NCBI RefSeq assembly: GCF_029910655.1
Contig: NZ_CP123897.1
Location: forward strand, 2,283,547-2,347,546
Direction: 5' to 3'
Length of the DNA: 64,000 bases
Source: Methylomonas sp. UP202
GTDB taxonomy: Bacteria; Pseudomonadota; Gammaproteobacteria; Methylococcales; Methylomonadaceae
Positions 1 to 64,000 of the stretch are shown in pieces. The notes beneath the pieces are model-generated. The model saw only the letters and a list, made by a program, of their open reading frames with translations. It had not been told where the DNA came from and made no database searches. Position 1 is the stretch's first letter. Each line of letters opens with the position of its first letter. Position numbers and translations under genes: made by a program.

Positions 1-403
1 CCCGCCAAGCGGTGTCGCCCAATCGTCCGCTATTTCGCTAAAACACAAATTCGCTCGCGGGAGCGGTTTCAGCCGCGATTGAGGTCGGCCGGTGTTGGAC
101 ACGGACTCAAAACGCCTCACGCGCGGCAAGCCAAACATGGGCAACGCATCTGCCCGCCATCCCCGCGCTGTAAGTTGTTTATCTGTAAATTAGATTCAAT
201 TTTCGAAAATTAACGTTTTATTCGCTATATGACCGGCTTGTATATTGATCCCGGAACAAGAATCACCGTTTCGCGGGTTTCGAACCGTTGCTCGAAAGTG
301 CCGCGGCATCGGTGCCGGCATGTGCGCGGCGCGAAGGCGCGGTTCGGACGACTTGTGAACTATTTGATATGCGATGCAACGCTAGCCGGAATCCGGGGGA
401 CTT
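1..403. other. Intergenic region upstream of sigma-54 activator
   Basis: No convincing gene is seen. The stretch holds a REP-like GC hairpin element (about 56-80, core gagcggtttcagccgcga) that recurs near 60,577. It also holds a GG-N10-GC arrangement at 140-153 that could be a weak sigma-54 promoter, and a perfect 14-bp palindrome (aattttcgaaaatt, 198-211) in an AT-rich patch that could be an operator for the gene downstream. A purine-rich ribosome binding site (gggggac) lies just before the ATG at 404. Confidence 0.5.
56..80. repeat. REP-like palindromic element
   Basis: The sequence reads gggagcggtttcagccgcga and can fold as a short GC hairpin around ttca. It is nearly identical to a copy at about 60,577-60,605 and related to a longer variant at 9894-9936. 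This resembles the dispersed intergenic REP-type palindromes of gammaproteobacteria. Confidence 0.5.
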
Positions 404-1468
404 ATGACTTTATTGGCTTTTGACGAACAACAATCGCGCTCGCTGGCCTTGTCGGTCCGGGCCAGCGCGTTGGTTTTCGAAGATCCGGTATCCCGGCGCT
501 TGCTGGAACAAATCGAACGGATCGCGCCCAGCGACGCCACGGTATTGATCATCGGCGAAACCGGCACCGGTAAGGAGCTGGTGGCCCGGCATATTCACGC
601 CTTGAGCAAGCGCCACCGGGAAACCTTCGGCGCGTTGAATTGCGCGGCCTTGAGCGAAAACCTGATCGAGAGCGAATTGTTCGGCCACGAGCGCGGCTCG
701 TTTACCGGCGCGCTGTCCACCAAGTTGGGCTGGTTCGAGACCGCCAACAAAGGTAGCTTGTTCCTGGACGAAGTCGGCGACTTGCCGCTGGGCTTGCAAG
801 CCAAACTGCTGAGGGTCTTGCAGGAAAGGGAAGTGGTTAAGGTCGGCTCGCGCCATCCGGTGCCGGTGGACGTACGCATCATCGCCGCCACTAACGTCAA
901 TCTGGAAGACGCGGTCGCCGCCCAGCATTTTCGGGCGGACCTTTATTACCGCTTCAACGTGGCTGCGATCCAGTTGGCGCCGCTGCGGGAAAGGCCGGGC
1001 GATATCTTGCCGCTGACTGAACATTTCCTGAAAATCTACGCCGACCGCCTGGGCTACGGCGACGTCAAACTGACGCCGGCCGCCGAGGTCGCGCTGTTGA
1101 ATTACGACTGGCCCGGCAATATCCGCGAACTGGAAAACGCCGTGCACAGAGCCTTGTTGGTGTGCCCAGGCAATCGGCTGCGGCCGGAGGATTTCAAGTT
1201 GTCCGGGGTGCGCGCCGCCGAGCAAAGCCCGTCGATTTCGACGGTGTCGTTGGAAAATGCGTTACAGCGTTTGTTCGACCAGACGCCGCCCAAGTTGTTT
1301 GAAATCATCGAGGAAACCGTGATTCGCTCGGCTTTCGAATACTGCGAGCGGAATCAGGTGCAAACCGCCAAAATGCTGGATATCAGCCGCAACGTGCTGC
1401 GCCACAAATTGGGCTTGTACGGCATGCTGCCCGCCAGCCGTCGGGTCAGCGAGCAGGAAGTCGCTTAA
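404..1468 (+). CDS. Sigma-54-dependent transcriptional activator without receiver domain
   Basis: A 354-aa enhancer-binding protein that would use ATP hydrolysis to remodel sigma-54 RNA polymerase. Visible motifs are Walker A GETGTGKE (51-58), the sigma-54 contact loop as GSFTGA (98-103), Walker B with LFLDE near 119-123, arginine-finger and sensor segments around LPPLRERPGD-like residues, and a C-terminal Fis-type helix-turn-helix (TAKMLDISRNVLRHKL, about 325-345). The usual N-terminal sensory domain is missing: only about 25 residues precede the AAA+ domain, as in PspF-type activators. The start at 404 follows a gggggac ribosome binding site. It is monocistronic in this window. Its target is unknown; several candidate sigma-54 promoters lie elsewhere in the window. 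The family assignment is secure, the specific role is not. Confidence 0.93.
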   Translation: MTLLAFDEQQSRSLALSVRASALVFEDPVSRRLLEQIERIAPSDATVLIIGETGTGKELVARHIHALSKRHRETFGALNCAALSENLIESELFGHERGSFTGALSTKLGWFETANKGSLFLDEVGDLPLGLQAKLLRVLQEREVVKVGSRHPVPVDVRIIAATNVNLEDAVAAQHFRADLYYRFNVAAIQLAPLRERPGDILPLTEHFLKIYADRLGYGDVKLTPAAEVALLNYDWPGNIRELENAVHRALLVCPGNRLRPEDFKLSGVRAAEQSPSISTVSLENALQRLFDQTPPKLFEIIEETVIRSAFEYCERNQVQTAKMLDISRNVLRHKLGLYGMLPASRRVSEQEVA

Positions 1469-1783
1469 GTCATTTTCCCCGGTTCGACGCCGGTGGCGAG
1501 CCCGTACATCCCGGACCGATCAACTTCAAAGGTGTTGGCTGGCGTGTTGACATCCGGCGTGCGGGTCTACGGTTGAGAGAAAGTCGGTCGGCATTTTGTG
1601 CGGCAGGTAGGGCCTAGATAACACAATCAGAAGCGCCGCGACGATGACGGCATATCGGCGGCGGAGAGCTATTTGGACGATCCGCACGGCGCTTGGGTTT
1701 GAGCGCAGGCCGGCGGTGGTGCAGGGCCTCGGTCGGTGGGCAGTCGCTCAGCACGTGCTGCCGATACGGCAGCAGGCGGCGGG
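1469..1783. other. Intergenic region, nothing recognised
   Basis: Convergent gap between the sigma-54 activator and the small membrane protein gene. No gene with a credible ribosome binding site, no T-tailed hairpin and no repeat could be recognised. Confidence 0.4.
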
Positions 1784-1966
1784 TCAGCGGCTGCGGTCGT
1801 CGAGATCCGCGTAGAGAGTGTCCACCAGCGTCTTAAACCAACGCGGGCGAAACAGCGATACGTACAAACCGATCGAACTGGCGATCGGAATCGGGCCGAT
1901 GCTGAAGACCATGAACAGGATGAAGACCAGCGCGCATTTGATCCGGGCCGAGGTGGATGGGGTCAT
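1784..1966 (-). CDS. Small membrane protein (60 aa) downstream of piuC
   Basis: A 60-residue reading frame hidden as the tail of a longer overlapping frame. The ATG at 1966 has a well-placed GGAG 7 nt upstream, which decides the start. The product has a short basic N-terminus and one or two hydrophobic segments (CALVFILFMVF and IPIASSIGLYVSLF), then a soluble tail ending DLDDRSR. It is 74 nt downstream of the PiuC-type gene on the same strand and could be the last gene of that iron operon. I do not recognise the family. The clean hydrophobic pattern and the ribosome binding site make it likely to be real. Confidence 0.6.
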   Translation of the reverse strand: MTPSTSARIKCALVFILFMVFSIGPIPIASSIGLYVSLFRPRWFKTLVDTLYADLDDRSR

Positions 1967-2040
1967 CGGCGTTCTCCGCAGTGGTCGACGTGACCGGGAC
2001 ACTACGCCGGACGCCAGCGAATAGCAAGCGGCGCTTGGTT

Positions 2041-2724
2041 TCAGACCTCGGCCCACATTCTGAGCAGGTTGTGGTAACAACCGGTCAGATTGACGGCGGG
2101 CGCGGTATCGCCGCGCGTGGCGCGCAGTTCCAGGATGGCCATGTCCATCTCGAACAGCAAGCGGCGCTTTTCGGTCTCGCGCACCATGCTTTCTATCCAG
2201 AAGAAACTGGCAATACGCGCGCCGCGAGTTACCGGTTCGACCCGGTGCAGGCTGGAGCCGGGGTATAGCACCATGTCGCCGGCGGCCAGTTTCACGGTGT
2301 GTCGGCCGTAAGTATCTTCGATGACCAGTTCGCCGCCGTCGTAACTGTCCGGATCGGTCAAAAACAGCGTGGCCGACAAGTCGGTGCGCACCCGTTGGCC
2401 GGTGACCGGACAATGGCGGATCGCATTGTCGATGTGGTCGCCGAAGGTATTGCGCTCGCCGGCGTAGCGGTTGAACAGCGGCGGGAAAATTTGCTTGGGC
2501 AGGGCCGCCGACAGAAACAGCGGGCTTTGGTTGAGAGCGTCCCGCACGATGGTCCGCAGCGCCTGGCTTTGCGGACTTTGTTCCGGCAGCTGATCGTTGT
2601 TTTTAACTTGAGCCGATTGGCTGCCGGCGGTAATCCGGCCGTCGGTCCACGGCGCGTCGGCCAACAGTTCTCGGCATTGTTGCAAGGCCTGGGCCGACAG
2701 CACTTCCGGTATTTCGATCAGCAT
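2041..2724 (-). CDS. piuC: PKHD-type Fe(II)/2-oxoglutarate hydroxylase (PiuC/YbiX)
   Basis: A 227-aa cytoplasmic dioxygenase of the PiuC/YbiX family, which accompanies catecholate siderophore receptors and is thought to act on siderophore-derived or related substrates. Its length matches the family. The N-terminus ([20 protein letters not shown]) and the QVKNNDQL segment are typical. The jelly-roll iron triad is visible as H-x-D in GDHIDNAI and a distal His in SSLHRVEP, followed by the 2-oxoglutarate-binding Arg region ([13 protein letters not shown]). The gene starts 3 nt after the stop of the PepSY gene, so the two are almost certainly co-transcribed with the upstream receptor. This receptor-PepSY-hydroxylase order matches piuA-piuB-piuC type clusters. 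Iron regulation is likely through the Fur box upstream of the receptor. Confidence 0.93.
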
Positions 2725-2727
2725 CGC

Positions 2728-3438
2728 TTAGCCGCCTATCGCTTGCAGGATAAAAAAGGTCGCGAGAGTTAACGAGCCGAAACCCAGCCCGGCGGCGGCC
2801 AAGCGGCTGCCGTGCAGGCGGGTCCAAAGCAGCGTGCCAGTCAAGCTCAGCAAGATCAGGCCGCCGGCCAAGGTATCGATCAACAATACCCAACCGACCC
2901 CCATGCCGGTACCTTTGTGCAGATTGTTCAAGGTTTGCAACAGGTTCGCGTCGCTTTGCTTGACGGTGACGAAGGCGTTGCCTTCCCAATAGTCCGCCGA
3001 CAACAGGTGCTGCGGGTTGCGGATGTTGATTTGCCAGGACGCCGGTTGTTGAACCGGCTGATCGTGCCAAGTCAGGGTTCGGGCTGGTTCGCGGCGGATT
3101 CGGGCGTGGCGGGTGTCCACGCTCAAGGTTTGCCCCAACCACGCGGCCAGCGCCTTCGGGTCGGCGGGGCGGGGATCGGGCAGCGCCAACTGGATTTCCC
3201 GAGGCTCCATGCGGCCGATCGGAATTTTCATCACGTCGCGGTGGTTCAGCAGGATGCCGGTAAAGCCGAACAAAAGCCCCAGCGAGGCGCCCCACAGTCC
3301 GAACCAGGCGTGGGTGCGGCGCAGCCATTTTAAAAAAGCGCCGCGCGAGAGAGAGTGGGGCAGGAATAAATAGCCGCCGTTCGGCTTGTGTTGCGGGCGG
3401 CGAGCTGGCGTTGCGGTGGTGTCGGCGGTGGTATTCAT
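2728..3438 (-). CDS. PepSY-associated transmembrane protein (PiuB-like)
   Basis: A 236-aa inner-membrane protein of the PepSY-TM group, often found beside siderophore receptors and proposed to help reduce or release iron from siderophores. A proline/threonine-rich start is followed by LRRTHAWFGLWGASLGLLFGFTGILLNH, the characteristic first membrane helix with its HAWFGL signature. A periplasmic PepSY-like region follows, then LNNLHKGTGMGVGWVLLIDTLAGGLILLSLTGTLLW, and a last helix near the C-terminus. It has about three to four helices, shorter than the long PepSY-TM proteins. I chose the ATG at 3438 (MNTTADTT); a TTG at 3516 would add 26 unconvincing residues. It lies between the receptor gene and piuC. 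Confidence 0.85.
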   Translation of the reverse strand: MNTTADTTATPARRPQHKPNGGYLFLPHSLSRGAFLKWLRRTHAWFGLWGASLGLLFGFTGILLNHRDVMKIPIGRMEPREIQLALPDPRPADPKALAAWLGQTLSVDTRHARIRREPARTLTWHDQPVQQPASWQINIRNPQHLLSADYWEGNAFVTVKQSDANLLQTLNNLHKGTGMGVGWVLLIDTLAGGLILLSLTGTLLWTRLHGSRLAAAGLGFGSLTLATFFILQAIGG

Positions 3439-3546
3439 GGGCGGGTCGTCGTTAAATTGGAAAGGTTTGCGGATGCCGCCGCCGAACTCGGGTTGTCGAG
3501 CATTCGGTGGCGGCAAACAGGCGTATCTTGCGCCGGTCGGGCTGAA

Positions 3547-5736
3547 TTAATACTTAAAACCGACCGTCAATTGTCCGGACACCGGCGTGCCGGGCAAGGC
3601 CGAGTTGGTTTGACCGGATTCGTAATAGACCGTATCGGTCAGGTTAAACACGTTGAGCTGCACGTCGTAATGCTTTTGATGGTAGGCGACCACGGCATCC
3701 AGGCGAGCGTATCCGGGTAAAACCGCTTCGTTGACTGAGTCTGCATAGCGGTGGCTGGCGTAATAGACGCCGCCGCCGATTTCCCAGTTGTCGGTCAAGT
3801 GGTAGGTGGTCCAGGCCACCCCGCTGTGTTCCGGGACGTTCGTCGCGGTCATGCCTTCATAGGACTTCACCTGGCCGCTCACCGAGCCGGTGGCGGTGGT
3901 GCTGGATTTGATAATTTTCGCGTCCAAATAGGCGTAGGTCAGCGACACATCCCATTTCGGTAGGATTTCGCCGGCCAGACCGGCTTCGAAGCCGTCGGTA
4001 CGCTGTTCTCCGGCCAGCACTTGCAAGGCGGAGTCGAGCGGCGACGTGGTGCGGGCATTGGTCTTTTCCAAGCGGAATAACGCGGCGGTGGCCGAGAGCT
4101 TACCGTCGAACAAGTCGAATTTGGCGCCGATCTCGTAGTTGTTGTTTTGTTCGGGCGGCAGGTTGGCATTGTTCGCCGTTAGACTAAGGCTTTCGGCCGA
4201 TGGGTTGAAGGATTTGCCGTAACTGAAATAGTAGGATTGCCAAATGGCCGGTTGCCAGACGATGCCGCCGCGCGGACTGAATTGGCTGTCGCTGCGCGAA
4301 AAGTTCAATACGCCGAGCCTGTCGTCTTGCTGGGCATCGAACACGTCGTAGCGAGTGCCGCCGAGCAATTTGATTTGCGGGGTGATGTCGAACTGATCCA
4401 GCACGTAGCCGGCATAGGTTTGGGTATGGGTTAGTCGGTTGGTGGCCAGTGTGCCGCTGAAGTCGAACGCCGTGCCGGCGGCGCTGGCGGTGACGACGGG
4501 ATCGAAGATCGAGATGCGGGTGACGCCGGTCGAATTTTTCGATTTGAAATTGTATTCCTCCCAACCGAATTCGCTGCCGAACATCAAAATGTTGTCGTGG
4601 CCGAACAGCGGCTTTTTATAGACGAAGTCGGTTTGGTTGTAGACGTTTTCCTGGGTATTCAAGCGCAAGGCCTGGCTGCGGGCGATCGTGCCGGCATTCG
4701 CGCCGCTGTAGGCCGCCGCGCCGGAATACAAATGAGTCAGATAGTTGCGTTCGTAGTCACCGTAGCGGACGGTATTTTTGACCGAAAAATCGCTGGAAAA
4801 ACGATGGGTCAGCGCCACGGTGGCCACATTGACGTCGGTGTCCAACATCCGATTGTTGACGAAGCCATAATAAGTGTTGATTGGTACGCCGGCCGGCCGT
4901 CCTTTGTACATCGGCACGCCGTAGTCGAATACGCCGTCTTCCTGTTGATGGAGCAAATTCAAGGTCAGGTCGGTATCGGCGCTGATGTCCCATTTGAAGG
5001 ACGGCGCGATGCCCCAGCGGTTGCTGTAGTTGTAGTCGCGGTAGGAATCGGCATCTTGATACATCACATTCAAGCGCGCGGCCAGGTCTTGGTATTTGGT
5101 TTCGGCGTCGATCGCGGTCCGCTTGAAGTCGTACAAACCATAGGTGAAGCTGCCGCTGACGCCGGTCTTGCCGGTCGGTTTTTTGAAGACCTGATTGATC
5201 ACGCCGCCGGTGGCGCCCCGGCCGAACAAGATCGACGACGCGCCTTTCAGCACTTCGGCGCGCTCGATGAAAAAGGTGTCGCGGTTGTATTGGCCGTTGT
5301 CTTTCACGCCGTCGAGATATTGGTCGGAATTGGCGGCGAAACCGCGCAGGGTGATCGAGTCGCCGGTGCGGCCGCCTTCGCCGGCGGCGATCGTCAAACC
5401 GCTGACGTTGCGTAGCGCGTCGCGCAAGTTAAAGGCGTTCTGCGATTCGATCAATTCTTTCTTGACGACGCTGATCGATTGCGGAATGTCGCGGATCGCC
5501 ATTTCGGTTTTGCTGCCGGTGGTCGAGGTATCGGCCTTGAAGCGGCTCGTCGGTTTGTCGCGTCCGGCTTTGACCTTGACGTCGTCGAGGACGATTTCCT
5601 GCTCGCTATCGGCGGTCTGGCCGGCCGGCGGTTCGGCTAGCGCCATGCCGCTCAAGGCCGCGCCAAGTGGCAACAAGGCGCCCAGTCGCCATTTGGCGGC
5701 ACTGGGCTGGTTTCGGTTTGGATGGGTATCGGGCAT
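3547..5736 (-). CDS. TonB-dependent catecholate siderophore receptor (Fiu/PiuA-like)
   Basis: A 729-aa outer-membrane receptor that would import ferric siderophores using TonB energy. The ATG at 5736 has an AGAGGAA ribosome binding site; the frame upstream of it is unlikely to be translated. An N-terminal leader ends about ALSGMALAEP. A TonB box-like stretch (EIVLDDVKV) precedes a plug with IRDIPQSISVV and ITLRGFAANSDQYLDGVKD, then the 22-strand barrel ending in an aromatic residue (LTVGFKY). Co-transcription with the PepSY and PiuC genes points to the Fiu/PiuA group of catecholate receptors. A good Fur box sits about 165-180 nt upstream. The exact siderophore cannot be told from sequence. 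Confidence 0.93.
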   Translation of the reverse strand: MPDTHPNRNQPSAAKWRLGALLPLGAALSGMALAEPPAGQTADSEQEIVLDDVKVKAGRDKPTSRFKADTSTTGSKTEMAIRDIPQSISVVKKELIESQNAFNLRDALRNVSGLTIAAGEGGRTGDSITLRGFAANSDQYLDGVKDNGQYNRDTFFIERAEVLKGASSILFGRGATGGVINQVFKKPTGKTGVSGSFTYGLYDFKRTAIDAETKYQDLAARLNVMYQDADSYRDYNYSNRWGIAPSFKWDISADTDLTLNLLHQQEDGVFDYGVPMYKGRPAGVPINTYYGFVNNRMLDTDVNVATVALTHRFSSDFSVKNTVRYGDYERNYLTHLYSGAAAYSGANAGTIARSQALRLNTQENVYNQTDFVYKKPLFGHDNILMFGSEFGWEEYNFKSKNSTGVTRISIFDPVVTASAAGTAFDFSGTLATNRLTHTQTYAGYVLDQFDITPQIKLLGGTRYDVFDAQQDDRLGVLNFSRSDSQFSPRGGIVWQPAIWQSYYFSYGKSFNPSAESLSLTANNANLPPEQNNNYEIGAKFDLFDGKLSATAALFRLEKTNARTTSPLDSALQVLAGEQRTDGFEAGLAGEILPKWDVSLTYAYLDAKIIKSSTTATGSVSGQVKSYEGMTATNVPEHSGVAWTTYHLTDNWEIGGGVYYASHRYADSVNEAVLPGYARLDAVVAYHQKHYDVQLNVFNLTDTVYYESGQTNSALPGTPVSGQLTVGFKY

Positions 5737-5898
5737 AAGTTCCTCTGCAATTGGCATCAATGTGGTTGGCTGCCTGGCGAGGAACGCTGGGTGGCTAGAG
5801 TATTCGCGGCCCGAATCGGCGTATCGTCTCAAGGTCGGTCCGGGCAAAACTTTCATCGCAATTTCACCCGAGAACATCGGAAATCAATTGCTTTCAAA

Positions 5899-5913
5899 TA
5901 ATAACGATTCTCA
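5899..5913. promoter_or_regulatory. Fur box upstream of receptor/PepSY/piuC operon
   Basis: Read on the minus strand the site is tgagaatcgttatta, matching the 7-1-7 Fur consensus TGATAAT-N-ATTATCA at 11 of 14 informative positions. It lies upstream of the receptor gene, so iron-replete repression of the operon is the expected behaviour. Confidence 0.75.
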
Positions 5914-5917
5914 TTTT

Positions 5918-6248
5918 ATGGGGTTTTCCCGGCTTGTCAACCGACTTAGGCAGGTGCCTTCCGGGCTAATACGACGGCTGGAATACGGCGAATGAGCTTG
6001 GCGGGGGAGGTCAAAGCATCTTTGACCGGATCCCTGTCAACTGTATTGGGGATCGTGTTTGGGTTGACCAAAACCGTAACATTCCGAGAGTTTTTCCCTA
6101 TTCCCAAGGGATTTTTCCACATCGAACGTCGAATATCGCCAACCTGAGTAATGGCTATTCTTTCAGCGGACTGGCTTCGCACTTTGCGAGCCGCAACGGC
6201 ATTGCTTATTGAACGCGAATAGACCATTTCATTAGAGGAGGCAAAAAA
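5918..6248. other. Intergenic region between iron operons
   Basis: No convincing gene is seen; a 93-codon minus-strand frame (5946-6227) has no ribosome binding site or recognisable features. The stretch contains a perfect 8-bp inverted repeat with a 3-nt loop (ggtcaaag-cat-ctttgacc, 6009-6027) and ends with a strong Shine-Dalgarno (gaggagg, 6235-6241). Confidence 0.4.
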
Positions 6249-6269
6249 ATGTCTTTACGTCTTAAATGA
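6249..6269 (+). other. Six-codon mini-ORF behind a strong ribosome binding site
   Basis: A gaggagg Shine-Dalgarno is spaced 7 nt before an ATG, then six codons (MSLRLK) and TGA. The stop codon touches the Fur box that follows. It could be a leader peptide or the 5' stub of a gene lost by deletion. No hairpin typical of attenuators was seen. Confidence 0.3.
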
Positions 6270-6281
6270 GAATAATTATCA
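6267..6281. promoter_or_regulatory. Fur box upstream of small-gene cluster
   Basis: The sequence tgagaataattatca matches the Fur consensus TGATAAT-N-ATTATCA at 13 of 14 informative positions, the best Fur site in the window. It lies 32 nt before the first of three small plus-strand genes and should make them iron-repressed. Confidence 0.82.
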
Positions 6282-6312
6282 TCTATCCAACTTCTCAAAT
6301 TGCCCTGTCACC

Positions 6313-6519
6313 GTGAAAAGATTTTTCTCATTTTTCAGCAAGACGGAAAGCGTCAAGCTCGCGATAGCGCCAGATGTGTTGGCGGTATTGGTGGAGAAGG
6401 GCGAATTGCACGCTACCGATTTCCGCTGTCTGGATTTGGGCTCGAAACAAATCGTCTGGAAGATGTTTTTATCACTGGCGGTCGCCAAACTTTGCGACCG
6501 GCAAACCCGCCACACCTGA
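6313..6519 (+). CDS. Fur-box-preceded small protein of unknown function
   Basis: A 68-aa protein starting with GTG. It has a basic, aromatic N-terminus (KRFFSFFSK), then an amphipathic helix (LAIAPDVLAVLVEKGEL) and the segment ADFRCLD-like (TDFRCLDLGSKQIVWKMFL), and ends hydrophilic. The pattern of a conserved Cys in FRCLD followed by a lysine/tryptophan helix recalls small uncharacterised proteins encoded near iron-uptake genes, but I cannot name the family. No clear Shine-Dalgarno precedes the GTG, so the start is uncertain. It sits directly behind the strongest Fur box here and is followed 26 nt later by a metal-ribbon protein, so a role in iron limitation is inferred. Confidence 0.6.
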   Translation: MKRFFSFFSKTESVKLAIAPDVLAVLVEKGELHATDFRCLDLGSKQIVWKMFLSLAVAKLCDRQTRHT

Positions 6520-6545
6520 CTTTTATCAAACCCGAGGAACGACCG

Positions 6546-6794
6546 ATGAGCAAGAAACCCTGTAATCACGAATACCTGGCCGCCACCGAATTCGGCAAGG
6601 CGCAAATTTGCCGGGAATGCGGCGTCGTACACTTGCACGTGCAGAATTTGACAATGCGCTTCGAAGTCGCCGATTTTCTTGGATTGGCCGATACGCTGGC
6701 CGATGCAGCAATCCAGGCTAGAACCGGCGGAGACAAGGATAAGGCCAAGCTCTCGGCATTTACCGTCATCAAATCAAGCCAGCGCTTGAATTAG
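6546..6794 (+). CDS. Small Cys/His ribbon-like protein of unknown function
   Basis: An 82-aa protein whose ATG at 6546 is preceded by gaggaac. The N-terminal half carries C-N-H (PCNHEY) and C-x2-C (ICREC) followed by VVHLHVQNLTMRF, a layout that could bind a metal ion through Cys and His ligands. The C-terminal half is helical (VADFLGLADTLADAA) with a basic tail. A longer upstream frame is ignored because the internal ATG has the ribosome binding site. It is the second of three tightly spaced genes behind a Fur box. The function is unknown; a small iron-responsive metal-binding regulator or adaptor is one possibility. Confidence 0.62.
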   Translation: MSKKPCNHEYLAATEFGKAQICRECGVVHLHVQNLTMRFEVADFLGLADTLADAAIQARTGGDKDKAKLSAFTVIKSSQRLN

Positions 6795-6803
6795 GCCTGG
6801 CTG

Positions 6804-7097
6804 ATGCGCTACCACCCGCAAGCGTTGATCGTCGCGGCCTTGTCCGCGGCAATCGGCTCCAGCTTCGTCGTTAACATTCTGTTCCCGGAAACCCGCGCGA
6901 AGATCCTTGCCGCATTGGCTAGCGATGCCGCGCCCATTGTCTGGCTGGCCTTGCTGTCCGCGCTGATTGCATTGGTGTTTTTCGTGAAAGCCAACAAATC
7001 CATCATAGACAAGGTCTTGAGCGGCCGGGCGACGCCAGCCGAAGTCTGGCGTTCGTTCGTCAAGCCCGGCGCCACCCAATTCCGCAAGCGCGATTAG
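6804..7097 (+). CDS. Small two-helix membrane protein of unknown function
   Basis: A 97-aa protein with two predicted membrane helices (ALIVAALSAAIGSSFVVNILF and VWLALLSALIALVFFVKA) and a basic C-terminal tail (SFVKPGATQFRKRD). It starts 9 nt after the upstream stop codon, so it belongs to the same Fur-linked transcript. The spacing and clean hydrophobic pattern support it as a gene. No family could be assigned. Confidence 0.6.
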   Translation: MRYHPQALIVAALSAAIGSSFVVNILFPETRAKILAALASDAAPIVWLALLSALIALVFFVKANKSIIDKVLSGRATPAEVWRSFVKPGATQFRKRD

Positions 7098-7133
7098 ATT
7101 ATCCCGGCGGACCTCGCCCGCCGGAATTGCTGC

Positions 7134-9344
7134 CTACCAGTTATAACGCAAACTCGCCAACACGTTGCGGCGGTCGCCGTAGTAGCACGAGCCTTCGCCG
7201 CAAGTCGCGACGTACTCGCGGTCGAACAAATTGCTGATATTCACGCCCAGCCGGGCGCCGCGCAGGCGGCGGTCCAGTTTGCCCAATTCGTAATGCACAG
7301 AAGCGTCGATCAGCGTGTACGACGGCGCTTTTTGGCTATTGCTCAAATCACCGTAATTGCTGCCGGTATAGCGCACGCCTCCGCCCAGGCCCAATCCTGC
7401 CAGCGCACCGCTCGGCTGGGTGTAATCCAGCCATAGCGAGCCTTGAGTTTCCGGCGTGTAGCTAAGTTTCTTGCCGAGTTGGTTGGCCTCGTTGGTTTTG
7501 GTGACTTGGCTTTCGATCAGCGCCAAGGCCGCCGTAACGTCCAGGCCAATCTCCAAGCGGGCCTTGCCTTCCAGTTCGATGCCGCGCGAACGCGCCGCGC
7601 CGGTCTGGATGCTGAAGCCGACGTGCGCCGGATCTGGGTCCGGCGTCACCACGTTTTGCTGGGTCAACTCGAATGCGGCCAGCGTAATCAAGGCGTTGAC
7701 GCCGGGCGGTTGGTATTTGACGCCGATTTCGAATTGCTGACCGGTGGTGGGTTTGAACGGCGTGCCGGCGAAGGTGCTGCCGGCGGTGGGCTCGAAAGAC
7801 TCGGAATAATTGAAGTAGGGTGCGACGCCGCTGTCGAACAAATAGCTTAGACCGGTGCGGTAGGTAAACGCGGCGTCGTCCTGGCGGCTGCCGGAGTAGC
7901 GGGGTTTGGCGTAATCGATGCGATCAGTATCAGAATCGTAATAGTCGGTGCGCAAACTGGCGTTGTTAGCCCAGTCGTAGCGTACCCCTATCGTCGCGAT
8001 CCATTGCTTCCATTGGATTTGGTCCTGGCCGTACAAGCCGATCTGGTCCTGCTGCTGGTTGACCAAATTCTCGATTTGCGGCGCGGCAAACGGCTGGCCG
8101 TACACCGGGCTGTACATATCCAGGTCGCTGGGGGAACCGAAACCGCGTTGGCGGTCGCCGTTGATTTGGCGAAAATCCAAACCCAACAACGCCGTATGCC
8201 GCACATCGCCGATGGCGAAATCGGCTTGCGCGTGGTTGTCCAGGGTGAAAGTCCCCGCTTGATCGCGGTACAGCCCGGCCAGCCGGCTGACCGTGCGGTA
8301 ATCGACCGGCACGCCGTCGTTGTCGGTGACAAAACCCAGCGCAAACGTCACCGGATAGTCGCTTTTGACGTCGGCGTAGCGTAGATTTTGCCGCACGGTC
8401 CAGTGTCGATCGAAGCGATGTTCGAAGGCGTAACCGACCGCGAATTGCTCGCGCCGGTAGTGGTCGAAACCGGGCTCGCCGAGGAAGGTGCTGGTCGGCA
8501 GCCGGCCGTTGGGATTGCCGACTACGCTGCCTTGGTAAGGCAGAAACTGCATGGTGTTGCCGGCGTCGTCTTTTTGATAATGGCTCAGAAAAGTCAACGA
8601 GGTGTTGGCGTCCGGCTGCAAGGTGAAACTGGGTGCGACGAAATAGCGGTCGTCCTTGCTGAAATCGACCTGACTGTCGCTGCCGCGGCCCAGCGCAGTC
8701 AATCGGTATAAAAATTTACCCTGTTCGTCGAGCGGGCCGCTAAAATCCAGCGCTCCCTGTACCCGGCCAAAGCTACCGCCCAACATTTGTAGTTCGTGAA
8801 ACGGCTGCGCGGTCGGCCGTTTACTGACCATATTGATCAAACCGCCCGGCGGATTTTGGCCGTACAACACCGATGCCGGCCCGCGCAGCACTTCGATGCG
8901 TTCCAGGCCGTAGGGGTCTATGCGCAGATTGGCGTAGTTGGCGCCGGCCAGCCGGGTACCGTCCAGATATTGCGGGGCGTCGAAGCCGCGCAGATTGAAA
9001 TAATCGTCGCGGGTGCTGGGCCCGAACATGCCGGTCAACAAGCCCGGCGTATACGCTACCGCTTGGGTGATGTTCTGCGCGGCGCGGGCCGTGAATTCGG
9101 CATTGTCGATCACGCTGATCGCCTGCGGCGTTTCGATCAGCGGCGTATCGGTTTTCGAACCGGCCGTGCTGCGCTTGGCGACGTAACCGTTATCCGCCTC
9201 GGTTTCCGCTTGCGCTTTAACTTCAATGGCCGGCAGGGTCGTGTCGCTATCGGTTTCGGCGGCGTATGCGCCGGGTTGACTGTGTAAAAAAAGGAGCGTC
9301 GCGGCAACTGCCGGCGCGGCACCGTGTGCTTTGGTCAATGACAT
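7134..9344 (-). CDS. TonB-dependent siderophore receptor (ferrichrome/FhuA-like class)
   Basis: A 736-aa outer-membrane receptor. The ATG at 9344 has AAGGTG upstream; a GTG 12 nt earlier is less likely. The signal peptide ends about SQPGAYAAE, followed by a TonB-box-like TLPAIEVKAQ, the plug motifs LIETPQAISVID and YFNLRGFDAPQYLDG, and RIEVLRGPASVLYGQNPPGGLINMVSKRP, typical of siderophore receptors. The barrel ends with NVLASLRYNW, an aromatic terminal residue. The CGEGSCYYGDRRN loop near the end is common in hydroxamate (FhuA-type) receptors, which is the basis for that class assignment. It is convergent with the small Fur-linked cluster. No clear Fur box was found in its upstream 120 bp. 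Confidence 0.9.
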   Translation of the reverse strand: MSLTKAHGAAPAVAATLLFLHSQPGAYAAETDSDTTLPAIEVKAQAETEADNGYVAKRSTAGSKTDTPLIETPQAISVIDNAEFTARAAQNITQAVAYTPGLLTGMFGPSTRDDYFNLRGFDAPQYLDGTRLAGANYANLRIDPYGLERIEVLRGPASVLYGQNPPGGLINMVSKRPTAQPFHELQMLGGSFGRVQGALDFSGPLDEQGKFLYRLTALGRGSDSQVDFSKDDRYFVAPSFTLQPDANTSLTFLSHYQKDDAGNTMQFLPYQGSVVGNPNGRLPTSTFLGEPGFDHYRREQFAVGYAFEHRFDRHWTVRQNLRYADVKSDYPVTFALGFVTDNDGVPVDYRTVSRLAGLYRDQAGTFTLDNHAQADFAIGDVRHTALLGLDFRQINGDRQRGFGSPSDLDMYSPVYGQPFAAPQIENLVNQQQDQIGLYGQDQIQWKQWIATIGVRYDWANNASLRTDYYDSDTDRIDYAKPRYSGSRQDDAAFTYRTGLSYLFDSGVAPYFNYSESFEPTAGSTFAGTPFKPTTGQQFEIGVKYQPPGVNALITLAAFELTQQNVVTPDPDPAHVGFSIQTGAARSRGIELEGKARLEIGLDVTAALALIESQVTKTNEANQLGKKLSYTPETQGSLWLDYTQPSGALAGLGLGGGVRYTGSNYGDLSNSQKAPSYTLIDASVHYELGKLDRRLRGARLGVNISNLFDREYVATCGEGSCYYGDRRNVLASLRYNW

Positions 9345-9979
9345 GGCTTGCTTCACCTTTGGTCGATTTAATAGGTTAGGCTGCCTGGCACGCGGCTGGG
9401 TGGCGGTGGCTTGTTGTTACATCGTTTTATTTTCTGTCATTTAGGGCTGGATGCTAAACCGCGCCGGGTTTTCTGCTTCCCGGTCGTGGTGTGCGGTTAG
9501 GGAAGCGAACCGCACGGAATAATGTATGCCGTTTCCCGAGCGGTGTGGTTCGCAAGCTTACCGTCGGCGCATGTTATCACCAGAGGCAGGGTGGTCAAAA
9601 TTGTTCACCATTTAAATCCAGTGGGCTCAAAAATCGTGTCCCTCCAGACTTTCCGTCGAAGGTATTCGCTTAGCCATATTCAAACAATGTCGATTTTAGT
9701 TTCACCGGCTTTTGATGACATGCGTCGTCGGATCGGAAGGGAAGAACCGTAGCGCGGTATTATTGTTGGAACCCGGCTGCTTGGAAATCGATGCCCAGTT
9801 CCGGCTTGCCGGGCCGATGGTCGGGAAGCCGGGCGGGGTTGGTGCAATGGCGCTGAATCTTGCTTTGTAAGCGATTGGAAAATCCAAGGCTGCCCGTGTG
9901 GGAACGGCTTCCGTCGCGGCGAAAGCCCCTCCTACGGCCGGTATTGTTCTGCGTCGGGGCGAATTACGGTTGGTGGTCG
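9345..9979. other. Intergenic region with REP-like element
   Basis: About 630 bp without a credible gene between the receptor promoter and the 3' end of glyA. It has an AT-rich part next to the receptor start and a GC-rich part holding a REP-like palindrome at about 9894-9936. Long minus-strand frames here continue into the antisense strand of glyA and are not genes. Confidence 0.45.
9894..9936. repeat. REP-like palindromic element (long variant)
   Basis: The element runs gtgtgggaacggcttccgtc then gcggcgaaagcccctcctac. It has the layout of Pseudomonas/methylotroph REP elements (gtaggagggg..., ...gcgac) and is a relative of the shorter copies at 56-80 and 60,577-60,605. Confidence 0.45.
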
Positions 9980-11239
9980 CTAAGACGCGGAATACACCGG
10001 AAACCGCTTGCACAAAGCCGAGACTTTTTCCCGCACCGAGGCAATCACGCTGTCGTCTTCCAGGTTGTCCATCACGTCGCACATCCATTGGGCGATTTCG
10101 CGGACTTCGGCTTCCTTGAAGCCGCGGGTGGTTGGGGCCGGGGTGCCAACGCGGATGCCGCTGGTGACGAACGGCGATTGCGGGTCGTTGGGTACCGCGT
10201 TTTTGTTGACGGTAATGTGGGCGCGGCCCAGCGCGGCGTCGGCGGCTTTGCCGGTAATGCCCTTGGGGATCAGCGACACCAGCATCAAATGGTTGTCGGT
10301 GCCCCCGGATACCACGTCGTAGCCGCGTTCGATAAACACCGCAGCCATGACGCGGGCGTTTTTGACCACTTGTTCCTGATAGGCTTTGAATTCCGGCGTC
10401 AAGGCTTCCTTGAAGGCCACGGCTTTGGCGGCGATGACGTGCATCAGCGGGCCGCCCTGAATGCCGGGGAAAATGTTGGAGTTGAGTTTTTTCTCCAGTT
10501 CCGGATTGGATTTGCACAAAATCAAACCGCCGCGCGGGCCGCGCAACGATTTATGGGTGGTGCTGGTGACCACGTCGGCGATCGGTACCGGATTGGGATA
10601 CAGGCCGGCGGCGACCAGGCCGGCGACATGAGCCATGTCCACCACCAAGTACGCACCAACCTTGTCGGCGATGTCGCGGAAACGCTGCCAGTCCCAGATA
10701 CGGGAATACGCCGAGAAGCCTGCGATGATCATTTTCGGCTTGTGTTCCAAGGCCAGGGCTTCGACTTGCTCATAGTCGATTTCGCCGGTGGCTGGGTTTA
10801 GGCCGTATTGAATCGCGTTGTAGATCTTGCCGGAAAAATTGGGTTTGGCGCCGTGGGTCAAATGGCCGCCGTCGGCCAGACTCAAGCCCAGGATGGTGTC
10901 GCCGGGTTGCACCAAGGACATGAAGACCGCCATATTGGCTTGCGAACCGGAGTGCGGCTGGACGTTGGCGTAATCGGCGCCGAACAAGGCCTTGGCGCGG
11001 TCTATGGCCAGTTGCTCGACGACGTCGACATATTCGCAGCCGCCGTAATAGCGTTTTTCCGGATAACCTTCGGCGTACTTGTTGGTCAGTAAAGTGCCTT
11101 GAGCCTCCAGCACCCGCGGGCTGGCGTAGTTCTCGGAAGCGATCAATTCGATGTGGTCTTCCTGGCGGCGGCGTTCGTTTGCGATTGCCTGGTTCAGCTC
11201 GTCGTCAAAGCCGGCAATGGTCATCGATGCGTTAAACAT
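9980..11239 (-). CDS. glyA: Serine hydroxymethyltransferase
   Basis: A 419-aa PLP enzyme converting glycine and methylene-tetrahydrofolate to serine, the entry step of the serine cycle in methylotrophs. The family is unmistakable: [15 protein letters not shown] near the N-terminus, [29 protein letters not shown], and the PLP lysine in [15 protein letters not shown]. Full length. The ATG at 11239 has an AGGAGAA ribosome binding site. It is the last gene of a three-gene run mtdA - gckA - glyA on the minus strand, 24 nt after gckA. The neighbours argue that this copy serves C1 assimilation, though it may be the only glyA. Confidence 0.97.
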
Positions 11240-11263
11240 GGTTTTCTCCTAATCAGGTTCGAG

Positions 11264-12604
11264 TTATTCGTTGGGATGCAGCAGCAGGATTTGCAGGTCG
11301 GCCACATTGGTGCCGGTGGCACCGGTAATCAGCAAATCGTTGGCCGCTTGCAGCGCGGGGTATGAGTCATTATCGGCTAGCCGTGCCGCCGGGTCGAGTC
11401 CCGCCGCGCGAATTCTGGTCAAGGTGCCGCCGTCGACGATGGCGCCGGCGGCATCGGTCGGGCCGTCGCGGCCGTCGCTGCCGCCGCTCAACAGCGTCCA
11501 GCCGGCTGCCAGACCGATACGCTCGGCGCTAATCGCGAACGCCAGCGCCAGTTCCTGGTTGCGGCCGCCCTTGCCGGCACCGTGCAAGGTGACAGTGGTT
11601 TCGCCGCCGGCGATCAGCGCGGTCGGTTGGCGGATTTGCGTCATCATGGCTTTAGCTTTCAATGCCCATTGCTCGGCGACGGCGCCGGCTTCGCCGCACA
11701 ATTGCGTGCTGTAAAGCTGGGTTTGATAGCCCAGTTCCGCGGCTCGCCGTAGTGCCGCTTCGACGCTAATCGTGTTGCCGCCGATCAAGGCGTGGCTGGT
11801 GCGAATAAACAGTGGGTCGCCGCTTTTCGGGGTTTCCGGATGCAAGCCTTGCGCGCCTTGTTGTAAATGGCTTTGGACAGCGAGCGGTATTTGCCGGCCG
11901 ATGCCGAACGAGTCCAGGATTGCAATCGCATCGGCATAGGTGCTGTCGTCGGGGACGGTCGGGCCGCTGGCGATCGCGCTCAAATCGTCGCCCAGCACAT
12001 CGGAGAGTATCAAGGCATGCAAGTCGGCCGGCGCGGCGAGTCTGGCCAGGCCGCCGCCCTTGAGTCTGGAAAGATGTTTGCGCAGGCAATTGATTTGGCG
12101 GATGTCGGCGCCGCAGGCCAATAGCGCTTGAGTGGTGGTGATTTTGTCGGCCAGCGTGAGCGATTTGGCCGGATAGGGCAGTAAGGCCGAGCCGCCGCCG
12201 GACACCATGACCAGCACCAGTTCGCCGGCCTGGGCTTGGGCCAGTCGTCTGGCGACGGTTTTGGCCGCATGCAGGCCCGACGCGTCCGGTAATGGATGGC
12301 CGGCACCGAACACCTGGCAGTTTTTCACCAGATCGACGTTATCGTAGTTGGTGACAACGATGCCTTTCTCGGCCAGCCAGGCGTGGGGGATGATTTCCTG
12401 GGCGGCATCGGTCATCGCGCAGGCGGCTTTACCGAAGCCGATCAAATGAATGTGCCGCCAGTTGCCGCTACGCAGACCTAAGAATAAGCGCTCGCCGTCG
12501 GTTTGCAGATGGCGCTGAACCGCTAGCCGGGGATCGGCGGCGATCACGCCGGCCCGAAAGATTTCGGAGGCTTGCGCGCGAAAGCGGTTGGCAAGAGCCG
12601 GCAT
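11264..12604 (-). CDS. gckA: Glycerate 2-kinase (MOFRL/GckA family)
   Basis: A 446-aa kinase that phosphorylates D-glycerate to 2-phosphoglycerate, the exit step of the serine cycle. Family signatures are HLIGFGKAACAMTDAA, an N-terminal glycerate-kinase domain with LVMVSGGGSALLPYP, the FLRKHLS-like segment (INCLRKHLSRLKGGGLARLA), LSDVLGDDLSAIASGPT, and a C-terminal MOFRL domain with LIAGGETTVTLHGAGKGGRNQELAL and SGGSDGRDGPTDAAGAIVDG. I chose ATG 12604 (MPALANRF); the frame extends far upstream inside antisense mtdA but that part is not protein-like. It begins 17 nt after the mtdA stop and ends 24 nt before glyA, consistent with one transcript. Confidence 0.93.
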   Translation of the reverse strand: MPALANRFRAQASEIFRAGVIAADPRLAVQRHLQTDGERLFLGLRSGNWRHIHLIGFGKAACAMTDAAQEIIPHAWLAEKGIVVTNYDNVDLVKNCQVFGAGHPLPDASGLHAAKTVARRLAQAQAGELVLVMVSGGGSALLPYPAKSLTLADKITTTQALLACGADIRQINCLRKHLSRLKGGGLARLAAPADLHALILSDVLGDDLSAIASGPTVPDDSTYADAIAILDSFGIGRQIPLAVQSHLQQGAQGLHPETPKSGDPLFIRTSHALIGGNTISVEAALRRAAELGYQTQLYSTQLCGEAGAVAEQWALKAKAMMTQIRQPTALIAGGETTVTLHGAGKGGRNQELALAFAISAERIGLAAGWTLLSGGSDGRDGPTDAAGAIVDGGTLTRIRAAGLDPAARLADNDSYPALQAANDLLITGATGTNVADLQILLLHPNE

Positions 12605-12621
12605 GGACTGGCGGCGCCTGC

Positions 12622-13479
12622 TTACGCCATCACTTTGGCGAGGTCGAAAATAATTTCGGCGTCGAAGACCTGTTTGTTGCTTTCGAATAGTTTGGCGATG
12701 CAAGCGCGGTGCAACGCCAGTTTCAAGGTGCCGAAGCCGATGGCGCCCCAGATGATCTTGCCGTGGCGCAATTCGCCTCGGTCCATGACTTCGGTGCCGC
12801 CGATACCGACCGGCGGGGTGGCGTTGGCGTCGGCGAGGATTTCCAGGTGCGGATTGTCTTGCCAATGCTCGGGCTTGAGCAGTTCGACGCCGGCCGCGCC
12901 GGTGGCCAGCACGATATTCGCATCCTTGACCGCCTCGGCGCGGGCGTCCAGGTCGGCAGCCTCGACCGGCGTCAGGTCAACGTCGAAACGCTCCTTCATC
13001 GCGAAGCAGGCTTTTTCGGCGTTGAAAATATGCCGGGAGGTAATCGATACTTGCGCGCCTTCCAGAGCCATCATCGCCGCCGCACGTTGGCCGACCGGGC
13101 CGGTGCCGGCCAGAACGACAGCTTTCTTGCCTTTCAGGTTGCCGCTACTGGCGATTTTGGCCACCGCCGCCGCCGCCGTGGTGTTGCTGCCGTTGCTGTC
13201 CAGCATCACCGATACCTGAAAGCCGGGGAAAAAGTGCTGTTGCACGGCCGCCAACAAGTTCTGTCCCGCTTCCATATTGCTGCCGCCAATGAAAATCGCG
13301 GTGTATTTTTTGTCTTTAGGGGCGCGGGTAAAAATGCAGCCGTCCACCAAGGCGCCGACGTTTTCCGGGGTGAGGCCGCCGTGGCCGATGACATGATCGG
13401 CGCCGCCGTCGTATGCGACAACGGTATCGAAAACGGAAGGATGGGTATCGGTATCGAATTGAAATAACAACTTTTTCAT
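12622..13479 (-). CDS. mtdA: NADP-dependent methylene-H4F/methylene-H4MPT dehydrogenase
   Basis: A 285-aa cytoplasmic dehydrogenase specific to methylotrophs. It interconverts methylene- and methenyl-tetrahydrofolate (or tetrahydromethanopterin) with NADP. It is recognised from the N-terminus KKLLFQFDTDTHPSVFDTVVAYDGGAD, the FIGGSNMEAGQ segment, the LDSNGSNTTAAAAVAKI region and the Rossmann glycine loop VLAGTGPVGQRAAAM. Length fits the family. The ATG at 13479 has a modest AGG upstream. It heads the mtdA-gckA-glyA run and is divergent from mdh across a 212-bp gap. MtdA is one of the best markers in this window for a methylotrophic lifestyle. Confidence 0.95.
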   Translation of the reverse strand: MKKLLFQFDTDTHPSVFDTVVAYDGGADHVIGHGGLTPENVGALVDGCIFTRAPKDKKYTAIFIGGSNMEAGQNLLAAVQQHFFPGFQVSVMLDSNGSNTTAAAAVAKIASSGNLKGKKAVVLAGTGPVGQRAAAMMALEGAQVSITSRHIFNAEKACFAMKERFDVDLTPVEAADLDARAEAVKDANIVLATGAAGVELLKPEHWQDNPHLEILADANATPPVGIGGTEVMDRGELRHGKIIWGAIGFGTLKLALHRACIAKLFESNKQVFDAEIIFDLAKVMA

Positions 13480-13691
13480 TAACCTGCCTGTGTATCGGGA
13501 AAGAGAGACGCGGCGCGGCGCGGAATCCGGCGGGCCATTATACAGAAAGTTGGCGGTGCCGCTCGAAAACGGCGACGGCGGCTAGGGGCGGGGAATTGCA
13601 GTTGTTTGCCCAAATACTTTATGTCATATTGAAAAGTCGAAAGTCGCCCTCCGGCGCGTGGATGACAGTCTAATAATAACGAGGACCGCGG

Positions 13692-14669
13692 ATGAAAACC
13701 CCCATCGATATTGCCGTAACCGGGGCGGCAGGCCAAATCAGTTACTCTCTGTTGTTTCGGTTGGCGTCCGGCGAATTGCTGGGGCCGGAGCAACCCATCG
13801 TGTTGCGCTTGCTGGAAGTGCCTCAGGCCATGCAAACCTTGCAAGGTGTAGTCATGGAACTGAACGACTGCGCCTATCCCTTGCTGCAAAAAATTGTCAT
13901 GACCGACGATCCGAAAGTGGCGTTCGATAACATCGATTATGCCTTTTTGGTGGGCGCCAAACCGCGCGGTCCCGGCATGTTGCGCGCCGATCTGTTGAAG
14001 GACAATGCCGAGATTTTCCGCGTGCAGGGGAAGGCGCTTAACGAATACGCCAGTCGCCGCGTGAAAGTCTTGGTGACCGGCAATCCGGCCAATACCAACG
14101 CGCTGATCGCGATCAGCAATGCGCCCGACTTGGGGCCGGATTGCTTTACCGCGATGGCGATGCTGGATCATAAGCGAGCGATAGGGCAATTGGCCGAAAA
14201 GTGCGGTGTGATCAGCCGCGACATCAAAAACGTCATGGTCTGGGGCAATCATTCCTGCACGCAGTATCCGGATTTGCATCACGCCAAGGTCAAGGGGTTG
14301 GATGCGTTGTCGCTGGTGGAACGCGAGTGGTTTGTTAACGAGTTCATTCCGACCGTGCAACATCGCGGCACGGAAGTGATAAAAGTACGAGGTCAGTCCA
14401 GCGCGGCTTCCGCTGCACATGCGGCGATCGAGCACATGCGGATTTGGGCGCACGGCACCGAGATTGACGACTGGGTCAGCATGGCGGTGGCCTCCGACGG
14501 CAGTTACGGTATCGAGGAAGGCTTGGTGTATTCGTTTCCGGTGACCGTCGCGGACGGCCGGATTAGCATCGTCAAGGCTCTTGATCTCAACGAATTTAGT
14601 TTGGAGCGCTTGCGCTTGAACGAAGCGGAGCTAAAAGAGGAGAGACAGGCTGTCAAACACTTGCTGTAA
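13692..14669 (+). CDS. mdh: NAD-dependent malate dehydrogenase
   Basis: A 325-aa enzyme interconverting malate and oxaloacetate, used in both the TCA cycle and the serine cycle. It is the NAD-type dimeric malate dehydrogenase: dinucleotide loop [17 protein letters not shown] near residues 8-24, [17 protein letters not shown] (substrate-binding arginines), [25 protein letters not shown], and the catalytic histidine in [12 protein letters not shown]. The start at 13692 follows a gaggac-like site (aacgaggaccgcgg). It faces away from mtdA, so the intergenic 212 bp may hold promoters for both sides of C1 metabolism. A T-tailed hairpin follows the stop codon. Confidence 0.96.
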
Positions 14670-14726
14670 ATTTGGAGTCGGCCGGGGCCGGCTTCCGATC
14701 CGGCCGGGCGGCCGCCCGCTGAAGGT

Positions 14727-14750
14727 GCCGCCATCCGTGGCGGCTTTTGT
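14727..14750 (+). terminator. Rho-independent terminator after mdh
   Basis: A 6-bp GC stem (gccgcc / ggcggc) with a 6-nt loop is followed by tttt, 58 nt after the mdh stop. Confidence 0.75.
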
Positions 14751-14813
14751 TAACGCGGTGTTCGGGTGGCGTGACCCTAGGCGCTACCGTTAACTGCAAC
14801 GCCTATAGAGAAC

Positions 14814-15728
14814 TCAAGCGGCCGACAGGCGACGGCGGTTGACGCCGATCATGCCGGCGATCGCGCTGCCGAACAACCAGACGGCGCCAGGGACTGGTAC
14901 CGGTGATGTCGCAAGATCCAATTTGTAGCCCGCGACACCGCTATTCCAGCGGTCGAAACCCACGCCGCCCAGATACAGCGAGTAGACTTTGCCGGCTTCG
15001 GCGATAAAGGTGTAGCCGATGGTATCGGTGACGTTGTCGCTATGACCGATATTGGTCAGGCCGGTGGTGCCGAACGGATTTTCGGCGGTAAAGGGTTTGG
15101 CCGGAGTGCAACCAGGGCAGTTCCAGGAGCCGTGGTGGCTGTAGTTACCGGTATTGGTATCCATGCCTTCGAACACGGTGACGCCGAAGCGGCTGAACAA
15201 ACTATTGGTCGTGGACAAGTTGATCGTAACTTTTTGGGTAACGTCGGAACTGATCAGGCCGATGTCGGTTTGATGTCTCCAACCGGTTGGGCCATTGACA
15301 GTGGCTTGGCCTTGCGCATTCAAGCCGTTGTCGTTCCAGGCACCGCCGCCGGTGTCGATTTCAGCTTGCGTGAAGCCGGTAACGGTACCCGCGTACTTGG
15401 CGGAATCGGCGGCGGAAATCACCGCGCTGTCCCCCGCTCCGCTCAATTGCACGGCCCAGTTCAAGTGAGAGGAGCCGCTGTAACTATACGGCAGCGCATT
15501 GCCGGTGGTGCCCACCCAAGGTACCAACGTGCCTTTGTTGCCCTGGCTTTCCGGACCGGTCGCCACGCTGTCAACGTCGGCGCCGTCGAACGTGCGAGTC
15601 CAGCCATCGGTCGCGGAAGTATCGGTGGTGGTAAAGGTGTTGTACATCGTTGTGGACGCGGCTGCCGAGCCGCTCAGAGCAGTGCCGGCGATGACCAATC
15701 CAATGGCTTTGGCTAATACGGATTTCAT
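14814..15728 (-). CDS. Exported protein with VPxPG-type C-terminal sorting tail
   Basis: A 304-aa protein with a signal peptide (MKSVLAKAIGLVIAGTALSGSAAA) and a beta-rich, Ser/Thr/Gly-rich body. The C-terminus has VPVPGAVWLFGSAIAGMIGV then NRRR: a short proline motif, one membrane helix and an arginine cluster, the layout of PEP-CTERM/VPxPx exosortase substrates. A pair of cysteines sits in WNCPGCTP. The ATG at 15728 is preceded by aagggtaag; a TTG upstream is less likely. A sigma-54-type promoter lies about 100 nt upstream, with a dyad beside it. The protein probably reaches the cell surface or extracellular matrix. No exosortase is in this window, and the function is unknown. Confidence 0.85.
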   Translation of the reverse strand: MKSVLAKAIGLVIAGTALSGSAAASTTMYNTFTTTDTSATDGWTRTFDGADVDSVATGPESQGNKGTLVPWVGTTGNALPYSYSGSSHLNWAVQLSGAGDSAVISAADSAKYAGTVTGFTQAEIDTGGGAWNDNGLNAQGQATVNGPTGWRHQTDIGLISSDVTQKVTINLSTTNSLFSRFGVTVFEGMDTNTGNYSHHGSWNCPGCTPAKPFTAENPFGTTGLTNIGHSDNVTDTIGYTFIAEAGKVYSLYLGGVGFDRWNSGVAGYKLDLATSPVPVPGAVWLFGSAIAGMIGVNRRRLSAA

Positions 15729-15826
15729 AAGACTTACCCTTGTTTTTTGCAAAATAAATTTAAGCGAATCTTGGTTGTCAAGGATCGGCTGATCGGAGCC
15801 TTGGCGTTGTTTCGCTTAATACATTA

Positions 15827-15843
15827 GGCAATCCTTATGCCAA
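15827..15843 (-). promoter_or_regulatory. Sigma-54 (-24/-12) promoter for VPxPG-tail gene
   Basis: Read on the minus strand the site is ttggcataaggattgcc. It matches the TTGGCAC-N5-TTGC consensus, with GG and GC exactly 10 nt apart. Transcription would start about 85 nt before the ATG at 15728. Confidence 0.72.
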
Positions 15844-15889
15844 CCCCGGAAAGCCATGTAAGACGCGGCTTACAAGCGATCGGGGGTTG
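15841..15889. promoter_or_regulatory. Nested dyad beside the sigma-54 promoter, candidate activator site
   Basis: The inner inverted repeat is tgtaag - 6 nt - cttaca (15857-15874). The outer arms are caacccc (15841-15847) and ggggttg (15883-15889). It abuts the -24 element of the sigma-54 promoter, so it could be an enhancer-binding-protein site. It could also fold as an RNA hairpin if transcribed. Confidence 0.55.
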
Positions 15890-15905
15890 CCAAAAATTTT
15901 GAAAC

Positions 15906-15949
15906 TGCGGCATATCACGCAGTCATGGCGTGATATGCCGCACTTTTTT
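15906..15949 (+). terminator. Strong T-tailed hairpin with no plus-strand gene before it
   Basis: A perfect 15-bp stem (tgcggcatatcacgc and its complement) with a 7-nt loop is followed by ac and tttttt on the plus strand. The nearest plus-strand gene, mdh, has its own terminator 1.2 kb upstream. The hairpin may therefore end a small transcript or shield the divergent sigma-54 region. Confidence 0.75.
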
Positions 15950-16256
15950 AGAGGTAGTTCTCGTAATGAATTGCTGACTCATGTTAGCTGGCCGCTGGTT
16001 TTCATCAGGGACAAGGTTACAGGGTATCAGCAAGGACGGCGGCCGAGGGTGCGTTCGAGTCCTTGGGTCGCCGATGGGGGACGTCGATCTACCGGTCGCG
16101 CCGCCGGCAAGGCGTTAGAAGTCGCTCGACCGGTCGTTCGTAGCATGGAACGGGAGAACGCCGTCAACCTTGGAAGGTCGATTTCGCAGCCATCGTGTCA
16201 GCACAGGCTTACCGATCGTTTGCCGTTGCGTCGGCCGGCCGATTCGCGAGAGCGCT
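15950..16256. other. Intergenic region, nothing recognised
   Basis: About 300 bp between the T-tailed hairpin and the 3' end of the efflux operon. A plus-strand frame covers it but has no ribosome binding site and runs into antisense efflux sequence. No repeats or terminator were seen. Confidence 0.4.
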
Positions 16257-17732
16257 TTATCGCGCGGTTGTTCGCGGCGCGGCTTCGGTTTGAGCTTGTG
16301 CGTCCGGCACGATCTGCCAACCGCCGCCCAGTGCCTTATAGACCGCCGCCAGTGCGGTCGCGGTGGCGGTTTGGCTTTGCGCCAGCAGGTCTTGGTTTGC
16401 CAGCAGTTGTCGGTCGGCTTCCAACACCGTCAAAAAGTCGGAGACGCCCTCGCGGTAACGCAAGCGCGCCAACTCGACGGCTTTTTCGCTGGCTTTGGCG
16501 GCGGTGGTCAATTCGGCGCGGCGGACCCGCTCCTGGTTATACGCGACCAACGCATTCTCGGTTTCCTCCAGGGCCAGCAACACGGTTTGCTGATATTGCG
16601 CCAGACTGGCTTCGGTACTGGCATCCGCGGCCTTGATCCGCGCGTAGACTCGGCCTAGATCGAAGGCCGCCCAACTGATTTTCGGGCCGACCGAATACGA
16701 TTCCGACCCCGGCGCGACGACATTGGACAAGGTACTGGCTTCCAGAGACAGATTGCCGACGAAGGTTACGCGCGGGAACAGGTCGGCGGTGGCGACGCCG
16801 ATTTGCGCGGTCGCCGCCGCCAGATTGCGTTCGGCGACCCGGATGTCGGGCCGGCGTTGCAGCAACTGGCCGGGGTCGCCGATCTGAATCGTCTCGGGCG
16901 CCGTCGGTAGCGGCTTGTCCGGCGACAGTTCGCCGGTCAACGCATCGGGCAGGCGTCCGGTCAACACGCTCAAGCGGTGGATAGTCCGGCTGATCGCGGC
17001 TTCCAAATTGGGTATCGCCGCTCGGGTGTTGGCCAATTGCGCTTCGGCTTGGTTGGTATCCAGTTCGGTGCCGCGGCCGTTGATCAGTCTAACCTGAGTC
17101 AATTCCAGTGTTTGGCGTTGGTTTTCGGCGTTGTCGCGGTTGATGGCTAGCTGGTGCTGCAAGCCGCGTAACTCGAAATAATTGCGCGCCACTTCGGCGA
17201 TTAGACTGACGCCGACATCGCGTAGCGTGGCTTGCTCCGCCTCGGTTTGGTCGTTGCTGGCCTCGACGCCGCGCCGCACCCGGCCGAACACGTCCAGCTC
17301 CCAGGACGCGTCGAAACCCATGTTGTACAGCTTCAGCTCGCGAGGTACGAAGGCCCGGTTGTTCAGCGCCGAGGTGCTGCGCTTTTGCTCGGTGTAATTG
17401 GCGTGGGAAGTCACGGTCGGCAACAGATTTAGGCCGGATTCCAAGTACAAAGCCCTGGCTTGTTCCAGATTGGCGCGGGCGGCCGCCAGGTCGTAATTGT
17501 GTTCAACCGCGGTATTGACCAAGTCCTGTAACTGGCTGTCGCCGAACAAGGTCCACCAGTGGACTTCGACATCGCCGGCGGCGAACTGCGGACCCTGGGC
17601 ATTGGCGAAGCCGGCCGGCAGTTCGGTGGTCGGCGTTTGGTAATCCGGGCCGACCGCGCAGCCTGGCAAATAGGCGGCGAATAGCAAAGCGGGTAGCGGT
17701 CGCAAGACTATTGAGAAAATCGCTTTAGGCAT
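16257..17732 (-). CDS. RND efflux outer-membrane lipoprotein (NodT/OprM family)
   Basis: A 491-aa outer-membrane channel of a tripartite efflux pump. It has a lipoprotein signal with lipobox LPGC (about residues 22-25, followed by AVGPDYQTP), typical of the OprM/NodT family. Two repeated outer-membrane-efflux domains follow: the first has DLAAARANLEQARALYLESGL, the second has RRPDIRVAERNLAAATAQIGVATADLFPRVTF. The start has an AGGGAGAA ribosome binding site and overlaps the permease stop by 8 nt, so translation is coupled. It is the third gene of the adaptor-permease-channel operon. Confidence 0.94.
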   Translation of the reverse strand: MPKAIFSIVLRPLPALLFAAYLPGCAVGPDYQTPTTELPAGFANAQGPQFAAGDVEVHWWTLFGDSQLQDLVNTAVEHNYDLAAARANLEQARALYLESGLNLLPTVTSHANYTEQKRSTSALNNRAFVPRELKLYNMGFDASWELDVFGRVRRGVEASNDQTEAEQATLRDVGVSLIAEVARNYFELRGLQHQLAINRDNAENQRQTLELTQVRLINGRGTELDTNQAEAQLANTRAAIPNLEAAISRTIHRLSVLTGRLPDALTGELSPDKPLPTAPETIQIGDPGQLLQRRPDIRVAERNLAAATAQIGVATADLFPRVTFVGNLSLEASTLSNVVAPGSESYSVGPKISWAAFDLGRVYARIKAADASTEASLAQYQQTVLLALEETENALVAYNQERVRRAELTTAAKASEKAVELARLRYREGVSDFLTVLEADRQLLANQDLLAQSQTATATALAAVYKALGGGWQIVPDAQAQTEAAPRTTAR

Positions 17733-20700
17733 CGTGTTCTCCCTGCGCGGGGCTAGAGGGGTGGGTCGGTTTCAAACGCTGGGCGATCGCTTGCACCGTC
17801 ACGTAAAACACCGGCGTTAGCAGCAGGCCGAACACGGTCACGCCTATCATGCCGCTGAATACCGCGGTCCCCAACAGGCGCCGGGATTCCGCGCCGGCGC
17901 CGCTGGCGACGACCAGCGGAAACACGCCCATGATGAAGGCGAACGAGGTCATCAAGATCGGCCGCAAACGGATCCGGGCGGCCTCGACTGCCGCGTCGAA
18001 ACGGTTAAGTCCCGATTCTTGCCGGTGCTTGGCGAATTCGACGATCAAAATCGCGTTCTTGCTGGCCAGGCCCACCAGCACGATGAAACCGATCTGGGTG
18101 AAGATGTTGTTATCCATGCCGGCCAACCAGACGCCGGTCATCGACGACAGGATACACATCGGTACGATCAAAATGACCGCGAACGGCAAGGACCAACTTT
18201 CGTACTGGGCCGCCAGCGCCAGGAATACGAAGACGACGCTGAGCGGAAACACCAGCAGCGCCACGTTGCCGGCCAAGACTTGCTGTAGGCTCAGCTCGGT
18301 CCATTCGAAGTCGAAGCCGGGCGGCAGCGAGGATTTCAACAATTGGCTCATCACCGAGATGGCCTGGCCGGAACTGACGCCGGGCAAGGTAGCGCCGTTG
18401 ATTTCGGCGGCCGGATACATGTTGTAGCGGGTGATCTTATCAGGACCGCTGATTTCCTCGACCTTGGCCAATGCGCCGAGCGGCACCATGCCGCCGGTCT
18501 GGTTGCGAGTTTTCAGCTCGGCGATGTCCTTGGGTTTCATTCGAAACTCGGCGTCGGCTTGGGCGACTACTTGGTAGGTGCGGCCGAAGGCGTTGAAATC
18601 GTTGACATACAGCGAACCCAGATAAATTTGCAGCGTATTGAAAATATCGCTTAGCGGCACATCCATTGATTTGGCGCGGGCGCGATCGACATCGACGAAC
18701 AATTGCGGCACGCCGGCCCTGAAGGTGGTGAACAAGCCCACCAAACCCGGTTGCTGATTGCCTTGGCCTATCATTTCGTTGGCGGTTTGCTGCAATGCGG
18801 CTATGCCGGCGTTGTTACGGTCCTGGATTTGCAATTTAAAGCCGCCGACCGAACTCATGCCGCGAATCGGCGGCGGCTCGAACACCGCGATGTAGGCGTC
18901 GCCGATGCCGGACAAGCGTTGACCCAAGGTTTTGACCAATTTGCTGGCGTGCAGGTCGGGCCGGCCGGCGCGAGCGTCGAAACCGTCCAGCCGGGCGAAC
19001 ATCGTCGCGACGTTGGACTGGTTGGCGCCGGTCAGAATCGACCAACCGGCGTAGGCGTTGACGTGAGCGACGCCCTCGGTTTCCAACATGATTTTGGTGG
19101 CTTTTTGCACGACGTCCTGGGTGCGGCCGAGCGCCGCCGCATCCGGCAACTGCGCGTACAGAATCAGATAGCCTTGATCCTGCTGGGGAATAAAGCCGGT
19201 CGGCACTTTTTCGAAGGCCAGGAAGTTCAAGCCGTTCAGGCCGACGTATAGGATCAGTACCACCGCCGTGGTCCGGATCATTCGGCTGACCAGTTTGGAA
19301 TAGCCGACGCTGATCCGATCGAAAAAGCGGTTGAACGGTACGAAAAACCAGCCGAAGGTTTTATCCACCAAACGGGTAAACCAGTCTTTGTCGCCGTGGG
19401 CGCGGTCGAGCAACAGCGCACACAAGGCCGGACTTAAGGTCAGCGAGTTAAACGCGGAAATCACCGTCGAGACCGCGATCGTCAGCGCGAACTGCTTGTA
19501 AAACGCCCCGGACACGCCGGTGATGAAGGCGGTCGGCACGAATACCGCCACCAATACCAACGCGGTGGCGATAATCGGCCCAACCACTTCGCGCATCGCC
19601 AGTTTGGTGGCTTCGCGGGCGCGCAGGCCTTCGGCGATATGGCGCTCGACGTTTTCGACGACGACGATGGCATCGTCGACGACGATACCGATCGCCAACA
19701 CCAAACCGAACAACGACAAGGTATTCAGCGATAAGCCCAGCGCGGCCATCACGCCGAAGGTGCCGATCAGCGACACCGGCACCGCCAGCAGCGGAATCAC
19801 CGCCGCTCGCCAGTTTTGCAGGAACACGATCACGACCAACACCACCAGCAGCAAGGCCTCGAACAAGGTTTTGACCACGGCGTCTATCGATTGCTGCACG
19901 AACACCACGGTGTCGTAAACCAGGATGTAATCCAGGCCCTCGGGGAAGCGGGTTTTCAACTCTTCCATCGCCTTGACCACCGCTGCCTTGGTTTCCAGCG
20001 CGTTGGAGCCGGGCAGTTGGAACATCGCCAGACCGACGGTGGGTTCGCCGTCCAGATACAGGCCGGCGTTATAATCTTTAGCGCCCAACTCGATGCGGGC
20101 CACGTCTTTCAGACGGGTGATCTCGCCGTTCTTGTCCTGCTTGATGACGATGTCGCCGAACTGTTCGGGTTCGGTCAAGCGGCCCAGGGTACTGATCGTA
20201 TATTGGTAAGCGGTCTCGCCGGCCGCCGGTTGTTGGCCGACCACGCCGGCCGCGACTTGGACGTTCTGCTCGCGGACCGCACTGACTACGTCGTTGGCAG
20301 TCAGGTTGCGGGCGGCGATTTGCTCGGGATTCAGCCACAGACGCATGCTGTAATCGCGAGCGCCGAAGACTAAAATATCGCCGACACCCGGTAAACGCGC
20401 CAGCGTGTCGCGGATTTGCAGCAGGGCGTAGTTGCTCAGATAGACGCTGTCGTAACGTTTGTCCGGCGAGACCAGATTGACGACCAGACTCAAATCGGGG
20501 CTGCGCTTTTTAACGCTGATGCCTTGCCGGCGCACTTCTTCCGGCAAGCGCGGCTCGGCCAACGCAACCCGGTTTTGGACCAGCACCTGAGCCTTGTCCA
20601 GATTGGTGCCGGGTTTGAAGGTGATGGTCAGAGACAAGTTGCCGCTGTTGGTCGAGTTCGACGACATATACAACATATCCTCGACGCCGTTGACCTCTTG

Positions 20701-20907
20701 TTCGATCGGCGTCGCCACCGTTTCGGCGACGACGCTGGCGTTGGCGCCGGGGTAGCTGGTGCTGACCACGACCGTCGGCGGGGCGATTTCCGGATATTGG
20801 GCGATCGGCAGGCCGATCAGCGCCAAGCCGCCGACCAACACGATCAAGATCGAAAGTACCGACGCGAATATCGGCCGGTCGATGAAAAAGCGGGTGAAAT
20901 TTCCCAT
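17725..20907 (-). CDS. RND multidrug efflux permease (HAE1/AcrB-MexB family)
   Basis: A 1060-aa inner-membrane proton antiporter. The N-terminus MGNFTRFFIDRPIFASVLSI is typical of HAE1 pumps. Twelve helices are expected; helix 4 contains LVLAIGIVVDDAIVVVENVER with the Asp-Asp proton relay, and helix 10 includes GLASKNAILIVEFAKH with the conserved Lys/Asn. The porter and docking domains are full length. The start is 3 nt after the adaptor stop with AAGGAA upstream. Organic compounds, dyes or antibiotics are likely substrates, but specificity cannot be read. It is divergent from a TetR regulator that probably represses it. Confidence 0.96.
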   Translation of the reverse strand: MGNFTRFFIDRPIFASVLSILIVLVGGLALIGLPIAQYPEIAPPTVVVSTSYPGANASVVAETVATPIEQEVNGVEDMLYMSSNSTNSGNLSLTITFKPGTNLDKAQVLVQNRVALAEPRLPEEVRRQGISVKKRSPDLSLVVNLVSPDKRYDSVYLSNYALLQIRDTLARLPGVGDILVFGARDYSMRLWLNPEQIAARNLTANDVVSAVREQNVQVAAGVVGQQPAAGETAYQYTISTLGRLTEPEQFGDIVIKQDKNGEITRLKDVARIELGAKDYNAGLYLDGEPTVGLAMFQLPGSNALETKAAVVKAMEELKTRFPEGLDYILVYDTVVFVQQSIDAVVKTLFEALLLVVLVVIVFLQNWRAAVIPLLAVPVSLIGTFGVMAALGLSLNTLSLFGLVLAIGIVVDDAIVVVENVERHIAEGLRAREATKLAMREVVGPIIATALVLVAVFVPTAFITGVSGAFYKQFALTIAVSTVISAFNSLTLSPALCALLLDRAHGDKDWFTRLVDKTFGWFFVPFNRFFDRISVGYSKLVSRMIRTTAVVLILYVGLNGLNFLAFEKVPTGFIPQQDQGYLILYAQLPDAAALGRTQDVVQKATKIMLETEGVAHVNAYAGWSILTGANQSNVATMFARLDGFDARAGRPDLHASKLVKTLGQRLSGIGDAYIAVFEPPPIRGMSSVGGFKLQIQDRNNAGIAALQQTANEMIGQGNQQPGLVGLFTTFRAGVPQLFVDVDRARAKSMDVPLSDIFNTLQIYLGSLYVNDFNAFGRTYQVVAQADAEFRMKPKDIAELKTRNQTGGMVPLGALAKVEEISGPDKITRYNMYPAAEINGATLPGVSSGQAISVMSQLLKSSLPPGFDFEWTELSLQQVLAGNVALLVFPLSVVFVFLALAAQYESWSLPFAVILIVPMCILSSMTGVWLAGMDNNIFTQIGFIVLVGLASKNAILIVEFAKHRQESGLNRFDAAVEAARIRLRPILMTSFAFIMGVFPLVVASGAGAESRRLLGTAVFSGMIGVTVFGLLLTPVFYVTVQAIAQRLKPTHPSSPAQGEHDA

Positions 20908-20910
20908 GGC

Positions 20911-22119
20911 TTAGGTTCCTTGTCCCGAGTTCAGGGCGATGCGTTCCGGATTAACCTTGGCGCCGGGCCGCAGCTTTTGCTGGCCTTCGACGACGACCCA
21001 CTCGCCGGCCCGCAAGCCGTCGCTGATCACGCGCATTTCGCCGATCCGCGCGCCCGGCGTGACCTTGCGGTATTCGACTTGTTGTTCCTGATTCATCACC
21101 CATACGAAGCGCTGGGCTTGGTCGGTGCCGACGGCTCTATCGGGTATCAGCAACGCGTCGTAGGGCGCGCCGCCTTGCACGCGCATCCGGGCGAACAAGC
21201 CCGGACTGAGCAGTTCGTCGGGATTGGCGAATACGCCGCGCAGGGCGATCGTGCCGGTGGCGCGGTTCTCCTGCGGCGCCACGTAATCGAGCTGGCCGCG
21301 ATGCGGGAAGCCGGATTCGTCAGCTACCGCCACTTCGGCCGGCGTGCCTTTCAGTTCGGCCGCGCCGGGCTTGCGTTGCAAGGCCTGGCGCCGGTATTTC
21401 AATAAGGATTGCTCGTCGGCATCGACATAGACATAGACCGGATCGATCGAGGTCACGTTGGTCAACACCGTTATATCGCCGCCGGTGACCAGATTGCCGG
21501 CGGTCAGCATTTCCCTGCCCACTCGGCCGTCGATCGGTGCGCGGATCTCGCAGTATTCGACGTTGAGGCGGGCGGCGTAGACGTTGGCTTCGGCCGATTG
21601 CACCGCACCGTCCGCTTCGCGCCAGCCTTTGGCGCGGGTGTCGTATTCTTCGGTGGAAATCGCCTTGGCCTTGACCAGGTTTTCGGCGCGGCTCCAGTCG
21701 TTCTTGGCCAGTTCGCGCTTGGACTTGGCGCGCTCCAGTTCGGCGATGGCGTAGTTTAGTTGGGCCTTATAGGGCCGGGCATCGATGACGAACAGCAAGT
21801 CGCCCTTGTTGACCTTGGCGCCGGCCGTGAAATTGACCTTTTCCAGATAACCGCCAACTCGGGCACGGACTTCCACCGAGCTGATCGCTTCGACCCGGCC
21901 GGTATACTCGTCCCACTCGGTGACGCTCTGGGCCAGCGGCTGAGCGGCTTTGACGGCGGCCGGCGGCGGCGTGCCATTGGCGGCATTGCCGGTTTCGCCG
22001 CAACCGCTGAGTAAAAACTGCAGCAAGGCCAGTAGCGCCAGCACGCCAGGCGTGAACGGTGTCGAGAAAAATGCGGCGGATTTTGCCGGCGGGACCGAGG
22101 GCTGATTTATTCGTGTCAT
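20911..22119 (-). CDS. RND efflux periplasmic adaptor (membrane fusion) lipoprotein
   Basis: A 402-aa adaptor linking permease and outer-membrane channel. It has an N-terminal hydrophobic stretch with lipobox LSGC (about 37-40), followed by a lipoyl half-motif (EVRARVGGYLEKVNFTAGAKVNKGDLLFVID). Helical-hairpin segments YAIAELERAKSKRELAKNDWSRAENL come next, then the second lipoyl half RAPIDGRVGREMLTAGNLV and beta-barrel and membrane-proximal domains. The sequence fits the AcrA/MexA group. It is the first gene of the operon, with a palindromic operator just upstream. Confidence 0.94.
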   Translation of the reverse strand: MTRINQPSVPPAKSAAFFSTPFTPGVLALLALLQFLLSGCGETGNAANGTPPPAAVKAAQPLAQSVTEWDEYTGRVEAISSVEVRARVGGYLEKVNFTAGAKVNKGDLLFVIDARPYKAQLNYAIAELERAKSKRELAKNDWSRAENLVKAKAISTEEYDTRAKGWREADGAVQSAEANVYAARLNVEYCEIRAPIDGRVGREMLTAGNLVTGGDITVLTNVTSIDPVYVYVDADEQSLLKYRRQALQRKPGAAELKGTPAEVAVADESGFPHRGQLDYVAPQENRATGTIALRGVFANPDELLSPGLFARMRVQGGAPYDALLIPDRAVGTDQAQRFVWVMNQEQQVEYRKVTPGARIGEMRVISDGLRAGEWVVVEGQQKLRPGAKVNPERIALNSGQGT

Positions 22120-22146
22120 GGCGGTTAACGCTCCTGCGCTATCTAA

Positions 22147-22168
22147 AACGGTAATACATATTACCGTT
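22147..22168. promoter_or_regulatory. Palindromic operator between efflux operon and TetR gene
   Basis: Perfect 9-bp inverted repeats, aacggtaat and attaccgtt, are separated by 4 nt (acat). The site lies 28 nt upstream of the adaptor ATG and 54 nt upstream of the regulator ATG. Size and place fit a TetR-family operator controlling both sides. Confidence 0.75.
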
Positions 22169-22221
22169 AAGTCTAGGGTATCATCTTGGTTCGAGTCAAC
22201 TGAATTTATTGGGTTTTACCG

Positions 22222-22842
22222 ATGGTGAAATGCGGACGCCCCCCCAAGGGCGCTGAACAGCAAAGCCGCGATCGCGTGTTGGATGCGGCGCTGCAATTAT
22301 TCCTGGAACACGGCTACGGCAACTTGGCCATGGAAACCATTGCCCGCGACGCCAGGGTATCGCTACGCACCATCTATAACGAATTCGGTGGCAAGGCCGG
22401 CTTGTTCGGAGCCTTGATCAAGCGTTGCAGCGACCGCATCATCGACACGTTGGCCGGCGACATAGTTCCGGAGGTGGCGCTGGTCGAATTCGGCACGCAA
22501 TTCTTGTTTCGGGTATCGCGCCCGGAAGTGGTCAGAATGCGGGCCATTCTGATCGGCGAATCGCCGCGCTTTCCCGATCTCGCCATTCAATTCTACGAGC
22601 ATGGCCCGCGCCGCACGTTGGACTTGTTGAGCCGTTACTTTTCCACGCAGCAGCAGCTGGGCCGAATTCGGCCGGGCGACCCGGAGTTTTTGGCCAGCCA
22701 GTTCGTCAGCGCCTTGCGCAACGAGCGCTTTCAGCGCTTACAACTCGGTCTGGAACCGACGCCGGACGAGGCGCAGGTCGAAGCTTGGGTCCGGCAATCC
22801 TGCGAATTGTTTTTGCGCGGTTGCGCGACCGGCTCCGGATAA
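22222..22842 (+). CDS. TetR-family repressor of efflux operon
   Basis: A 206-aa regulator. The N-terminal TetR helix-turn-helix spans residues about 12-60: SRDRVLDAALQLFLEHGYGNLAMETIARDARVS then LRTIYNEFGGKAGLFGALI. The C-terminal ligand-binding region (from about 70) resembles AcrR/TtgR C-terminal domains, with a conserved RVSRPEVVRMRAILIGESPRFPDLA stretch. It is transcribed away from the RND operon, across 102 bp containing a perfect palindromic operator. Autoregulation and drug-responsive derepression are inferred from the family and layout. Confidence 0.92.
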   Translation: MVKCGRPPKGAEQQSRDRVLDAALQLFLEHGYGNLAMETIARDARVSLRTIYNEFGGKAGLFGALIKRCSDRIIDTLAGDIVPEVALVEFGTQFLFRVSRPEVVRMRAILIGESPRFPDLAIQFYEHGPRRTLDLLSRYFSTQQQLGRIRPGDPEFLASQFVSALRNERFQRLQLGLEPTPDEAQVEAWVRQSCELFLRGCATGSG

Positions 22843-22995
22843 GTCTAACGCATCATGCGAGGCGAGCCTTAGCGCTGGACGGTTTGAGGTTAAAAACAAT
22901 GAAATAAACCTGATAAAACTCAGGATATGTTCCCGAGTCTGACCAGGTCGCCGCCGTCGATAATGCCGGGCTTTTATCCACTACCGGTCATTACG

Positions 22996-23523
22996 ATGCA
23001 AAAATTGCTACTCCCCTTCGGTGCGCTGCTACTGTCCAATTCCGTTCTGGCGCACGGTCCGACCCCGCAAAAAGCCAAGGAAAGCGTCACTATTCAGGCG
23101 CCGGTCGCCAAGGTTTGGGAAGCGGTCAAAAATTTCGACGACATCGGCCAATGGCATCCCGATTTGAAAGCCGCCGAAGGCGACGGCAAAAATGCCAGCG
23201 GCGGCACCCGCAAACTCACCTTTCAAAACGGTGAAAGCGTCGTCGAGGAACTGGATTACTACAGCGAGCCCGAGCACGAATACAGCTATCGCTTGAAAGC
23301 CGAAAACGTCAAGGCCTTCCCGACCAGTTCGCACACCGTCGATTTGAAAGTCGCCCCCGGCGATGGCGCCGACAGTAGCGTGGTGACCGTGAAAAGCCGG
23401 TTTTATCGCGGCGACACCGGCAACACCCCGCCGGAAAACCTCAGCGACGAAGCCGCCGTCAGGGCCATGACTCAATTTATCAAGGACGGTTTGAGCGGGT
23501 TGAAGGCCAAGCTCGAGAAATAG
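22996..23523 (+). CDS. MxaD-like periplasmic SRPBCC protein
   Basis: A 175-aa exported protein with a clear signal peptide (MQKLLLPFGALLLSNSVLAHG). A SRPBCC/START-like fold follows: VTIQAPVAKVWEAVKNFDDIGQWHPDLK, GGTRKLTFQNGESVVEELDYYS, YSYRLK. This resembles MxaD, a protein of the methanol dehydrogenase gene cluster that helps electron transfer between methanol dehydrogenase and cytochrome cL. I chose the ATG at 22996, where the signal peptide begins; an upstream ATG would add 23 non-signal residues. The rest of the mxa cluster is not nearby, so this is an isolated homologue. General SRPBCC function is an alternative. Confidence 0.78.
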   Translation: MQKLLLPFGALLLSNSVLAHGPTPQKAKESVTIQAPVAKVWEAVKNFDDIGQWHPDLKAAEGDGKNASGGTRKLTFQNGESVVEELDYYSEPEHEYSYRLKAENVKAFPTSSHTVDLKVAPGDGADSSVVTVKSRFYRGDTGNTPPENLSDEAAVRAMTQFIKDGLSGLKAKLEK

Positions 23524-24001
23524 TCGTTCCGCGACTGCGGCGGCACTTCGTGGTATCGAAAGCGGTGCCGCGAGACTTGGCTACACATGCCGGCGAACAG
23601 GGGCGTTATCGGTTCGCCGAAAGCATTGCCTCGTCCCTCCCTACAACGATGGTTGCTTAGTGCGACGTCGTTCCGGCATGGATTGCCGGACCCGTTGGAG
23701 CGCGGAGCGAATCCAGACGCCAAGGACGGATTTAAGCCATACCATCCATGGCACTGGATGCGCGCTTCCCGGCGGGCATGACGGTCTTGAACAAATCTGA
23801 CAAAGTAGAATTACGTCGTTTTTAAAAACCAGAGTAAGGACACTTTGCTGGCGATACGCCCGGAGTCGCACAAAAATCGCGTGTTCCGGGGAGTCGAGAA
23901 TGGAGCCGGATCGATTTGCGGCGAGTCGGTCGAAAGAACGTGGCTCGGTCGAGCGATTTTAAGCTTGCCATCACACTTAGAACACCGGTTGCGGGGCATG
24001 G
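23524..24001. other. Intergenic region with dispersed palindromic repeat
   Basis: About 480 bp without a credible gene between two convergent genes. It contains a palindromic unit at about 23,671-23,690 (tccggca-tggat-tgccgga) followed by gcgaatccagacgccaag and tggatgcgcgcttcccggcg, a layout common to dispersed intergenic repeats in gammaproteobacteria. Confidence 0.45.
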
Positions 24002-26443
24002 TTAAAATTCAACCTTAAGCGAGCCCAGGAACGTGCGCGGCGCTCCCGGAATGATGTCCGCGCGCGGAATCGCCGAATCGATAGCGTCGGTACCGACGTA
24101 ATAAATCTTGTCCAGCAGATTGTTGACGTTGAATTGCGCGGTCATCGTCGATCCCATCGCGCGAAAGCGGTAACTGATCGCGCTATCCACCCGCACATAC
24201 CCCGGCAGTTGCACGCTGTTTTCCTTGTCGCCCTGTCGCACGCCCGCCAGGAAAGCGCCGGCTGCCAAGCTCAGACCGCGCAGTGGTTCGGCATCCACTT
24301 CGTAACGAGTCCAGATACTGCCGGAATGGCGCGGCGCCAGCGGCAGTTGATGGCCTTGATTGCCGTCGTTGTCCTGGGTGATCTTAGTGTCGGCCCAGGC
24401 GTAGGCGGCGTTGATGCTGAGATTGTCGGTCAATTTGCCGTTCAGGTCGAACTCCAAACCTCGGCTGCGCGCGGCGCCGATCGCGGACTGGTCGGTCAAA
24501 TCGGTGACGGTTTGGGTGTTGGCGGTGAGTACGTTGCGTTTTTCCAAGTGATAAAACGCTAAATTCGCCGTCAGGCGGCCGTCCCAAAATTCGCTCTTGA
24601 TTCCGGCTTCGAATTGCGAGGAGGTTTCCGGCGCAAAAGGTCGGCCGTCCGCCGAGCGGCCGTTGTTGGTACCGAAGGCCTCGTTAAAATTGCCGAAGAC
24701 CGACAACCATGACAACGGTTTGTACAATATGCCGACGCGGGGACTGAAACGTTCGGTACGGTTGTAACTGAAATTGGCTTGCGCCGCGCTGAGCGAATCC
24801 GCAAAATTGTCGCCCCGCCCAGTCTCGGCCCAATCGTGGCGGCCACCGCCGGTCAGAAACAGGTTGTTCAGCAACTGAATCTGATCTTGAAAATACACGC
24901 CGTGCCAGCGGTCCTTCATGACGCTGACTTGGCGAAAATCGCCCCAACCCGCAAAATCCACTAAGTCGACCGGTAACGCCGGAAATACCGGATTGAAAAT
25001 ATCCACCGCCGCGAACGGCGAGGTATCGAAAGCGTGGAAGCGGTAGAGGCTTTCCTTTTGGAAATAGTCGTACCCCAACAATACCTCATGTTTTAACCCG
25101 CCAGTCCGGAATTTGCCGGTCAGCGACAAGTCCGATGCGTAAAACGCCTGATCGTCGGTCTGGCCGACGCCGTTCCGGAACACGCGACGGTTGTCGTCCA
25201 GCAAAAATACTGGCTTGATGGCCCGGTCCATATAGGTTTTGTGCGGTACCGCCATGAAATGATGGCGGACGGTCCAGTTGTCGTCGAATTGATGATGCCA
25301 ATTCAGATTGATCGCCAACTGGTCCTGATTGTCCAGCGGGTCTTTAGGATCGTTGAGAAAGCGACTAATGGGAATGTTGGCGGGGCGATTAAGCACGGCA
25401 GGTATGCCGTCGTCGCGTTGGAAGTCGTCGTTTTGAAACTCCAGACCGAGACTAAGCTCGGTGCGGTCTGACGGCCGCCACGTCAAAGTCGGCGCCACCA
25501 ATACCCGTTCCATCGACACGTAATCGCGAAACGAATTGTTGTCCTGATAGGCGATGTTCAAGCGGTAAAGCAAGGTTTTGTCGGCGTTTAGCGGACCGCC
25601 GAAATCCAAATGAGTGCGATAGAAATCGTAGGAACCGAATTGCTGTTCGATGGAATGGTAGTCGCGGTCCAAGGCTTGTTTGGTGACTATATTGACCAAA
25701 CCGCCAGGCTGGCCACGGCCGTACAACATCGCCGACGGCCCTTTCAACACCTCGATCCGCTCCAGATTGGCGGTGTCGAAGTTAAATCCCTCCAAGCGCA
25801 AACCGTTCCGGAAAACCGCCGAATCGCCGACAAAGCCGCGTAGCACGAATACGTTGTAAACGCCACCGTCGACGGGCATGAAACCCACGCCGCTGACGGT
25901 TTCCACCGCTTGCTGCAGCGAATTGGCTTTTCGGTCGTTCATGACGGCGCGCGGAACCACTTGTACCGAGAACGGCGTATCGATGATCGGCGTATCGGTT
26001 TTGGTGGCGGTTTGAGTGTTGGGTAAGCCGTAGTCCGGATTGTGGGGATCGCCCGCGGCGTAAACCGGCGTGCCTAATACGGTTACCGGTGGCATCGCGG
26101 CGGGCGCTAAATCTAAGTGGCTGGCGCCGGGCTTATGGCGCGCATCCTGGCTTAACACCACCGCCTGTGGTGTCGTAAACCGAAAGTTCAGTCCGCTACC
26201 GCTCAGCAATTGTTTCAAGGCTGGTTCCGGTTCTAGGCGGCCGGCGAGGGCTGGGGCGTGCAAACCGTGCGTCAGTTCTTCGTTGAATGCGATGCGGATT
26301 CCGGTGGCTTGCGAATAGGCCAACAAGGATTGCGACAGGCTCTGCGCGGGGATGGCAAATTCCACCGGTTCGGCGGCGGCCGGTCGCGCGGCGAGAACGG
26401 CGGCCACGGCGAGGCTTAACGGCAGGCGGGGCGAAAAATCCAT
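24002..26443 (-). CDS. TonB-dependent siderophore receptor/transducer with STN domain
   Basis: An 813-aa outer-membrane receptor of the FpvA/FecA class. After the signal peptide (ending ARPAAAEP) comes an STN signalling domain: VEFAIPAQSLSQSLLAYSQATGIRIAF to about residue 95. Next are a TonB-box region (PPVTVLGTP), a plug with PIIDTPFSVQVVPR and VFVLRGFVGDSAVFRNGLR, RIEVLKGPSAMLYGRGQPGGLVNIVTKQ, and a barrel ending FLGSLKVEF. The STN domain would contact the FecR protein encoded upstream to switch on the sigma factor when the siderophore binds. The ATG has an AGGAG site. An 800-bp repeat-rich gap separates it from fecR. Confidence 0.94.
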   Translation of the reverse strand: MDFSPRLPLSLAVAAVLAARPAAAEPVEFAIPAQSLSQSLLAYSQATGIRIAFNEELTHGLHAPALAGRLEPEPALKQLLSGSGLNFRFTTPQAVVLSQDARHKPGASHLDLAPAAMPPVTVLGTPVYAAGDPHNPDYGLPNTQTATKTDTPIIDTPFSVQVVPRAVMNDRKANSLQQAVETVSGVGFMPVDGGVYNVFVLRGFVGDSAVFRNGLRLEGFNFDTANLERIEVLKGPSAMLYGRGQPGGLVNIVTKQALDRDYHSIEQQFGSYDFYRTHLDFGGPLNADKTLLYRLNIAYQDNNSFRDYVSMERVLVAPTLTWRPSDRTELSLGLEFQNDDFQRDDGIPAVLNRPANIPISRFLNDPKDPLDNQDQLAINLNWHHQFDDNWTVRHHFMAVPHKTYMDRAIKPVFLLDDNRRVFRNGVGQTDDQAFYASDLSLTGKFRTGGLKHEVLLGYDYFQKESLYRFHAFDTSPFAAVDIFNPVFPALPVDLVDFAGWGDFRQVSVMKDRWHGVYFQDQIQLLNNLFLTGGGRHDWAETGRGDNFADSLSAAQANFSYNRTERFSPRVGILYKPLSWLSVFGNFNEAFGTNNGRSADGRPFAPETSSQFEAGIKSEFWDGRLTANLAFYHLEKRNVLTANTQTVTDLTDQSAIGAARSRGLEFDLNGKLTDNLSINAAYAWADTKITQDNDGNQGHQLPLAPRHSGSIWTRYEVDAEPLRGLSLAAGAFLAGVRQGDKENSVQLPGYVRVDSAISYRFRAMGSTMTAQFNVNNLLDKIYYVGTDAIDSAIPRADIIPGAPRTFLGSLKVEF

Positions 26444-26630
26444 AAAAACTCCTTTTGCGAAATTCGTGGTTATTTAGAGCCGGTCTTGGCCCTTGTGAAA
26501 TAAGACGAAACGCAAAATCGGAATTTTCAAATTATTTTTGCTCGATCGATTCGGCTGGGTTTGGGAGACGGCTCTAGCGGGATGTGTTTGGGTTGAGATG
26601 CGGATTACGCGGATGCGGCCGGGTCTACGC

Positions 26631-26850
26631 TTCGGCTCCGCTCAGCGAACGGTTCGGCTCCGCTCAGCGAACGGTTCGGCTCCGCTCAGCGAACGGTTCG
26701 GCTCCGCTCAGCGAACGGTTCGGCTCCGCTCAGCGAACGGTTCGGCTCCGCTCAGCGAACGGTTCGGCTCCGCTCACCGAACGGTTTGGCTCCGCTCACC
26801 GAACGGTTTGGCTCCGATCAATGAACTGTTTGGTTAGGCTCAGGGAACGG
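26631..26850. repeat. 22-bp tandem repeat array, about 10 copies
   Basis: A 22-bp unit starting ttcggctccgctcagcgaac is repeated head to tail with no spacers. Six copies (26,631-26,762) are identical, and four further copies diverge progressively towards 26,850. Because 22 is not a multiple of 3, every frame reads the same 22-residue peptide cycle without stops. It is non-coding by context. Confidence 0.9.
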
Positions 26851-27020
26851 TTCGACGTTTCGGTTCAACGCGGCGAGGAAGTTGGCGGTGACGGGACGTA
26901 TTCGATCGGATCAGACCGTGTACTCGCGCGCTGTTCGAGTTTGGATGAGTCGCAAGTTACTCGATCCAGGAGACGCACAGGCTGATTGATAGGGCCGCCG
27001 GCTCAACTGAGCCGCCGAGC

Positions 27021-27180
27021 GGGCTGAGAAGGCTTGCCGTTGGCTGAATGTAGTCACTGGGGGCTGAGAGGGCTTGCCGTTGGCCGAGCGTAGTCACTGC
27101 GGGCTGACAGGGGTTACCGGTGGCTGAGCGCCGTCGCCGCAGGCTGACAGAGGTTACCGGTGGCTGAGCGGAGTCGAAGC
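27021..27180. repeat. 40-bp imperfect tandem repeat array, 4 copies
   Basis: There are four consecutive 40-bp units at 27,021, 27,061, 27,101 and 27,141, each beginning ggctga and containing tggctgag(c)g. The last unit ends ggctgagcggagtcgaag, which is the reverse-complement relative of the 22-bp array core. Confidence 0.85.
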
Positions 27181-27243
27181 CCCGGTCCTTAGGCGCTGCT
27201 CGGCGAGAGAGAAAACCTCGTAACCGGCGTTTTGGCGGAAGAC

Positions 27244-28254
27244 TTATCCGCGCCGCAAGAATACCCAGCGTCCGGCAAGTTGGTAGGCGTGCAAGCCCAA
27301 GCTTTCCGTGATTAGAGCCAGTGCTTCGTCCGGACGGCCGGTGTCGAAAATGCCGCTCAGGCGAAGTTGTTCCAAATCCCGTTCGGCCAGAAAAATCCGG
27401 CCGCGCCGGTAGCGGTTGAGTTCGGCCACCACTTCCGAAAGCGGCCGGTTGAAATACTGTAGTTGTTGTCGGTGCCAGGCCGATGCGGTAGTGGTGTCGG
27501 CCTCGGCGTTAACCGGTTCCAAACCCTCTCCGAAGCCGACGGCGGTGCCTTCCGCCAACATCGGCAGGTGCGCGCCGTTTGCCAAGTCTATGCGCACCGC
27601 ATGTTCGTAAACCGTGACCTCGGTGCGGTCGTCTTGTTCGGCGACGTCAAAGGCGGTGCCCAGCGCGCGCACCGTGCCTTGCCCTGTATTTACCTCGAAC
27701 GGCCGGTCGGCGTTGGCGGCGACTCGGCACCAGATCTTGCCGCGGTGCAGCTCCAGTAGCCGGCGGGTGTCGCTGTAATGCACCGAAACGGCGGTATCGG
27801 TATCCAGCAACAGTTGCGAGCCGTCCGCTAACGCCACGGCCAACTGTTGGCCAGGCGCGGTGCGATGATCGGCCAGCCAGAGGCCAAACTGGTTGCTCGA
27901 CAAGACCGCCGCGACCAGAACGCCGGCCGCCAGCCCCAAGTGTTGAATTCCGAATCTCCGAGGCGAACGGTGGGCGTAGTTGGGCGAGGCTGTAGCCATC
28001 GGAGTGGCCACGCCCAGTTGGGCGATGTCCCGCCACAAGGCTTGCGCCCGCCGCCAAGCTTCGTGATGCGTGGGATCGGCGCGCAGCCAGTCTTGAAACG
28101 CGGCGCGGTGACCGGCGTTCGCCTCGCCGGAGCTGATCAAGGTCAACCAATACAAGGCTTGTTCGTCGGCCGGGCCGGCCGGCAGCTCCGGGAAACCGTT
28201 CGCACCGGTGAGGCGGGTATCCGTTGGATCGGTGTGTTCTGATTCGGCCGACAT
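27244..28254 (-). CDS. FecR-family anti-sigma/sensor protein
   Basis: A 336-aa inner-membrane regulator that relays the signal from a TonB-dependent receptor to an ECF sigma factor. The cytoplasmic N-terminus has the FecR signature ALYWLTLISSGEANAGHRAAFQDWL and HHEAWRRAQALWRDI (about 33-78), then a membrane helix near 104-122 (HLGLAAGVLVAAVLSS). The periplasmic FecR domain follows with LADGSQLLLDTDTAVSVHYS and VRALGTAFDVAEQDDRTEVTVYEHAV. A C-terminal STN-like domain (FNRPLSEVVAELNRY... LSGIFDTGRPDEALALI) comes last. It starts 6 nt after the sigma gene stop, so the two are co-transcribed. Confidence 0.94.
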   Translation of the reverse strand: MSAESEHTDPTDTRLTGANGFPELPAGPADEQALYWLTLISSGEANAGHRAAFQDWLRADPTHHEAWRRAQALWRDIAQLGVATPMATASPNYAHRSPRRFGIQHLGLAAGVLVAAVLSSNQFGLWLADHRTAPGQQLAVALADGSQLLLDTDTAVSVHYSDTRRLLELHRGKIWCRVAANADRPFEVNTGQGTVRALGTAFDVAEQDDRTEVTVYEHAVRIDLANGAHLPMLAEGTAVGFGEGLEPVNAEADTTTASAWHRQQLQYFNRPLSEVVAELNRYRRGRIFLAERDLEQLRLSGIFDTGRPDEALALITESLGLHAYQLAGRWVFLRRG

Positions 28255-28260
28255 CGTGGC

Positions 28261-28764
28261 TTAATCCGGCATGCGTTTCTGGCAGAACGATAGGGCTTCG
28301 TTCAGATATTTGAAGATGCTGTTATAGGCCAGTCCGGTGACTTGGCTGATTTCGGTGAACGATAAATGCTGAATGTGGCGCATCACGAAAATCTGGCGAT
28401 TTTTCTCTGGCATTTCGGCAATGATGCGTTCCAACATCGCCATGCGCTGGCGGGCGGCGATCGTGTCCTCCGGCGATGGCGCCGGATCGATCAATTCCGG
28501 CCACGCCTCGAACTCGATCCGCCGGTCGTCGGCGCGGCGTTGCTGGCGGATGTGGTCTATGGTTTGGTTGGCCGCCATTTTGTACAAAAACGCCCGTGGG
28601 TTTTGCACCTGATGACGCTCCAGGTAGTTGGAAAAGCGCATGAAGCAATCGTGCAAGATATCCAATGCCGTTTCCGGGCAATCGATCCGTTGCTTGATGA
28701 AACGCAGCAATTCGTCTCGGTGCAGGGCCAACAATTCGGCGGCGATCGGCTTGGACATGGGCAT
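28261..28764 (-). CDS. FecI-like ECF sigma factor
   Basis: A 167-aa extracytoplasmic-function sigma factor. Region 2 includes LDILHDCFMRFSNYLERHQVQNPRAFLYKMAANQTIDHIR. Region 4 includes MPEKNRQIFVMRHIQHLSFTEISQVTGLAYNSIFKYLNEAL, the helix-turn-helix for the -35 element. Length and sequence match the iron-starvation FecI group. It heads the sigma-FecR-receptor set and would drive transcription of the receptor gene after siderophore binding. I see no clear Fur box in the 100 bp upstream of the gene, where such sigma factors usually have one. Confidence 0.93.
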   Translation of the reverse strand: MPMSKPIAAELLALHRDELLRFIKQRIDCPETALDILHDCFMRFSNYLERHQVQNPRAFLYKMAANQTIDHIRQQRRADDRRIEFEAWPELIDPAPSPEDTIAARQRMAMLERIIAEMPEKNRQIFVMRHIQHLSFTEISQVTGLAYNSIFKYLNEALSFCQKRMPD

Positions 28765-28999
28765 CTTCCTGATTCGTGGTTTTTTAGCTTATCCCGTTTG
28801 TCGGGAAGCTTTCAAGTGGGTAGCGCTTTTCCCCAATTCCCTCAAACTCAACGTCGGGTTCAAAAGGGTGGCGGGAATTCAAGATGGTATAGGGTGAGAC
28901 TGAACGGCTATTGGCTATTAGCCGCGACAGAAGGCGTCTTGAGCGGAGGTATTTCTATCGCACGTCTATCGGGATCGAGCCCGCGTTGAGACAGGCCAG

Positions 29000-29030
29000 C
29001 GGCCCCTTCGGCCGAGCGCCGAAGGGGCCG
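29000..29030. other. Very stable GC hairpin downstream of unknown gene
   Basis: Perfect 13-bp arms (cggccccttcggc and its complement) around a 5-nt loop, 9 nt past the stop of the 151-aa gene. It lacks a T-run on the minus strand, so it may be a 3'-end stabiliser or a poor terminator. Confidence 0.6.
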
Positions 29031-29038
29031 CGCGGGAC

Positions 29039-29494
29039 TTAGGCGTAATACAGTTTGCGCAACTCCAACATCGACGGGGCGCTGAGTTCCTTGCCATCGC
29101 TGGCGCGGGTGACGCTGTACACGGTTTTCAGCAACGTGATTTCCTCGCCGGCGGCGGCGTATCCGACCACGTGGTGGGCGACGTCCAGATTCCGGCGTTG
29201 CAGGCCGCCGTTCAGACTGTTGAAGTCGGCAATCATGCCGGCGTGAGGCGGATTCATCACCGCACCCCACCAGGGCAACTGTCCGACGTCGTGCGCCCAG
29301 GTGTCGCCGATGGACTCCGGCGGCAGGCAGCGTTCGACCAGCAAGTCGCCGATCACCGCGTATTGTTTGCGACTGATTTTCGCGGGTTCTTCGCCCACGG
29401 TGTCGCGGCATTCCAGAACTTCGCCATTAACGAAGCTGTCGGTTGCCGGAATGGTTTTGTTCCATTGGCCGTCTAAATTTTTGTGTTCGAACAT
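29039..29494 (-). CDS. Conserved-looking protein of unknown function (151 aa)
   Basis: A 151-residue soluble protein with no signal peptide or membrane segment. The ATG at 29,494 has a strong AGAGAGG ribosome binding site. Notable features are a tryptophan-rich middle (TWAHDVGQLPWWGAVMNPPHAG), a DVAHHVVGYAAAGEEITLLKTVYSV stretch, and two cysteines. It is not part of an operon: the iron sigma gene lies upstream on the same strand with 270 bp between, and a stable hairpin follows. I do not recognise a family. The good ribosome binding site and ordinary composition favour a real gene. Confidence 0.6.
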   Translation of the reverse strand: MFEHKNLDGQWNKTIPATDSFVNGEVLECRDTVGEEPAKISRKQYAVIGDLLVERCLPPESIGDTWAHDVGQLPWWGAVMNPPHAGMIADFNSLNGGLQRRNLDVAHHVVGYAAAGEEITLLKTVYSVTRASDGKELSAPSMLELRKLYYA

Positions 29495-29827
29495 ATTGCC
29501 TCTCTCTAGGTTTAATGGAATGAAGAGCTGGCCCGGTTTGGGGGATTGCCCTTTGCCGGTAAGAAAACCGACAATTTGGCGGCGAGCCGGGTGTTAACAG
29601 ATCGAAATTAGCAAAATCGCGGCCAATTTTCGCGAGCGGCTGGATGGTTTTTTTTGGAATTTAAGTGCTTGAAATTAAAGTATTTACTTTCTAAATCCGC
29701 GTAAATATTGCGGTTTCTAGGCGGGATTTAGACGTTCCCGCTGCGATGTGGAGTAGCCGATGGCCGCGACAAATTGGCGGTTTTGCGACAAGCGGCGATC
29801 GCTTTATCGAACCCGAGCGCATCGAGG
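29495..29827. other. Intergenic region, nothing firm
   Basis: About 330 bp, partly AT-rich (29,640-29,720, with a run of eight T). No gene, clear terminator or repeat was recognised; it should hold the promoter of the 151-aa gene. Confidence 0.4.
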
Positions 29828-30688
29828 TCAGCGCAACAAATTGACTTGTACGTTGACCAACATCCGAGTCGAGATTTGTCTGGGGCCGATGAAACTGCCC
29901 GATACCGGCGGCACGGTTTCCGGATTGCGGGCCACGGCGACCGCGATATGGCGGTTTCCGGTCATTTGGCCGACGGTCGGGTCGAAGCCTTGCCAACCTA
30001 TCCCCGGAAAATAAACTTCGGCCCAGGCGTGGGTCGAGGCATTGCCGGCTTCTGTCGCCGGAGCGTGCAGATAGCCGCTGACGAAGCGGCTGGCCAGACC
30101 CAGCGAGCGGCAGGCTTCGATAAACAGCGTGGCGTAGTCGCGGCACGAGCCGCTGCCCAGATGCAGCGTGCGGAGCGGCGATTGCACGCCGGCTTCCTCA
30201 CGGATTCGGTATTGGAATTTGTCGTGTATGGCCCGGTTCAAGGTGGTTTGCAAGTTCAGCGCGTTCAGCGTCTGGACTTTCAGACCGATTTCGCGCAGCC
30301 AACATTGCAACGCGGGCTGGTCCTGCTGAAAAATCGGCCGCTGGTAGGCCGCCAAGTCCGCTAATTCGCCTGCCTCGTAGCCAAAAGGGCCGGCGAGAGG
30401 AAAGTCGTCGGCACCGATGTCGCGTACCGGATCTTCGTAGTGCTGGATGACGACGTCGCTGCCGATGCGCAGCCGGTTGGAGGTTTGCTGAAAACGCACC
30501 AAAGCCAGCGAGTTGTCGAACACGTCGCGGTACCACTGGATGGCGTAAGTGGGGCTGATGTCCAGCCGCGACGATTCGATGCGCACGTCGTGGCCTTCGC
30601 GTGGCCGCAGCAACAGCCGATGACAGTTTAGCGTGACCGGCTGCGAAAACAGATATTCGGTAACGTGCTGTATCCGTAGCCGTTGCAC
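29828..30688 (-). CDS. Transglutaminase-like protein (N-terminal Bact_transglu_N)
   Basis: A 286-aa protein with an N-terminal beta domain typical of bacterial transglutaminase-like proteins (LRIQHVTEYLFSQPVTLNCHRLLLRPREG). A papain-like transglutaminase core follows: catalytic Cys in GSGSCRDYATLFIEACRSLG, His in ASTHAWAEVYFPGIGW, and Asp in FDPTVGQMTG. Such proteins are thought to be proteases or amidases of unknown substrate rather than cross-linkers. It begins 4 nt after the upstream paralogue's stop codon. The pair probably works together; similar pairs occur near alpha-E and circularly permuted ATP-grasp genes, which are absent here. Confidence 0.9.
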   Translation of the reverse strand: MQRLRIQHVTEYLFSQPVTLNCHRLLLRPREGHDVRIESSRLDISPTYAIQWYRDVFDNSLALVRFQQTSNRLRIGSDVVIQHYEDPVRDIGADDFPLAGPFGYEAGELADLAAYQRPIFQQDQPALQCWLREIGLKVQTLNALNLQTTLNRAIHDKFQYRIREEAGVQSPLRTLHLGSGSCRDYATLFIEACRSLGLASRFVSGYLHAPATEAGNASTHAWAEVYFPGIGWQGFDPTVGQMTGNRHIAVAVARNPETVPPVSGSFIGPRQISTRMLVNVQVNLLR

Positions 30689-30692
30689 GCCG

Positions 30693-31490
30693 TCATTCCC
30701 GCGCGTTGGCTAAACGCTCGACGCCGACCGCCATCCGGGTTGGAAATAGCGGCGGGCCGAATTGAGTGAATACGGCCACGTCGGCGGCATCGTGACCGTA
30801 GGCAACGATCACGCGGCCGCCGCGCGGTTCCCGCTGGGTTGGATCGAAGGCATACCAACGGCCGCCCACATAGGCTTCGAACCAGGCGTGAAAATCCATC
30901 GGCCGCAAGCCGTACAGGTAACCGACCACCATCCGCGCCGGGATGCACAGAGCTCGACACAAGGCAATGCCCAGATGCGCTAAATCCCGGCAGACGCCTT
31001 CGCCGGCCAGATTGACTTCCACCGCCGAAAGTTGGGACAGGCCGGCCGCCGGGTTGAAGCGAATATTGGCGCGCAGCCAGCCATTGACGGCGTCCACTTG
31101 GTCGTAGCCCGGCGTGTAACCTCGGACGATCTCTTGCGCTAGGTCGATGAAGCGGTCCGATTCGCAATAGCGCGACGGCAGCAAATAGGTCAAGACCGTG
31201 TCGGGCAAGGTTTGTACTTCCTCGAACGGCGCGCCGGGCGCGACGTCGACTTGTTCGGAGGTGCGAATGTCGGCGTTGGTATGGATAGACAGAATCCCCG
31301 GCGGCGCGATCAAGCGCTGGCAAAGATTACCGTAACCGTCGGTGTATTCCAGAACCTGAACCGTCGGCTTGATCGTGTAGAACTCGCTGGAAATCCATTG
31401 ATTCGCGCCGCTACGTGGCCGCAACATTAGAATAAACGGCGTGGGAACGCCAACTTCAAAACAGATGTCGCAACTGGTTCGCAGCCACAT
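30693..31490 (-). CDS. Transglutaminase-like protein, second paralogue
   Basis: A 265-aa protein. The ATG at 31,490 ([13 protein letters not shown]) is preferred to the open upstream extension, which is compositionally unlike protein. The N-terminal beta domain differs from the downstream paralogue. The transglutaminase core is visible as [32 protein letters not shown] (Cys), [21 protein letters not shown] (His and Asp). It is the first gene of a two-gene operon with 4 nt separating the pair. Confidence 0.88.
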
Positions 31491-31843
31491 GATTCTCGCC
31501 CCGTTGGAAATCAATTGAGTCCGCAGTTTACGTGAATGTGCCCGGCACGGATATAGAAACCGATCGGATGACGGTCGAGCGTGCTTAGGCCCCGCGGCAA
31601 GCTCCGCGTTTTCAGGTCGTGCGGATAGGGAATCGCCGCGCGTCGATTTTAACGGCGGCTGGCCGTACAATTTCGGTTTTTGGGCTGTTGGATAGCGATG
31701 ATCGAAACCCTTTTAATCGAGCGGCAAAGTGCTCAGCGGTACAGGCGCAGTCCGGCCGACTCATTTACCTCTAGAAGCAAATCGGCGAGATCGCCAGCGG
31801 CGCTCGAAGGGCAGTCGGTATCGCATCGACCCGGCGGGCGCCG
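31491..31843. other. Divergent intergenic region, nothing recognised
   Basis: About 350 bp between the divergent transglutaminase pair and the phosphopantetheinyl transferase. It should contain promoters for both. No inverted repeat or gene was recognised. Confidence 0.4.
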
Positions 31844-32542
31844 ATGAGCGGCGGCTTCGTTGACGTTTGGCAGGGTTGTTTGGATTTGCCCGAAGCGGTC
31901 ACGACTCGGTTGGCCGAGGTCTTAAGCGCGGACGAGCGCGCCAGAGCCGCCGCGTTCAAGTTTGCGCATTTGCGCGATCGCTACGTGGTCGGGCGCGGTT
32001 TGCTCCGGCAAACCCTGGCCAGCTATACCGGTAGCGATCCGGCCGGATTGCGCTTCCGGGTCGGCGAATTCGGCAAGCCGGCCTTGTCCGGCGGGCCGGG
32101 CTTCAATGTCTCGCATACCGCCGACGCCTTATTAATCGCGGTCGCCGACGCGGCCGATATCGGTATCGACATCGAGGCGGTCAAGCCAACCAGAGATTTG
32201 TCCGGCTTGGCGGAACGCTGTTTTTCGGTAGACGAGTATGCGGTTTGGCTGAGCTTGGCGGAATCCGAGCGCGTCGCGGCGTTTTACCGTTTATGGACCA
32301 AGAAAGAAGCCTTCGTCAAGGCAGTCGGTCGCGGAATCGCGCTGGGCGTGGAGCTCTGCGAGTTCGATGTAACGGCCGGCGGCGGGCTGCGCAAGGTGCC
32401 GGACGAATACGGACCGGTCGAAGCCTGGCGGGTCGAGGAGCTGGACGCCGGTGCTGATTTTAGCGCGGCGCTGGTCGGCCCGGCCCGGGCCTACCGCTTG
32501 CGACGACTGTTGCTGGCCGACGGGTATGGCGGCGGCATTTAA
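31844..32542 (+). CDS. 4'-phosphopantetheinyl transferase (Sfp type)
   Basis: A 232-aa enzyme that activates carrier proteins by adding the phosphopantetheine arm from CoA. It shows the Sfp-type motifs: GRGLLRQTLASYTG, FGKPAL then FNVSHTAD (about 76-93), the magnesium-binding GIDIE (107-111) and FYRLWTKKEAFVKAVGRGI (148-165, with the W-x-x-K-E-A motif). Length matches the long Sfp/Gsp class, which acts on nonribosomal peptide or polyketide carriers and sometimes fatty-acid ACP. No such synthase is in this window. It lies alone, upstream of the AT-rich DnaA-box region. Confidence 0.93.
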   Translation: MSGGFVDVWQGCLDLPEAVTTRLAEVLSADERARAAAFKFAHLRDRYVVGRGLLRQTLASYTGSDPAGLRFRVGEFGKPALSGGPGFNVSHTADALLIAVADAADIGIDIEAVKPTRDLSGLAERCFSVDEYAVWLSLAESERVAAFYRLWTKKEAFVKAVGRGIALGVELCEFDVTAGGGLRKVPDEYGPVEAWRVEELDAGADFSAALVGPARAYRLRRLLLADGYGGGI

Positions 32543-32568
32543 TGCGCAACATCGAACGGGGTGTTATA

Positions 32569-32587
32569 CACAAAACTTGTGGATAAC
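32569..32587 (+). repeat. DnaA-box direct repeat, copy 1
   Basis: The core cacaaaacttgtggataac is shared exactly with 32,817-32,835; similarity continues about 15 nt further (ctgt, aag, cgtt). It contains tgtggataa, the reverse complement of the DnaA consensus ttatccaca. Confidence 0.8.
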
Positions 32588-32816
32588 TCTGTAGGCAAGC
32601 CGTTAAGTGTGAGGCTAATTTTCTGAAAAATAAAAGAAATGATCAAATTGATCGAATATTGGTCAGCGCCGGGGCTTAAGGCGGAGGGTTTTTAATAAGT
32701 CGCTGAAATTTAAAGACTGAAATTGGCCTGTAACCTAGGCCGTATGGCAGATTCGAGTAAGGAGTCGCGATTTTTCCCAGCTTGTGCTCAACATCCTTGG
32801 ATAAGTGCGAGAAATT

Positions 32817-32835
32817 CACAAAACTTGTGGATAAC
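32817..32835 (+). repeat. DnaA-box direct repeat, copy 2
   Basis: Exact second copy of the 19-nt core at 32,569, 248 bp away in the same orientation, again with a perfect DnaA box. Confidence 0.8.
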
Positions 32836-33116
32836 GCTGTCGCTAAGTCGTTTATGACGGTGATAAGTCACTGATGCGTATGATTTTCCGTTAAATTGGT
32901 TATTTTTTAGACAACTGGTTCATCGGCGGCTATGGTTGTTGACGTGTTCACGGAGGGCTGTGGGGCGTATTCCGATCAATCGCGCCCCCTGTCCCGATAC
33001 AAATCCGGCCGGATTTTGTCGTTGCGTGCGGTGAGGTAAGGAAGCGCCCGGAACAATTGCACCGCGTCTCGAACGGTGTTAAGCGCCCAAGCATACCGCT
33101 GGTTTAATTCCGCTAG

Positions 33117-33300
33117 AGGCAATCCATGCCGCCAAAAAGCAATGGCTCGTCGATGCGGCTGTCGGGCCGAGAGGGGGGCAAAGTGTCTTTTAGCCTGGCG
33201 CTAGGATCGACACCATTGAGTTTGACGGTGCCGAGCAGGGTTTTAATGTCGGCGGCACGTTGGCCGGCATCGACGCAAAACGTCACGATATTCTCATCGC
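33117..33300 (-). pseudogene. IS66-family transposase C-terminal remnant
   Basis: Reading the minus strand from about 33,300 gives NIVTFCVDAGQRAADIK then TLLGTVKLNGVDPSARL, which matches the C-terminal end of IS66 transposases (SDAGGERAA..., TAKLNGVDP...). After a frameshift the segment DSRIDEPLLF resembles the final RIDELLPW motif. There is no start, no catalytic region and no terminal inverted repeats. The remnant has decayed beyond function. Confidence 0.65.
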
Positions 33301-33405
33301 AAGATGGCTATTGGATTCGATCGGGTCCTCGGCATGGACCTTAACCGGACGGCAGCGCAACATCTGTTTGCACACTTCGGAAGATGCCTGCGGATGAAAT
33401 CCGGA

Positions 33406-33440
33406 ACGCGGTTGGGATGAACGGCTTTTCCCAACCGCGT
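33406..33440. other. Inverted repeat near 3' end of phosphoesterase gene
   Basis: 11-bp arms (acgcggttggg and its complement) surround a 13-nt loop 50 nt past the phosphoesterase stop. It has no T-run on the minus strand; it may be a weak terminator. Confidence 0.45.
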
Positions 33441-33489
33441 TTGGTCTAGTGACGTCCGCCGTTCGACGGCCGTCGCCGGGCGGGGCCGG

Positions 33490-34620
33490 TTATTCGCAGC
33501 TCAGCGACGGATCGTTGCAATACGCCACGTTTTCCCATTGGAATGGCTGGGGCTTTCTCGGATCGATGGTCAGGCGCAACCACTCCGACGGCGCGGTAGT
33601 GGAGCCTTGCACGGTAATACGGGTCAAGTTGGGCACCGCTTGGGTGTGGTGAATCACGCCGGTGGCGCTGCTGGGGTCGGCCAGCGGCCGGTCGGAACCG
33701 TAGACGTGCGAATCGCCGTTCAATAACAATACCTGACCACGAAAATCATCCGTTAAGTCGGCCAGTTTTTGCACGATCGGCGTGTAGGCGGAGAGTTCGT
33801 TGGTCGTGGCGGTGATGGCGGCCGGGTCCCACATGTCGGCTTGAATTGCGATGACGACGGCGCGGGCATGGTCTTTTTTCGCTTTCTTGAAGGTCGCTTC
33901 CAGCCAGCGCAAGTCGGCGGCGGTGCGTTCGGCCACTTCCTGATCCTGAGCGGCTTGATTGGCGAAAGTGCCGGCCCACGGCAGAGTGTCGTTATTCGAG
34001 CCAGGTACGTTCAAGGTGGCGAACACGACTTTGCCTTGTTGCCACATCGCGTTTTCGACAAATTGCGCGTCGCTTGGAAAGCTTGGGTCGAAGGCGCGCG
34101 CCTGACTGACGACTTGGGCTTCTTTACCTAAGGTAACACCCGGTTTCGCAAAAAACAGTCCGCGCACGCTGGCCAGTTCTTTTAAAGGGTCGCCGCTTTT
34201 GAATTGCTTGGATTTTTGGCAATCGGTCCATTCGTTGTCGCCTGGCGTATAGACGACGGGCTTATCGAATTGCTGAAATTGGTAAAAAATCTTTTGGTTG
34301 TAGCCCGGATTGGACAGCGGAATCGGCGGCAGGATGTCGGCGCTGGTGCAAGGCATGCTGCCGGCGTGAATGTCGCCGACATGGATCAAGCGGCTAACCG
34401 CCGGGTCGGCGTTCACCGAGTCGATCAATAGATGCGCGTTGTCGAGCAGCAATTTGTTGTAGGGCCAATCGCCGATGACCGCGATCGTGACCGGGCGGTC
34501 GGCGTTTTCGTCGTCGCGACGGTCGCCGTCGGCATTCGCCGAGGCCGCGAACAGCAGGCCGGCGACGCAGAGCGCCGAAGCGGGTAACAGGAGTTTGACG
34601 TGCATGAACAGCGTTCTCAT
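33490..34620 (-). CDS. Secreted calcineurin-like metallophosphoesterase
   Basis: A 376-aa exported protein with a signal peptide (LLPASALCVAGLLFAASANA). Metallophosphoesterase motifs are visible: VIGDWPYN (metal Asp), LIHVGDIHAG (D-x-H), YTPGDNEW (G-D-N-E), VVIAIQADMWDP and LLLNGDSHVYG (terminal G-D-x-H). The fold is the calcineurin-type phosphatase superfamily and it probably acts in the periplasm or outside the cell; the substrate is unknown. The ATG is preceded by AAGGAAGG. It has four cysteines in two likely disulfides (PCTSAD/DCQKS and YCNDPSLSCE). Confidence 0.85.
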   Translation of the reverse strand: MRTLFMHVKLLLPASALCVAGLLFAASANADGDRRDDENADRPVTIAVIGDWPYNKLLLDNAHLLIDSVNADPAVSRLIHVGDIHAGSMPCTSADILPPIPLSNPGYNQKIFYQFQQFDKPVVYTPGDNEWTDCQKSKQFKSGDPLKELASVRGLFFAKPGVTLGKEAQVVSQARAFDPSFPSDAQFVENAMWQQGKVVFATLNVPGSNNDTLPWAGTFANQAAQDQEVAERTAADLRWLEATFKKAKKDHARAVVIAIQADMWDPAAITATTNELSAYTPIVQKLADLTDDFRGQVLLLNGDSHVYGSDRPLADPSSATGVIHHTQAVPNLTRITVQGSTTAPSEWLRLTIDPRKPQPFQWENVAYCNDPSLSCE

Positions 34621-34944
34621 CTGGGATATTCCTTCCTTAAAGTGTTATCGATGGGTAGACCGATGAGTAGGAGAACGGTTAACGCTGGTTGATGTCACGC
34701 CGGTGCCGTCGTCCGCCCTCGAATACGGTCTGTATCCGTCCGGGTAACGGATCTCGCCGATAGTAGGCGGGCAATATTGCAAGCAGATGACGGCGTAAGC
34801 GACGCCGAACGACGGACTAGAAAAACGGCTTGGAAGCCGCCGCTCGGCGTTTCGGTGAAAAAGCGATGTTGTGGGGCGGTAGCAAGCAGCCGTTTGGCGC
34901 TACCAGCGTTGCCGCGCGGTATCGCGGCAACCGAGGTGACGGAC
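34621..34944. other. Intergenic region with hairpin
   Basis: About 320 bp without a gene. A 9-bp perfect stem (gttgccgcg / cgcggcaac, 34,908-34,931) sits 14 nt past the stop of the minus-strand gene beside it and may end its transcript, though the T-run is missing. Confidence 0.45.
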
Positions 34945-36231
34945 TTAAGATCGCGGTTTACGTTTCAATCTGACCAATAACGGTAGGGCCGTCGAGAACA
35001 GCGCGGCGCCGCCCGGTAGCGGAACGGCGGTTAAATGATGAACGTCCAAGGTCACTGTTTGGTATTCCGATTGTGGGGTGTAGCCGTCAGTTCTATTCCC
35101 GCCGGACCAAAGCGTATACCAGCCCGACTCCAGATACACCGTCAGCGTCTCGCTGCTGGGGTCGCTTAGGCCCGAATTGATATGGCCGCCGGTCAGCACT
35201 TCGCCGTAGCCGGGCACGGACAGGTAAGTGTCCGCGCAGTTTGGGCCGTTACAGTCGCCGTTACTGACCGAGGCGATGTAATGCAGCGTGGCGACGTGCG
35301 CACCCGCGAAATTCACGTTATTCAGGGCGGGATCGTGCGAGTCGCCCATGCTCCAGTCGCCGAACGCATCGAATTGGCCCTCGAAGGGATGATTGGGATC
35401 GCCGGCGTCGGCAAGGCCGCCGGTCGTCGTGTAATTCAATACGTCCCGGTAGCCGTTGTGCGGCGTGTAGTTCAATGCGTACCACTGTTCCGGCGTCATA
35501 TCCGGGAATTGTGCCGCCAACACGGCCAAATTGGCGGCGTTGTATCGATCGCCGCCGCCGACCGCCTGATAGGCCGGGTCTTGTCCGCCTTCGGCAACGA
35601 TTTGCGAGAAGCTTCGTTGCCAATCGGGATTGGCCAACGAGTTGCCGGCCGCATCGTAATATTGACTGCGTATCGCCGGATCGTTGGGCGCGGCATCGCT
35701 TCTGCTGACCCGTGTGACAAAATTATCGAAATGGTCGAAATCGCCGGAGTTAGACGGGTCCGAGCCAACTTCGTCGTGGGACGACGCATACAGCAAGCCG
35801 CTGTACAGACTCATCGCCGGATTCAAGCCGGTGCCGGGCTTGCCGGTTGTAGCGTAATTTGTGACGCTCAGTGTCACCACCGATGGTGCCGCCACGTAAA
35901 ACACGCCGTCCCAGACCGTTGAAGTGACGTTATGGCTATTTCCCAGGACCGGCCGCGTACCGTTAAACCAGCCGTCGGTATAGGCCGAATTGTCGCTGAA
36001 ACAACCGGTGTGCGACGATGTCGCGCACGGGTCGGCGATACCCGAATCGATGTTAACTAAGATTGGGCTGACCGAGTCTGCGCCGTACGCATACTGGAAA
36101 GCGCTGATTCCGCCGTTTTCCGGATTGCTGCCGGTGCTGTATTGGGGCGTCAGATTGATGTTGGTGTTATGAGCGAAGGCCGGGCCGCTGCTGACTAGGC
36201 ATAGAGCGATCAGTTGAAATCGACGTTTCAT
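34945..36231 (-). CDS. Exported protein with VPLPG-type C-terminal tail (428 aa)
   Basis: A signal peptide (MKRRFQLIALCLVSSGPAFAHN) is followed by a long Asp/Gly/Ser/Tyr-rich body. The body has repeated WYALNYTPHNGY-like and NFAGAHVATLHYIASVSNGDCNGPNCADTYLSV segments. The C-terminal ESGWYTLWSGGNRTDGYTPQSEYQTV stretch resembles the pre-anchor region of choice-anchored surface proteins. The tail is AVPLPGGAALFSTALPLL then RLKRKPRS: proline motif, short hydrophobic segment, basic end. The ATG at 36,231 has AAGGAAG upstream. A sigma-54-type promoter lies about 40-55 nt upstream. The function is unknown; surface or matrix location is inferred. Confidence 0.78.
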   Translation of the reverse strand: MKRRFQLIALCLVSSGPAFAHNTNINLTPQYSTGSNPENGGISAFQYAYGADSVSPILVNIDSGIADPCATSSHTGCFSDNSAYTDGWFNGTRPVLGNSHNVTSTVWDGVFYVAAPSVVTLSVTNYATTGKPGTGLNPAMSLYSGLLYASSHDEVGSDPSNSGDFDHFDNFVTRVSRSDAAPNDPAIRSQYYDAAGNSLANPDWQRSFSQIVAEGGQDPAYQAVGGGDRYNAANLAVLAAQFPDMTPEQWYALNYTPHNGYRDVLNYTTTGGLADAGDPNHPFEGQFDAFGDWSMGDSHDPALNNVNFAGAHVATLHYIASVSNGDCNGPNCADTYLSVPGYGEVLTGGHINSGLSDPSSETLTVYLESGWYTLWSGGNRTDGYTPQSEYQTVTLDVHHLTAVPLPGGAALFSTALPLLVRLKRKPRS

Positions 36232-36271
36232 GAAGCTTCCTTTTGTTGAATTAGGGTAGAGTCTCAGCTGA

Positions 36272-36288
36272 CGCAAATTGAATGCCGA
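36272..36288 (-). promoter_or_regulatory. Sigma-54 (-24/-12) promoter for VPLPG-tail gene
   Basis: On the minus strand the site reads tcggcattcaatttgcg, with GG and GC exactly 10 nt apart and the TTGC element intact. The predicted start of transcription lies about 30 nt before the ATG. Confidence 0.58.
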
Positions 36289-36520
36289 TAGCGTATTCGT
36301 AACGCTCGAATTCAAGAATCTACAGATATTCAATTCGTTAGCGATCGCTCCGCCCCGTTCCACGGCCGACTCAGGCTGCCGGGCTTTAGAGAATTTAAGG
36401 GATTTGACGCAGGTGCCGCGTGAAATGGCTTAAAGCGTTGCATCGGAATTTTTCGGTGTTTTCGAATTCAGGAGTCTGCTAACGAATGGATGTGGTTCGG
36501 GCTTATTGGCATTCGGGGGA

Positions 36521-39500
36521 TCAGGTTTTTCCAAAGCCGCCGCCGCCCGGCGTTTCGATGACTAAGGTGTCGCCGGCTTGGACCTGGACTTCGGCGCGGC
36601 CGGGCAGGATTTGTTCGCCGCCGTCGGCGCGCAATAAACGGTTGACGCCAAGGGCGCCCGGTGCACCGCCGTGCTGCCCGAACGGCGGCAGGCGCCGGTG
36701 ACTGGTCAGCAGTGAAACCCGCATCGCTTCGCGAAATTCGATACGGCGAATCGCGCCGTTGCCGCCGCGATATAGTCCGTCGCCGCCGCTGCCGGGGCGT
36801 ATCGCGAATGCTTGCAGTACCACCGGAAACCGTTGCTCCAAGACTTCCGGATCGGTGATGCGCGAGTTGGTCATGTGGGTATGCACCGCGTCGGCACCGT
36901 GAAAGCCGGCCCCGGCGCCGGCCCCGCCGCACAAGGTTTCGTAGTATTGATAATCCTGGTTGCCGAAGGTCAGATTGTTCATCGTGCCTTGCGAGCCGGC
37001 CAACACGCCGAGCGCGCCGTATAGCGCATCGACCACGTATTGCGAGGTTTCGACGTTGCCGGCGACCACGGCGGCGGGCGGGCGCGGATTCAGCAGGCAG
37101 CCGGCCGGAATCACGATGTCCAACGGCTTCAGACAACCGGCGTTGAGCGGGATGTCGTCGTGCAGCAGGGTACGAAACACATACAGCACGGCGGCCTTGC
37201 ACACCGCCGCCGGCGCATTGAAATTGTCCGCCAGTTGCGGCGAGGTGCCGCTGAAATCGATGCGGGCGGTGCGCGCCGTCTGGTCTACCGTGATCGCGAC
37301 CGCGATTTTCGCGCCCTGATCCAGTTCGTATTCGAAACGGCCGTCGGTTAGCGTTGCCAACAGCGCGCGGACGCAGGCTTCGGCGTGGTCTCGCACATGG
37401 CGCATGTAGGCGTTGACTACCGGCAGGGAGTAGCCGGCAATCAGCGCGGCCAATTCCTCGGCGCCCTTGCGGTTGGCGGCGATCTGGGCTCGCAGGTCGG
37501 CCAGGTTTTGCTCGGGATTGCGGGCTGGATGGCGATGGTCGCTCAGCCATGTACGGATCGCGGCTTCCTGAAACTCGCCGCGCGCCAGGATTTTCAGGCC
37601 GGCGCTGCACACGCCTTCATCGTCGATATCGCGGCTGTGGGCTGGCATCGAGCCGGGTGAAATGCCGCCGACATCGGCGTGGTGGCCGCGCGAGGCGACG
37701 AAGAACAGTAACTCGCGGCTGGCGGCGTCGAACACCGGCGTGACCACGGTGATGTCGGGCAAGTGGGTGCCGCCGGCGTAGGGCGAATTCAGCAAATACG
37801 CCTCGTCCGGTTCGAAGCGGCCGGCCCGGTTTCGTAACAGCGCAAGCACGCTTTCGCCCATCGAACCCAGATGCACCGGAATGTGGGGCGCGTTGGCGAT
37901 CAGGTTGGCGTCGGCGTCGAACAGCGCGCAGGAAAAGTCCAGCCGTTCCTTGATGTTGACCGAATGCGCGGTGTTTTGCAGCACGAAGCCCATCTGTTCG
38001 GCGACCGACATGAAGCGCTGGTTGAAAATCGCCAGAAGCACCGGATCGGGGCGGGCTACCGCGTCGGATATTGTTGCCGCGTCGCGGCCGGGTGACGGCT
38101 GGTCGCCGGCCGCGACCGGGCAGGCTTGCAGGAGCAAATCGCCGCCGGCCAGCCGTTGCGCCCGCCAACCGGCTTCGACGACGATGGTCGAGGTCGGCTC
38201 CAGCACGACGGCCGGGCCGCTTAGGATTTGGTCCGCCGCCAGATTTTCGCGTCGGTAGACCGGCGCGGCGTGCCACTCGCCCCGGCTGAAAATTCGGGTG
38301 AAGCTACCTGGGCGGCCATCGCGCGGTTCGGCGTCGGCCGGTGCGGCCGGGCTGGGCTGTTCGGCGGCGGCGATGCATTCGACTTCGATCGTGGCGATGC
38401 AAATCGGCCGATCCGCGTAACAAAAGCCGAAGCGGCGGCGGTAATGTTGTTCGAAATTCGCCAGCACCGCCGGCGCCGGGCCGTATTCGACGCTTAACGC
38501 GGTGTCGGTGCCTTGGTAACGCAAGCTCAGGCGTTTTTCGCGGATTGGCTCCGAGTCGGCAACGCCTTGCTCGCGCAACTCGGCCAAGGCTAGACTTTCC
38601 AGATCCAGAAAATGTTGATCCAGTTCGGTATCGTCGATGTCGTCCCAGCGTCGTTCCAACGCCCGTTGTTTCAAGACCCGAAAATCCGCCAAACCCATGC
38701 CGTAGGCCGACAATACCCCGGCCAGCGGATGCAGCAACACGCGCGGCATGCCCAGGCGTTCGGCCAGCAAACAAGCGTGCTGGGCGCCGGCGGCGCCGTA
38801 GCAACACAAGGTGTATTCGCCAAGTTGATAACCTTTTTGCACCGAGATTTTCTGGATCGCCTCGGCCATGTTTTCGATCGCGACGCTGAGAAAGCCGGCG
38901 GCGACCTGCTCCGGGCCGCGCCGGTCGCCGGTTTCGCGATGAATGCGCTCGGCCAGCTTGGCAAACAAGGTTTTCACCCGGTCAAGGTCTGGCGGCAAAT
39001 CGCCGTCGGGACCGAAGACCGCCGGAAAGTCGGGAAGCTTACCGAGCAGTAGATTGGCGTCGGTGACGGTTAACGGGCCGCCGCGCCGATAGCAAGCCGG
39101 GCCGGGATTGGCGCCGGCCGAGTCGGGTCCGACCCGGTAGCGTAGGCCGTCGAAGTGCAGAATCGAGCCGCCGCCGGCGGCGACGGTATGGATTGCCATC
39201 ATCGGTACTCGGATGCGCGCGCCGGCGATTTCGCTGTCGCAGCTTCGCTCCAATTCGCCGGCAAAGTGCGCCACGTCGGTCGAGGTGCCGCCCATGTCGA
39301 AGGCGATGATCTTGGACAACCCGGCCCGGCGCGCTACCGCGACCGCGCCGATCAGGCCGCCGGCCGGGCCGGATAACATGCAGTCCTTGCCTTGAAAATC
39401 GGCGGCGCGCACCAGACCGCCGTTGGATTGCATGAACCACAGCCGGGCGTTGGGGTCGTGGTCGGCCAGACCGTGTTCGACTTGTTCGACATAACGGCGC

Positions 39501-40141
39501 AGCACCGGCGACAAGTAAGCGTCCACCACGGTGGTATCGCCGCGAGCGACCAACTTCGGCAAGGGGCTGACTTGGTGAGACAACGAGATCTGCTTAAAGC
39601 CGATGGCCGCGGCGAGTTCGCCCAGCGCCAACTCATGCGCCGGATAACGCCAGGCGTGCATCAACACGATGGCGACGGCGCGCAGGCCTTGCCGGTAAAG
39701 CGCTTGCAATTGCTCCCTGGCCCGGTCGCGATCCAGCGCCTGCAACTCGCTGCCGTCGGCGGCCATACGGGCCTCGATTTCGACGACGCAAGCGTATAAC
39801 GGCTCCGGGCGGCGAATGTCCAGCGCGAAAATATCCGGCCGGTTCTGGTAGCCGATGCGCAAACAGTCGCGGTAGCCTTGGTTGACCAGCAAGGCCAGCG
39901 GTTCGCCTCGGCGTTCCAGCAAAGCGTTGGTGCCGACCGTCGTGCCCATTTTGACACCGGCGATGCGCCGATCGGCGGCGCCGTCCAAAATATCGCGGAT
40001 ACCTTGCAAGGCCGCGTCCCGATAGCGCTCCGGATGGTCCGACAGCAGTTTGCGAGTGACGATGTCGCCGTCGGCGGAACAGGCCACGATGTCGGTAAAG
40101 GTGCCGCCTCTATCGATCCAGAATTGCCAGCCCCTAGCCAT
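36521..40141 (-). CDS. 5-oxoprolinase, fused HyuA/HyuB (ATP-hydrolysing)
   Basis: A 1206-aa cytoplasmic enzyme that opens 5-oxo-L-proline to glutamate with ATP. The N-terminal HyuA half begins WQFWIDRGGTFTDIVA, the actin-like phosphate loop, and contains AFDMGGTSTDVAHFAG and NPGPACYRRGGPLTVTDANLLLG. The C-terminal HyuB half (from about residue 700) contains FMSVAEQMGFVLQNTAHSVNIKERLDFSCALFD, HLGSMGESV, PYAGGTHLPDITVVTP and AVVAGNVETSQ, and ends ETPGGGGFGKT. The full-length fusion matches eukaryotic OPLAH and bacterial fused forms. It stands alone. It could recycle 5-oxoproline from glutathione turnover; a hydantoinase activity is less likely because the full fused form is typical of oxoprolinase. 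Confidence 0.93.
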   Translation of the reverse strand: MARGWQFWIDRGGTFTDIVACSADGDIVTRKLLSDHPERYRDAALQGIRDILDGAADRRIAGVKMGTTVGTNALLERRGEPLALLVNQGYRDCLRIGYQNRPDIFALDIRRPEPLYACVVEIEARMAADGSELQALDRDRAREQLQALYRQGLRAVAIVLMHAWRYPAHELALGELAAAIGFKQISLSHQVSPLPKLVARGDTTVVDAYLSPVLRRYVEQVEHGLADHDPNARLWFMQSNGGLVRAADFQGKDCMLSGPAGGLIGAVAVARRAGLSKIIAFDMGGTSTDVAHFAGELERSCDSEIAGARIRVPMMAIHTVAAGGGSILHFDGLRYRVGPDSAGANPGPACYRRGGPLTVTDANLLLGKLPDFPAVFGPDGDLPPDLDRVKTLFAKLAERIHRETGDRRGPEQVAAGFLSVAIENMAEAIQKISVQKGYQLGEYTLCCYGAAGAQHACLLAERLGMPRVLLHPLAGVLSAYGMGLADFRVLKQRALERRWDDIDDTELDQHFLDLESLALAELREQGVADSEPIREKRLSLRYQGTDTALSVEYGPAPAVLANFEQHYRRRFGFCYADRPICIATIEVECIAAAEQPSPAAPADAEPRDGRPGSFTRIFSRGEWHAAPVYRRENLAADQILSGPAVVLEPTSTIVVEAGWRAQRLAGGDLLLQACPVAAGDQPSPGRDAATISDAVARPDPVLLAIFNQRFMSVAEQMGFVLQNTAHSVNIKERLDFSCALFDADANLIANAPHIPVHLGSMGESVLALLRNRAGRFEPDEAYLLNSPYAGGTHLPDITVVTPVFDAASRELLFFVASRGHHADVGGISPGSMPAHSRDIDDEGVCSAGLKILARGEFQEAAIRTWLSDHRHPARNPEQNLADLRAQIAANRKGAEELAALIAGYSLPVVNAYMRHVRDHAEACVRALLATLTDGRFEYELDQGAKIAVAITVDQTARTARIDFSGTSPQLADNFNAPAAVCKAAVLYVFRTLLHDDIPLNAGCLKPLDIVIPAGCLLNPRPPAAVVAGNVETSQYVVDALYGALGVLAGSQGTMNNLTFGNQDYQYYETLCGGAGAGAGFHGADAVHTHMTNSRITDPEVLEQRFPVVLQAFAIRPGSGGDGLYRGGNGAIRRIEFREAMRVSLLTSHRRLPPFGQHGGAPGALGVNRLLRADGGEQILPGRAEVQVQAGDTLVIETPGGGGFGKT

Positions 40142-40294
40142 TGAAAACCGCCAAGAAGAAATTGCCGATCAAAAATTGCGTCACTTTATGTGATGATAGC
40201 CGGTTTAAGAAAGGGTCCGCCGGCCGGATTCGACGCTGACAAGCACCGAATCCGGCCGGCAGGCGCAATAATAATCACTGGAGAGGGGGAGTGC

Positions 40295-41047
40295 GTGGAA
40301 ACTTTGTTCGATATCGCTTTGCTGGCCATTGCGGCGTATGCCGCCAGGGCCTATTTGCTGCTGCCGGAGACGGTGCAGGATAGAGACATCTTTCCGAGCC
40401 GGGCGGCGACTTTCGTGACCCGCTTGGTTCGCGAGCAAAACCTTCGCGACGTGCTTGCCGATCGCGCCAAACCGGTTTCGATCGCCAATTCCGCCGCGGA
40501 GGCAGATGCGGTGGAGATCGTCGAAAACCCGGCCGCCGAGTTGACAACGGCGATCGAGGAAACCGCCCTTGTCGAGACGCCGGCCGAGTCGGCGACGGTA
40601 ACCGATGATGTTGAAACGATGGCCGAAGCGGCACCGCGCGTGCCGGAAGACTCCATCTTGAGCCGCCATTATTTCGCGCGACTGCTGGCTGAAAAAGCCG
40701 CGCTGGCCAATCCGTATCCGACCGAGTCGGTGTTGCGCCGGCACTATCGGCAACGTTTGGACGCGTTGCTTGATCTGAAAGCGTCGGATTCCGAGAGCGC
40801 TAGCGACCATGATGGAATTGAAGCAGCGCCCGATTTCGCCGATCCATCGGCGAATCTTGAGCTTGCGGATAGTGGTGCCAGCGTTTCGGTCGTCGTCCCA
40901 ACCGATTCGGTGTTGAGACGGCATTTTCTGGCGCAGCTACAACGGGAACTTGAGGCCGAATGGCCGGATAGTCCGACCGATTCGGTTTTAAAGCGCCATC
41001 GCCAACAGTGGTTGGAAGCGAAAATCGCCGCCCAACTTGGCGAATAA
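40295..41047 (+). CDS. Protein of unknown function with four DSVLRRH repeats
   Basis: A 250-aa protein starting at GTG 40,295, which has a strong ggagaggggga site; the frame upstream is open but lacks a ribosome binding site. The N-terminus has a short hydrophobic segment (TLFDIALLAIAAYAARAYLLL) that could be a membrane anchor. A long acidic Ala/Glu/Val-rich linker follows. Then come four copies of a motif: PEDSILSRHYFARLL (117-131), PTESVLRRHYRQRLD (142-156), PTDSVLRRHFLAQLQ (202-216) and PTDSVLKRHRQQWLE (227-241). The copies sit as two pairs spaced 25 residues apart. I recognise no domain; the repeats look like short basic helices. Confidence 0.75.
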   Translation: METLFDIALLAIAAYAARAYLLLPETVQDRDIFPSRAATFVTRLVREQNLRDVLADRAKPVSIANSAAEADAVEIVENPAAELTTAIEETALVETPAESATVTDDVETMAEAAPRVPEDSILSRHYFARLLAEKAALANPYPTESVLRRHYRQRLDALLDLKASDSESASDHDGIEAAPDFADPSANLELADSGASVSVVVPTDSVLRRHFLAQLQRELEAEWPDSPTDSVLKRHRQQWLEAKIAAQLGE

Positions 41048-41087
41048 TCCGAGCTGATTCGATAGGCCCGCCGGCGCTAGCCGGCGA

Positions 41088-41939
41088 TTAAACCGCTTGC
41101 GGCGCGGTTTGTTTACGCTTGCCGGTGCCGAGCAGGCCCAACAAACCGCTCAAAAATAGCCAGGTGGCGCCCGGCAGCGGGACCGCGGAAACGCCGGTCA
41201 ATGAAAAAGCTTGGTTGAACGGGGTGCCGCCGACAATATCGGTGCCGATCCGCAGCCAGTCGGGGGCCAGGTTTTCATCGCGTATCCAGGATTGCAGATC
41301 CGGCGAGAAGGGACCGCTGCCGCCAACGATGGGTTTGGCCGCCGACAACCACAGAAAATTGCCGTTCTTCAATTCCACCTGCGGCACGAAAAAGTAGTGA
41401 TCGGCGTCCAGCGTAATGGCTCGGCTGAAATCGATACTAACGTTGATTTCTCGACCGCTGACGGTGCCTTCGCCGCCGGTGGTTTGGTTCGGTAGCGGGT
41501 GAATGCCGTTCAATACCGAGTTGGCGGCGGTGGCGACATCGCCGAGCACGCTGACGCTGTAGCTCAGCGTGTTATCGGCCGAACCGCGCGATTCGAATGC
41601 CACGTCGGCGGGTGAATTGACCCGGGTCGGGACCCGGCCGGACGGCGGATTGACCGAGTCTTTATCGAAAACCCGGTAAATTTCCACATTGACGTTGGCA
41701 ATGTCGGCCAAGGTGGCGCCGTTGGCCAGCAAGCCGGTGAAACTGGCCTGGCGAAGTTGGGTTTTCTCGGCCAGGATGAAATCGTCGGCCGATTCGATCT
41801 CCGGACTGCTGGCGCCGGCTCGGGCGCCGACGGCGATTCTAAAGTCGGGGTCGCCGGTGCTGAAGCTAAAGGCCGAGGCTTCGTAAGACGTCGCGAACAA
41901 AGCGGACAAGGTCAGGACGGGAATAAATTTGTGTTGCAT
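41088..41939 (-). CDS. Exported protein with VPLPG-type C-terminal tail (283 aa)
   Basis: A signal peptide (MQHKFIPVLTLSALFATSYEASAF) precedes a beta-rich body with DDFILAEKTQLRQASFTGLL and FSRAITLDADHYFFVPQVEL. The C-terminal ending is VSAVPLPGATWLFLSGLLGL then GTGKRK: proline motif, membrane helix, basic residues, an exosortase-type tail. Length and layout resemble PEP-CTERM proteins of methanotrophs. The gene has a good sigma-54 promoter 84-100 nt upstream. Promoter and tail type are shared with the two other tail proteins in the window, which suggests a common regulon. The function is unknown. Confidence 0.85.
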   Translation of the reverse strand: MQHKFIPVLTLSALFATSYEASAFSFSTGDPDFRIAVGARAGASSPEIESADDFILAEKTQLRQASFTGLLANGATLADIANVNVEIYRVFDKDSVNPPSGRVPTRVNSPADVAFESRGSADNTLSYSVSVLGDVATAANSVLNGIHPLPNQTTGGEGTVSGREINVSIDFSRAITLDADHYFFVPQVELKNGNFLWLSAAKPIVGGSGPFSPDLQSWIRDENLAPDWLRIGTDIVGGTPFNQAFSLTGVSAVPLPGATWLFLSGLLGLLGTGKRKQTAPQAV

Positions 41940-42022
41940 GGTCGTTCTCCTAAATTGTAATGAGTCATGATGAGACGGAGTCTCCGATACCGAAACTGCT
42001 GACAGCTTCTGGCCATGACTAT

Positions 42023-42039
42023 TGCGAGCAGCGTGCCAA
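42023..42039 (-). promoter_or_regulatory. Sigma-54 (-24/-12) promoter for VPLPG-tail gene
   Basis: On the minus strand the site reads ttggcacgctgctcgca, matching TTGGCACG-N4-TTGCA at all but one consensus position, with exact GG-N10-GC spacing. It is the best sigma-54 promoter in the window, about 84 nt before the ATG. Confidence 0.78.
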
Positions 42040-42115
42040 GTCTGCTTTCGAAAATTAATTCTTGATTTTCATTGGTTTAGCCGAGACTGGCCTTGGATTT
42101 TTCCTGGCCGAGTCC

Positions 42116-42216
42116 GCGACGAAAGTTGCGGCGTTTTAGCCGAAATCCGCGGCGGACGCCGATCGGCGCCGGCTGACCTCATGCGTCGGCAAGGTGGACG
42201 CGGCAACTTTCGTCGC
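42116..42216. repeat. Inverted repeat, 14-bp arms, 73-nt spacer
   Basis: The arms are gcgacgaaagttgc (42,116-42,129) and its exact reverse complement (42,203-42,216). A repeated ccgcggcgg lies in and beside the spacer. It has no transposase and could be a small non-autonomous element, an operator pair or an RNA stem. Confidence 0.5.
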
Positions 42217-42318
42217 AGGGGTGTCCGCGGCGGTTTAATCATCGAAGGGGGTAGGGCTGTGCCGATTCGAAGTAACCATTCATTCGCCGCATCCGGAAAA
42301 GCCAGCGGAGCGGCAAGC

Positions 42319-43299
42319 GTGAACCGGAAACGGTATCCGGGTATTTTGGCGATAGGCTGGCTCAGTCTCGCTTGCGCGGCTCTGGCGCGGGCGGAAGTAC
42401 CGCCGACATTGCTGCCGCTGCCGACGACGGTTGGCGGAGATCCGCAGCGTATTGCGCTGGGAAAGCGTTTGTTTCACGAGCCCAAGCTGTCCGATCAAGC
42501 CGCTCGCTCCTGCGCTAGTTGCCACCCGCTCGACCTGGGCGGCATGGACGGCAAGGCTCGCGCGGTATCGGCCGATGGGGTGGCGGTTTTGCGCAATACC
42601 CCCAGTTTGTTCAACGTGGCCTTCAATTACTTTTTCAATTGGGACGGCGTCGTGACGACGCTGGAAGCGCATACCGAAAAAGTCATGTTGAATCCAAATA
42701 TCATGAATGCCAAATGGCCGGGGGTGATCGCGCGCTTGGCCGGCGAGGCCGATTATGTCGCGGCCTTCGCGAATGCTTATCCGGACGGATTGACGCCGGC
42801 CAACGTCGTCGATGCCGTGACCAGTTTCGAGCGCAGTCTGGTGACGCCGAACGCCCGTTTCGATCGGTTTCTGCGCGGCGACAGCACGGCGTTGAGCGCC
42901 GAAGAACAACAGGGTTACCGTTTGTTCAACGATCTGGGCTGCGTGGCCTGCCATCAAGGTATCAATCTGGGCGGCAATTTGTTTCAAAAGTTCGGCGTGT
43001 TTGGCAGGCCGCCCAGCGCGGCTGAACTCATAGACGCCGGTCGCTATCTGGTCACCGGTAATCCTAGGGACAGCGGCGTGTTTCGCGTGCCCAGTTTGCG
43101 TAATGTCGCCGCCACTGCGCCGTATTTTCACGACGGGCGAGCCGCCGATCTGGAGACCGCGGTCAGCACGATGGCCAAATACCAGCTCGGCAAGCCTTTG
43201 GCCGAGCGGCAACGCGATTTGCTGGTCAAGTTTCTACATAGTTTGACCGGCGAATATCGGGGCAAATCGTTGCTCGCCGAGCCTTCCGCCAAGCCATGA
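42319..43299 (+). CDS. Di-heme cytochrome c peroxidase/MauG-family protein
   Basis: A 326-aa exported di-heme protein. The GTG at 42,319 starts a signal peptide (RYPGILAIGWLSLACAALARAE); a GTG at 42,259 with a better ribosome binding site would give a long non-signal extension. Heme motifs are CASCH (in ARSCASCHPLDLGGMDG) and CVACH (in LGCVACHQGINLGGN), with conserved FNVAFNYFFNWDG and VPSLRNVAATAPYFHDGR segments typical of bacterial cytochrome c peroxidases and MauG relatives. The stop overlaps the sensor kinase start by 4 nt (ATGA), so the two are translationally coupled. It may detect or process a redox-active compound in the periplasm. Confidence 0.88.
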   Translation: MNRKRYPGILAIGWLSLACAALARAEVPPTLLPLPTTVGGDPQRIALGKRLFHEPKLSDQAARSCASCHPLDLGGMDGKARAVSADGVAVLRNTPSLFNVAFNYFFNWDGVVTTLEAHTEKVMLNPNIMNAKWPGVIARLAGEADYVAAFANAYPDGLTPANVVDAVTSFERSLVTPNARFDRFLRGDSTALSAEEQQGYRLFNDLGCVACHQGINLGGNLFQKFGVFGRPPSAAELIDAGRYLVTGNPRDSGVFRVPSLRNVAATAPYFHDGRAADLETAVSTMAKYQLGKPLAERQRDLLVKFLHSLTGEYRGKSLLAEPSAKP

Positions 43300-45359
43300 C
43301 CGGCTTTTCCTGGAAACCCAGGTTGATAGTCGCCGCCTTGGTCGGTGCGATTACGTATCTTTGGATACAGAGTGCCAACCCGGAATTGGAACGGCGTAAT
43401 CGCTTGCAGGCGACGCTGCGGATCATCGAATTGCGCGACGCGGAATTGATGCGCGACATCTTGCTGACTAGGGCCGGATTGCTGACCAATTACGACGCAT
43501 TGACCCGGACCGGCCAATCTCTGCTGAATTTGTCTCGAGGTCTGCGCGACGAGCTGGCGGCTTCGGTAAGCCCCGAGCCGCGCCGGATGGGTGATCTGGC
43601 CGGCGCTTTATCGGCCGCGCTGCAAGACCGGCTGACGCAAATCGAATATCTGAAATCCGACAATGCCTTGTTGCGTAATTCGGTGATGTCCTTCAACGAG
43701 ATCGGTAGAAACCTACAGCTAAGCGCCAATCCGGCCGACAGCGCCAGGCTCACCAATTTGTGGCGGTTGATGGCCGGCTTTTTGGAAAATGCCGGGCCTG
43801 AGTCGGCGCGGGAGCTTGAACAGGAGCTGGAGCGTTTATCCGGGCTGAATTCTCAGTCCGACGATTATCAGGTGTTAATTGCCCATGGCCGATTGATTGT
43901 CGAGGTTTTGCCCAAGGTCGACGCGGCGTTGCAATCCATCATCGGCCAGCCGATTTTAAGCCGGATCGACGACTTGCAACACGCTTTGCGTCTTTACGGC
44001 GACGGCGCCGAACGGCGCGCTGAACACTTTCGCTTGGCGTTGTATCTGGTGGCGGTGCTGTTGGCGGCGTATCTGTTGTATCAGTTCGCGTTGTTAAGGT
44101 CGCATACCTTGGCGTTGCGTAGGGCGCACGCCAGTTTGAAACAGGAGATAGGCGAACGCTTGCAGGCGGAGTCCTGGTTGCGGGAAAGCGAAGCCCGCTT
44201 GCGGGCTATTACCGATTCGGCGCGCGAAGCGATCGTTTCGGTGGATGCCGGCGGCAACCTCGTTTCCTGGAACCGGGGCGCGGCGTTAATGTTCGGGGAG
44301 GCTGCCGAAGAGGCCCTCGGGACGTCGAGCCAACGTTTCTGGATGGCGATACAAGCGCAATTGCAAGCGGAAGCCGATGCGACCGACCGGATGATAAATC
44401 CAATCACCGAATCGCTTGGAATACGTCGGGACGGTGAGACGTTTCCGATCGAAGTCTCACTCTCCCATTGGACCCGAGGCGAGGAGCGCTTTTCGACCGC
44501 GATCATTCGGGACATCAGCGCACGCAGACAATTGGAAGCGGTGGCCAGACAACAGGAGCTGCAACTGATACAAGCCAACAAAATGACCGCTTTGGGCACT
44601 TTGGTATCCGGGGTCGCGCACGAAATCAACAATCCAAATCAACTGATTTTGTTGAACGCCGGTTTGCTGGCCGATATTTGGAGCGACGCGCTGGAGATTT
44701 TGGACGATCGCTACCGGGCCGGCGGCGAGTTCTCGTTGGCCGGTTTGTCGTATACCGAGTTGCGCGCTAGCGCTGGCGTCTTGATAGACGACATCGGAGA
44801 CGGTGCCAAACGCATCGAGCGCATCGTGGCCGACCTGAAACATTACGCTCGTCCGCAAACCGAACAGGCGGGCGCCGCATTTTCGCTGAACGAGGCGGTG
44901 GAGCGCGCGGTTCGTTTGGTTAGACACGTGATTGCTCGTAAAACCGATCACTTCGAAATCCGGTTGGATTCGGCGCTACCGCCGCTGCAAGGCGACCCGC
45001 GGCAGGTGGAACAAGTCGTCGTGAATTTATTGATTAACGGGCTGGACGCTCTCACCGATACCGACCAGACGCTCGGCGTGACAACCCGCCGGCTGGACGA
45101 CGAGGGCGAGGTCTGCGTCGAGGTCATGGATCAGGGATGCGGCATTTCCCCCGAACACATTCAACAACTGTGCGACCCGTTTTTTACCACCAAGCAAGCG
45201 TGCGGCGGTACCGGATTGGGTCTTGCGATCAGCGCTTCGCTGATGCGCGCCCACGGCGGCCGCTTGAACTTTTCGTCCGAACCGGGGCGGGGCACGGTGG
45301 CTCAAGCTATTTTTCCGGTTAACTCCAAACCCTGGTCGGCGGCCGAACATGCGGACTAA
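43296..45359 (+). CDS. Sensor histidine kinase with periplasmic DAHL-type and PAS domains
   Basis: A 687-aa membrane kinase. Membrane helix 1 is about 8-26. An all-helical periplasmic region of about 220 residues contains LKSDNALLRNSVMSF, typical of DAHL (double all-helical ligand-binding) domains. Helix 2 is about 247-267, followed by a short coiled coil, a PAS domain (about 300-410), a HisKA box with H442 in VSGVAHEINNPNQ, and an ATPase with NLLINGLDAL, MDQGCGI, DPFFTTK and GTGLGLAIS. It is co-translated with the di-heme cytochrome and overlaps its response regulator by 11 nt. The three genes form one signalling unit. Confidence 0.92.
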   Translation: MTGFSWKPRLIVAALVGAITYLWIQSANPELERRNRLQATLRIIELRDAELMRDILLTRAGLLTNYDALTRTGQSLLNLSRGLRDELAASVSPEPRRMGDLAGALSAALQDRLTQIEYLKSDNALLRNSVMSFNEIGRNLQLSANPADSARLTNLWRLMAGFLENAGPESARELEQELERLSGLNSQSDDYQVLIAHGRLIVEVLPKVDAALQSIIGQPILSRIDDLQHALRLYGDGAERRAEHFRLALYLVAVLLAAYLLYQFALLRSHTLALRRAHASLKQEIGERLQAESWLRESEARLRAITDSAREAIVSVDAGGNLVSWNRGAALMFGEAAEEALGTSSQRFWMAIQAQLQAEADATDRMINPITESLGIRRDGETFPIEVSLSHWTRGEERFSTAIIRDISARRQLEAVARQQELQLIQANKMTALGTLVSGVAHEINNPNQLILLNAGLLADIWSDALEILDDRYRAGGEFSLAGLSYTELRASAGVLIDDIGDGAKRIERIVADLKHYARPQTEQAGAAFSLNEAVERAVRLVRHVIARKTDHFEIRLDSALPPLQGDPRQVEQVVVNLLINGLDALTDTDQTLGVTTRRLDDEGEVCVEVMDQGCGISPEHIQQLCDPFFTTKQACGGTGLGLAISASLMRAHGGRLNFSSEPGRGTVAQAIFPVNSKPWSAAEHAD

Positions 45360-46773
45360 AGCGTTAAACCCGTTACCGATTTTATTGGTCGACGACGAAT
45401 CCCAGATACTGCATAGCGCCAGTTTGGTCTTGCGCGGCGCCGGCCATGCCGAGGTATTGACGCTGGACGACAGCCGAGCGGTTTTACCGTTGTTGGCCGA
45501 ACGGCCGGTTGGTGTGATCGTGCTGGACTTGACGATGCCGCATCTGTCCGGATTGGCGTTGCTGGCCTCGATTGCTGCCGAATATCCGGAGATCGCCGTG
45601 ATCGTGATGACCGCCACCAACGATTTGCCGACTGCGGTGGAATGCATGCGTAACGGCGCCAGCGACTATTTGCTGAAACCGGTCGAGCGCGATTGTCTGG
45701 TTGCCGCGGTACGCCGAGCCGTCGAAGCGCGGTTGCTGCGGGCCGAGTTGCTGTCGTTGAAGGACTGCTTGTTGTCCAACCAGCCGCACCAGCCGAGCCG
45801 CTTCGAAGAAATCGTTACCCAAAGTCCGGCGATGTTTGCGATTTTTCGTTACATCGAAGCCGTCGCCGCGTCGCCGCAACCGGTGTTGATCAGCGGCGAA
45901 ACCGGCACCGGCAAGGAATTGATCGCCCGCGCCCTGCATCGGCAGTCCGGCCGGCCCGGCGAATTGGTGGCGGTGAACGTTGCCGGATTGGACGACAACC
46001 TGTTTGCCGACACCTTGTTCGGCCATGCGAAAGGTTCGTTTACCGGAGCGGACCGCGCGCGCGACGGTTTGATCGCCAGTACCGGTGACGGTACATTGTT
46101 TCTGGATGAAATCGGCGACTTGAGCATCGCGTCGCAGGTCAAGCTGTTACGCTTGCTGCAGGATGGCTCTTACTATCCGATTGGCGCGGACCGGCCGCGC
46201 CAGAGCCGGGCGCGCATCGTGGTCGCCACGCATTGCGACGTCAAGCGCCAAGCCGAACAGGGCGGGTTTCGCAAGGATTTGTACTTCCGGCTGCGCACCC
46301 ATCATATTCAATTGCCGCCGCTCCGCGAACGCCGCGAGGATTTGCCGCAACTGACCTTGCATTTTGTCGAGAAAGCGGCGGCCAGCCTGGGCAGACCGGC
46401 GCCGAACGTGCCGCCGGCATTGTTTCAATGGTTGGAGAATTACCGTTTTCCGGGCAATATCCGCGAGTTGGAAGGCTTGATGTTCGATGCGGTCGCTCGC
46501 AGTCAGGGTTCGGTGCTATCGTTGCAAAGCGTGAAGGACGCGATCGCCGACGAAGGCTTCGGCAATCGGTCGGGCGACGCCGCCGGGGAATTTGCCGCGC
46601 CGGCCGCCGAATTTCCGGAGCGCTTGCCGACGTTGAAAGAAGCCGAGGAAGCCTTGATCGGCGAGGCCTTGCGCCGTGCCCAGGGTAATCAGGGCGTTGC
46701 CGCCGGCTTGCTGGGTATTAGCCGGCAAGCGCTGAACAAACGTTTGACTCGGCGCGACGCGGATGGCTTTTGA
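45349..46773 (+). CDS. NtrC-family sigma-54 response regulator
   Basis: A 474-aa regulator with a receiver domain (D60 phosphoacceptor in VIVLDLTMP, acidic pair near 15-16, K110 in LLKPVE). The AAA+ domain has Walker A GETGTGKE (183-190), GSFTGA loop (229-234) and Walker B TLFLDE (249-254). The C-terminal Fis-type helix-turn-helix is near 445-465 (NQGVAAGLLGISRQALNKRL). Its start overlaps the kinase gene, marking it as the cognate partner. It would activate sigma-54 promoters. Candidates in this window are those of the VPxPG-tail genes and a weak site before the cytochrome gene itself, but the link is an inference. A bidirectional terminator follows. Confidence 0.94.
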   Translation: MRTKALNPLPILLVDDESQILHSASLVLRGAGHAEVLTLDDSRAVLPLLAERPVGVIVLDLTMPHLSGLALLASIAAEYPEIAVIVMTATNDLPTAVECMRNGASDYLLKPVERDCLVAAVRRAVEARLLRAELLSLKDCLLSNQPHQPSRFEEIVTQSPAMFAIFRYIEAVAASPQPVLISGETGTGKELIARALHRQSGRPGELVAVNVAGLDDNLFADTLFGHAKGSFTGADRARDGLIASTGDGTLFLDEIGDLSIASQVKLLRLLQDGSYYPIGADRPRQSRARIVVATHCDVKRQAEQGGFRKDLYFRLRTHHIQLPPLRERREDLPQLTLHFVEKAAASLGRPAPNVPPALFQWLENYRFPGNIRELEGLMFDAVARSQGSVLSLQSVKDAIADEGFGNRSGDAAGEFAAPAAEFPERLPTLKEAEEALIGEALRRAQGNQGVAAGLLGISRQALNKRLTRRDADGF

Positions 46774-46814
46774 CCGGCCGGTTGCCCCGAATGGCGAACC
46801 GGCGCGGCGCGGAC

Positions 46815-46845
46815 AAAAAAGGGAGGCCTGGGCCTCCCTCGTTTT
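46815..46845. terminator. Bidirectional Rho-independent terminator
   Basis: Perfect 8-bp stem (gggaggcc / ggcctccc) with a 2-nt loop, flanked by aaaaaa on the left and tcgtttt on the right. It can end both the plus-strand regulator operon and the minus-strand OmpA-like gene. Confidence 0.88.
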
Positions 46846-46865
46846 ACTCCGCCTGGCGGCGCGAA

Positions 46866-48053
46866 TTAACGGTCGGTGCGTTTGTAGACGACGCGGCGGT
46901 TGTAAGCGCGGCCCTCGTCGGTTTCGTTGGTATCGACCGGTTGCGATTCGCCGAAGCCTTCCGCGGTCAGACGTTTGCCGTCGACGCCTTGTTTGATCAA
47001 CTCGTTTCTGACCGCGTTGGCGCGGCGTTGCGACAGTTTTTCGTTATAGGCGTCGCTGCCGTAGCTGTCGGTATGACCTTGAATCTCAACCGTCAGGCCC
47101 GGATTCAGCTTCATCACTTCGACCGCGTTTTGGATCAGTGGGTGGTATTTGGATTTGATGTCGGACTTGTCGAAGTCGAACAATACGCCGCGGAACGCCC
47201 AGCAACCGTCTTTATCGACGATCGCGCCTTTCGGGGTGTCGGGGCATTTGTCGGAGCAGTTGTTGACGCCGTCCTTATCGTCGTCCTGTTTCGAGCAGTC
47301 GGCGACGGCTGGCGGATTGCCGGCTTTCAGGAATACGTTTTTAACGAAGTCGCTCATGCCTTTCGGAGAGCTGATTGCATCGGCCGTGGTCGAAAAGCCG
47401 CAACCGCCGGCATCGGCGATTTGTTGCAATTCGGCTTGCCCGGCAGCGTCTTCGTCGTTACCGACCCACACCGTGTAGATGCATAAGCGGTCGCCGTACT
47501 GAGCTTTCAGGGCGGCGGCGGCCGGGGCGGGCGAGGACTCTTCTATGCCGTCGCTCAATACGATCAGCGCCAAATTGCCGGTGCCGCCGGCCAGGTCTTG
47601 GTTGGTCGCTTCCAACGCAGTTGCCAACGGGGTACCGCCGCTGGAACAGGTCAACGAACTTAGCGAGCTTTCGAAACCGGCTTGAGTGTAGCTTTGCAGC
47701 GGCTGGTTCAACTTAGTCGCGCTCCAATCCAGGCAAGGGCCGAAACCGAAGCTGCGCAGGCCGGAAGTCAACGGGATGCTGGGAATGGATTTGTTGAATT
47801 TGTTGAGCAGGTTTTTCTCGACATCGAGTTTGGTACCGCTGTATTCGGCAGAATTGACGAAGGTGCGGCTCATCGAAGAGGACGAATCGTTGACGACCAG
47901 GAAGCTATTGGTTTTCTGAACCAGTTTTCCGGATTTGACCAAGGCGTTCAGGTCTTCGGGTTGGAATGCCTGGAAGGTATTGCTCGATTGAGTCGCGCAA
48001 CCGGACAAAATAGCGCCCGCCAAGCCGGCCGTAACGAGTAAGGTTTTTTTCAT
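46866..48053 (-). CDS. vWA-OmpA fusion lipoprotein
   Basis: A 395-aa outer-membrane lipoprotein. A signal peptide with lipobox LSGC (C19) comes first. A von Willebrand A-like domain follows (FLVVNDSSSSMSRTF with an incomplete MIDAS D-x-S-x-S, and IVLSDGIEESS). A calcium-type thrombospondin-3 stretch comes next (DDDKDGVNNCSDKCPDTPKGAIVDKDGCW). The C-terminal OmpA/MotB peptidoglycan-binding domain contains VLFDFDKSDIKSKYHPLI, IQGHTDSYGSDAYNEKLSQRRANAV and GFGESQPVDTN. It probably tethers the outer membrane to peptidoglycan while the vWA part faces partners. The ATG has an AGGAG site. Eight cysteines suggest disulfides. Confidence 0.9.
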   Translation of the reverse strand: MKKTLLVTAGLAGAILSGCATQSSNTFQAFQPEDLNALVKSGKLVQKTNSFLVVNDSSSSMSRTFVNSAEYSGTKLDVEKNLLNKFNKSIPSIPLTSGLRSFGFGPCLDWSATKLNQPLQSYTQAGFESSLSSLTCSSGGTPLATALEATNQDLAGGTGNLALIVLSDGIEESSPAPAAAALKAQYGDRLCIYTVWVGNDEDAAGQAELQQIADAGGCGFSTTADAISSPKGMSDFVKNVFLKAGNPPAVADCSKQDDDKDGVNNCSDKCPDTPKGAIVDKDGCWAFRGVLFDFDKSDIKSKYHPLIQNAVEVMKLNPGLTVEIQGHTDSYGSDAYNEKLSQRRANAVRNELIKQGVDGKRLTAEGFGESQPVDTNETDEGRAYNRRVVYKRTDR

Positions 48054-48214
48054 GGTGGAATTCTCCTGTTGTTATTCTTGGTAGCGGCAAGGCCGAGTTT
48101 GGATGCCTTGGGTGCTTAAGTCTAACATCAAACCCTTAATTTTTTGTAGTACGTTCACCTGGATGCGGGGCCATGAAATAATGTAGGTTTGCGAATGGCC
48201 TTTTGGGGGGAATA

Positions 48215-48658
48215 ATGGGCAGATTGATAGGGTTATGTTTGATATTGCTGCAACTGTCGTCAGCTTGGGCGGACGAGGTTCTGCAAGCCGCCGAACAAGG
48301 CAATCCACAGGCGCAAGCCAAGCTGGCATCCTTGTATTTATTGGGCCGGGACGGTTACGAGAAGAACGAGAAACTTGCCGCCGAATGGATGGAAAAGGCC
48401 GCCAAGCAGGGTGTCGTCGACGCGCAGGTGGTCATGGGGGCATTGTACGATCGCGGCCTGGGTGTGACCGGCGATACCGATAAGGCGACCCAGTGGTACG
48501 AAAAAGCCGCCGCGCAGGGCCATGCGACTTCGTTGGCGATCTTGGGTCGCAACGACGCCGCCAAGGGCAGCGTGCAATTCAATTATCAGGCGATGCGCTT
48601 GAATGCCGCGCGATCGATACCGACCGAATACGCTAAAAGATTTTTAACCAGTAAATAA
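48215..48658 (+). CDS. Sel1-repeat periplasmic protein
   Basis: A 147-aa exported protein with a signal peptide (MGRLIGLCLILLQLSSAWA). About three Sel1-like/TPR helices follow: AEQGNPQAQAKLASLYLLGRDGYEK, EWMEKAAKQGVVDAQVVMGALYDRG and QWYEKAAAQGHATSLAILG. Such proteins act as protein-protein interaction scaffolds in the envelope. The ATG at 48,215 has a ggggggaata site. It ends 6 nt before the gltX ATG, so the two are likely co-transcribed; whether that is meaningful or incidental is unclear. Confidence 0.85.
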   Translation: MGRLIGLCLILLQLSSAWADEVLQAAEQGNPQAQAKLASLYLLGRDGYEKNEKLAAEWMEKAAKQGVVDAQVVMGALYDRGLGVTGDTDKATQWYEKAAAQGHATSLAILGRNDAAKGSVQFNYQAMRLNAARSIPTEYAKRFLTSK

Positions 48659-48664
48659 GTGAAG

Positions 48665-50068
48665 ATGAGTATTAGAACCCGATTTGCACCGAGTCCGACC
48701 GGTTACCTGCACGTGGGCGGCGCCCGAACCGCGCTGTTTTCCTGGTTGTACGCCCGCAAGCATGGGGGCAAGTTTATCTTGCGGATCGAAGACACCGATT
48801 TGGAGCGCTCCAGCCAGGAATCGGTCAATGCGATTCTGGAAGGCATGACCTGGCTGGGACTGGAATACGACGAGGGGCCGTTTTACCAAACCCATCGCTT
48901 CGATCGCTACAAGGAAGTCATTCAACAATTGCTCGATCAGGGCGATGCCTATTATTGCTATTGCAGCCGTGAAGAACTGGATGCGTTGCGAGAGCAACAA
49001 ATGGCGGATAAGGCAAAGCCGCGCTACAACGGCAAATGTCGGGATAGCGCCGATCAGCCGGAACGGGAAAGAGTGGTGCGGTTTCGCAATCCGGATCACG
49101 GCGACGTGGTGATCGACGATTTGGTCAAGGGCCGGATTGTGGTTGCCAATAAGGAGCTGGATGACTTAATCATCGCCCGTTCCGACGGCACGCCGACCTA
49201 CAATCTGACCGTCGTCGTCGACGACATGGATATGGGCGTGACTCATGTGATTCGCGGCGACGACCACGTCAACAACACCCCCCGGCAAATCAATATTCTA
49301 AAGGCGCTTGGCGCAACCTTGCCGGTCTACGCGCACGTACCGATGATCTTGGGTTCCGACGGCGCGCGCTTGTCGAAACGTCACGGCGCGGTTAGCGTGA
49401 TGCAATACCGCAACGACGGTTATCTGCCGGAAGCCTTGCTAAATTATCTGGTACGGCTAGGCTGGTCGCACGGCGATCAGGAGTTGTTTTCGATCGACGA
49501 GATGATTGCCTTGTTCGAGCTGGAGAAGGTCAATGTCTCCGCGTCGACCTTCAATACCGACAAGCTAATCTGGTTGAACCACCAGTACATCATGAGCAGC
49601 GACCCGGCCCATGTCGCTCGGCATCTGGCTTGGCACATGGGCGAGCGGGGTATCGATCCGGTAACCGGCCCGGCCTTGATCGACGTCGTCAAGTTGCAAC
49701 GGGAGCGTTGCAAGACGTTGGTGCAGATGGCCGATGAGAGTCTGTATTTTTATCGGGACTTCGATAGTTACGACGACAAGGCCGTCAAAAAGAACTTCAA
49801 GCCCGGCGTCGAGGACGTGTTACAGGCGGTGTGGTCCGGTTTCGACGCCTTGGCGGATTGGTCGGCCGAGCCCTTGCATCAAGTGGTGCTGGATACCGCC
49901 GAAAAGTTGCAACTGAATCTCGGCAAGGTCGCGCAACCTTTGCGCGTCGCGGTTTGCGGCGGCGCGGTGTCGCCGGCCATTGATGCGACGCTGGCCTTGC
50001 TGGGCCGCGAAAAAACCCTGGATCGGATTGCGCGCGCGATCAAATTTATCGAAGATCACGAAAATTGA
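48665..50068 (+). CDS. gltX: Glutamyl-tRNA synthetase
   Basis: A 467-aa class I aminoacyl-tRNA synthetase. Motifs are [19 protein letters not shown] (the HIGH equivalent at the N-terminus) and LSKRHGAVS (the KMSKS equivalent). Length and an N-terminal IRTRFAPSP are typical. I prefer the ATG at 48,665; a GTG 6 nt earlier is also possible. It is preceded by the Sel1 gene and followed 44 nt later by tRNA-Ala; two identical tRNA-Glu genes lie downstream, which places enzyme and its substrate tRNA in one neighbourhood. The discriminating or non-discriminating class is not resolved here. Confidence 0.96.
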
Positions 50069-50096
50069 TAGACAGAGATTTTTAAGTCTGTATAAT
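50069..50096 (+). promoter_or_regulatory. Sigma-70 promoter for tRNA cluster
   Basis: A tagaca -35-like hexamer and a perfect tataat -10 box (50,091-50,096) are spaced 16 nt apart, just upstream of tRNA-Ala. Confidence 0.6.
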
Positions 50097-50112
50097 AGTC
50101 GGAATCAGCTAC

Positions 50113-50188
<76 letters not shown>

Positions 50189-50206
50189 ATAGTTGATTTC
50201 GTCTTA

Positions 50207-50282
50207 GTCCCCATCGTCTAGTGGCCTAGGACACCGCCCTTTCACGGCGGTAACCGGGGTTCGAACCCCCGTGGGGACGCCA
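50207..50282 (+). tRNA. tRNA-Glu (TTC), copy 1
   Basis: 76 nt with CCA end. Acceptor gtcccca pairs with tggggac; anticodon arm ccgcc-ctTTCac-ggcgg; T arm ccggggttcgaacccccg. It reads GAA and GAG. Confidence 0.97.
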
Positions 50283-50340
50283 ACGCACTCGGTGTGTTGT
50301 TCGAAAAGCAATTCTAAAATCCGCAGTAAAAATGTTCTTG

Positions 50341-50416
50341 GTCCCCATCGTCTAGTGGCCTAGGACACCGCCCTTTCACGGCGGTAACCGGGGTTCGAAC
50401 CCCCGTGGGGACGCCA
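50341..50416 (+). tRNA. tRNA-Glu (TTC), copy 2
   Basis: An exact 76-nt copy of the preceding tRNA-Glu, 58 nt downstream, also with encoded CCA. This gives a tRNA-Ala - tRNA-Glu - tRNA-Glu cluster. Confidence 0.97.
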
Positions 50417-50630
50417 CTTCTTGCAAACCTCGCTGGTACGCGTGAGAACGGTCTAAACCCGGTTCTGGGCTGAGTTGTCGCGAGCGACCATCCGATTCGC
50501 TATTTGCTCGTGCGTTTCTACAAACACCCACTCCCAGAAATTCCGGTAACCGATAGACGCTAGCTGGCGGATGTGTGGCGACCGGTTCGGTGTGGGGCCT
50601 AGGGATTCAGCGCGGATTGGAGTAGTGACA

Positions 50631-52598
50631 CTAGGGGTCTTGGGAGCTAGGCGTTTCCAGTTTGGATAAGCCTAACTGCGGTACCGCCCATTCCGATCCT
50701 GCTACCGATAAGTGCCCGCCGTCTTTGTAAATCGACGTGCCGTCCGCCAACCGCGTCCGACAGTATCCATCCTCGCATAAAATATCGTCGAAGCGCAGTA
50801 AACTACTCCGACTGCGTTGTTGGACTTCGGTCAAGCTGTCGATAATGCCGCGCTGATAGACTTGGTGTTCTTCGAAGCGAAAATTGCAGTCGTTACGGCC
50901 AAGCACCAGCAAGCCGCTTTGCTTGTGTCGCCAACATTCGCCGACATCGAACCCAGGTCTGGGGGGCGGGGCGATCAATACTGGTATTTTGCCGCTAGCG
51001 GTCAGTCTGGCGAGTGTGGTCAACATTTGTTCTACCGCGAGCGCGCGGTTGCCGACGATTTTTTTGCCTTGATAAAATTGCGTCAGTTCGCCTTCGTCGA
51101 AATAGCCGGAGTAGGGCGAACTCATGATCACGTAACGGATCGACGGACTGGATTCGATAAAGCGGATGGCTTTTTCATTGAAAGCCAGACAGCGTTCGGC
51201 CCAAGTTTCATCGTAATTTTTGTCCAGCGAAGCCAGACCCAGGATTGGCGCGCAGGCGGCCATCGTAATCTGGACCATCGATTCGGCGATCGGTTTTTCG
51301 TTTTGCAAGCCGGGTATCAAATGCATCGTGTAACTATCGCCCCACAGCGCGTAGACCGGTTGCGCGGCGGAGCTGCATTGTTCCGGGTGCTCGAACACCA
51401 AACTGCCCGCGGAGCAAGCCTGCTTTAAGCCCCAATTCGGCGTCCTCGAGGTAGGTTTGGCGGCGGAGCCATTCCATGACCTGAGTAAATCGGCGGATAG
51501 CGGTGTTATAACCACCAACAGCGACGCGGCGGCCAGCCGTTTAAAGGTCTTATTTCGATTGACTTGCCAGCCGTAGCGGAAGCGCTGTTCCACGTATTCG
51601 AATTGTAGATAAGCCAGCACCAGTGCGGCGAGCAACAGCAGGTATTTGACGTATAACGGGACGGCGTCGAGATAGGCGGTTCTGGCCAATGCAAATAGCG
51701 GCCAATGTACCAGATAGAGCGAATACGACCAGTCGCCCAGTTTTTCGACGGCGCGGGTCAGTAAATTTTGTGCTAGCCAGTCGCTATTGCCGGCGATCAG
51801 CACGGCCGTGGCCATCACCACTAGCAGCGCATCAATGCGGGGATGGGCGCTATCGATAGGCGCGGCGCATAAATAGCCAATCAGCAGCAAGGCCGGTAGT
51901 TTGACACGCTTGGTAACGTTTAAGGCAGGGGCTTTCAACATGCGCCAAGCCAGCAGCGATCCGGTCAGCATCTCCCAAGCGCGGGTGGGTAGGAAAAAAA
52001 AGGCGGCAGTCGGCGAGTCGAGTTCGGGCAAGCGCCAATAACCCAGCCTAAAACTGACGAAAATCAAGCACAGGCTCAGACTGAGCAAGGTCGCGACTGC
52101 CAGTGCCGGAAAACGCCAGCGGGGCCTGATCAAATAAAGCATCAGTGGAATGCACAAGTAATATTGTTCTTCGACCGACAACGACCAGGTATGCAGTAGC
52201 GGCTTACTTTCCGCCGCGGTTTCGAAATAACCGGACTGAAACGGCAATACGATATTGGCGGTAAAGGTGACGGTCCCGATCAGTTGCTTAACGAAGTCGT
52301 CCCACTGTTCAGCGCTCAGCACCGTCGCGCCGAGCAGGCTGGTAAAAATCAACGTGCAATAGGCGGCGGGCAACAGCCTTTTGGCGCGTCTGGCATAAAA
52401 GCGCGGGAAGGAAAAGCGGTCGGCGGCCAGGTCCCGCAGGATAATCGACGTGATTAAATAGCCGGAAATCACGAAAAACACGTCCACGCCCAGATAGCCG
52501 CCGCTGAGCGGAACGACTTCCGAGTGGAAAATCAGGACGGCGAGGATCGCGATGCCGCGCAAAAACTGTATGTCGGGACGCACGGACGTGGTTTTCAT
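50631..52598 (-). CDS. Membrane acyltransferase (OafA/YrhL) with C-terminal SGNH domain
   Basis: A 655-aa protein. The N-terminal half is an acyltransferase-3 domain with about ten membrane helices, beginning RPDIQFLRGIAILAVLIFHSEV (catalytic His) and YLGVDVFFVISGYLIT. The C-terminal half is a periplasmic SGNH-like domain with PVYALWGDSYTMHLIPGLQNEK (G-D-S), and DGGHLSVAGSEWAV near the end (G-G-H-L-S). Such proteins O-acetylate surface polysaccharides or peptidoglycan-related targets. The start is at ATG 52,598. It is convergent with the tRNA genes and stands alone. Confidence 0.9.
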   Translation of the reverse strand: MKTTSVRPDIQFLRGIAILAVLIFHSEVVPLSGGYLGVDVFFVISGYLITSIILRDLAADRFSFPRFYARRAKRLLPAAYCTLIFTSLLGATVLSAEQWDDFVKQLIGTVTFTANIVLPFQSGYFETAAESKPLLHTWSLSVEEQYYLCIPLMLYLIRPRWRFPALAVATLLSLSLCLIFVSFRLGYWRLPELDSPTAAFFFLPTRAWEMLTGSLLAWRMLKAPALNVTKRVKLPALLLIGYLCAAPIDSAHPRIDALLVVMATAVLIAGNSDWLAQNLLTRAVEKLGDWSYSLYLVHWPLFALARTAYLDAVPLYVKYLLLLAALVLAYLQFEYVEQRFRYGWQVNRNKTFKRLAAASLLVVITPLSADLLRSWNGSAAKPTSRTPNWGLKQACSAGSLVFEHPEQCSSAAQPVYALWGDSYTMHLIPGLQNEKPIAESMVQITMAACAPILGLASLDKNYDETWAERCLAFNEKAIRFIESSPSIRYVIMSSPYSGYFDEGELTQFYQGKKIVGNRALAVEQMLTTLARLTASGKIPVLIAPPPRPGFDVGECWRHKQSGLLVLGRNDCNFRFEEHQVYQRGIIDSLTEVQQRSRSSLLRFDDILCEDGYCRTRLADGTSIYKDGGHLSVAGSEWAVPQLGLSKLETPSSQDP

Positions 52599-52643
52599 GG
52601 CCGGCAAAGCTGGAGCAATGATTATAGGAATCCTGGGATTGGC

Positions 52644-53372
52644 TTACTCAGGCGTCTTGACGTTTCCTCCGTGCAAGCCGCATTCTTTCTTGGTGGCTTC
52701 TTCCCACCACCAGCGGCCGGCGCGTTCATGCTGATTGGGCAAAACCGGCCGGGTACAGGGCTCGCATCCGATACTGATATAGCCGTGTTGGTGCAAGTCG
52801 TTGAACGGCACCTGATAAGCCTCGATGTAATCCCAAACCTGTGCCGACGACCAATTCAGCAGCGGATTGAATTTGATTAGCTGCTTGCCCGGTCCGGAAA
52901 AGCCGGCGTCCAGTTGCACTTCCGGAATATCGCCGCGCGTGTCCACGCTTTGATCCTTGCGTTGGCCGGTGATCCAGGCATCCAAGCTAGCCAACTTGCG
53001 TTTCAACGGTTCGACCTTGCGGATGCCGCAGCATTGTTGGTGGCCCTCATCGTAAAAACTGAACAAGCCTTTTTCCTTGACGAAGGCTTCCAGACTGACG
53101 TAATCGGGGCTAAGAATCTCGATCGCGATGCCGTAATGCTTGCGTACCCGGTCGATAAAGCGGTAAGTCTCGGGATGCAGCCGGCCGGTATCCAGCGAAA
53201 ACACCTGTATGTCTTTTCTGATTTGCAGGGCCAGATCGATCAATACCACATCCTCGGCACCGCTGAATGAAATGGCGATATTGTCGAAATGGGCCAGCGC
53301 GGTTTTCAGGATGGTGCGGGGATTCTTGCCTTGTAGTTCGGATTCAGCGGTAGTAAGGTCGAATGCGGTCAT
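52644..53372 (-). CDS. cysH: Assimilatory adenylyl-sulfate (APS) reductase
   Basis: A 242-aa enzyme that reduces activated sulfate to sulfite. The phosphoadenosine-binding loop is AISFSGAED (33-41). The Cys pair C114-C115 and C203-x2-C206 would ligate a [4Fe-4S] cluster, the feature that marks APS-reducing CysH rather than PAPS-reducing CysH. The catalytic Cys is C231 in ECGLHGG. The start at 53,372 (MTAFDLTT) is decided by the conserved N-terminus; the frame upstream is not protein-like. It lies 4 nt downstream of gshA, so the pair links sulfate reduction to glutathione synthesis. Confidence 0.92.
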
Positions 53373-53376
53373 CGGT

Positions 53377-54963
53377 TCAGCTCTGGGCGAAATAACGGGA
53401 TAAATATTCGTCGAAGTCCAACGTGTCCGAGGCTTCGATGTCGCGTTGTTTTTGTAGCGAAGCGGCGGCCATCGCCTCGAATTGTTGCTGGGTCGCATCG
53501 TCCAGCGGTTCGGCATTGAAATAATGCTTGTGCAGCGCCGATGTGTTGCTGGCGAAACAACCGAATTCCTGGCCGTTCTCGCGCATGCAGGCCAGGATGC
53601 GCGCCGACGGCGTCAAGGCCGGATTGTCCACCACCGCCAGTTGCTGTTGCAAGGCCAATTGATAGGGTCTATCCAGGCTGCCGCGGTCCAGCACCGCGCA
53701 GATTGCTTGCATCGCGTAGAGAATATCGTGGGCCCATTGTTGCAAGGTCAGGGTTTGGCCGTTGCGGCTCAACTCCAGTCCGGGGCGGCGGCCTTGATTG
53801 GCTACCAACAACTGGTTGCTATTGTTGACCTGAAACTCGTCCGGGCATTGCGGTGGGCTGTCTTGGAGCAGACAGTACAGCAAAAACGCTTCCACGAAGC
53901 GGGCGGTGCTTTCGTCGATGCCGATCGGATTCAGCAGATTCAAATCCAGCGAGCGCATTTCCACGTAAAGCACCCCGCGTCGCTTCAGCGCCAGCGTCGG
54001 TTTTTCGCCGGATTGGGCGATTTGCTTGGGCCGCATCGTGCTGTAAAACTCGTTCTCGATTTGCAGGATGTTGGCGTTTAGTTGTTGATACTCGCCGTCG
54101 ACCTTGACGCCGATTTTTTCGTAATCCGGGTAGGGCGTGCTGATCGCGGCCGTCAAACTGTCGACGTAACCGTCCAGCGAGTTGTAGTCGATTTTCAAGC
54201 CCGCTTGGTTTTTGCTCTTGTAGCCGATGTCGCTCATCCGCAGCGAGGTGGCGTAGGGATGAAATAGCGTGTGTTCGTCGAATTCCTTGAATTGCTCCAT
54301 CAATTGCGGGCGGCTTTTAAAGAAGCTTTTGCAGATGGCCGGCGATGCGCCGAACAAGTATAAAATCAGCCAGCCCTGGCGGTGGAAATTGCGGATCAGC
54401 CCGAAATAGGCCTTGGAAATAAACTCTTCCAACGTGGCGCCGTTGCCGGCGTAGCTATATAAGGCCGGCCACAGGGCTTCCGGAACCGAATAATTGAAAT
54501 GAATGCCGGCGATGGCTTGCATCGTCCGGCCGTAACGGTGCCATAAACCCTTGCGGTATACGTGCTTCATCTTGCCGATGTTGGAGCGGCCGTATTCGGC
54601 GATCGGGATACTCAAGTCGCCGTCGATACCGCAGGGCATGCTGGTGGCCAGCAACATCTCGTCGCCCAGATGCGGATAGACGAACTGGTGCAACTGGTGC
54701 ATGTAATGCAAGGTTTGCTTGATGTCGGAGAACGGCGGCGTGATGAATTCCAGCAGCGCTTCCGAATAATCGGTGGTCAGGTAAGGATGGGTCAGCGCCG
54801 AACCCAAGGCCTGCGGATGCGGGGTTTGGGCAATCACACCGTGCTCGGTAATGCGCAGGCTTTCCTTCTCTATGCCTTTCAGCCCCTGTTTTAGTAGATA
54901 TTGTTGATCGTTGTCGATCAGGTACTTCAGGCGGTCGGGTAACTCGCAATAGGTGATGTTCAT
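53377..54963 (-). CDS. gshA: Glutamate-cysteine ligase (type 1)
   Basis: A 528-aa enzyme making gamma-glutamylcysteine, the first step of glutathione synthesis. Type 1 signatures are [53 protein letters not shown] and [20 protein letters not shown]-like. I chose ATG 54,963 (MNITYCEL); an ATG 45 nt upstream would add 15 residues and neither has a good ribosome binding site. It is co-transcribed with cysH (4-nt gap) and convergent to nothing; recQ starts divergently about 200 nt away. Confidence 0.95.
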
Positions 54964-55162
54964 CGAATCAGTGATTAAGCGCCGAGGCGTCTCCAAGAAG
55001 CCCGGCATTATATAGGGGGAGGGGGATTTGTTGAAATCGGTCGACCGTTCGGCGTGAATTGCTGTTTGGGATCGGAGGCGCGTGCCGGGCGGCCGCCGGC
55101 GCCAACTATGTTTTAATATGGCGATGCTTTCGTTCCGATCTATCCATTTCTGATATCGATTC

Positions 55163-57273
<2,111 letters not shown>

Positions 57274-57286
<13 letters not shown>

Positions 57287-57717
57287 GGCCTGGAATCGAA
57301 GCGGTATTCGGTTTTCAGGCAGTGGTCCAGCCACTTTTCCAGGAAGTAATTCAAGCGCCATTTGTAATTCTGGATTTCCAGTAAACGACCCGGATTGGGG
57401 AATACCTGATCGACGGCTGGCCGTTCGTGATCGCGGATTGCTTCGGCCAGTTTGGCGTCCAGATAAATGCGGATCTTGACCGCCGGTACCATCAACTCGC
57501 TTAACTGGGCGCCGAAGCAGTGGCTGAGTTCTATCGTCAAGGTATAAGGATTGCGCTCCAGCACTTCCAGATGCAGGGCCGGCTTGTTGCCGGTGATGCC
57601 GACCGCGGTCTTATCGAAGGCGCTTAAGTTGGGAATCAGCCGGAACAATTTCTGGTAGTTGGATTCGCACAGCTTTTCCAGGCACAACGAGGTATTGACC
57701 GGATGCACCAAGCTCAT
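57274..57717 (-). CDS. DUF1249 family protein
   Basis: A 147-aa cytoplasmic protein matching the DUF1249 (YqiB-like) family: [16 protein letters not shown] near the N-terminus, [26 protein letters not shown], and [13 protein letters not shown] at the end. The function is unknown, but members often neighbour nucleotide or envelope genes. It starts 1 nt after the QueD stop and is the last gene of a PilZ - QueD - DUF1249 operon. Confidence 0.85.
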
Positions 57718-57718
57718 G

Positions 57719-58123
57719 TCAGTCTTCCCGGTAGCAGGCGCAGGCGCTGGATGTTTCCCACAGTACCACCTGATCGACGTCGAAGCCGCGTTGCTTGACG
57801 TATTGGTAAATCATTTTACTCAGCACTTCGGCGGTCGGATGCTCGTCCAGCGCCAGAAATTGCTCGTTGTGGGCGGTCAGGGCCGGAATCAGCGGATCGT
57901 CCTTGTGTAACAGAAAATTGTGGTCCAGCACGTCGTCGATAAAGGTTTCCACGCAGGCCTTGACGTCGGAAAAGTCGCAGACCATGGCTTGTTCGTTCAA
58001 CTGGGCGGCGCGGATCGAGATGCTGGCCTTGACGCTGTGGCCGTGCAGGTTGCGGCACTTGCCCGGATGGTTCATCAGCCGGTGACCGTAGCAAAAATAA
58101 ACTTCTTTGGTGATGACGAACAT
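57719..58123 (-). CDS. 6-pyruvoyl-tetrahydropterin/6-carboxytetrahydropterin synthase family
   Basis: A 134-aa enzyme of the QueD/PTPS fold. Zinc-binding histidines appear in CYGHRLMNHPGKCRNLHGHSV, with the catalytic Cys in GKCRNLHGH; an EDxx-type glutamate closes the active site (DEHPTAEVLSKM). It could make 6-carboxytetrahydropterin for queuosine or 7-deazaguanine, or act in pterin metabolism. In methylotrophs a pterin role is also plausible. No other queuosine gene is beside it, so the symbol is left open. Confidence 0.85.
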   Translation of the reverse strand: MFVITKEVYFCYGHRLMNHPGKCRNLHGHSVKASISIRAAQLNEQAMVCDFSDVKACVETFIDDVLDHNFLLHKDDPLIPALTAHNEQFLALDEHPTAEVLSKMIYQYVKQRGFDVDQVVLWETSSACACYRED

Positions 58124-58158
58124 AGATTTGAGTTTACATCCCTGTCGGGGCGAGGGTG

Positions 58159-58458
58159 TCAGTTGCCCTTGATGCTTTTGATCGAGGCGGCGATTTCATA
58201 GCTGGCATCGGCTTGCCGGACGCTGCGCACCACTTCGATGAAGGCCGTCATCGGCGGAGTGATCGAGGTTTTCGGGATAATGCTGACTTCCATCGCCGCG
58301 CCGATGTCGAAGGACCGTTCCGCGATAAAGGACACGCCGGCTCCGCTCAAGGTCAAGCAACGGCCCACCTTGATTTCGTCGGAATCCGCCGCCCGGTAAG
58401 TGATGTCACAGTCCACATCCATCCGGATGTAATCGCGTTTTTCGTCATGAGTCAGCAT
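58159..58458 (-). CDS. PilZ domain protein
   Basis: A 99-aa protein consisting of one PilZ-like domain. It begins with EKRDYIRMDVDCDITYR, carrying the R-x(2-4)-R type start of the c-di-GMP binding motif in shortened form. LTLSGAGVSFIAERSF follows, the (D/N)xSxxG-like second motif in variant form. Because the canonical arginines are incomplete, c-di-GMP binding is uncertain. The GGAGGG site before the ATG is strong. It heads the PilZ - QueD - DUF1249 run. Confidence 0.85.
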   Translation of the reverse strand: MLTHDEKRDYIRMDVDCDITYRAADSDEIKVGRCLTLSGAGVSFIAERSFDIGAAMEVSIIPKTSITPPMTAFIEVVRSVRQADASYEIAASIKSIKGN

Positions 58459-58696
58459 GGGCCCTCCGCGTGGTTCCAGCAGTGATAGTAAATAAACCGG
58501 ATTGAGTGTACATAAAAACGGGCGATTCTGCTTGGCAAATAGCCCTGAGTTCGCGGCCGCGTCCGGCCTTTTTGTCCGACTCGTGACGGCTCCGACAAGC
58601 CGACGCGTAGCGGCTTAGCCCGCGTTTTGCGCCTGACGCGGCGGGGCGATTTGTGTAAAATCCCGCCACTTTTCTCGACAGTCTTTAGGCATACGC

Positions 58697-59710
58697 ATGA
58701 GCAAATCCATCGTTCTGACCGGCATCACCACCACCGGTACGCCGCATCTGGGCAATTACGCCGGGGCGATTCGGCCGGCCATCCAGGCCAGCAAGGACGA
58801 ACAGGTCCGGCCGTTTTATTTTCTGGCCGACTATCACGCGCTGATCAAATGCAACGAACCGGCCAGGGTCAAGCAATCCAGTCTGGAAATCGCCGCCACC
58901 TGGCTGGCGCTGGGGCTGGATACATCCAACGCGGTGTTCTATCGCCAATCGGACGTGCCGGAAATCCTGGAGCTGACCTGGATGCTGACTTGCGTGACCG
59001 CCAAGGGCTTGATGAACCGCGCGCATGCGTATAAGGCCGCCGTCGCCGAAAACGAAGAAACCGAGGGCAACGATCCGGACAAAGGCATCACGATGGGCTT
59101 GTTCAGCTATCCGATCCTGATGGCGGCCGACATCTTGATGTTCAACGCCAACAAGGTGCCGGTCGGCAAGGATCAAATCCAGCACATCGAAATGGCCCGC
59201 GACATCGCCAGCCGCTTTAATCATATCTACGGCGAGCACTTCGCGTTGCCGGAAGCGGTATTGGACGACAACGCCGCCACCTTGCTGGGCCTGGACGGCC
59301 GCAAGATGAGCAAGAGCTACAACAACACGATACCGCTGTTCGAGCCGGAAAAGAAACTGCGCAAGCTGATCAACAAGATCAAAACCAATTCCTTGGAACC
59401 GGGCGAACCGAAAGACCCGGAAGGCTGTACGTTGTTCGGCATCTATCAGGCCTTCGCCAATCATCACGAAGTCGAGGCGATACGCCGGCGCTACGCCGAA
59501 GGTATAGCCTGGGGGGAAATGAAGCAGGTGCTGTTCGAAAAAATCAACGACGAGATCGCCCCGGCCCGCGAGCGCTACGAAGCCTTGATGCAAGCCCCGG
59601 AGCATATCGAACAGCAACTGCGGGAAGGCGCCGAAAAAGCCCGGGCCATCAGTCGGCCGTTCATCGAAAGCTTGCGCGAGGCGGTGGGAATATCCCGGCT
59701 GCACGGCTAG
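58697..59710 (+). CDS. trpS: Tryptophanyl-tRNA synthetase
   Basis: A 337-aa class I synthetase. [17 protein letters not shown] is the HIGH-equivalent start, [31 protein letters not shown] is the central tryptophan-binding part, and [15 protein letters not shown] is the KMSKS motif. Length and sequence are those of the bacterial short form. A tgtgtaaaat -10-like box sits 40-50 nt before the ATG. It is followed by the YdcF gene after 41 nt. Confidence 0.96.
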
Positions 59711-59751
59711 GCGCGCCGCCGGCAGTGGCGCGTTAACGGACACCGGCGCCG

Positions 59752-60507
59752 ATGTCGTTCATCGCGCTCTATATTGTCAAAGCGCTGTTTTTACCGCCGA
59801 TGGGTTTGCTGTTGGCGGCGATACTGGCGCTGACCGGCAAACGTAAATCCGGAGGACGCGTGGCGCTGATTTGTCTGATCTTGCTGTTGCTGTTGAGTTT
59901 GCCGGTGGTCGTCAACCGGCTGGCGCTGGCTTGGGAACGCTTTCCGCCGTTGGCACGGGATGCTTACGCGCAAGTTCAACCGCAAGCCCTGGTGGTCATC
60001 GGCGGTGGCCTGCTGTACGGCGAAACCGAATACCCCGACGGCGTGACCCTGCATCCGCGCAGTTTGATTCGAGCGCGTTATGCCGCCAAATTGGCGCTGG
60101 CCTTGAATCTGCCGGTATTGGCCTCCGGCGGCGGTAGTCCGGAACTGCCGGAAATTACCGAAGCCAGCCTGATGGCCGAACTGCTGGAAAACGAATTCGG
60201 CGTGCCGCAACCCTGGCGGGAAACCGCCAGCCGCAACACCGCCGAGAACGCCCGCTACAGCTATGCCCTATTGCACGAGCTCGGCATCGACAGCATCGTG
60301 CTGGTCACCCAGGCCTACCATATGCCGCGCGCCGAGCTGGAGTTTCGCAAGGCCGGCTTTCGAGTAGTGCCGGCGCCGACCGCCTTCATCGGTCATCGCG
60401 GTCCGGCGAGTTGGGCCGATTGGGTGCCGTCGGTTTCGGCTTGGTCGAACGTGTTCTTGCTGGCCCACGAAGCGGTCGGCATGTTCTGGTACCGGCTGCG
60501 TTACTGA
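59752..60507 (+). CDS. YdcF/DUF218 family membrane protein
   Basis: A 251-aa protein with two N-terminal membrane helices (about 1-22 and 31-50). A periplasmic DUF218/YdcF domain follows: QALVVIGGGLLYGETEYPDG, NLPVLASGGGSPE, NTAENARYSYALLHELGIDSIVLVTQAYHMPRAELEFRKAGF. The family includes SanA- and ElyC-like envelope proteins linked to cell-wall biogenesis or vancomycin sensitivity. The ATG follows a GC-rich spacer without a strong ribosome binding site, but the N-terminus fits the family. Confidence 0.88.
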   Translation: MSFIALYIVKALFLPPMGLLLAAILALTGKRKSGGRVALICLILLLLLSLPVVVNRLALAWERFPPLARDAYAQVQPQALVVIGGGLLYGETEYPDGVTLHPRSLIRARYAAKLALALNLPVLASGGGSPELPEITEASLMAELLENEFGVPQPWRETASRNTAENARYSYALLHELGIDSIVLVTQAYHMPRAELEFRKAGFRVVPAPTAFIGHRGPASWADWVPSVSAWSNVFLLAHEAVGMFWYRLRY

Positions 60508-60576
60508 CCGACACCGGTCCGGATTGCAACGAACGGTTAACCAAGGCCAAGCAATACACGGCGCTCGCTTTCAATC

Positions 60577-60605
60577 CGCGTGGGAGCGGCTTCAGCCGCG
60601 ATGTC
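60577..60605. repeat. REP-like palindromic element
   Basis: gcgtgggagcggcttcagcc plus gcgatgtc. Near-identical to 56-80 and lies between YdcF and the TIR gene, about 120 bp before the latter. Confidence 0.5.
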
Positions 60606-60727
60606 AGTCATGCCGAATACCGTCGCGGCCGCCACGTTGACGCTGGTTCCGGCCTCGCGCATAATCCAGCGGCTAGACGGTCGGTGACATATTCATTCAA
60701 GGCAAAAGGATTTTTCGGAGCGGTCCG

Positions 60728-61783
60728 GTGTGCGATAACAACAACCATAAAGCGCAAGTTTTCATTAGCTATGCCCACGCCGACAATCAGACCTTCGACA
60801 AGGGGGCTCTCGGCTGGGTCAGCAATTTCGTCGATCATTTGACCAAAGCCATCCCAATGAAGCCTGGCGGCAAAGCGGTTAGCTGCTGGATGGATCACCG
60901 TTTGGAGCCGCAGCGTGCGGTCGATGAAACCTTGCGGGCGCGGATTCAGGAAAGCGCTTGTATCGTCGCCTTCATGTCCCCGGCGTATCTGAGTTCGCCA
61001 TGGTGCCGATTGGAAATGGATCTTTTCATCAATTTAGTCGGTGGCGGCAAAGCCAATAATCGGGTATTTCTGGTCGAATTACTGGAAACCAAGCGTGAAG
61101 ATTGGCACCACGGTATACAGTCGATTTCCGTGGTTCAATTTTGGGATAAAGCGATTAATCAACCGGAGCCGATAACCTTGGGTTGGCCGGAGCCGGACAC
61201 AAAAAACGATCGTAAATATTGGCTGGAATTAAGCAATTTGGCCTCAGTGCTGGCCCGGCAAATTCAAAACCTGGCGCCGACCGAGCCCCCGCCGCAAGCT
61301 TCCGAAACCGTCGCCGACTCGGCCTCGCAAGCGGCACAGCCCACCGCCGCCGGCCCGCTACGACTCATCATCAATGCCGACGTGCCGGACCGCGAGTTGG
61401 GCCGCCAAGCGCGGGACTTGCTTGACAAGCTGGACGAACTGAACGTCGAAGCCGTCCTGGCCGCCGAGCCGGCTGCAAACCAGTTGCCCGCCGAATACCG
61501 CAACCACCTGGAAACCCAGCTCGCCGAGAGTCACGGCGTGTTGATCGTCTACGGCCAGGCGCCGGCCAGTTGGGCGCAGGCCCAGTATTCGCTGGCCAGC
61601 AAGGTGATGAGTTGCCGTAGCGCGCCGATCTGGGGCGGGGTACTGGACGGCCCGCCGCCGGATAAGCCCGAGTCCGGCCTGCCCCGGCGCCGCTTGAAAA
61701 TACTGGATTGCCGGAACGGCGGAATAGACAGCGAGTTGAAAGGGTTCGTCGAAACGCTGCGTCAGGGAATCGGGCATGTTTGA
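60728..61783 (+). CDS. TIR-domain protein, candidate immune effector
   Basis: A 351-aa protein starting at GTG with a ggag site 8 nt before. The N-terminal TIR domain (about residues 8-165) has AQVFISYAHADNQ at strand A and a later SPAYLSSPWCRLEMDLF where E96 is the expected catalytic glutamate of NAD-cleaving TIR domains. The middle is Pro/Ala/Ser-rich (about 180-205). The C-terminal part (about 206-345) has LRLIINADVPDRELGRQARDLL and HGVLIVYGQAPASWAQAQY, resembling a second TIR-like or nucleotide-binding fold. It overlaps the following ATPase gene by 8 nt, so the two are translationally coupled. It may be a NAD+-depleting effector or signal maker. Confidence 0.8.
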   Translation: MCDNNNHKAQVFISYAHADNQTFDKGALGWVSNFVDHLTKAIPMKPGGKAVSCWMDHRLEPQRAVDETLRARIQESACIVAFMSPAYLSSPWCRLEMDLFINLVGGGKANNRVFLVELLETKREDWHHGIQSISVVQFWDKAINQPEPITLGWPEPDTKNDRKYWLELSNLASVLARQIQNLAPTEPPPQASETVADSASQAAQPTAAGPLRLIINADVPDRELGRQARDLLDKLDELNVEAVLAAEPAANQLPAEYRNHLETQLAESHGVLIVYGQAPASWAQAQYSLASKVMSCRSAPIWGGVLDGPPPDKPESGLPRRRLKILDCRNGGIDSELKGFVETLRQGIGHV

Positions 61784-64000
61784 TATCCGCGACATCGCCG
61801 CGCCGTATCCGGGCTTGCGGCCGTTCGAGGCCCACGAAAGCGAAATCTTTTTCGGCCGCGAAGGCCACACCGATAGGCTATTGGAAATCCTGCAACGCGA
61901 GCGTTTCCTGGCGGTGATCGGTCCGTCCGGCTGCGGCAAATCCAGCTTGGTACGCGCCGGGCTGTTGCCCGGCCTGGCCTCCGGCGCGCTGGGTACCGGC
62001 AGCGATTGGCGGCTGGCCGTGTGCCGGCCCGGCGGTCAACCGCTGCTGGCGCTGGCGCAAGCGCTATTGGGTCGGCACGCCTGGGGCCGGGAACTGGTCG
62101 GCGGCGAGCGTATCCCCAAGGATGCCGACGACGTGACCGCCGACGTGGCGCTGGTGGCGGCGGAATTGCGCCGCGGCCTGGACGGCTTGCGGAGTTTGTC
62201 GGCCTCGGCCGGGGCGCGCCGGCCGGCGGCTGCCCAGCCTTGCAATCTGTTGGTGCTGGTCGATCAATTCGAGGAACTGTTCACCTACGCCGATGCAGTG
62301 GATGAAGTCGGCGACGAATCGGCGGCGTTTGTCGATCTGCTGTTGGCGGCCCGCGCCGACCCGGATTTGCGCGTCTACGTCGCGATCACGATGCGCACCG
62401 ATTTTCTCGGCCATTGCGTGCGCTGTCTAAAACTGCCGGACGCGATCAATCGCGGCCAATACTTGACCCCGCGCCTTAGCGATGCGGAAATGTTGGCGGC
62501 GATCGGCGGCCCGGCGCGGGTGTTCGGCGGCGAGGTGCGGGCGGATTTGGCCGAGGCATTGGTCAAAAACATCGGCAACGACGCCGACCAATTGCCGCTG
62601 TTGCAGCATGCCCTGGCCCGGATGTGGCGGGTGGCGGAACGCAAAAACCCGGATCGGCCGCTGATCGACGCGGACTGTCTGCTAGCGGTCGGCGGCGTCG
62701 CCGAGGCGCTGAATAAACACGCCAACGACTTGTACGAGGCCTTGCCGGCAGAACAGTGGGCGCTCACCGAAGTCTTGTTCCGCGCCATCACCGAGCGCCG
62801 CGAGGCCGGCGGCCAGGACGTGCGCCGGCCGCAAAGCCTGGCGGCGATTGCCGGCTGGTCCGGTGTCGCCCCTGCCGACTTGCTGCCGGTCATCGAATGC
62901 TTCGCCGCGCCGGAGGTCAGCTTTCTGCAGCACGGCGTGGAACTGAACCAGCGCAGCGTCATCGACCTGGCCCACGAGGCCTTGATTCGCCAATGGGACC
63001 GCTTGCAAGCCTGGGTGGAAAGCGAATACCAGCGCGGGCAACACTATCGGCGCTGGACGCTGCGGGCGGCGGAATGGACCGACGACGGCGGCTTGCTGAC
63101 CAAAGGCGATCTGGCGCGGGCGCTGGAATGGTGGAACTCCACCGACTCGACCTCAGCGCCCACCGAAGCCGAGTCGGCTAGCGCGCGCTGGCAACCGACG
63201 CCAAACTGGGGGGGGCGCTACAGCGACCAACAAGGCGCGGAATTGGCGGCCGAATTCGCCCAGCTGCGCGAGTTCATCATCGCCAGCCGCGAATTCGAAA
63301 CCCGGCAACGCGAAGCCGACAAACGCCGGCTGGAAGCCGAAGCGGAAAAAGAACGCGCACAAGCGGCAAAGCAACGAGAGCTGGCGACGGCCGCCAAACT
63401 TAGCGCAAGGAATGCCAGAAAATTTGCTGCCGTTGCCGTTATGGTGGCAGTGGTTGCATTTGGGCTGGCGGTGGCAGCCTACGTTTTTAAACAACACGCG
63501 CAAAGCGCCGAGCAAAAGGCCGTGCGCGGTTTGTATGACGACACCATAACTCACGCCTCGCTGCTGGCCCGATTCGACGACTTCGCCGCCGCGAAAGCCA
63601 AATTGGCCGGCATCCGGCAGCACGACGCCGAGGTAACGCCGCCGCGCCGCCATGCCCGCGACCTGCTGATGGGTTATTTGAATATCCTGGGCGGCGAGGC
63701 CGATTTCACCTACACCGACACCGACGGCAAGCCGCTGCCTCAATTATCCGGCAATGTCGCGATCAGTCCGGACGGCGTCTGGCTAGCGGCCAGCGGCGAG
63801 CGCGGTACTGTGGCCTTGTTCGAGGGGGCCAGCGGCCTGTTGGTGCAAAAGTTGGAGGGTCACGACAAAGCGGCTGACGATGTCTGGGATATTGTTTTTC
63901 ACCCACAACAACCCTGGCTGATTTCCGGCGGCAACGACGGCCGGATCATGCTGTGGAGCTTGCCGCGACACGGCCAGCCGGCCACCGCGTTGCGGCAGTG
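61776..64000 (+). CDS. nSTAND-type ATPase with WD40 repeats (3' end beyond window)
   Basis: A partial gene of at least 741 codons that is still open at the window end. It begins MFDIRDIAAPYPGLRPFEAHESEIFFGRE, the hallmark N-terminus of nSTAND1-like NTPases. Walker A GPSGCGKSS (49-57) and Walker B LVLVDQFEEL (160-169) are intact. A helical STAND arm follows (to about 460), then a charged coiled coil (about 500-545), a single membrane helix (about 549-570), and WD40 repeats from about residue 650 (NVAISPDGVWLAASG, VWDIVFHPQQPWLISGGNDGRIMLWSL). It is coupled to the TIR gene. Sensing by the WD40 part and oligomerisation by the STAND part are inferred. Confidence 0.85.
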   Translation, partial: MFDIRDIAAPYPGLRPFEAHESEIFFGREGHTDRLLEILQRERFLAVIGPSGCGKSSLVRAGLLPGLASGALGTGSDWRLAVCRPGGQPLLALAQALLGRHAWGRELVGGERIPKDADDVTADVALVAAELRRGLDGLRSLSASAGARRPAAAQPCNLLVLVDQFEELFTYADAVDEVGDESAAFVDLLLAARADPDLRVYVAITMRTDFLGHCVRCLKLPDAINRGQYLTPRLSDAEMLAAIGGPARVFGGEVRADLAEALVKNIGNDADQLPLLQHALARMWRVAERKNPDRPLIDADCLLAVGGVAEALNKHANDLYEALPAEQWALTEVLFRAITERREAGGQDVRRPQSLAAIAGWSGVAPADLLPVIECFAAPEVSFLQHGVELNQRSVIDLAHEALIRQWDRLQAWVESEYQRGQHYRRWTLRAAEWTDDGGLLTKGDLARALEWWNSTDSTSAPTEAESASARWQPTPNWGGRYSDQQGAELAAEFAQLREFIIASREFETRQREADKRRLEAEAEKERAQAAKQRELATAAKLSARNARKFAAVAVMVAVVAFGLAVAAYVFKQHAQSAEQKAVRGLYDDTITHASLLARFDDFAAAKAKLAGIRQHDAEVTPPRRHARDLLMGYLNILGGEADFTYTDTDGKPLPQLSGNVAISPDGVWLAASGERGTVALFEGASGLLVQKLEGHDKAADDVWDIVFHPQQPWLISGGNDGRIMLWSLPRHGQPATALRQ

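Follow-up and report, generated by a model that had tools for sequence, protein, structure and literature searches.

A di-heme cytochrome, a DAHL sensor kinase and an NtrC-type regulator as a putative periplasmic heme-sensing cassette for a PEP-CTERM gene in Methylomonas sp. UP202

The window analysed here, a 64,000-nucleotide stretch of the Methylomonas sp. UP202 chromosome, covers 2.28-2.35 Mb of the 5.68 Mb genome, and the nearest named relatives at the locus were Methylomonas species. As summarized in Table 1, it carries genes for a cytochrome, a sensor kinase and a response regulator, which face a divergent gene across an intergenic region containing a sigma-54 promoter and several dyads. 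The cytochrome and kinase genes overlap by 4 nt and the kinase and regulator genes by 11 nt, coordinates and overlaps being the same as in the initial annotation of this DNA, and the operon was thereby confirmed. The GTG start assigned to the cytochrome gene was in agreement with those of its orthologues. Next to the end of the operon, the complementary strand encodes, at positions 46866-48053, a lipoprotein with VWA-like and OmpA domains and, as judged by eye, Ca-binding-type repeats. In a further ORF (40190-41047), which had no Pfam match, a P[TE]DS[VI]L[RSK]RH-like motif occurs four times.

Table 1. Features of the operon and of the adjoining divergent region (positions in the window).
Feature	Position	Strand	Remarks
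PEP-CTERM surface protein, predicted target	41088..41939	-	C-terminal sorting signal; divergent from cassette
18-bp dyad GAAGCTGTCAGCAGTTTC	41992..42009	-	about +3 to +20 of predicted PEP-CTERM transcript
Sigma-54 promoter TGGCACGCTGCTCGCA of PEP-CTERM gene	42023..42038	-	conserved position in related genomes
UAS1 GCGACGAAAGTTGC, proposed regulator site	42116..42129	+	centre about 110 bp upstream of predicted PEP-CTERM start
UAS2, same 14-mer as UAS1	42203..42216	-	centre about 197 bp upstream of predicted start
Di-heme CCP-like periplasmic protein	42319..43299	+	PF03150; GTG start, TGA stop, signal peptide
DAHL-PAS-histidine kinase	43296..45359	+	PF19443; ATG start, TAA stop
NtrC-type response regulator	45349..46773	+	PF00072, PF00158, PF02954; ATG start, TGA stop

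The cytochrome matched the Pfam CCP_MauG family (E = 1.9e-47) and possesses two CxxCH motifs, at residues 65 and 208. Alignment with the di-heme peroxidase (CCP) of Nitrosomonas (1iqc) and with 61 other DAHL-linked CCPs placed Met285 at the ligand position and Trp108 as the bridging Trp, and revealed His118 in place of the catalytic Gln and Ile128 in place of the Glu, so that the active-site Gln/Glu pair of CCP was missing. The Met ligand of the electron-transfer heme and the bridging Trp were present in all 62 DAHL-linked CCPs, the Methylomonas cytochrome included, and each of these 62 aligned sequences lacked the distal His, which in resting CCPs caps the peroxidatic heme. The catalytic Glu was kept in 44/62 and the Gln in 50/62; in the clade of the operon (Methylomonas, Crenothrix, Competibacteraceae and Bryobacteraceae), the Gln was replaced by His and the Glu by a hydrophobic residue such as Ile, Val or Leu. 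The roles of the Gln, the Glu and the distal His are those of established CCP biochemistry. Because the Gln/Glu pair is replaced here and a separate canonical CCP with both residues intact is encoded in the same genome, the copy in the operon is probably not a normal peroxidase.

A profile of six cytochrome orthologues searched against the PDB retrieved 9qdt, which we take to be E. coli YhjA, with E = 5.5e-79 and 1iqc with E = 2.6e-68, and MauG with about 1e-22. Likewise, the cytochrome scored 150.7 bits against the NCBIfam cut-off of 443.85 bits for MauG and 164.6 bits against that of 362.85 bits for MbnH. It thus shares with MauG and MbnH the PF03150 superfamily and the secreted location, but scores below both family cut-offs and carries Met where MauG has a Tyr ligand. 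With the di-heme CCPs 1iqc and 9qdt, it has in common the fold family, the two CxxCH motifs, the Met ligand and the bridging Trp, and it differs from them in lacking the distal His, in the replacement of Gln and Glu within its clade, and in the coupling of its gene to that of a receptor. By these comparisons, the cytochrome is closer to the classical, Met-ligated CCP than to the Tyr-ligated MauG; of the initial description as MauG/peroxidase-like, the peroxidase part was therefore retained and the MauG part was abandoned on the basis of the Met ligand and the family scores.

The kinase contains a DAHL domain (E = 7.2e-46; 157.1 bits against a gathering threshold of 38), which is periplasmic and flanked by two membrane helices, and also matched PAS and HATPase; the H-box AHEINN lies at 441 and GTGLGL at 638. 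An AlphaFold2 model of the sensor domain was all-helical with a mean pLDDT of 86. In VIA-align comparisons, this predicted model matched the TorS sensor domain 3i9y with a Z of 16.7 over 200 residues at 2.9 Å, 3i9w and the TorS-TorT complexes with a Z of about 14.6 (TorS range 14.5-16.7), and the McpS ligand-binding domain with a Z of 16.0. TorS and McpS were the best natural matches in the PDB; a designed bundle scored equally high, and the fold match alone is thus weak evidence. A search of solved structures with the DAHL sequence gave chance hits only. TorS, of the TMAO system of E. coli and Vibrio, is the textbook example of a kinase sensing through a separate protein in the periplasm, in its case TorT. 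A two-module all-helical sensor domain and, as predicted here, a periplasmic protein partner are shared between TorT-TorS and the operon, whereas the partner is a periplasmic binding protein in the former and a di-heme CCP in the latter, the output of which is an NtrC-type regulator with sigma-54. Four polar residues of the DAHL domain, D67, K120, N128 and H197, were near-invariant and could form a pocket.

The regulator has the receiver Asp, a Walker A sequence GETGTGKE, a GAFTGA-type loop (GSFTGA) and a Fis-type HTH, and its earlier naming as an NtrC-type protein was confirmed by the receiver, sigma-54 activator and Fis-type HTH domains that were found. Like PrsK-PrsR, the regulators of XrtA/PEP-CTERM systems, the operon links a kinase and an NtrC-type regulator to a PEP-CTERM gene. 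Membership in that pair was nevertheless rejected, since the scores of 71 and 270 bits fell below the NCBIfam equivalog cut-offs of 300 and 502.6; to our knowledge, neither a DAHL input nor a CCP is part of PrsK-PrsR.

The initial annotation had placed a tail-protein gene behind the divergent promoter, which is incorrect if a phage tail was meant: the gene encodes a PEP-CTERM protein with the C-terminus VPLPGATWLFLSGLLGLLGTGKRKQ, and the PEP-CTERM-type gene said elsewhere in that annotation to adjoin the operon is indeed there. The sorting signal is common to 38 other places in the genome, and the body of the protein has no close copy in the genome. Its AlphaFold model reached a pLDDT of 36 and was left out of the analysis. 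The sigma-54 site TGGCACGCTGCTCGCA deviates from the consensus by one mismatch, in the -12 box; TGGCACGNNNNTYGCW is matched exactly at six places in 5.7 Mb, this site among them. The promoter claimed earlier was further substantiated by an identical or nearly identical site at the same place in at least five related loci.

The exact 14-mer GCGACGAAAGTTGC occurs in the genome as UAS1 and UAS2 only. Much of the intergenic region has diverged among Methylomonas genomes; it keeps the sigma-54 site TGGCACGCTRCTCGCA (with two changes in one orthologue) and two oppositely oriented dyads, 87 bp apart, that closely resemble GCGACGAAAGTTGC; of these, UAS1 was invariant in the aligned orthologues. No larger regulon was found, exact 14-mer sites being confined to the PEP-CTERM promoter, and no good sigma-54 site lay within 350 bp of any other dyad among the 30 site loci examined. 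The 18-bp dyad downstream of the promoter (GAAACTGCTGACAGCTTC) has no second copy in the genome and hardly varies among orthologues. It was dismissed as a genome-wide PEP-CTERM box for want of another exact copy in the genome, and could represent a 7-bp hairpin at the 5' end of the mRNA or a second regulator or protein site.

Among the sampled Methylomonas genomes, the PEP-CTERM gene was present in exactly the five that bear the kinase and absent from the seven without it. A PEP-CTERM homologue in another genus, in a genome without a match to the cassette, had neither the dyad nor a good sigma-54 site upstream. These observations provide strong comparative evidence that the regulator acts at the dyads of the PEP-CTERM promoter, and the cytochrome-kinase-regulator unit very probably turns on the neighbouring PEP-CTERM gene.

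Of 151 genomes in the family, 8 carried an orthologue of the kinase; others were detected in Competibacteraceae and in an Acidobacteriota metagenome-assembled genome (MAG). The three-gene order was kept in Methylomonas, Methylocucumis, Crenothrix, Competibacteraceae and Bryobacteraceae, and the linkage of cytochrome and kinase in other genomes, on which the initial annotation had made its proposal depend, was observed at every orthologous locus with a sufficiently long contig. The neighbourhoods differ: an OmpA-type lipoprotein gene and gltX adjoin the cassette here, and a fructose-bisphosphate aldolase-like gene does so in other Methylomonas. The location of orthologues in different neighbourhoods, together with their occurrence in Competibacteraceae and the Acidobacteriota MAG, suggests that the cassette has been transferred as a unit.

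The enhancer-site search among distant DAHL loci covered the operon's own clade. The cassettes of Crenothrix and of a Methylococcaceae MAG have no PEP-CTERM gene next to them; there, dyads of the same class with a sigma-54 site (TGGCACGGTAWTCGCT) lay between the regulator gene and genes for other secreted proteins, namely an RTX-repeat protein or an uncharacterised 350-residue protein. The Bryobacteraceae locus has its GCAAC-N4-GTTGC dyad and sigma-54 site upstream of the cassette itself, before the CCP gene; at the Methylocucumis and Competibacteraceae loci, no such site was found. The expected conservation of an adjacent PEP-CTERM gene was upheld within the genus, where it accompanies the cassette; between genera, the target gene differs. 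Two of these loci showed further features. At L071 (5208-8363), two copies of the 350-residue secreted protein, the first of them preceded by a sigma-54 site and a dyad of the regulator type, flank a collagen-like/TIG protein. In Crenothrix (L073, 13781-16410), RTX-repeat and DUF3455 proteins are encoded behind regulator dyads, followed on the opposite strand by the gene for a canonical di-heme CCP.

The association of CCP with DAHL was then surveyed at large. A DAHL model matched in 61 of 349 evenly drawn Pseudomonadota genomes, and 60 DAHL loci were read with about 6 kb per side where the contig allowed (682 kb in total). At 55 of the 60 loci, from at least 11 families, the gene immediately preceding the DAHL gene, in the same orientation, encoded a CCP, and the two mostly overlapped by 4 nt (ATGA); at two loci (L150 and L160), the pair was found by a six-frame profile search. 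Of the five loci without an adjacent CCP, one was under the DAHL cut-off and one was on a 4-kb contig. The 682 kb contained no second CCP frame, and the 1.5-kb flanks of 20 kinase loci that gave no match to DAHL contained no CCP at all. The ten DAHL-linked proteins that were scanned ended in a histidine kinase, a hybrid kinase or GGDEF/EAL domains, showing that the input is constant and the output variable. Two such loci, in which DAHL is fused to GGDEF-EAL (L128, 5971-8964) or GGDEF (L178, 5434-6774) with a CCP directly upstream, possibly constitute heme-gated cyclic-di-GMP switches.

Furthermore, CCP was found to covary more closely with DAHL than with the kinase domain to which DAHL is joined. 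Across 52 pairs, the distance correlation was 0.59 for CCP-DAHL and 0.38 for CCP-HATPase within the same proteins (bootstrap interval of the difference 0.08-0.32), and remained 0.57 versus 0.38 when column numbers were matched by subsampling; the partial correlations were 0.49 and 0.06. For very distant pairs, the covariation was weak (0.14 versus -0.04).

A comparable arrangement can be recognized in Campylobacter jejuni. Its chemoreceptor Tlp10 bears a DAHL domain and is reported to detect several ligand classes, including malate (PMC9796306); Tlp10 is DocB, and docA, a putative CcP gene, lies immediately upstream of docB (PMC3156733). According to the same review, C. jejuni CcPs make no contribution to peroxide resistance, and docA mutants colonise chicks more poorly (PMC3156733). 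Since DocB carries DAHL and docA adjoins it upstream, we infer that docA-docB is a CCP-DAHL pair with phenotypes fitting a sensory role. DocA-DocB thus resembles the operon in the order of CcP gene and DAHL receptor gene and in a CcP devoid of a peroxide-defence phenotype (PMC3156733, PMC9796306), although its receptor is a chemoreceptor, not a kinase, and the likeness is drawn from published descriptions, not from sequence. In the open-access literature searched, with the subscription literature mostly outside its range, we found no co-sensor role proposed for DocA and no paper that treats docA-docB as such a pair.

The occurrence of a CCP beside DAHL in dozens of unrelated bacteria makes the heme protein a likely part of the sensor, so that the earlier idea of a sensing link between cytochrome and kinase is supported and widened. 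We favour, with moderate confidence, a scheme in which the CCP is a dedicated periplasmic co-sensor of DAHL, and the regulator, the dyads and the sigma-54 promoter drive the PEP-CTERM gene. Here, the absence of the distal His predicts an open sixth site on the peroxidatic heme, and, given that the clade has lost the catalytic Gln/Glu pair, the cytochrome probably reports the redox or ligand state of its heme (peroxide, O2, NO or respiratory-chain redox), not peroxide turnover. It would dock on the all-helical DAHL domain as TorT does on TorS, a predicted contact to which gene linkage and covariation point indirectly; the kinase would then phosphorylate the regulator, which in turn would bind the two GCRAC-N4-GTYGC dyads and activate the sigma-54 promoter.

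Alternatively, the CCP might be a working enzyme that removes or makes a small molecule, such as peroxide or an oxidised compound, to be bound by DAHL with no contact between the proteins. As the catalytic Glu is kept in 44 of the 62 linked CCPs, and the Gln in 50, the CCP may be an active enzyme in most pairs; moreover, the detection of organic ligands by Tlp10 implies that DAHL need not require a protein partner (PMC9796306), and the near-invariant polar residues could supply a pocket for such a ligand. This explanation is nonetheless unlikely, though not negligible, in view of the replacement of both catalytic residues in the operon and its clade, the reported lack of a CcP role in peroxide resistance of C. 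jejuni (PMC3156733), and the specific covariation of CCP with DAHL.

Less probable still is a CCP that acts as an output of the operon, or is carried in it as a passenger, for periplasmic peroxide defence, with a kinase that senses something unrelated. Co-transcription by itself would yield the linkage, and the sigma-54 promoter and dyad before the CCP gene in Bryobacteraceae indicate that the cassette can be autoregulated. However, CCP is linked to DAHL across output types such as GGDEF and hybrid kinases, for which no common regulated operon is expected, and the CCP of the operon has lost its catalytic residues. In methanotrophs, MbnH-like enzymes act on copper proteins that are secreted, and a MauG/MbnH-like maturase that modifies the adjacent secreted protein and is merely controlled by the two-component system would accord with this, with the CCP_MauG family membership and with the secreted neighbour, but is very improbable: the axial position is Met, not Tyr, in 62/62, the scores are far below the MauG and MbnH cut-offs, the target gene changes between genera while the CCP stays, and one PEP-CTERM homologue has no CCP in its vicinity. 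Maturation of the PEP-CTERM protein in the manner of MauG was accordingly rejected, the Met ligand and the changing target genes ruling against it.

Genome annotation routinely assigns bacterial di-heme peroxidases to the detoxification of peroxide, and for most DAHL receptors we know of no established signal. Returning to the co-sensor scheme, we lean slightly toward the broader view that CCP and DAHL constitute a widespread and apparently unrecognised periplasmic heme sensory module, extending over Pseudomonadota and Acidobacteriota in this study and Campylobacterota in the literature, and that many annotated CCPs, including docA, are sensors and not enzymes of detoxification. What is new is the linkage of CCP and DAHL across Pseudomonadota whatever the output domain, the placing of docA-docB in this scheme, and the predicted dedicated target of the regulator. 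The operon itself offers a clean genetic test bed, comprising one sensor, one regulator, one predicted target and two enhancer sites. If CCP and DAHL do form one sensor, the module would plug into kinases, cyclic-di-GMP enzymes and a Campylobacter chemoreceptor, CcPs without an effect on peroxide resistance, such as Campylobacter docA, would gain a proposed function, and the signal class of many receptors would become predictable.
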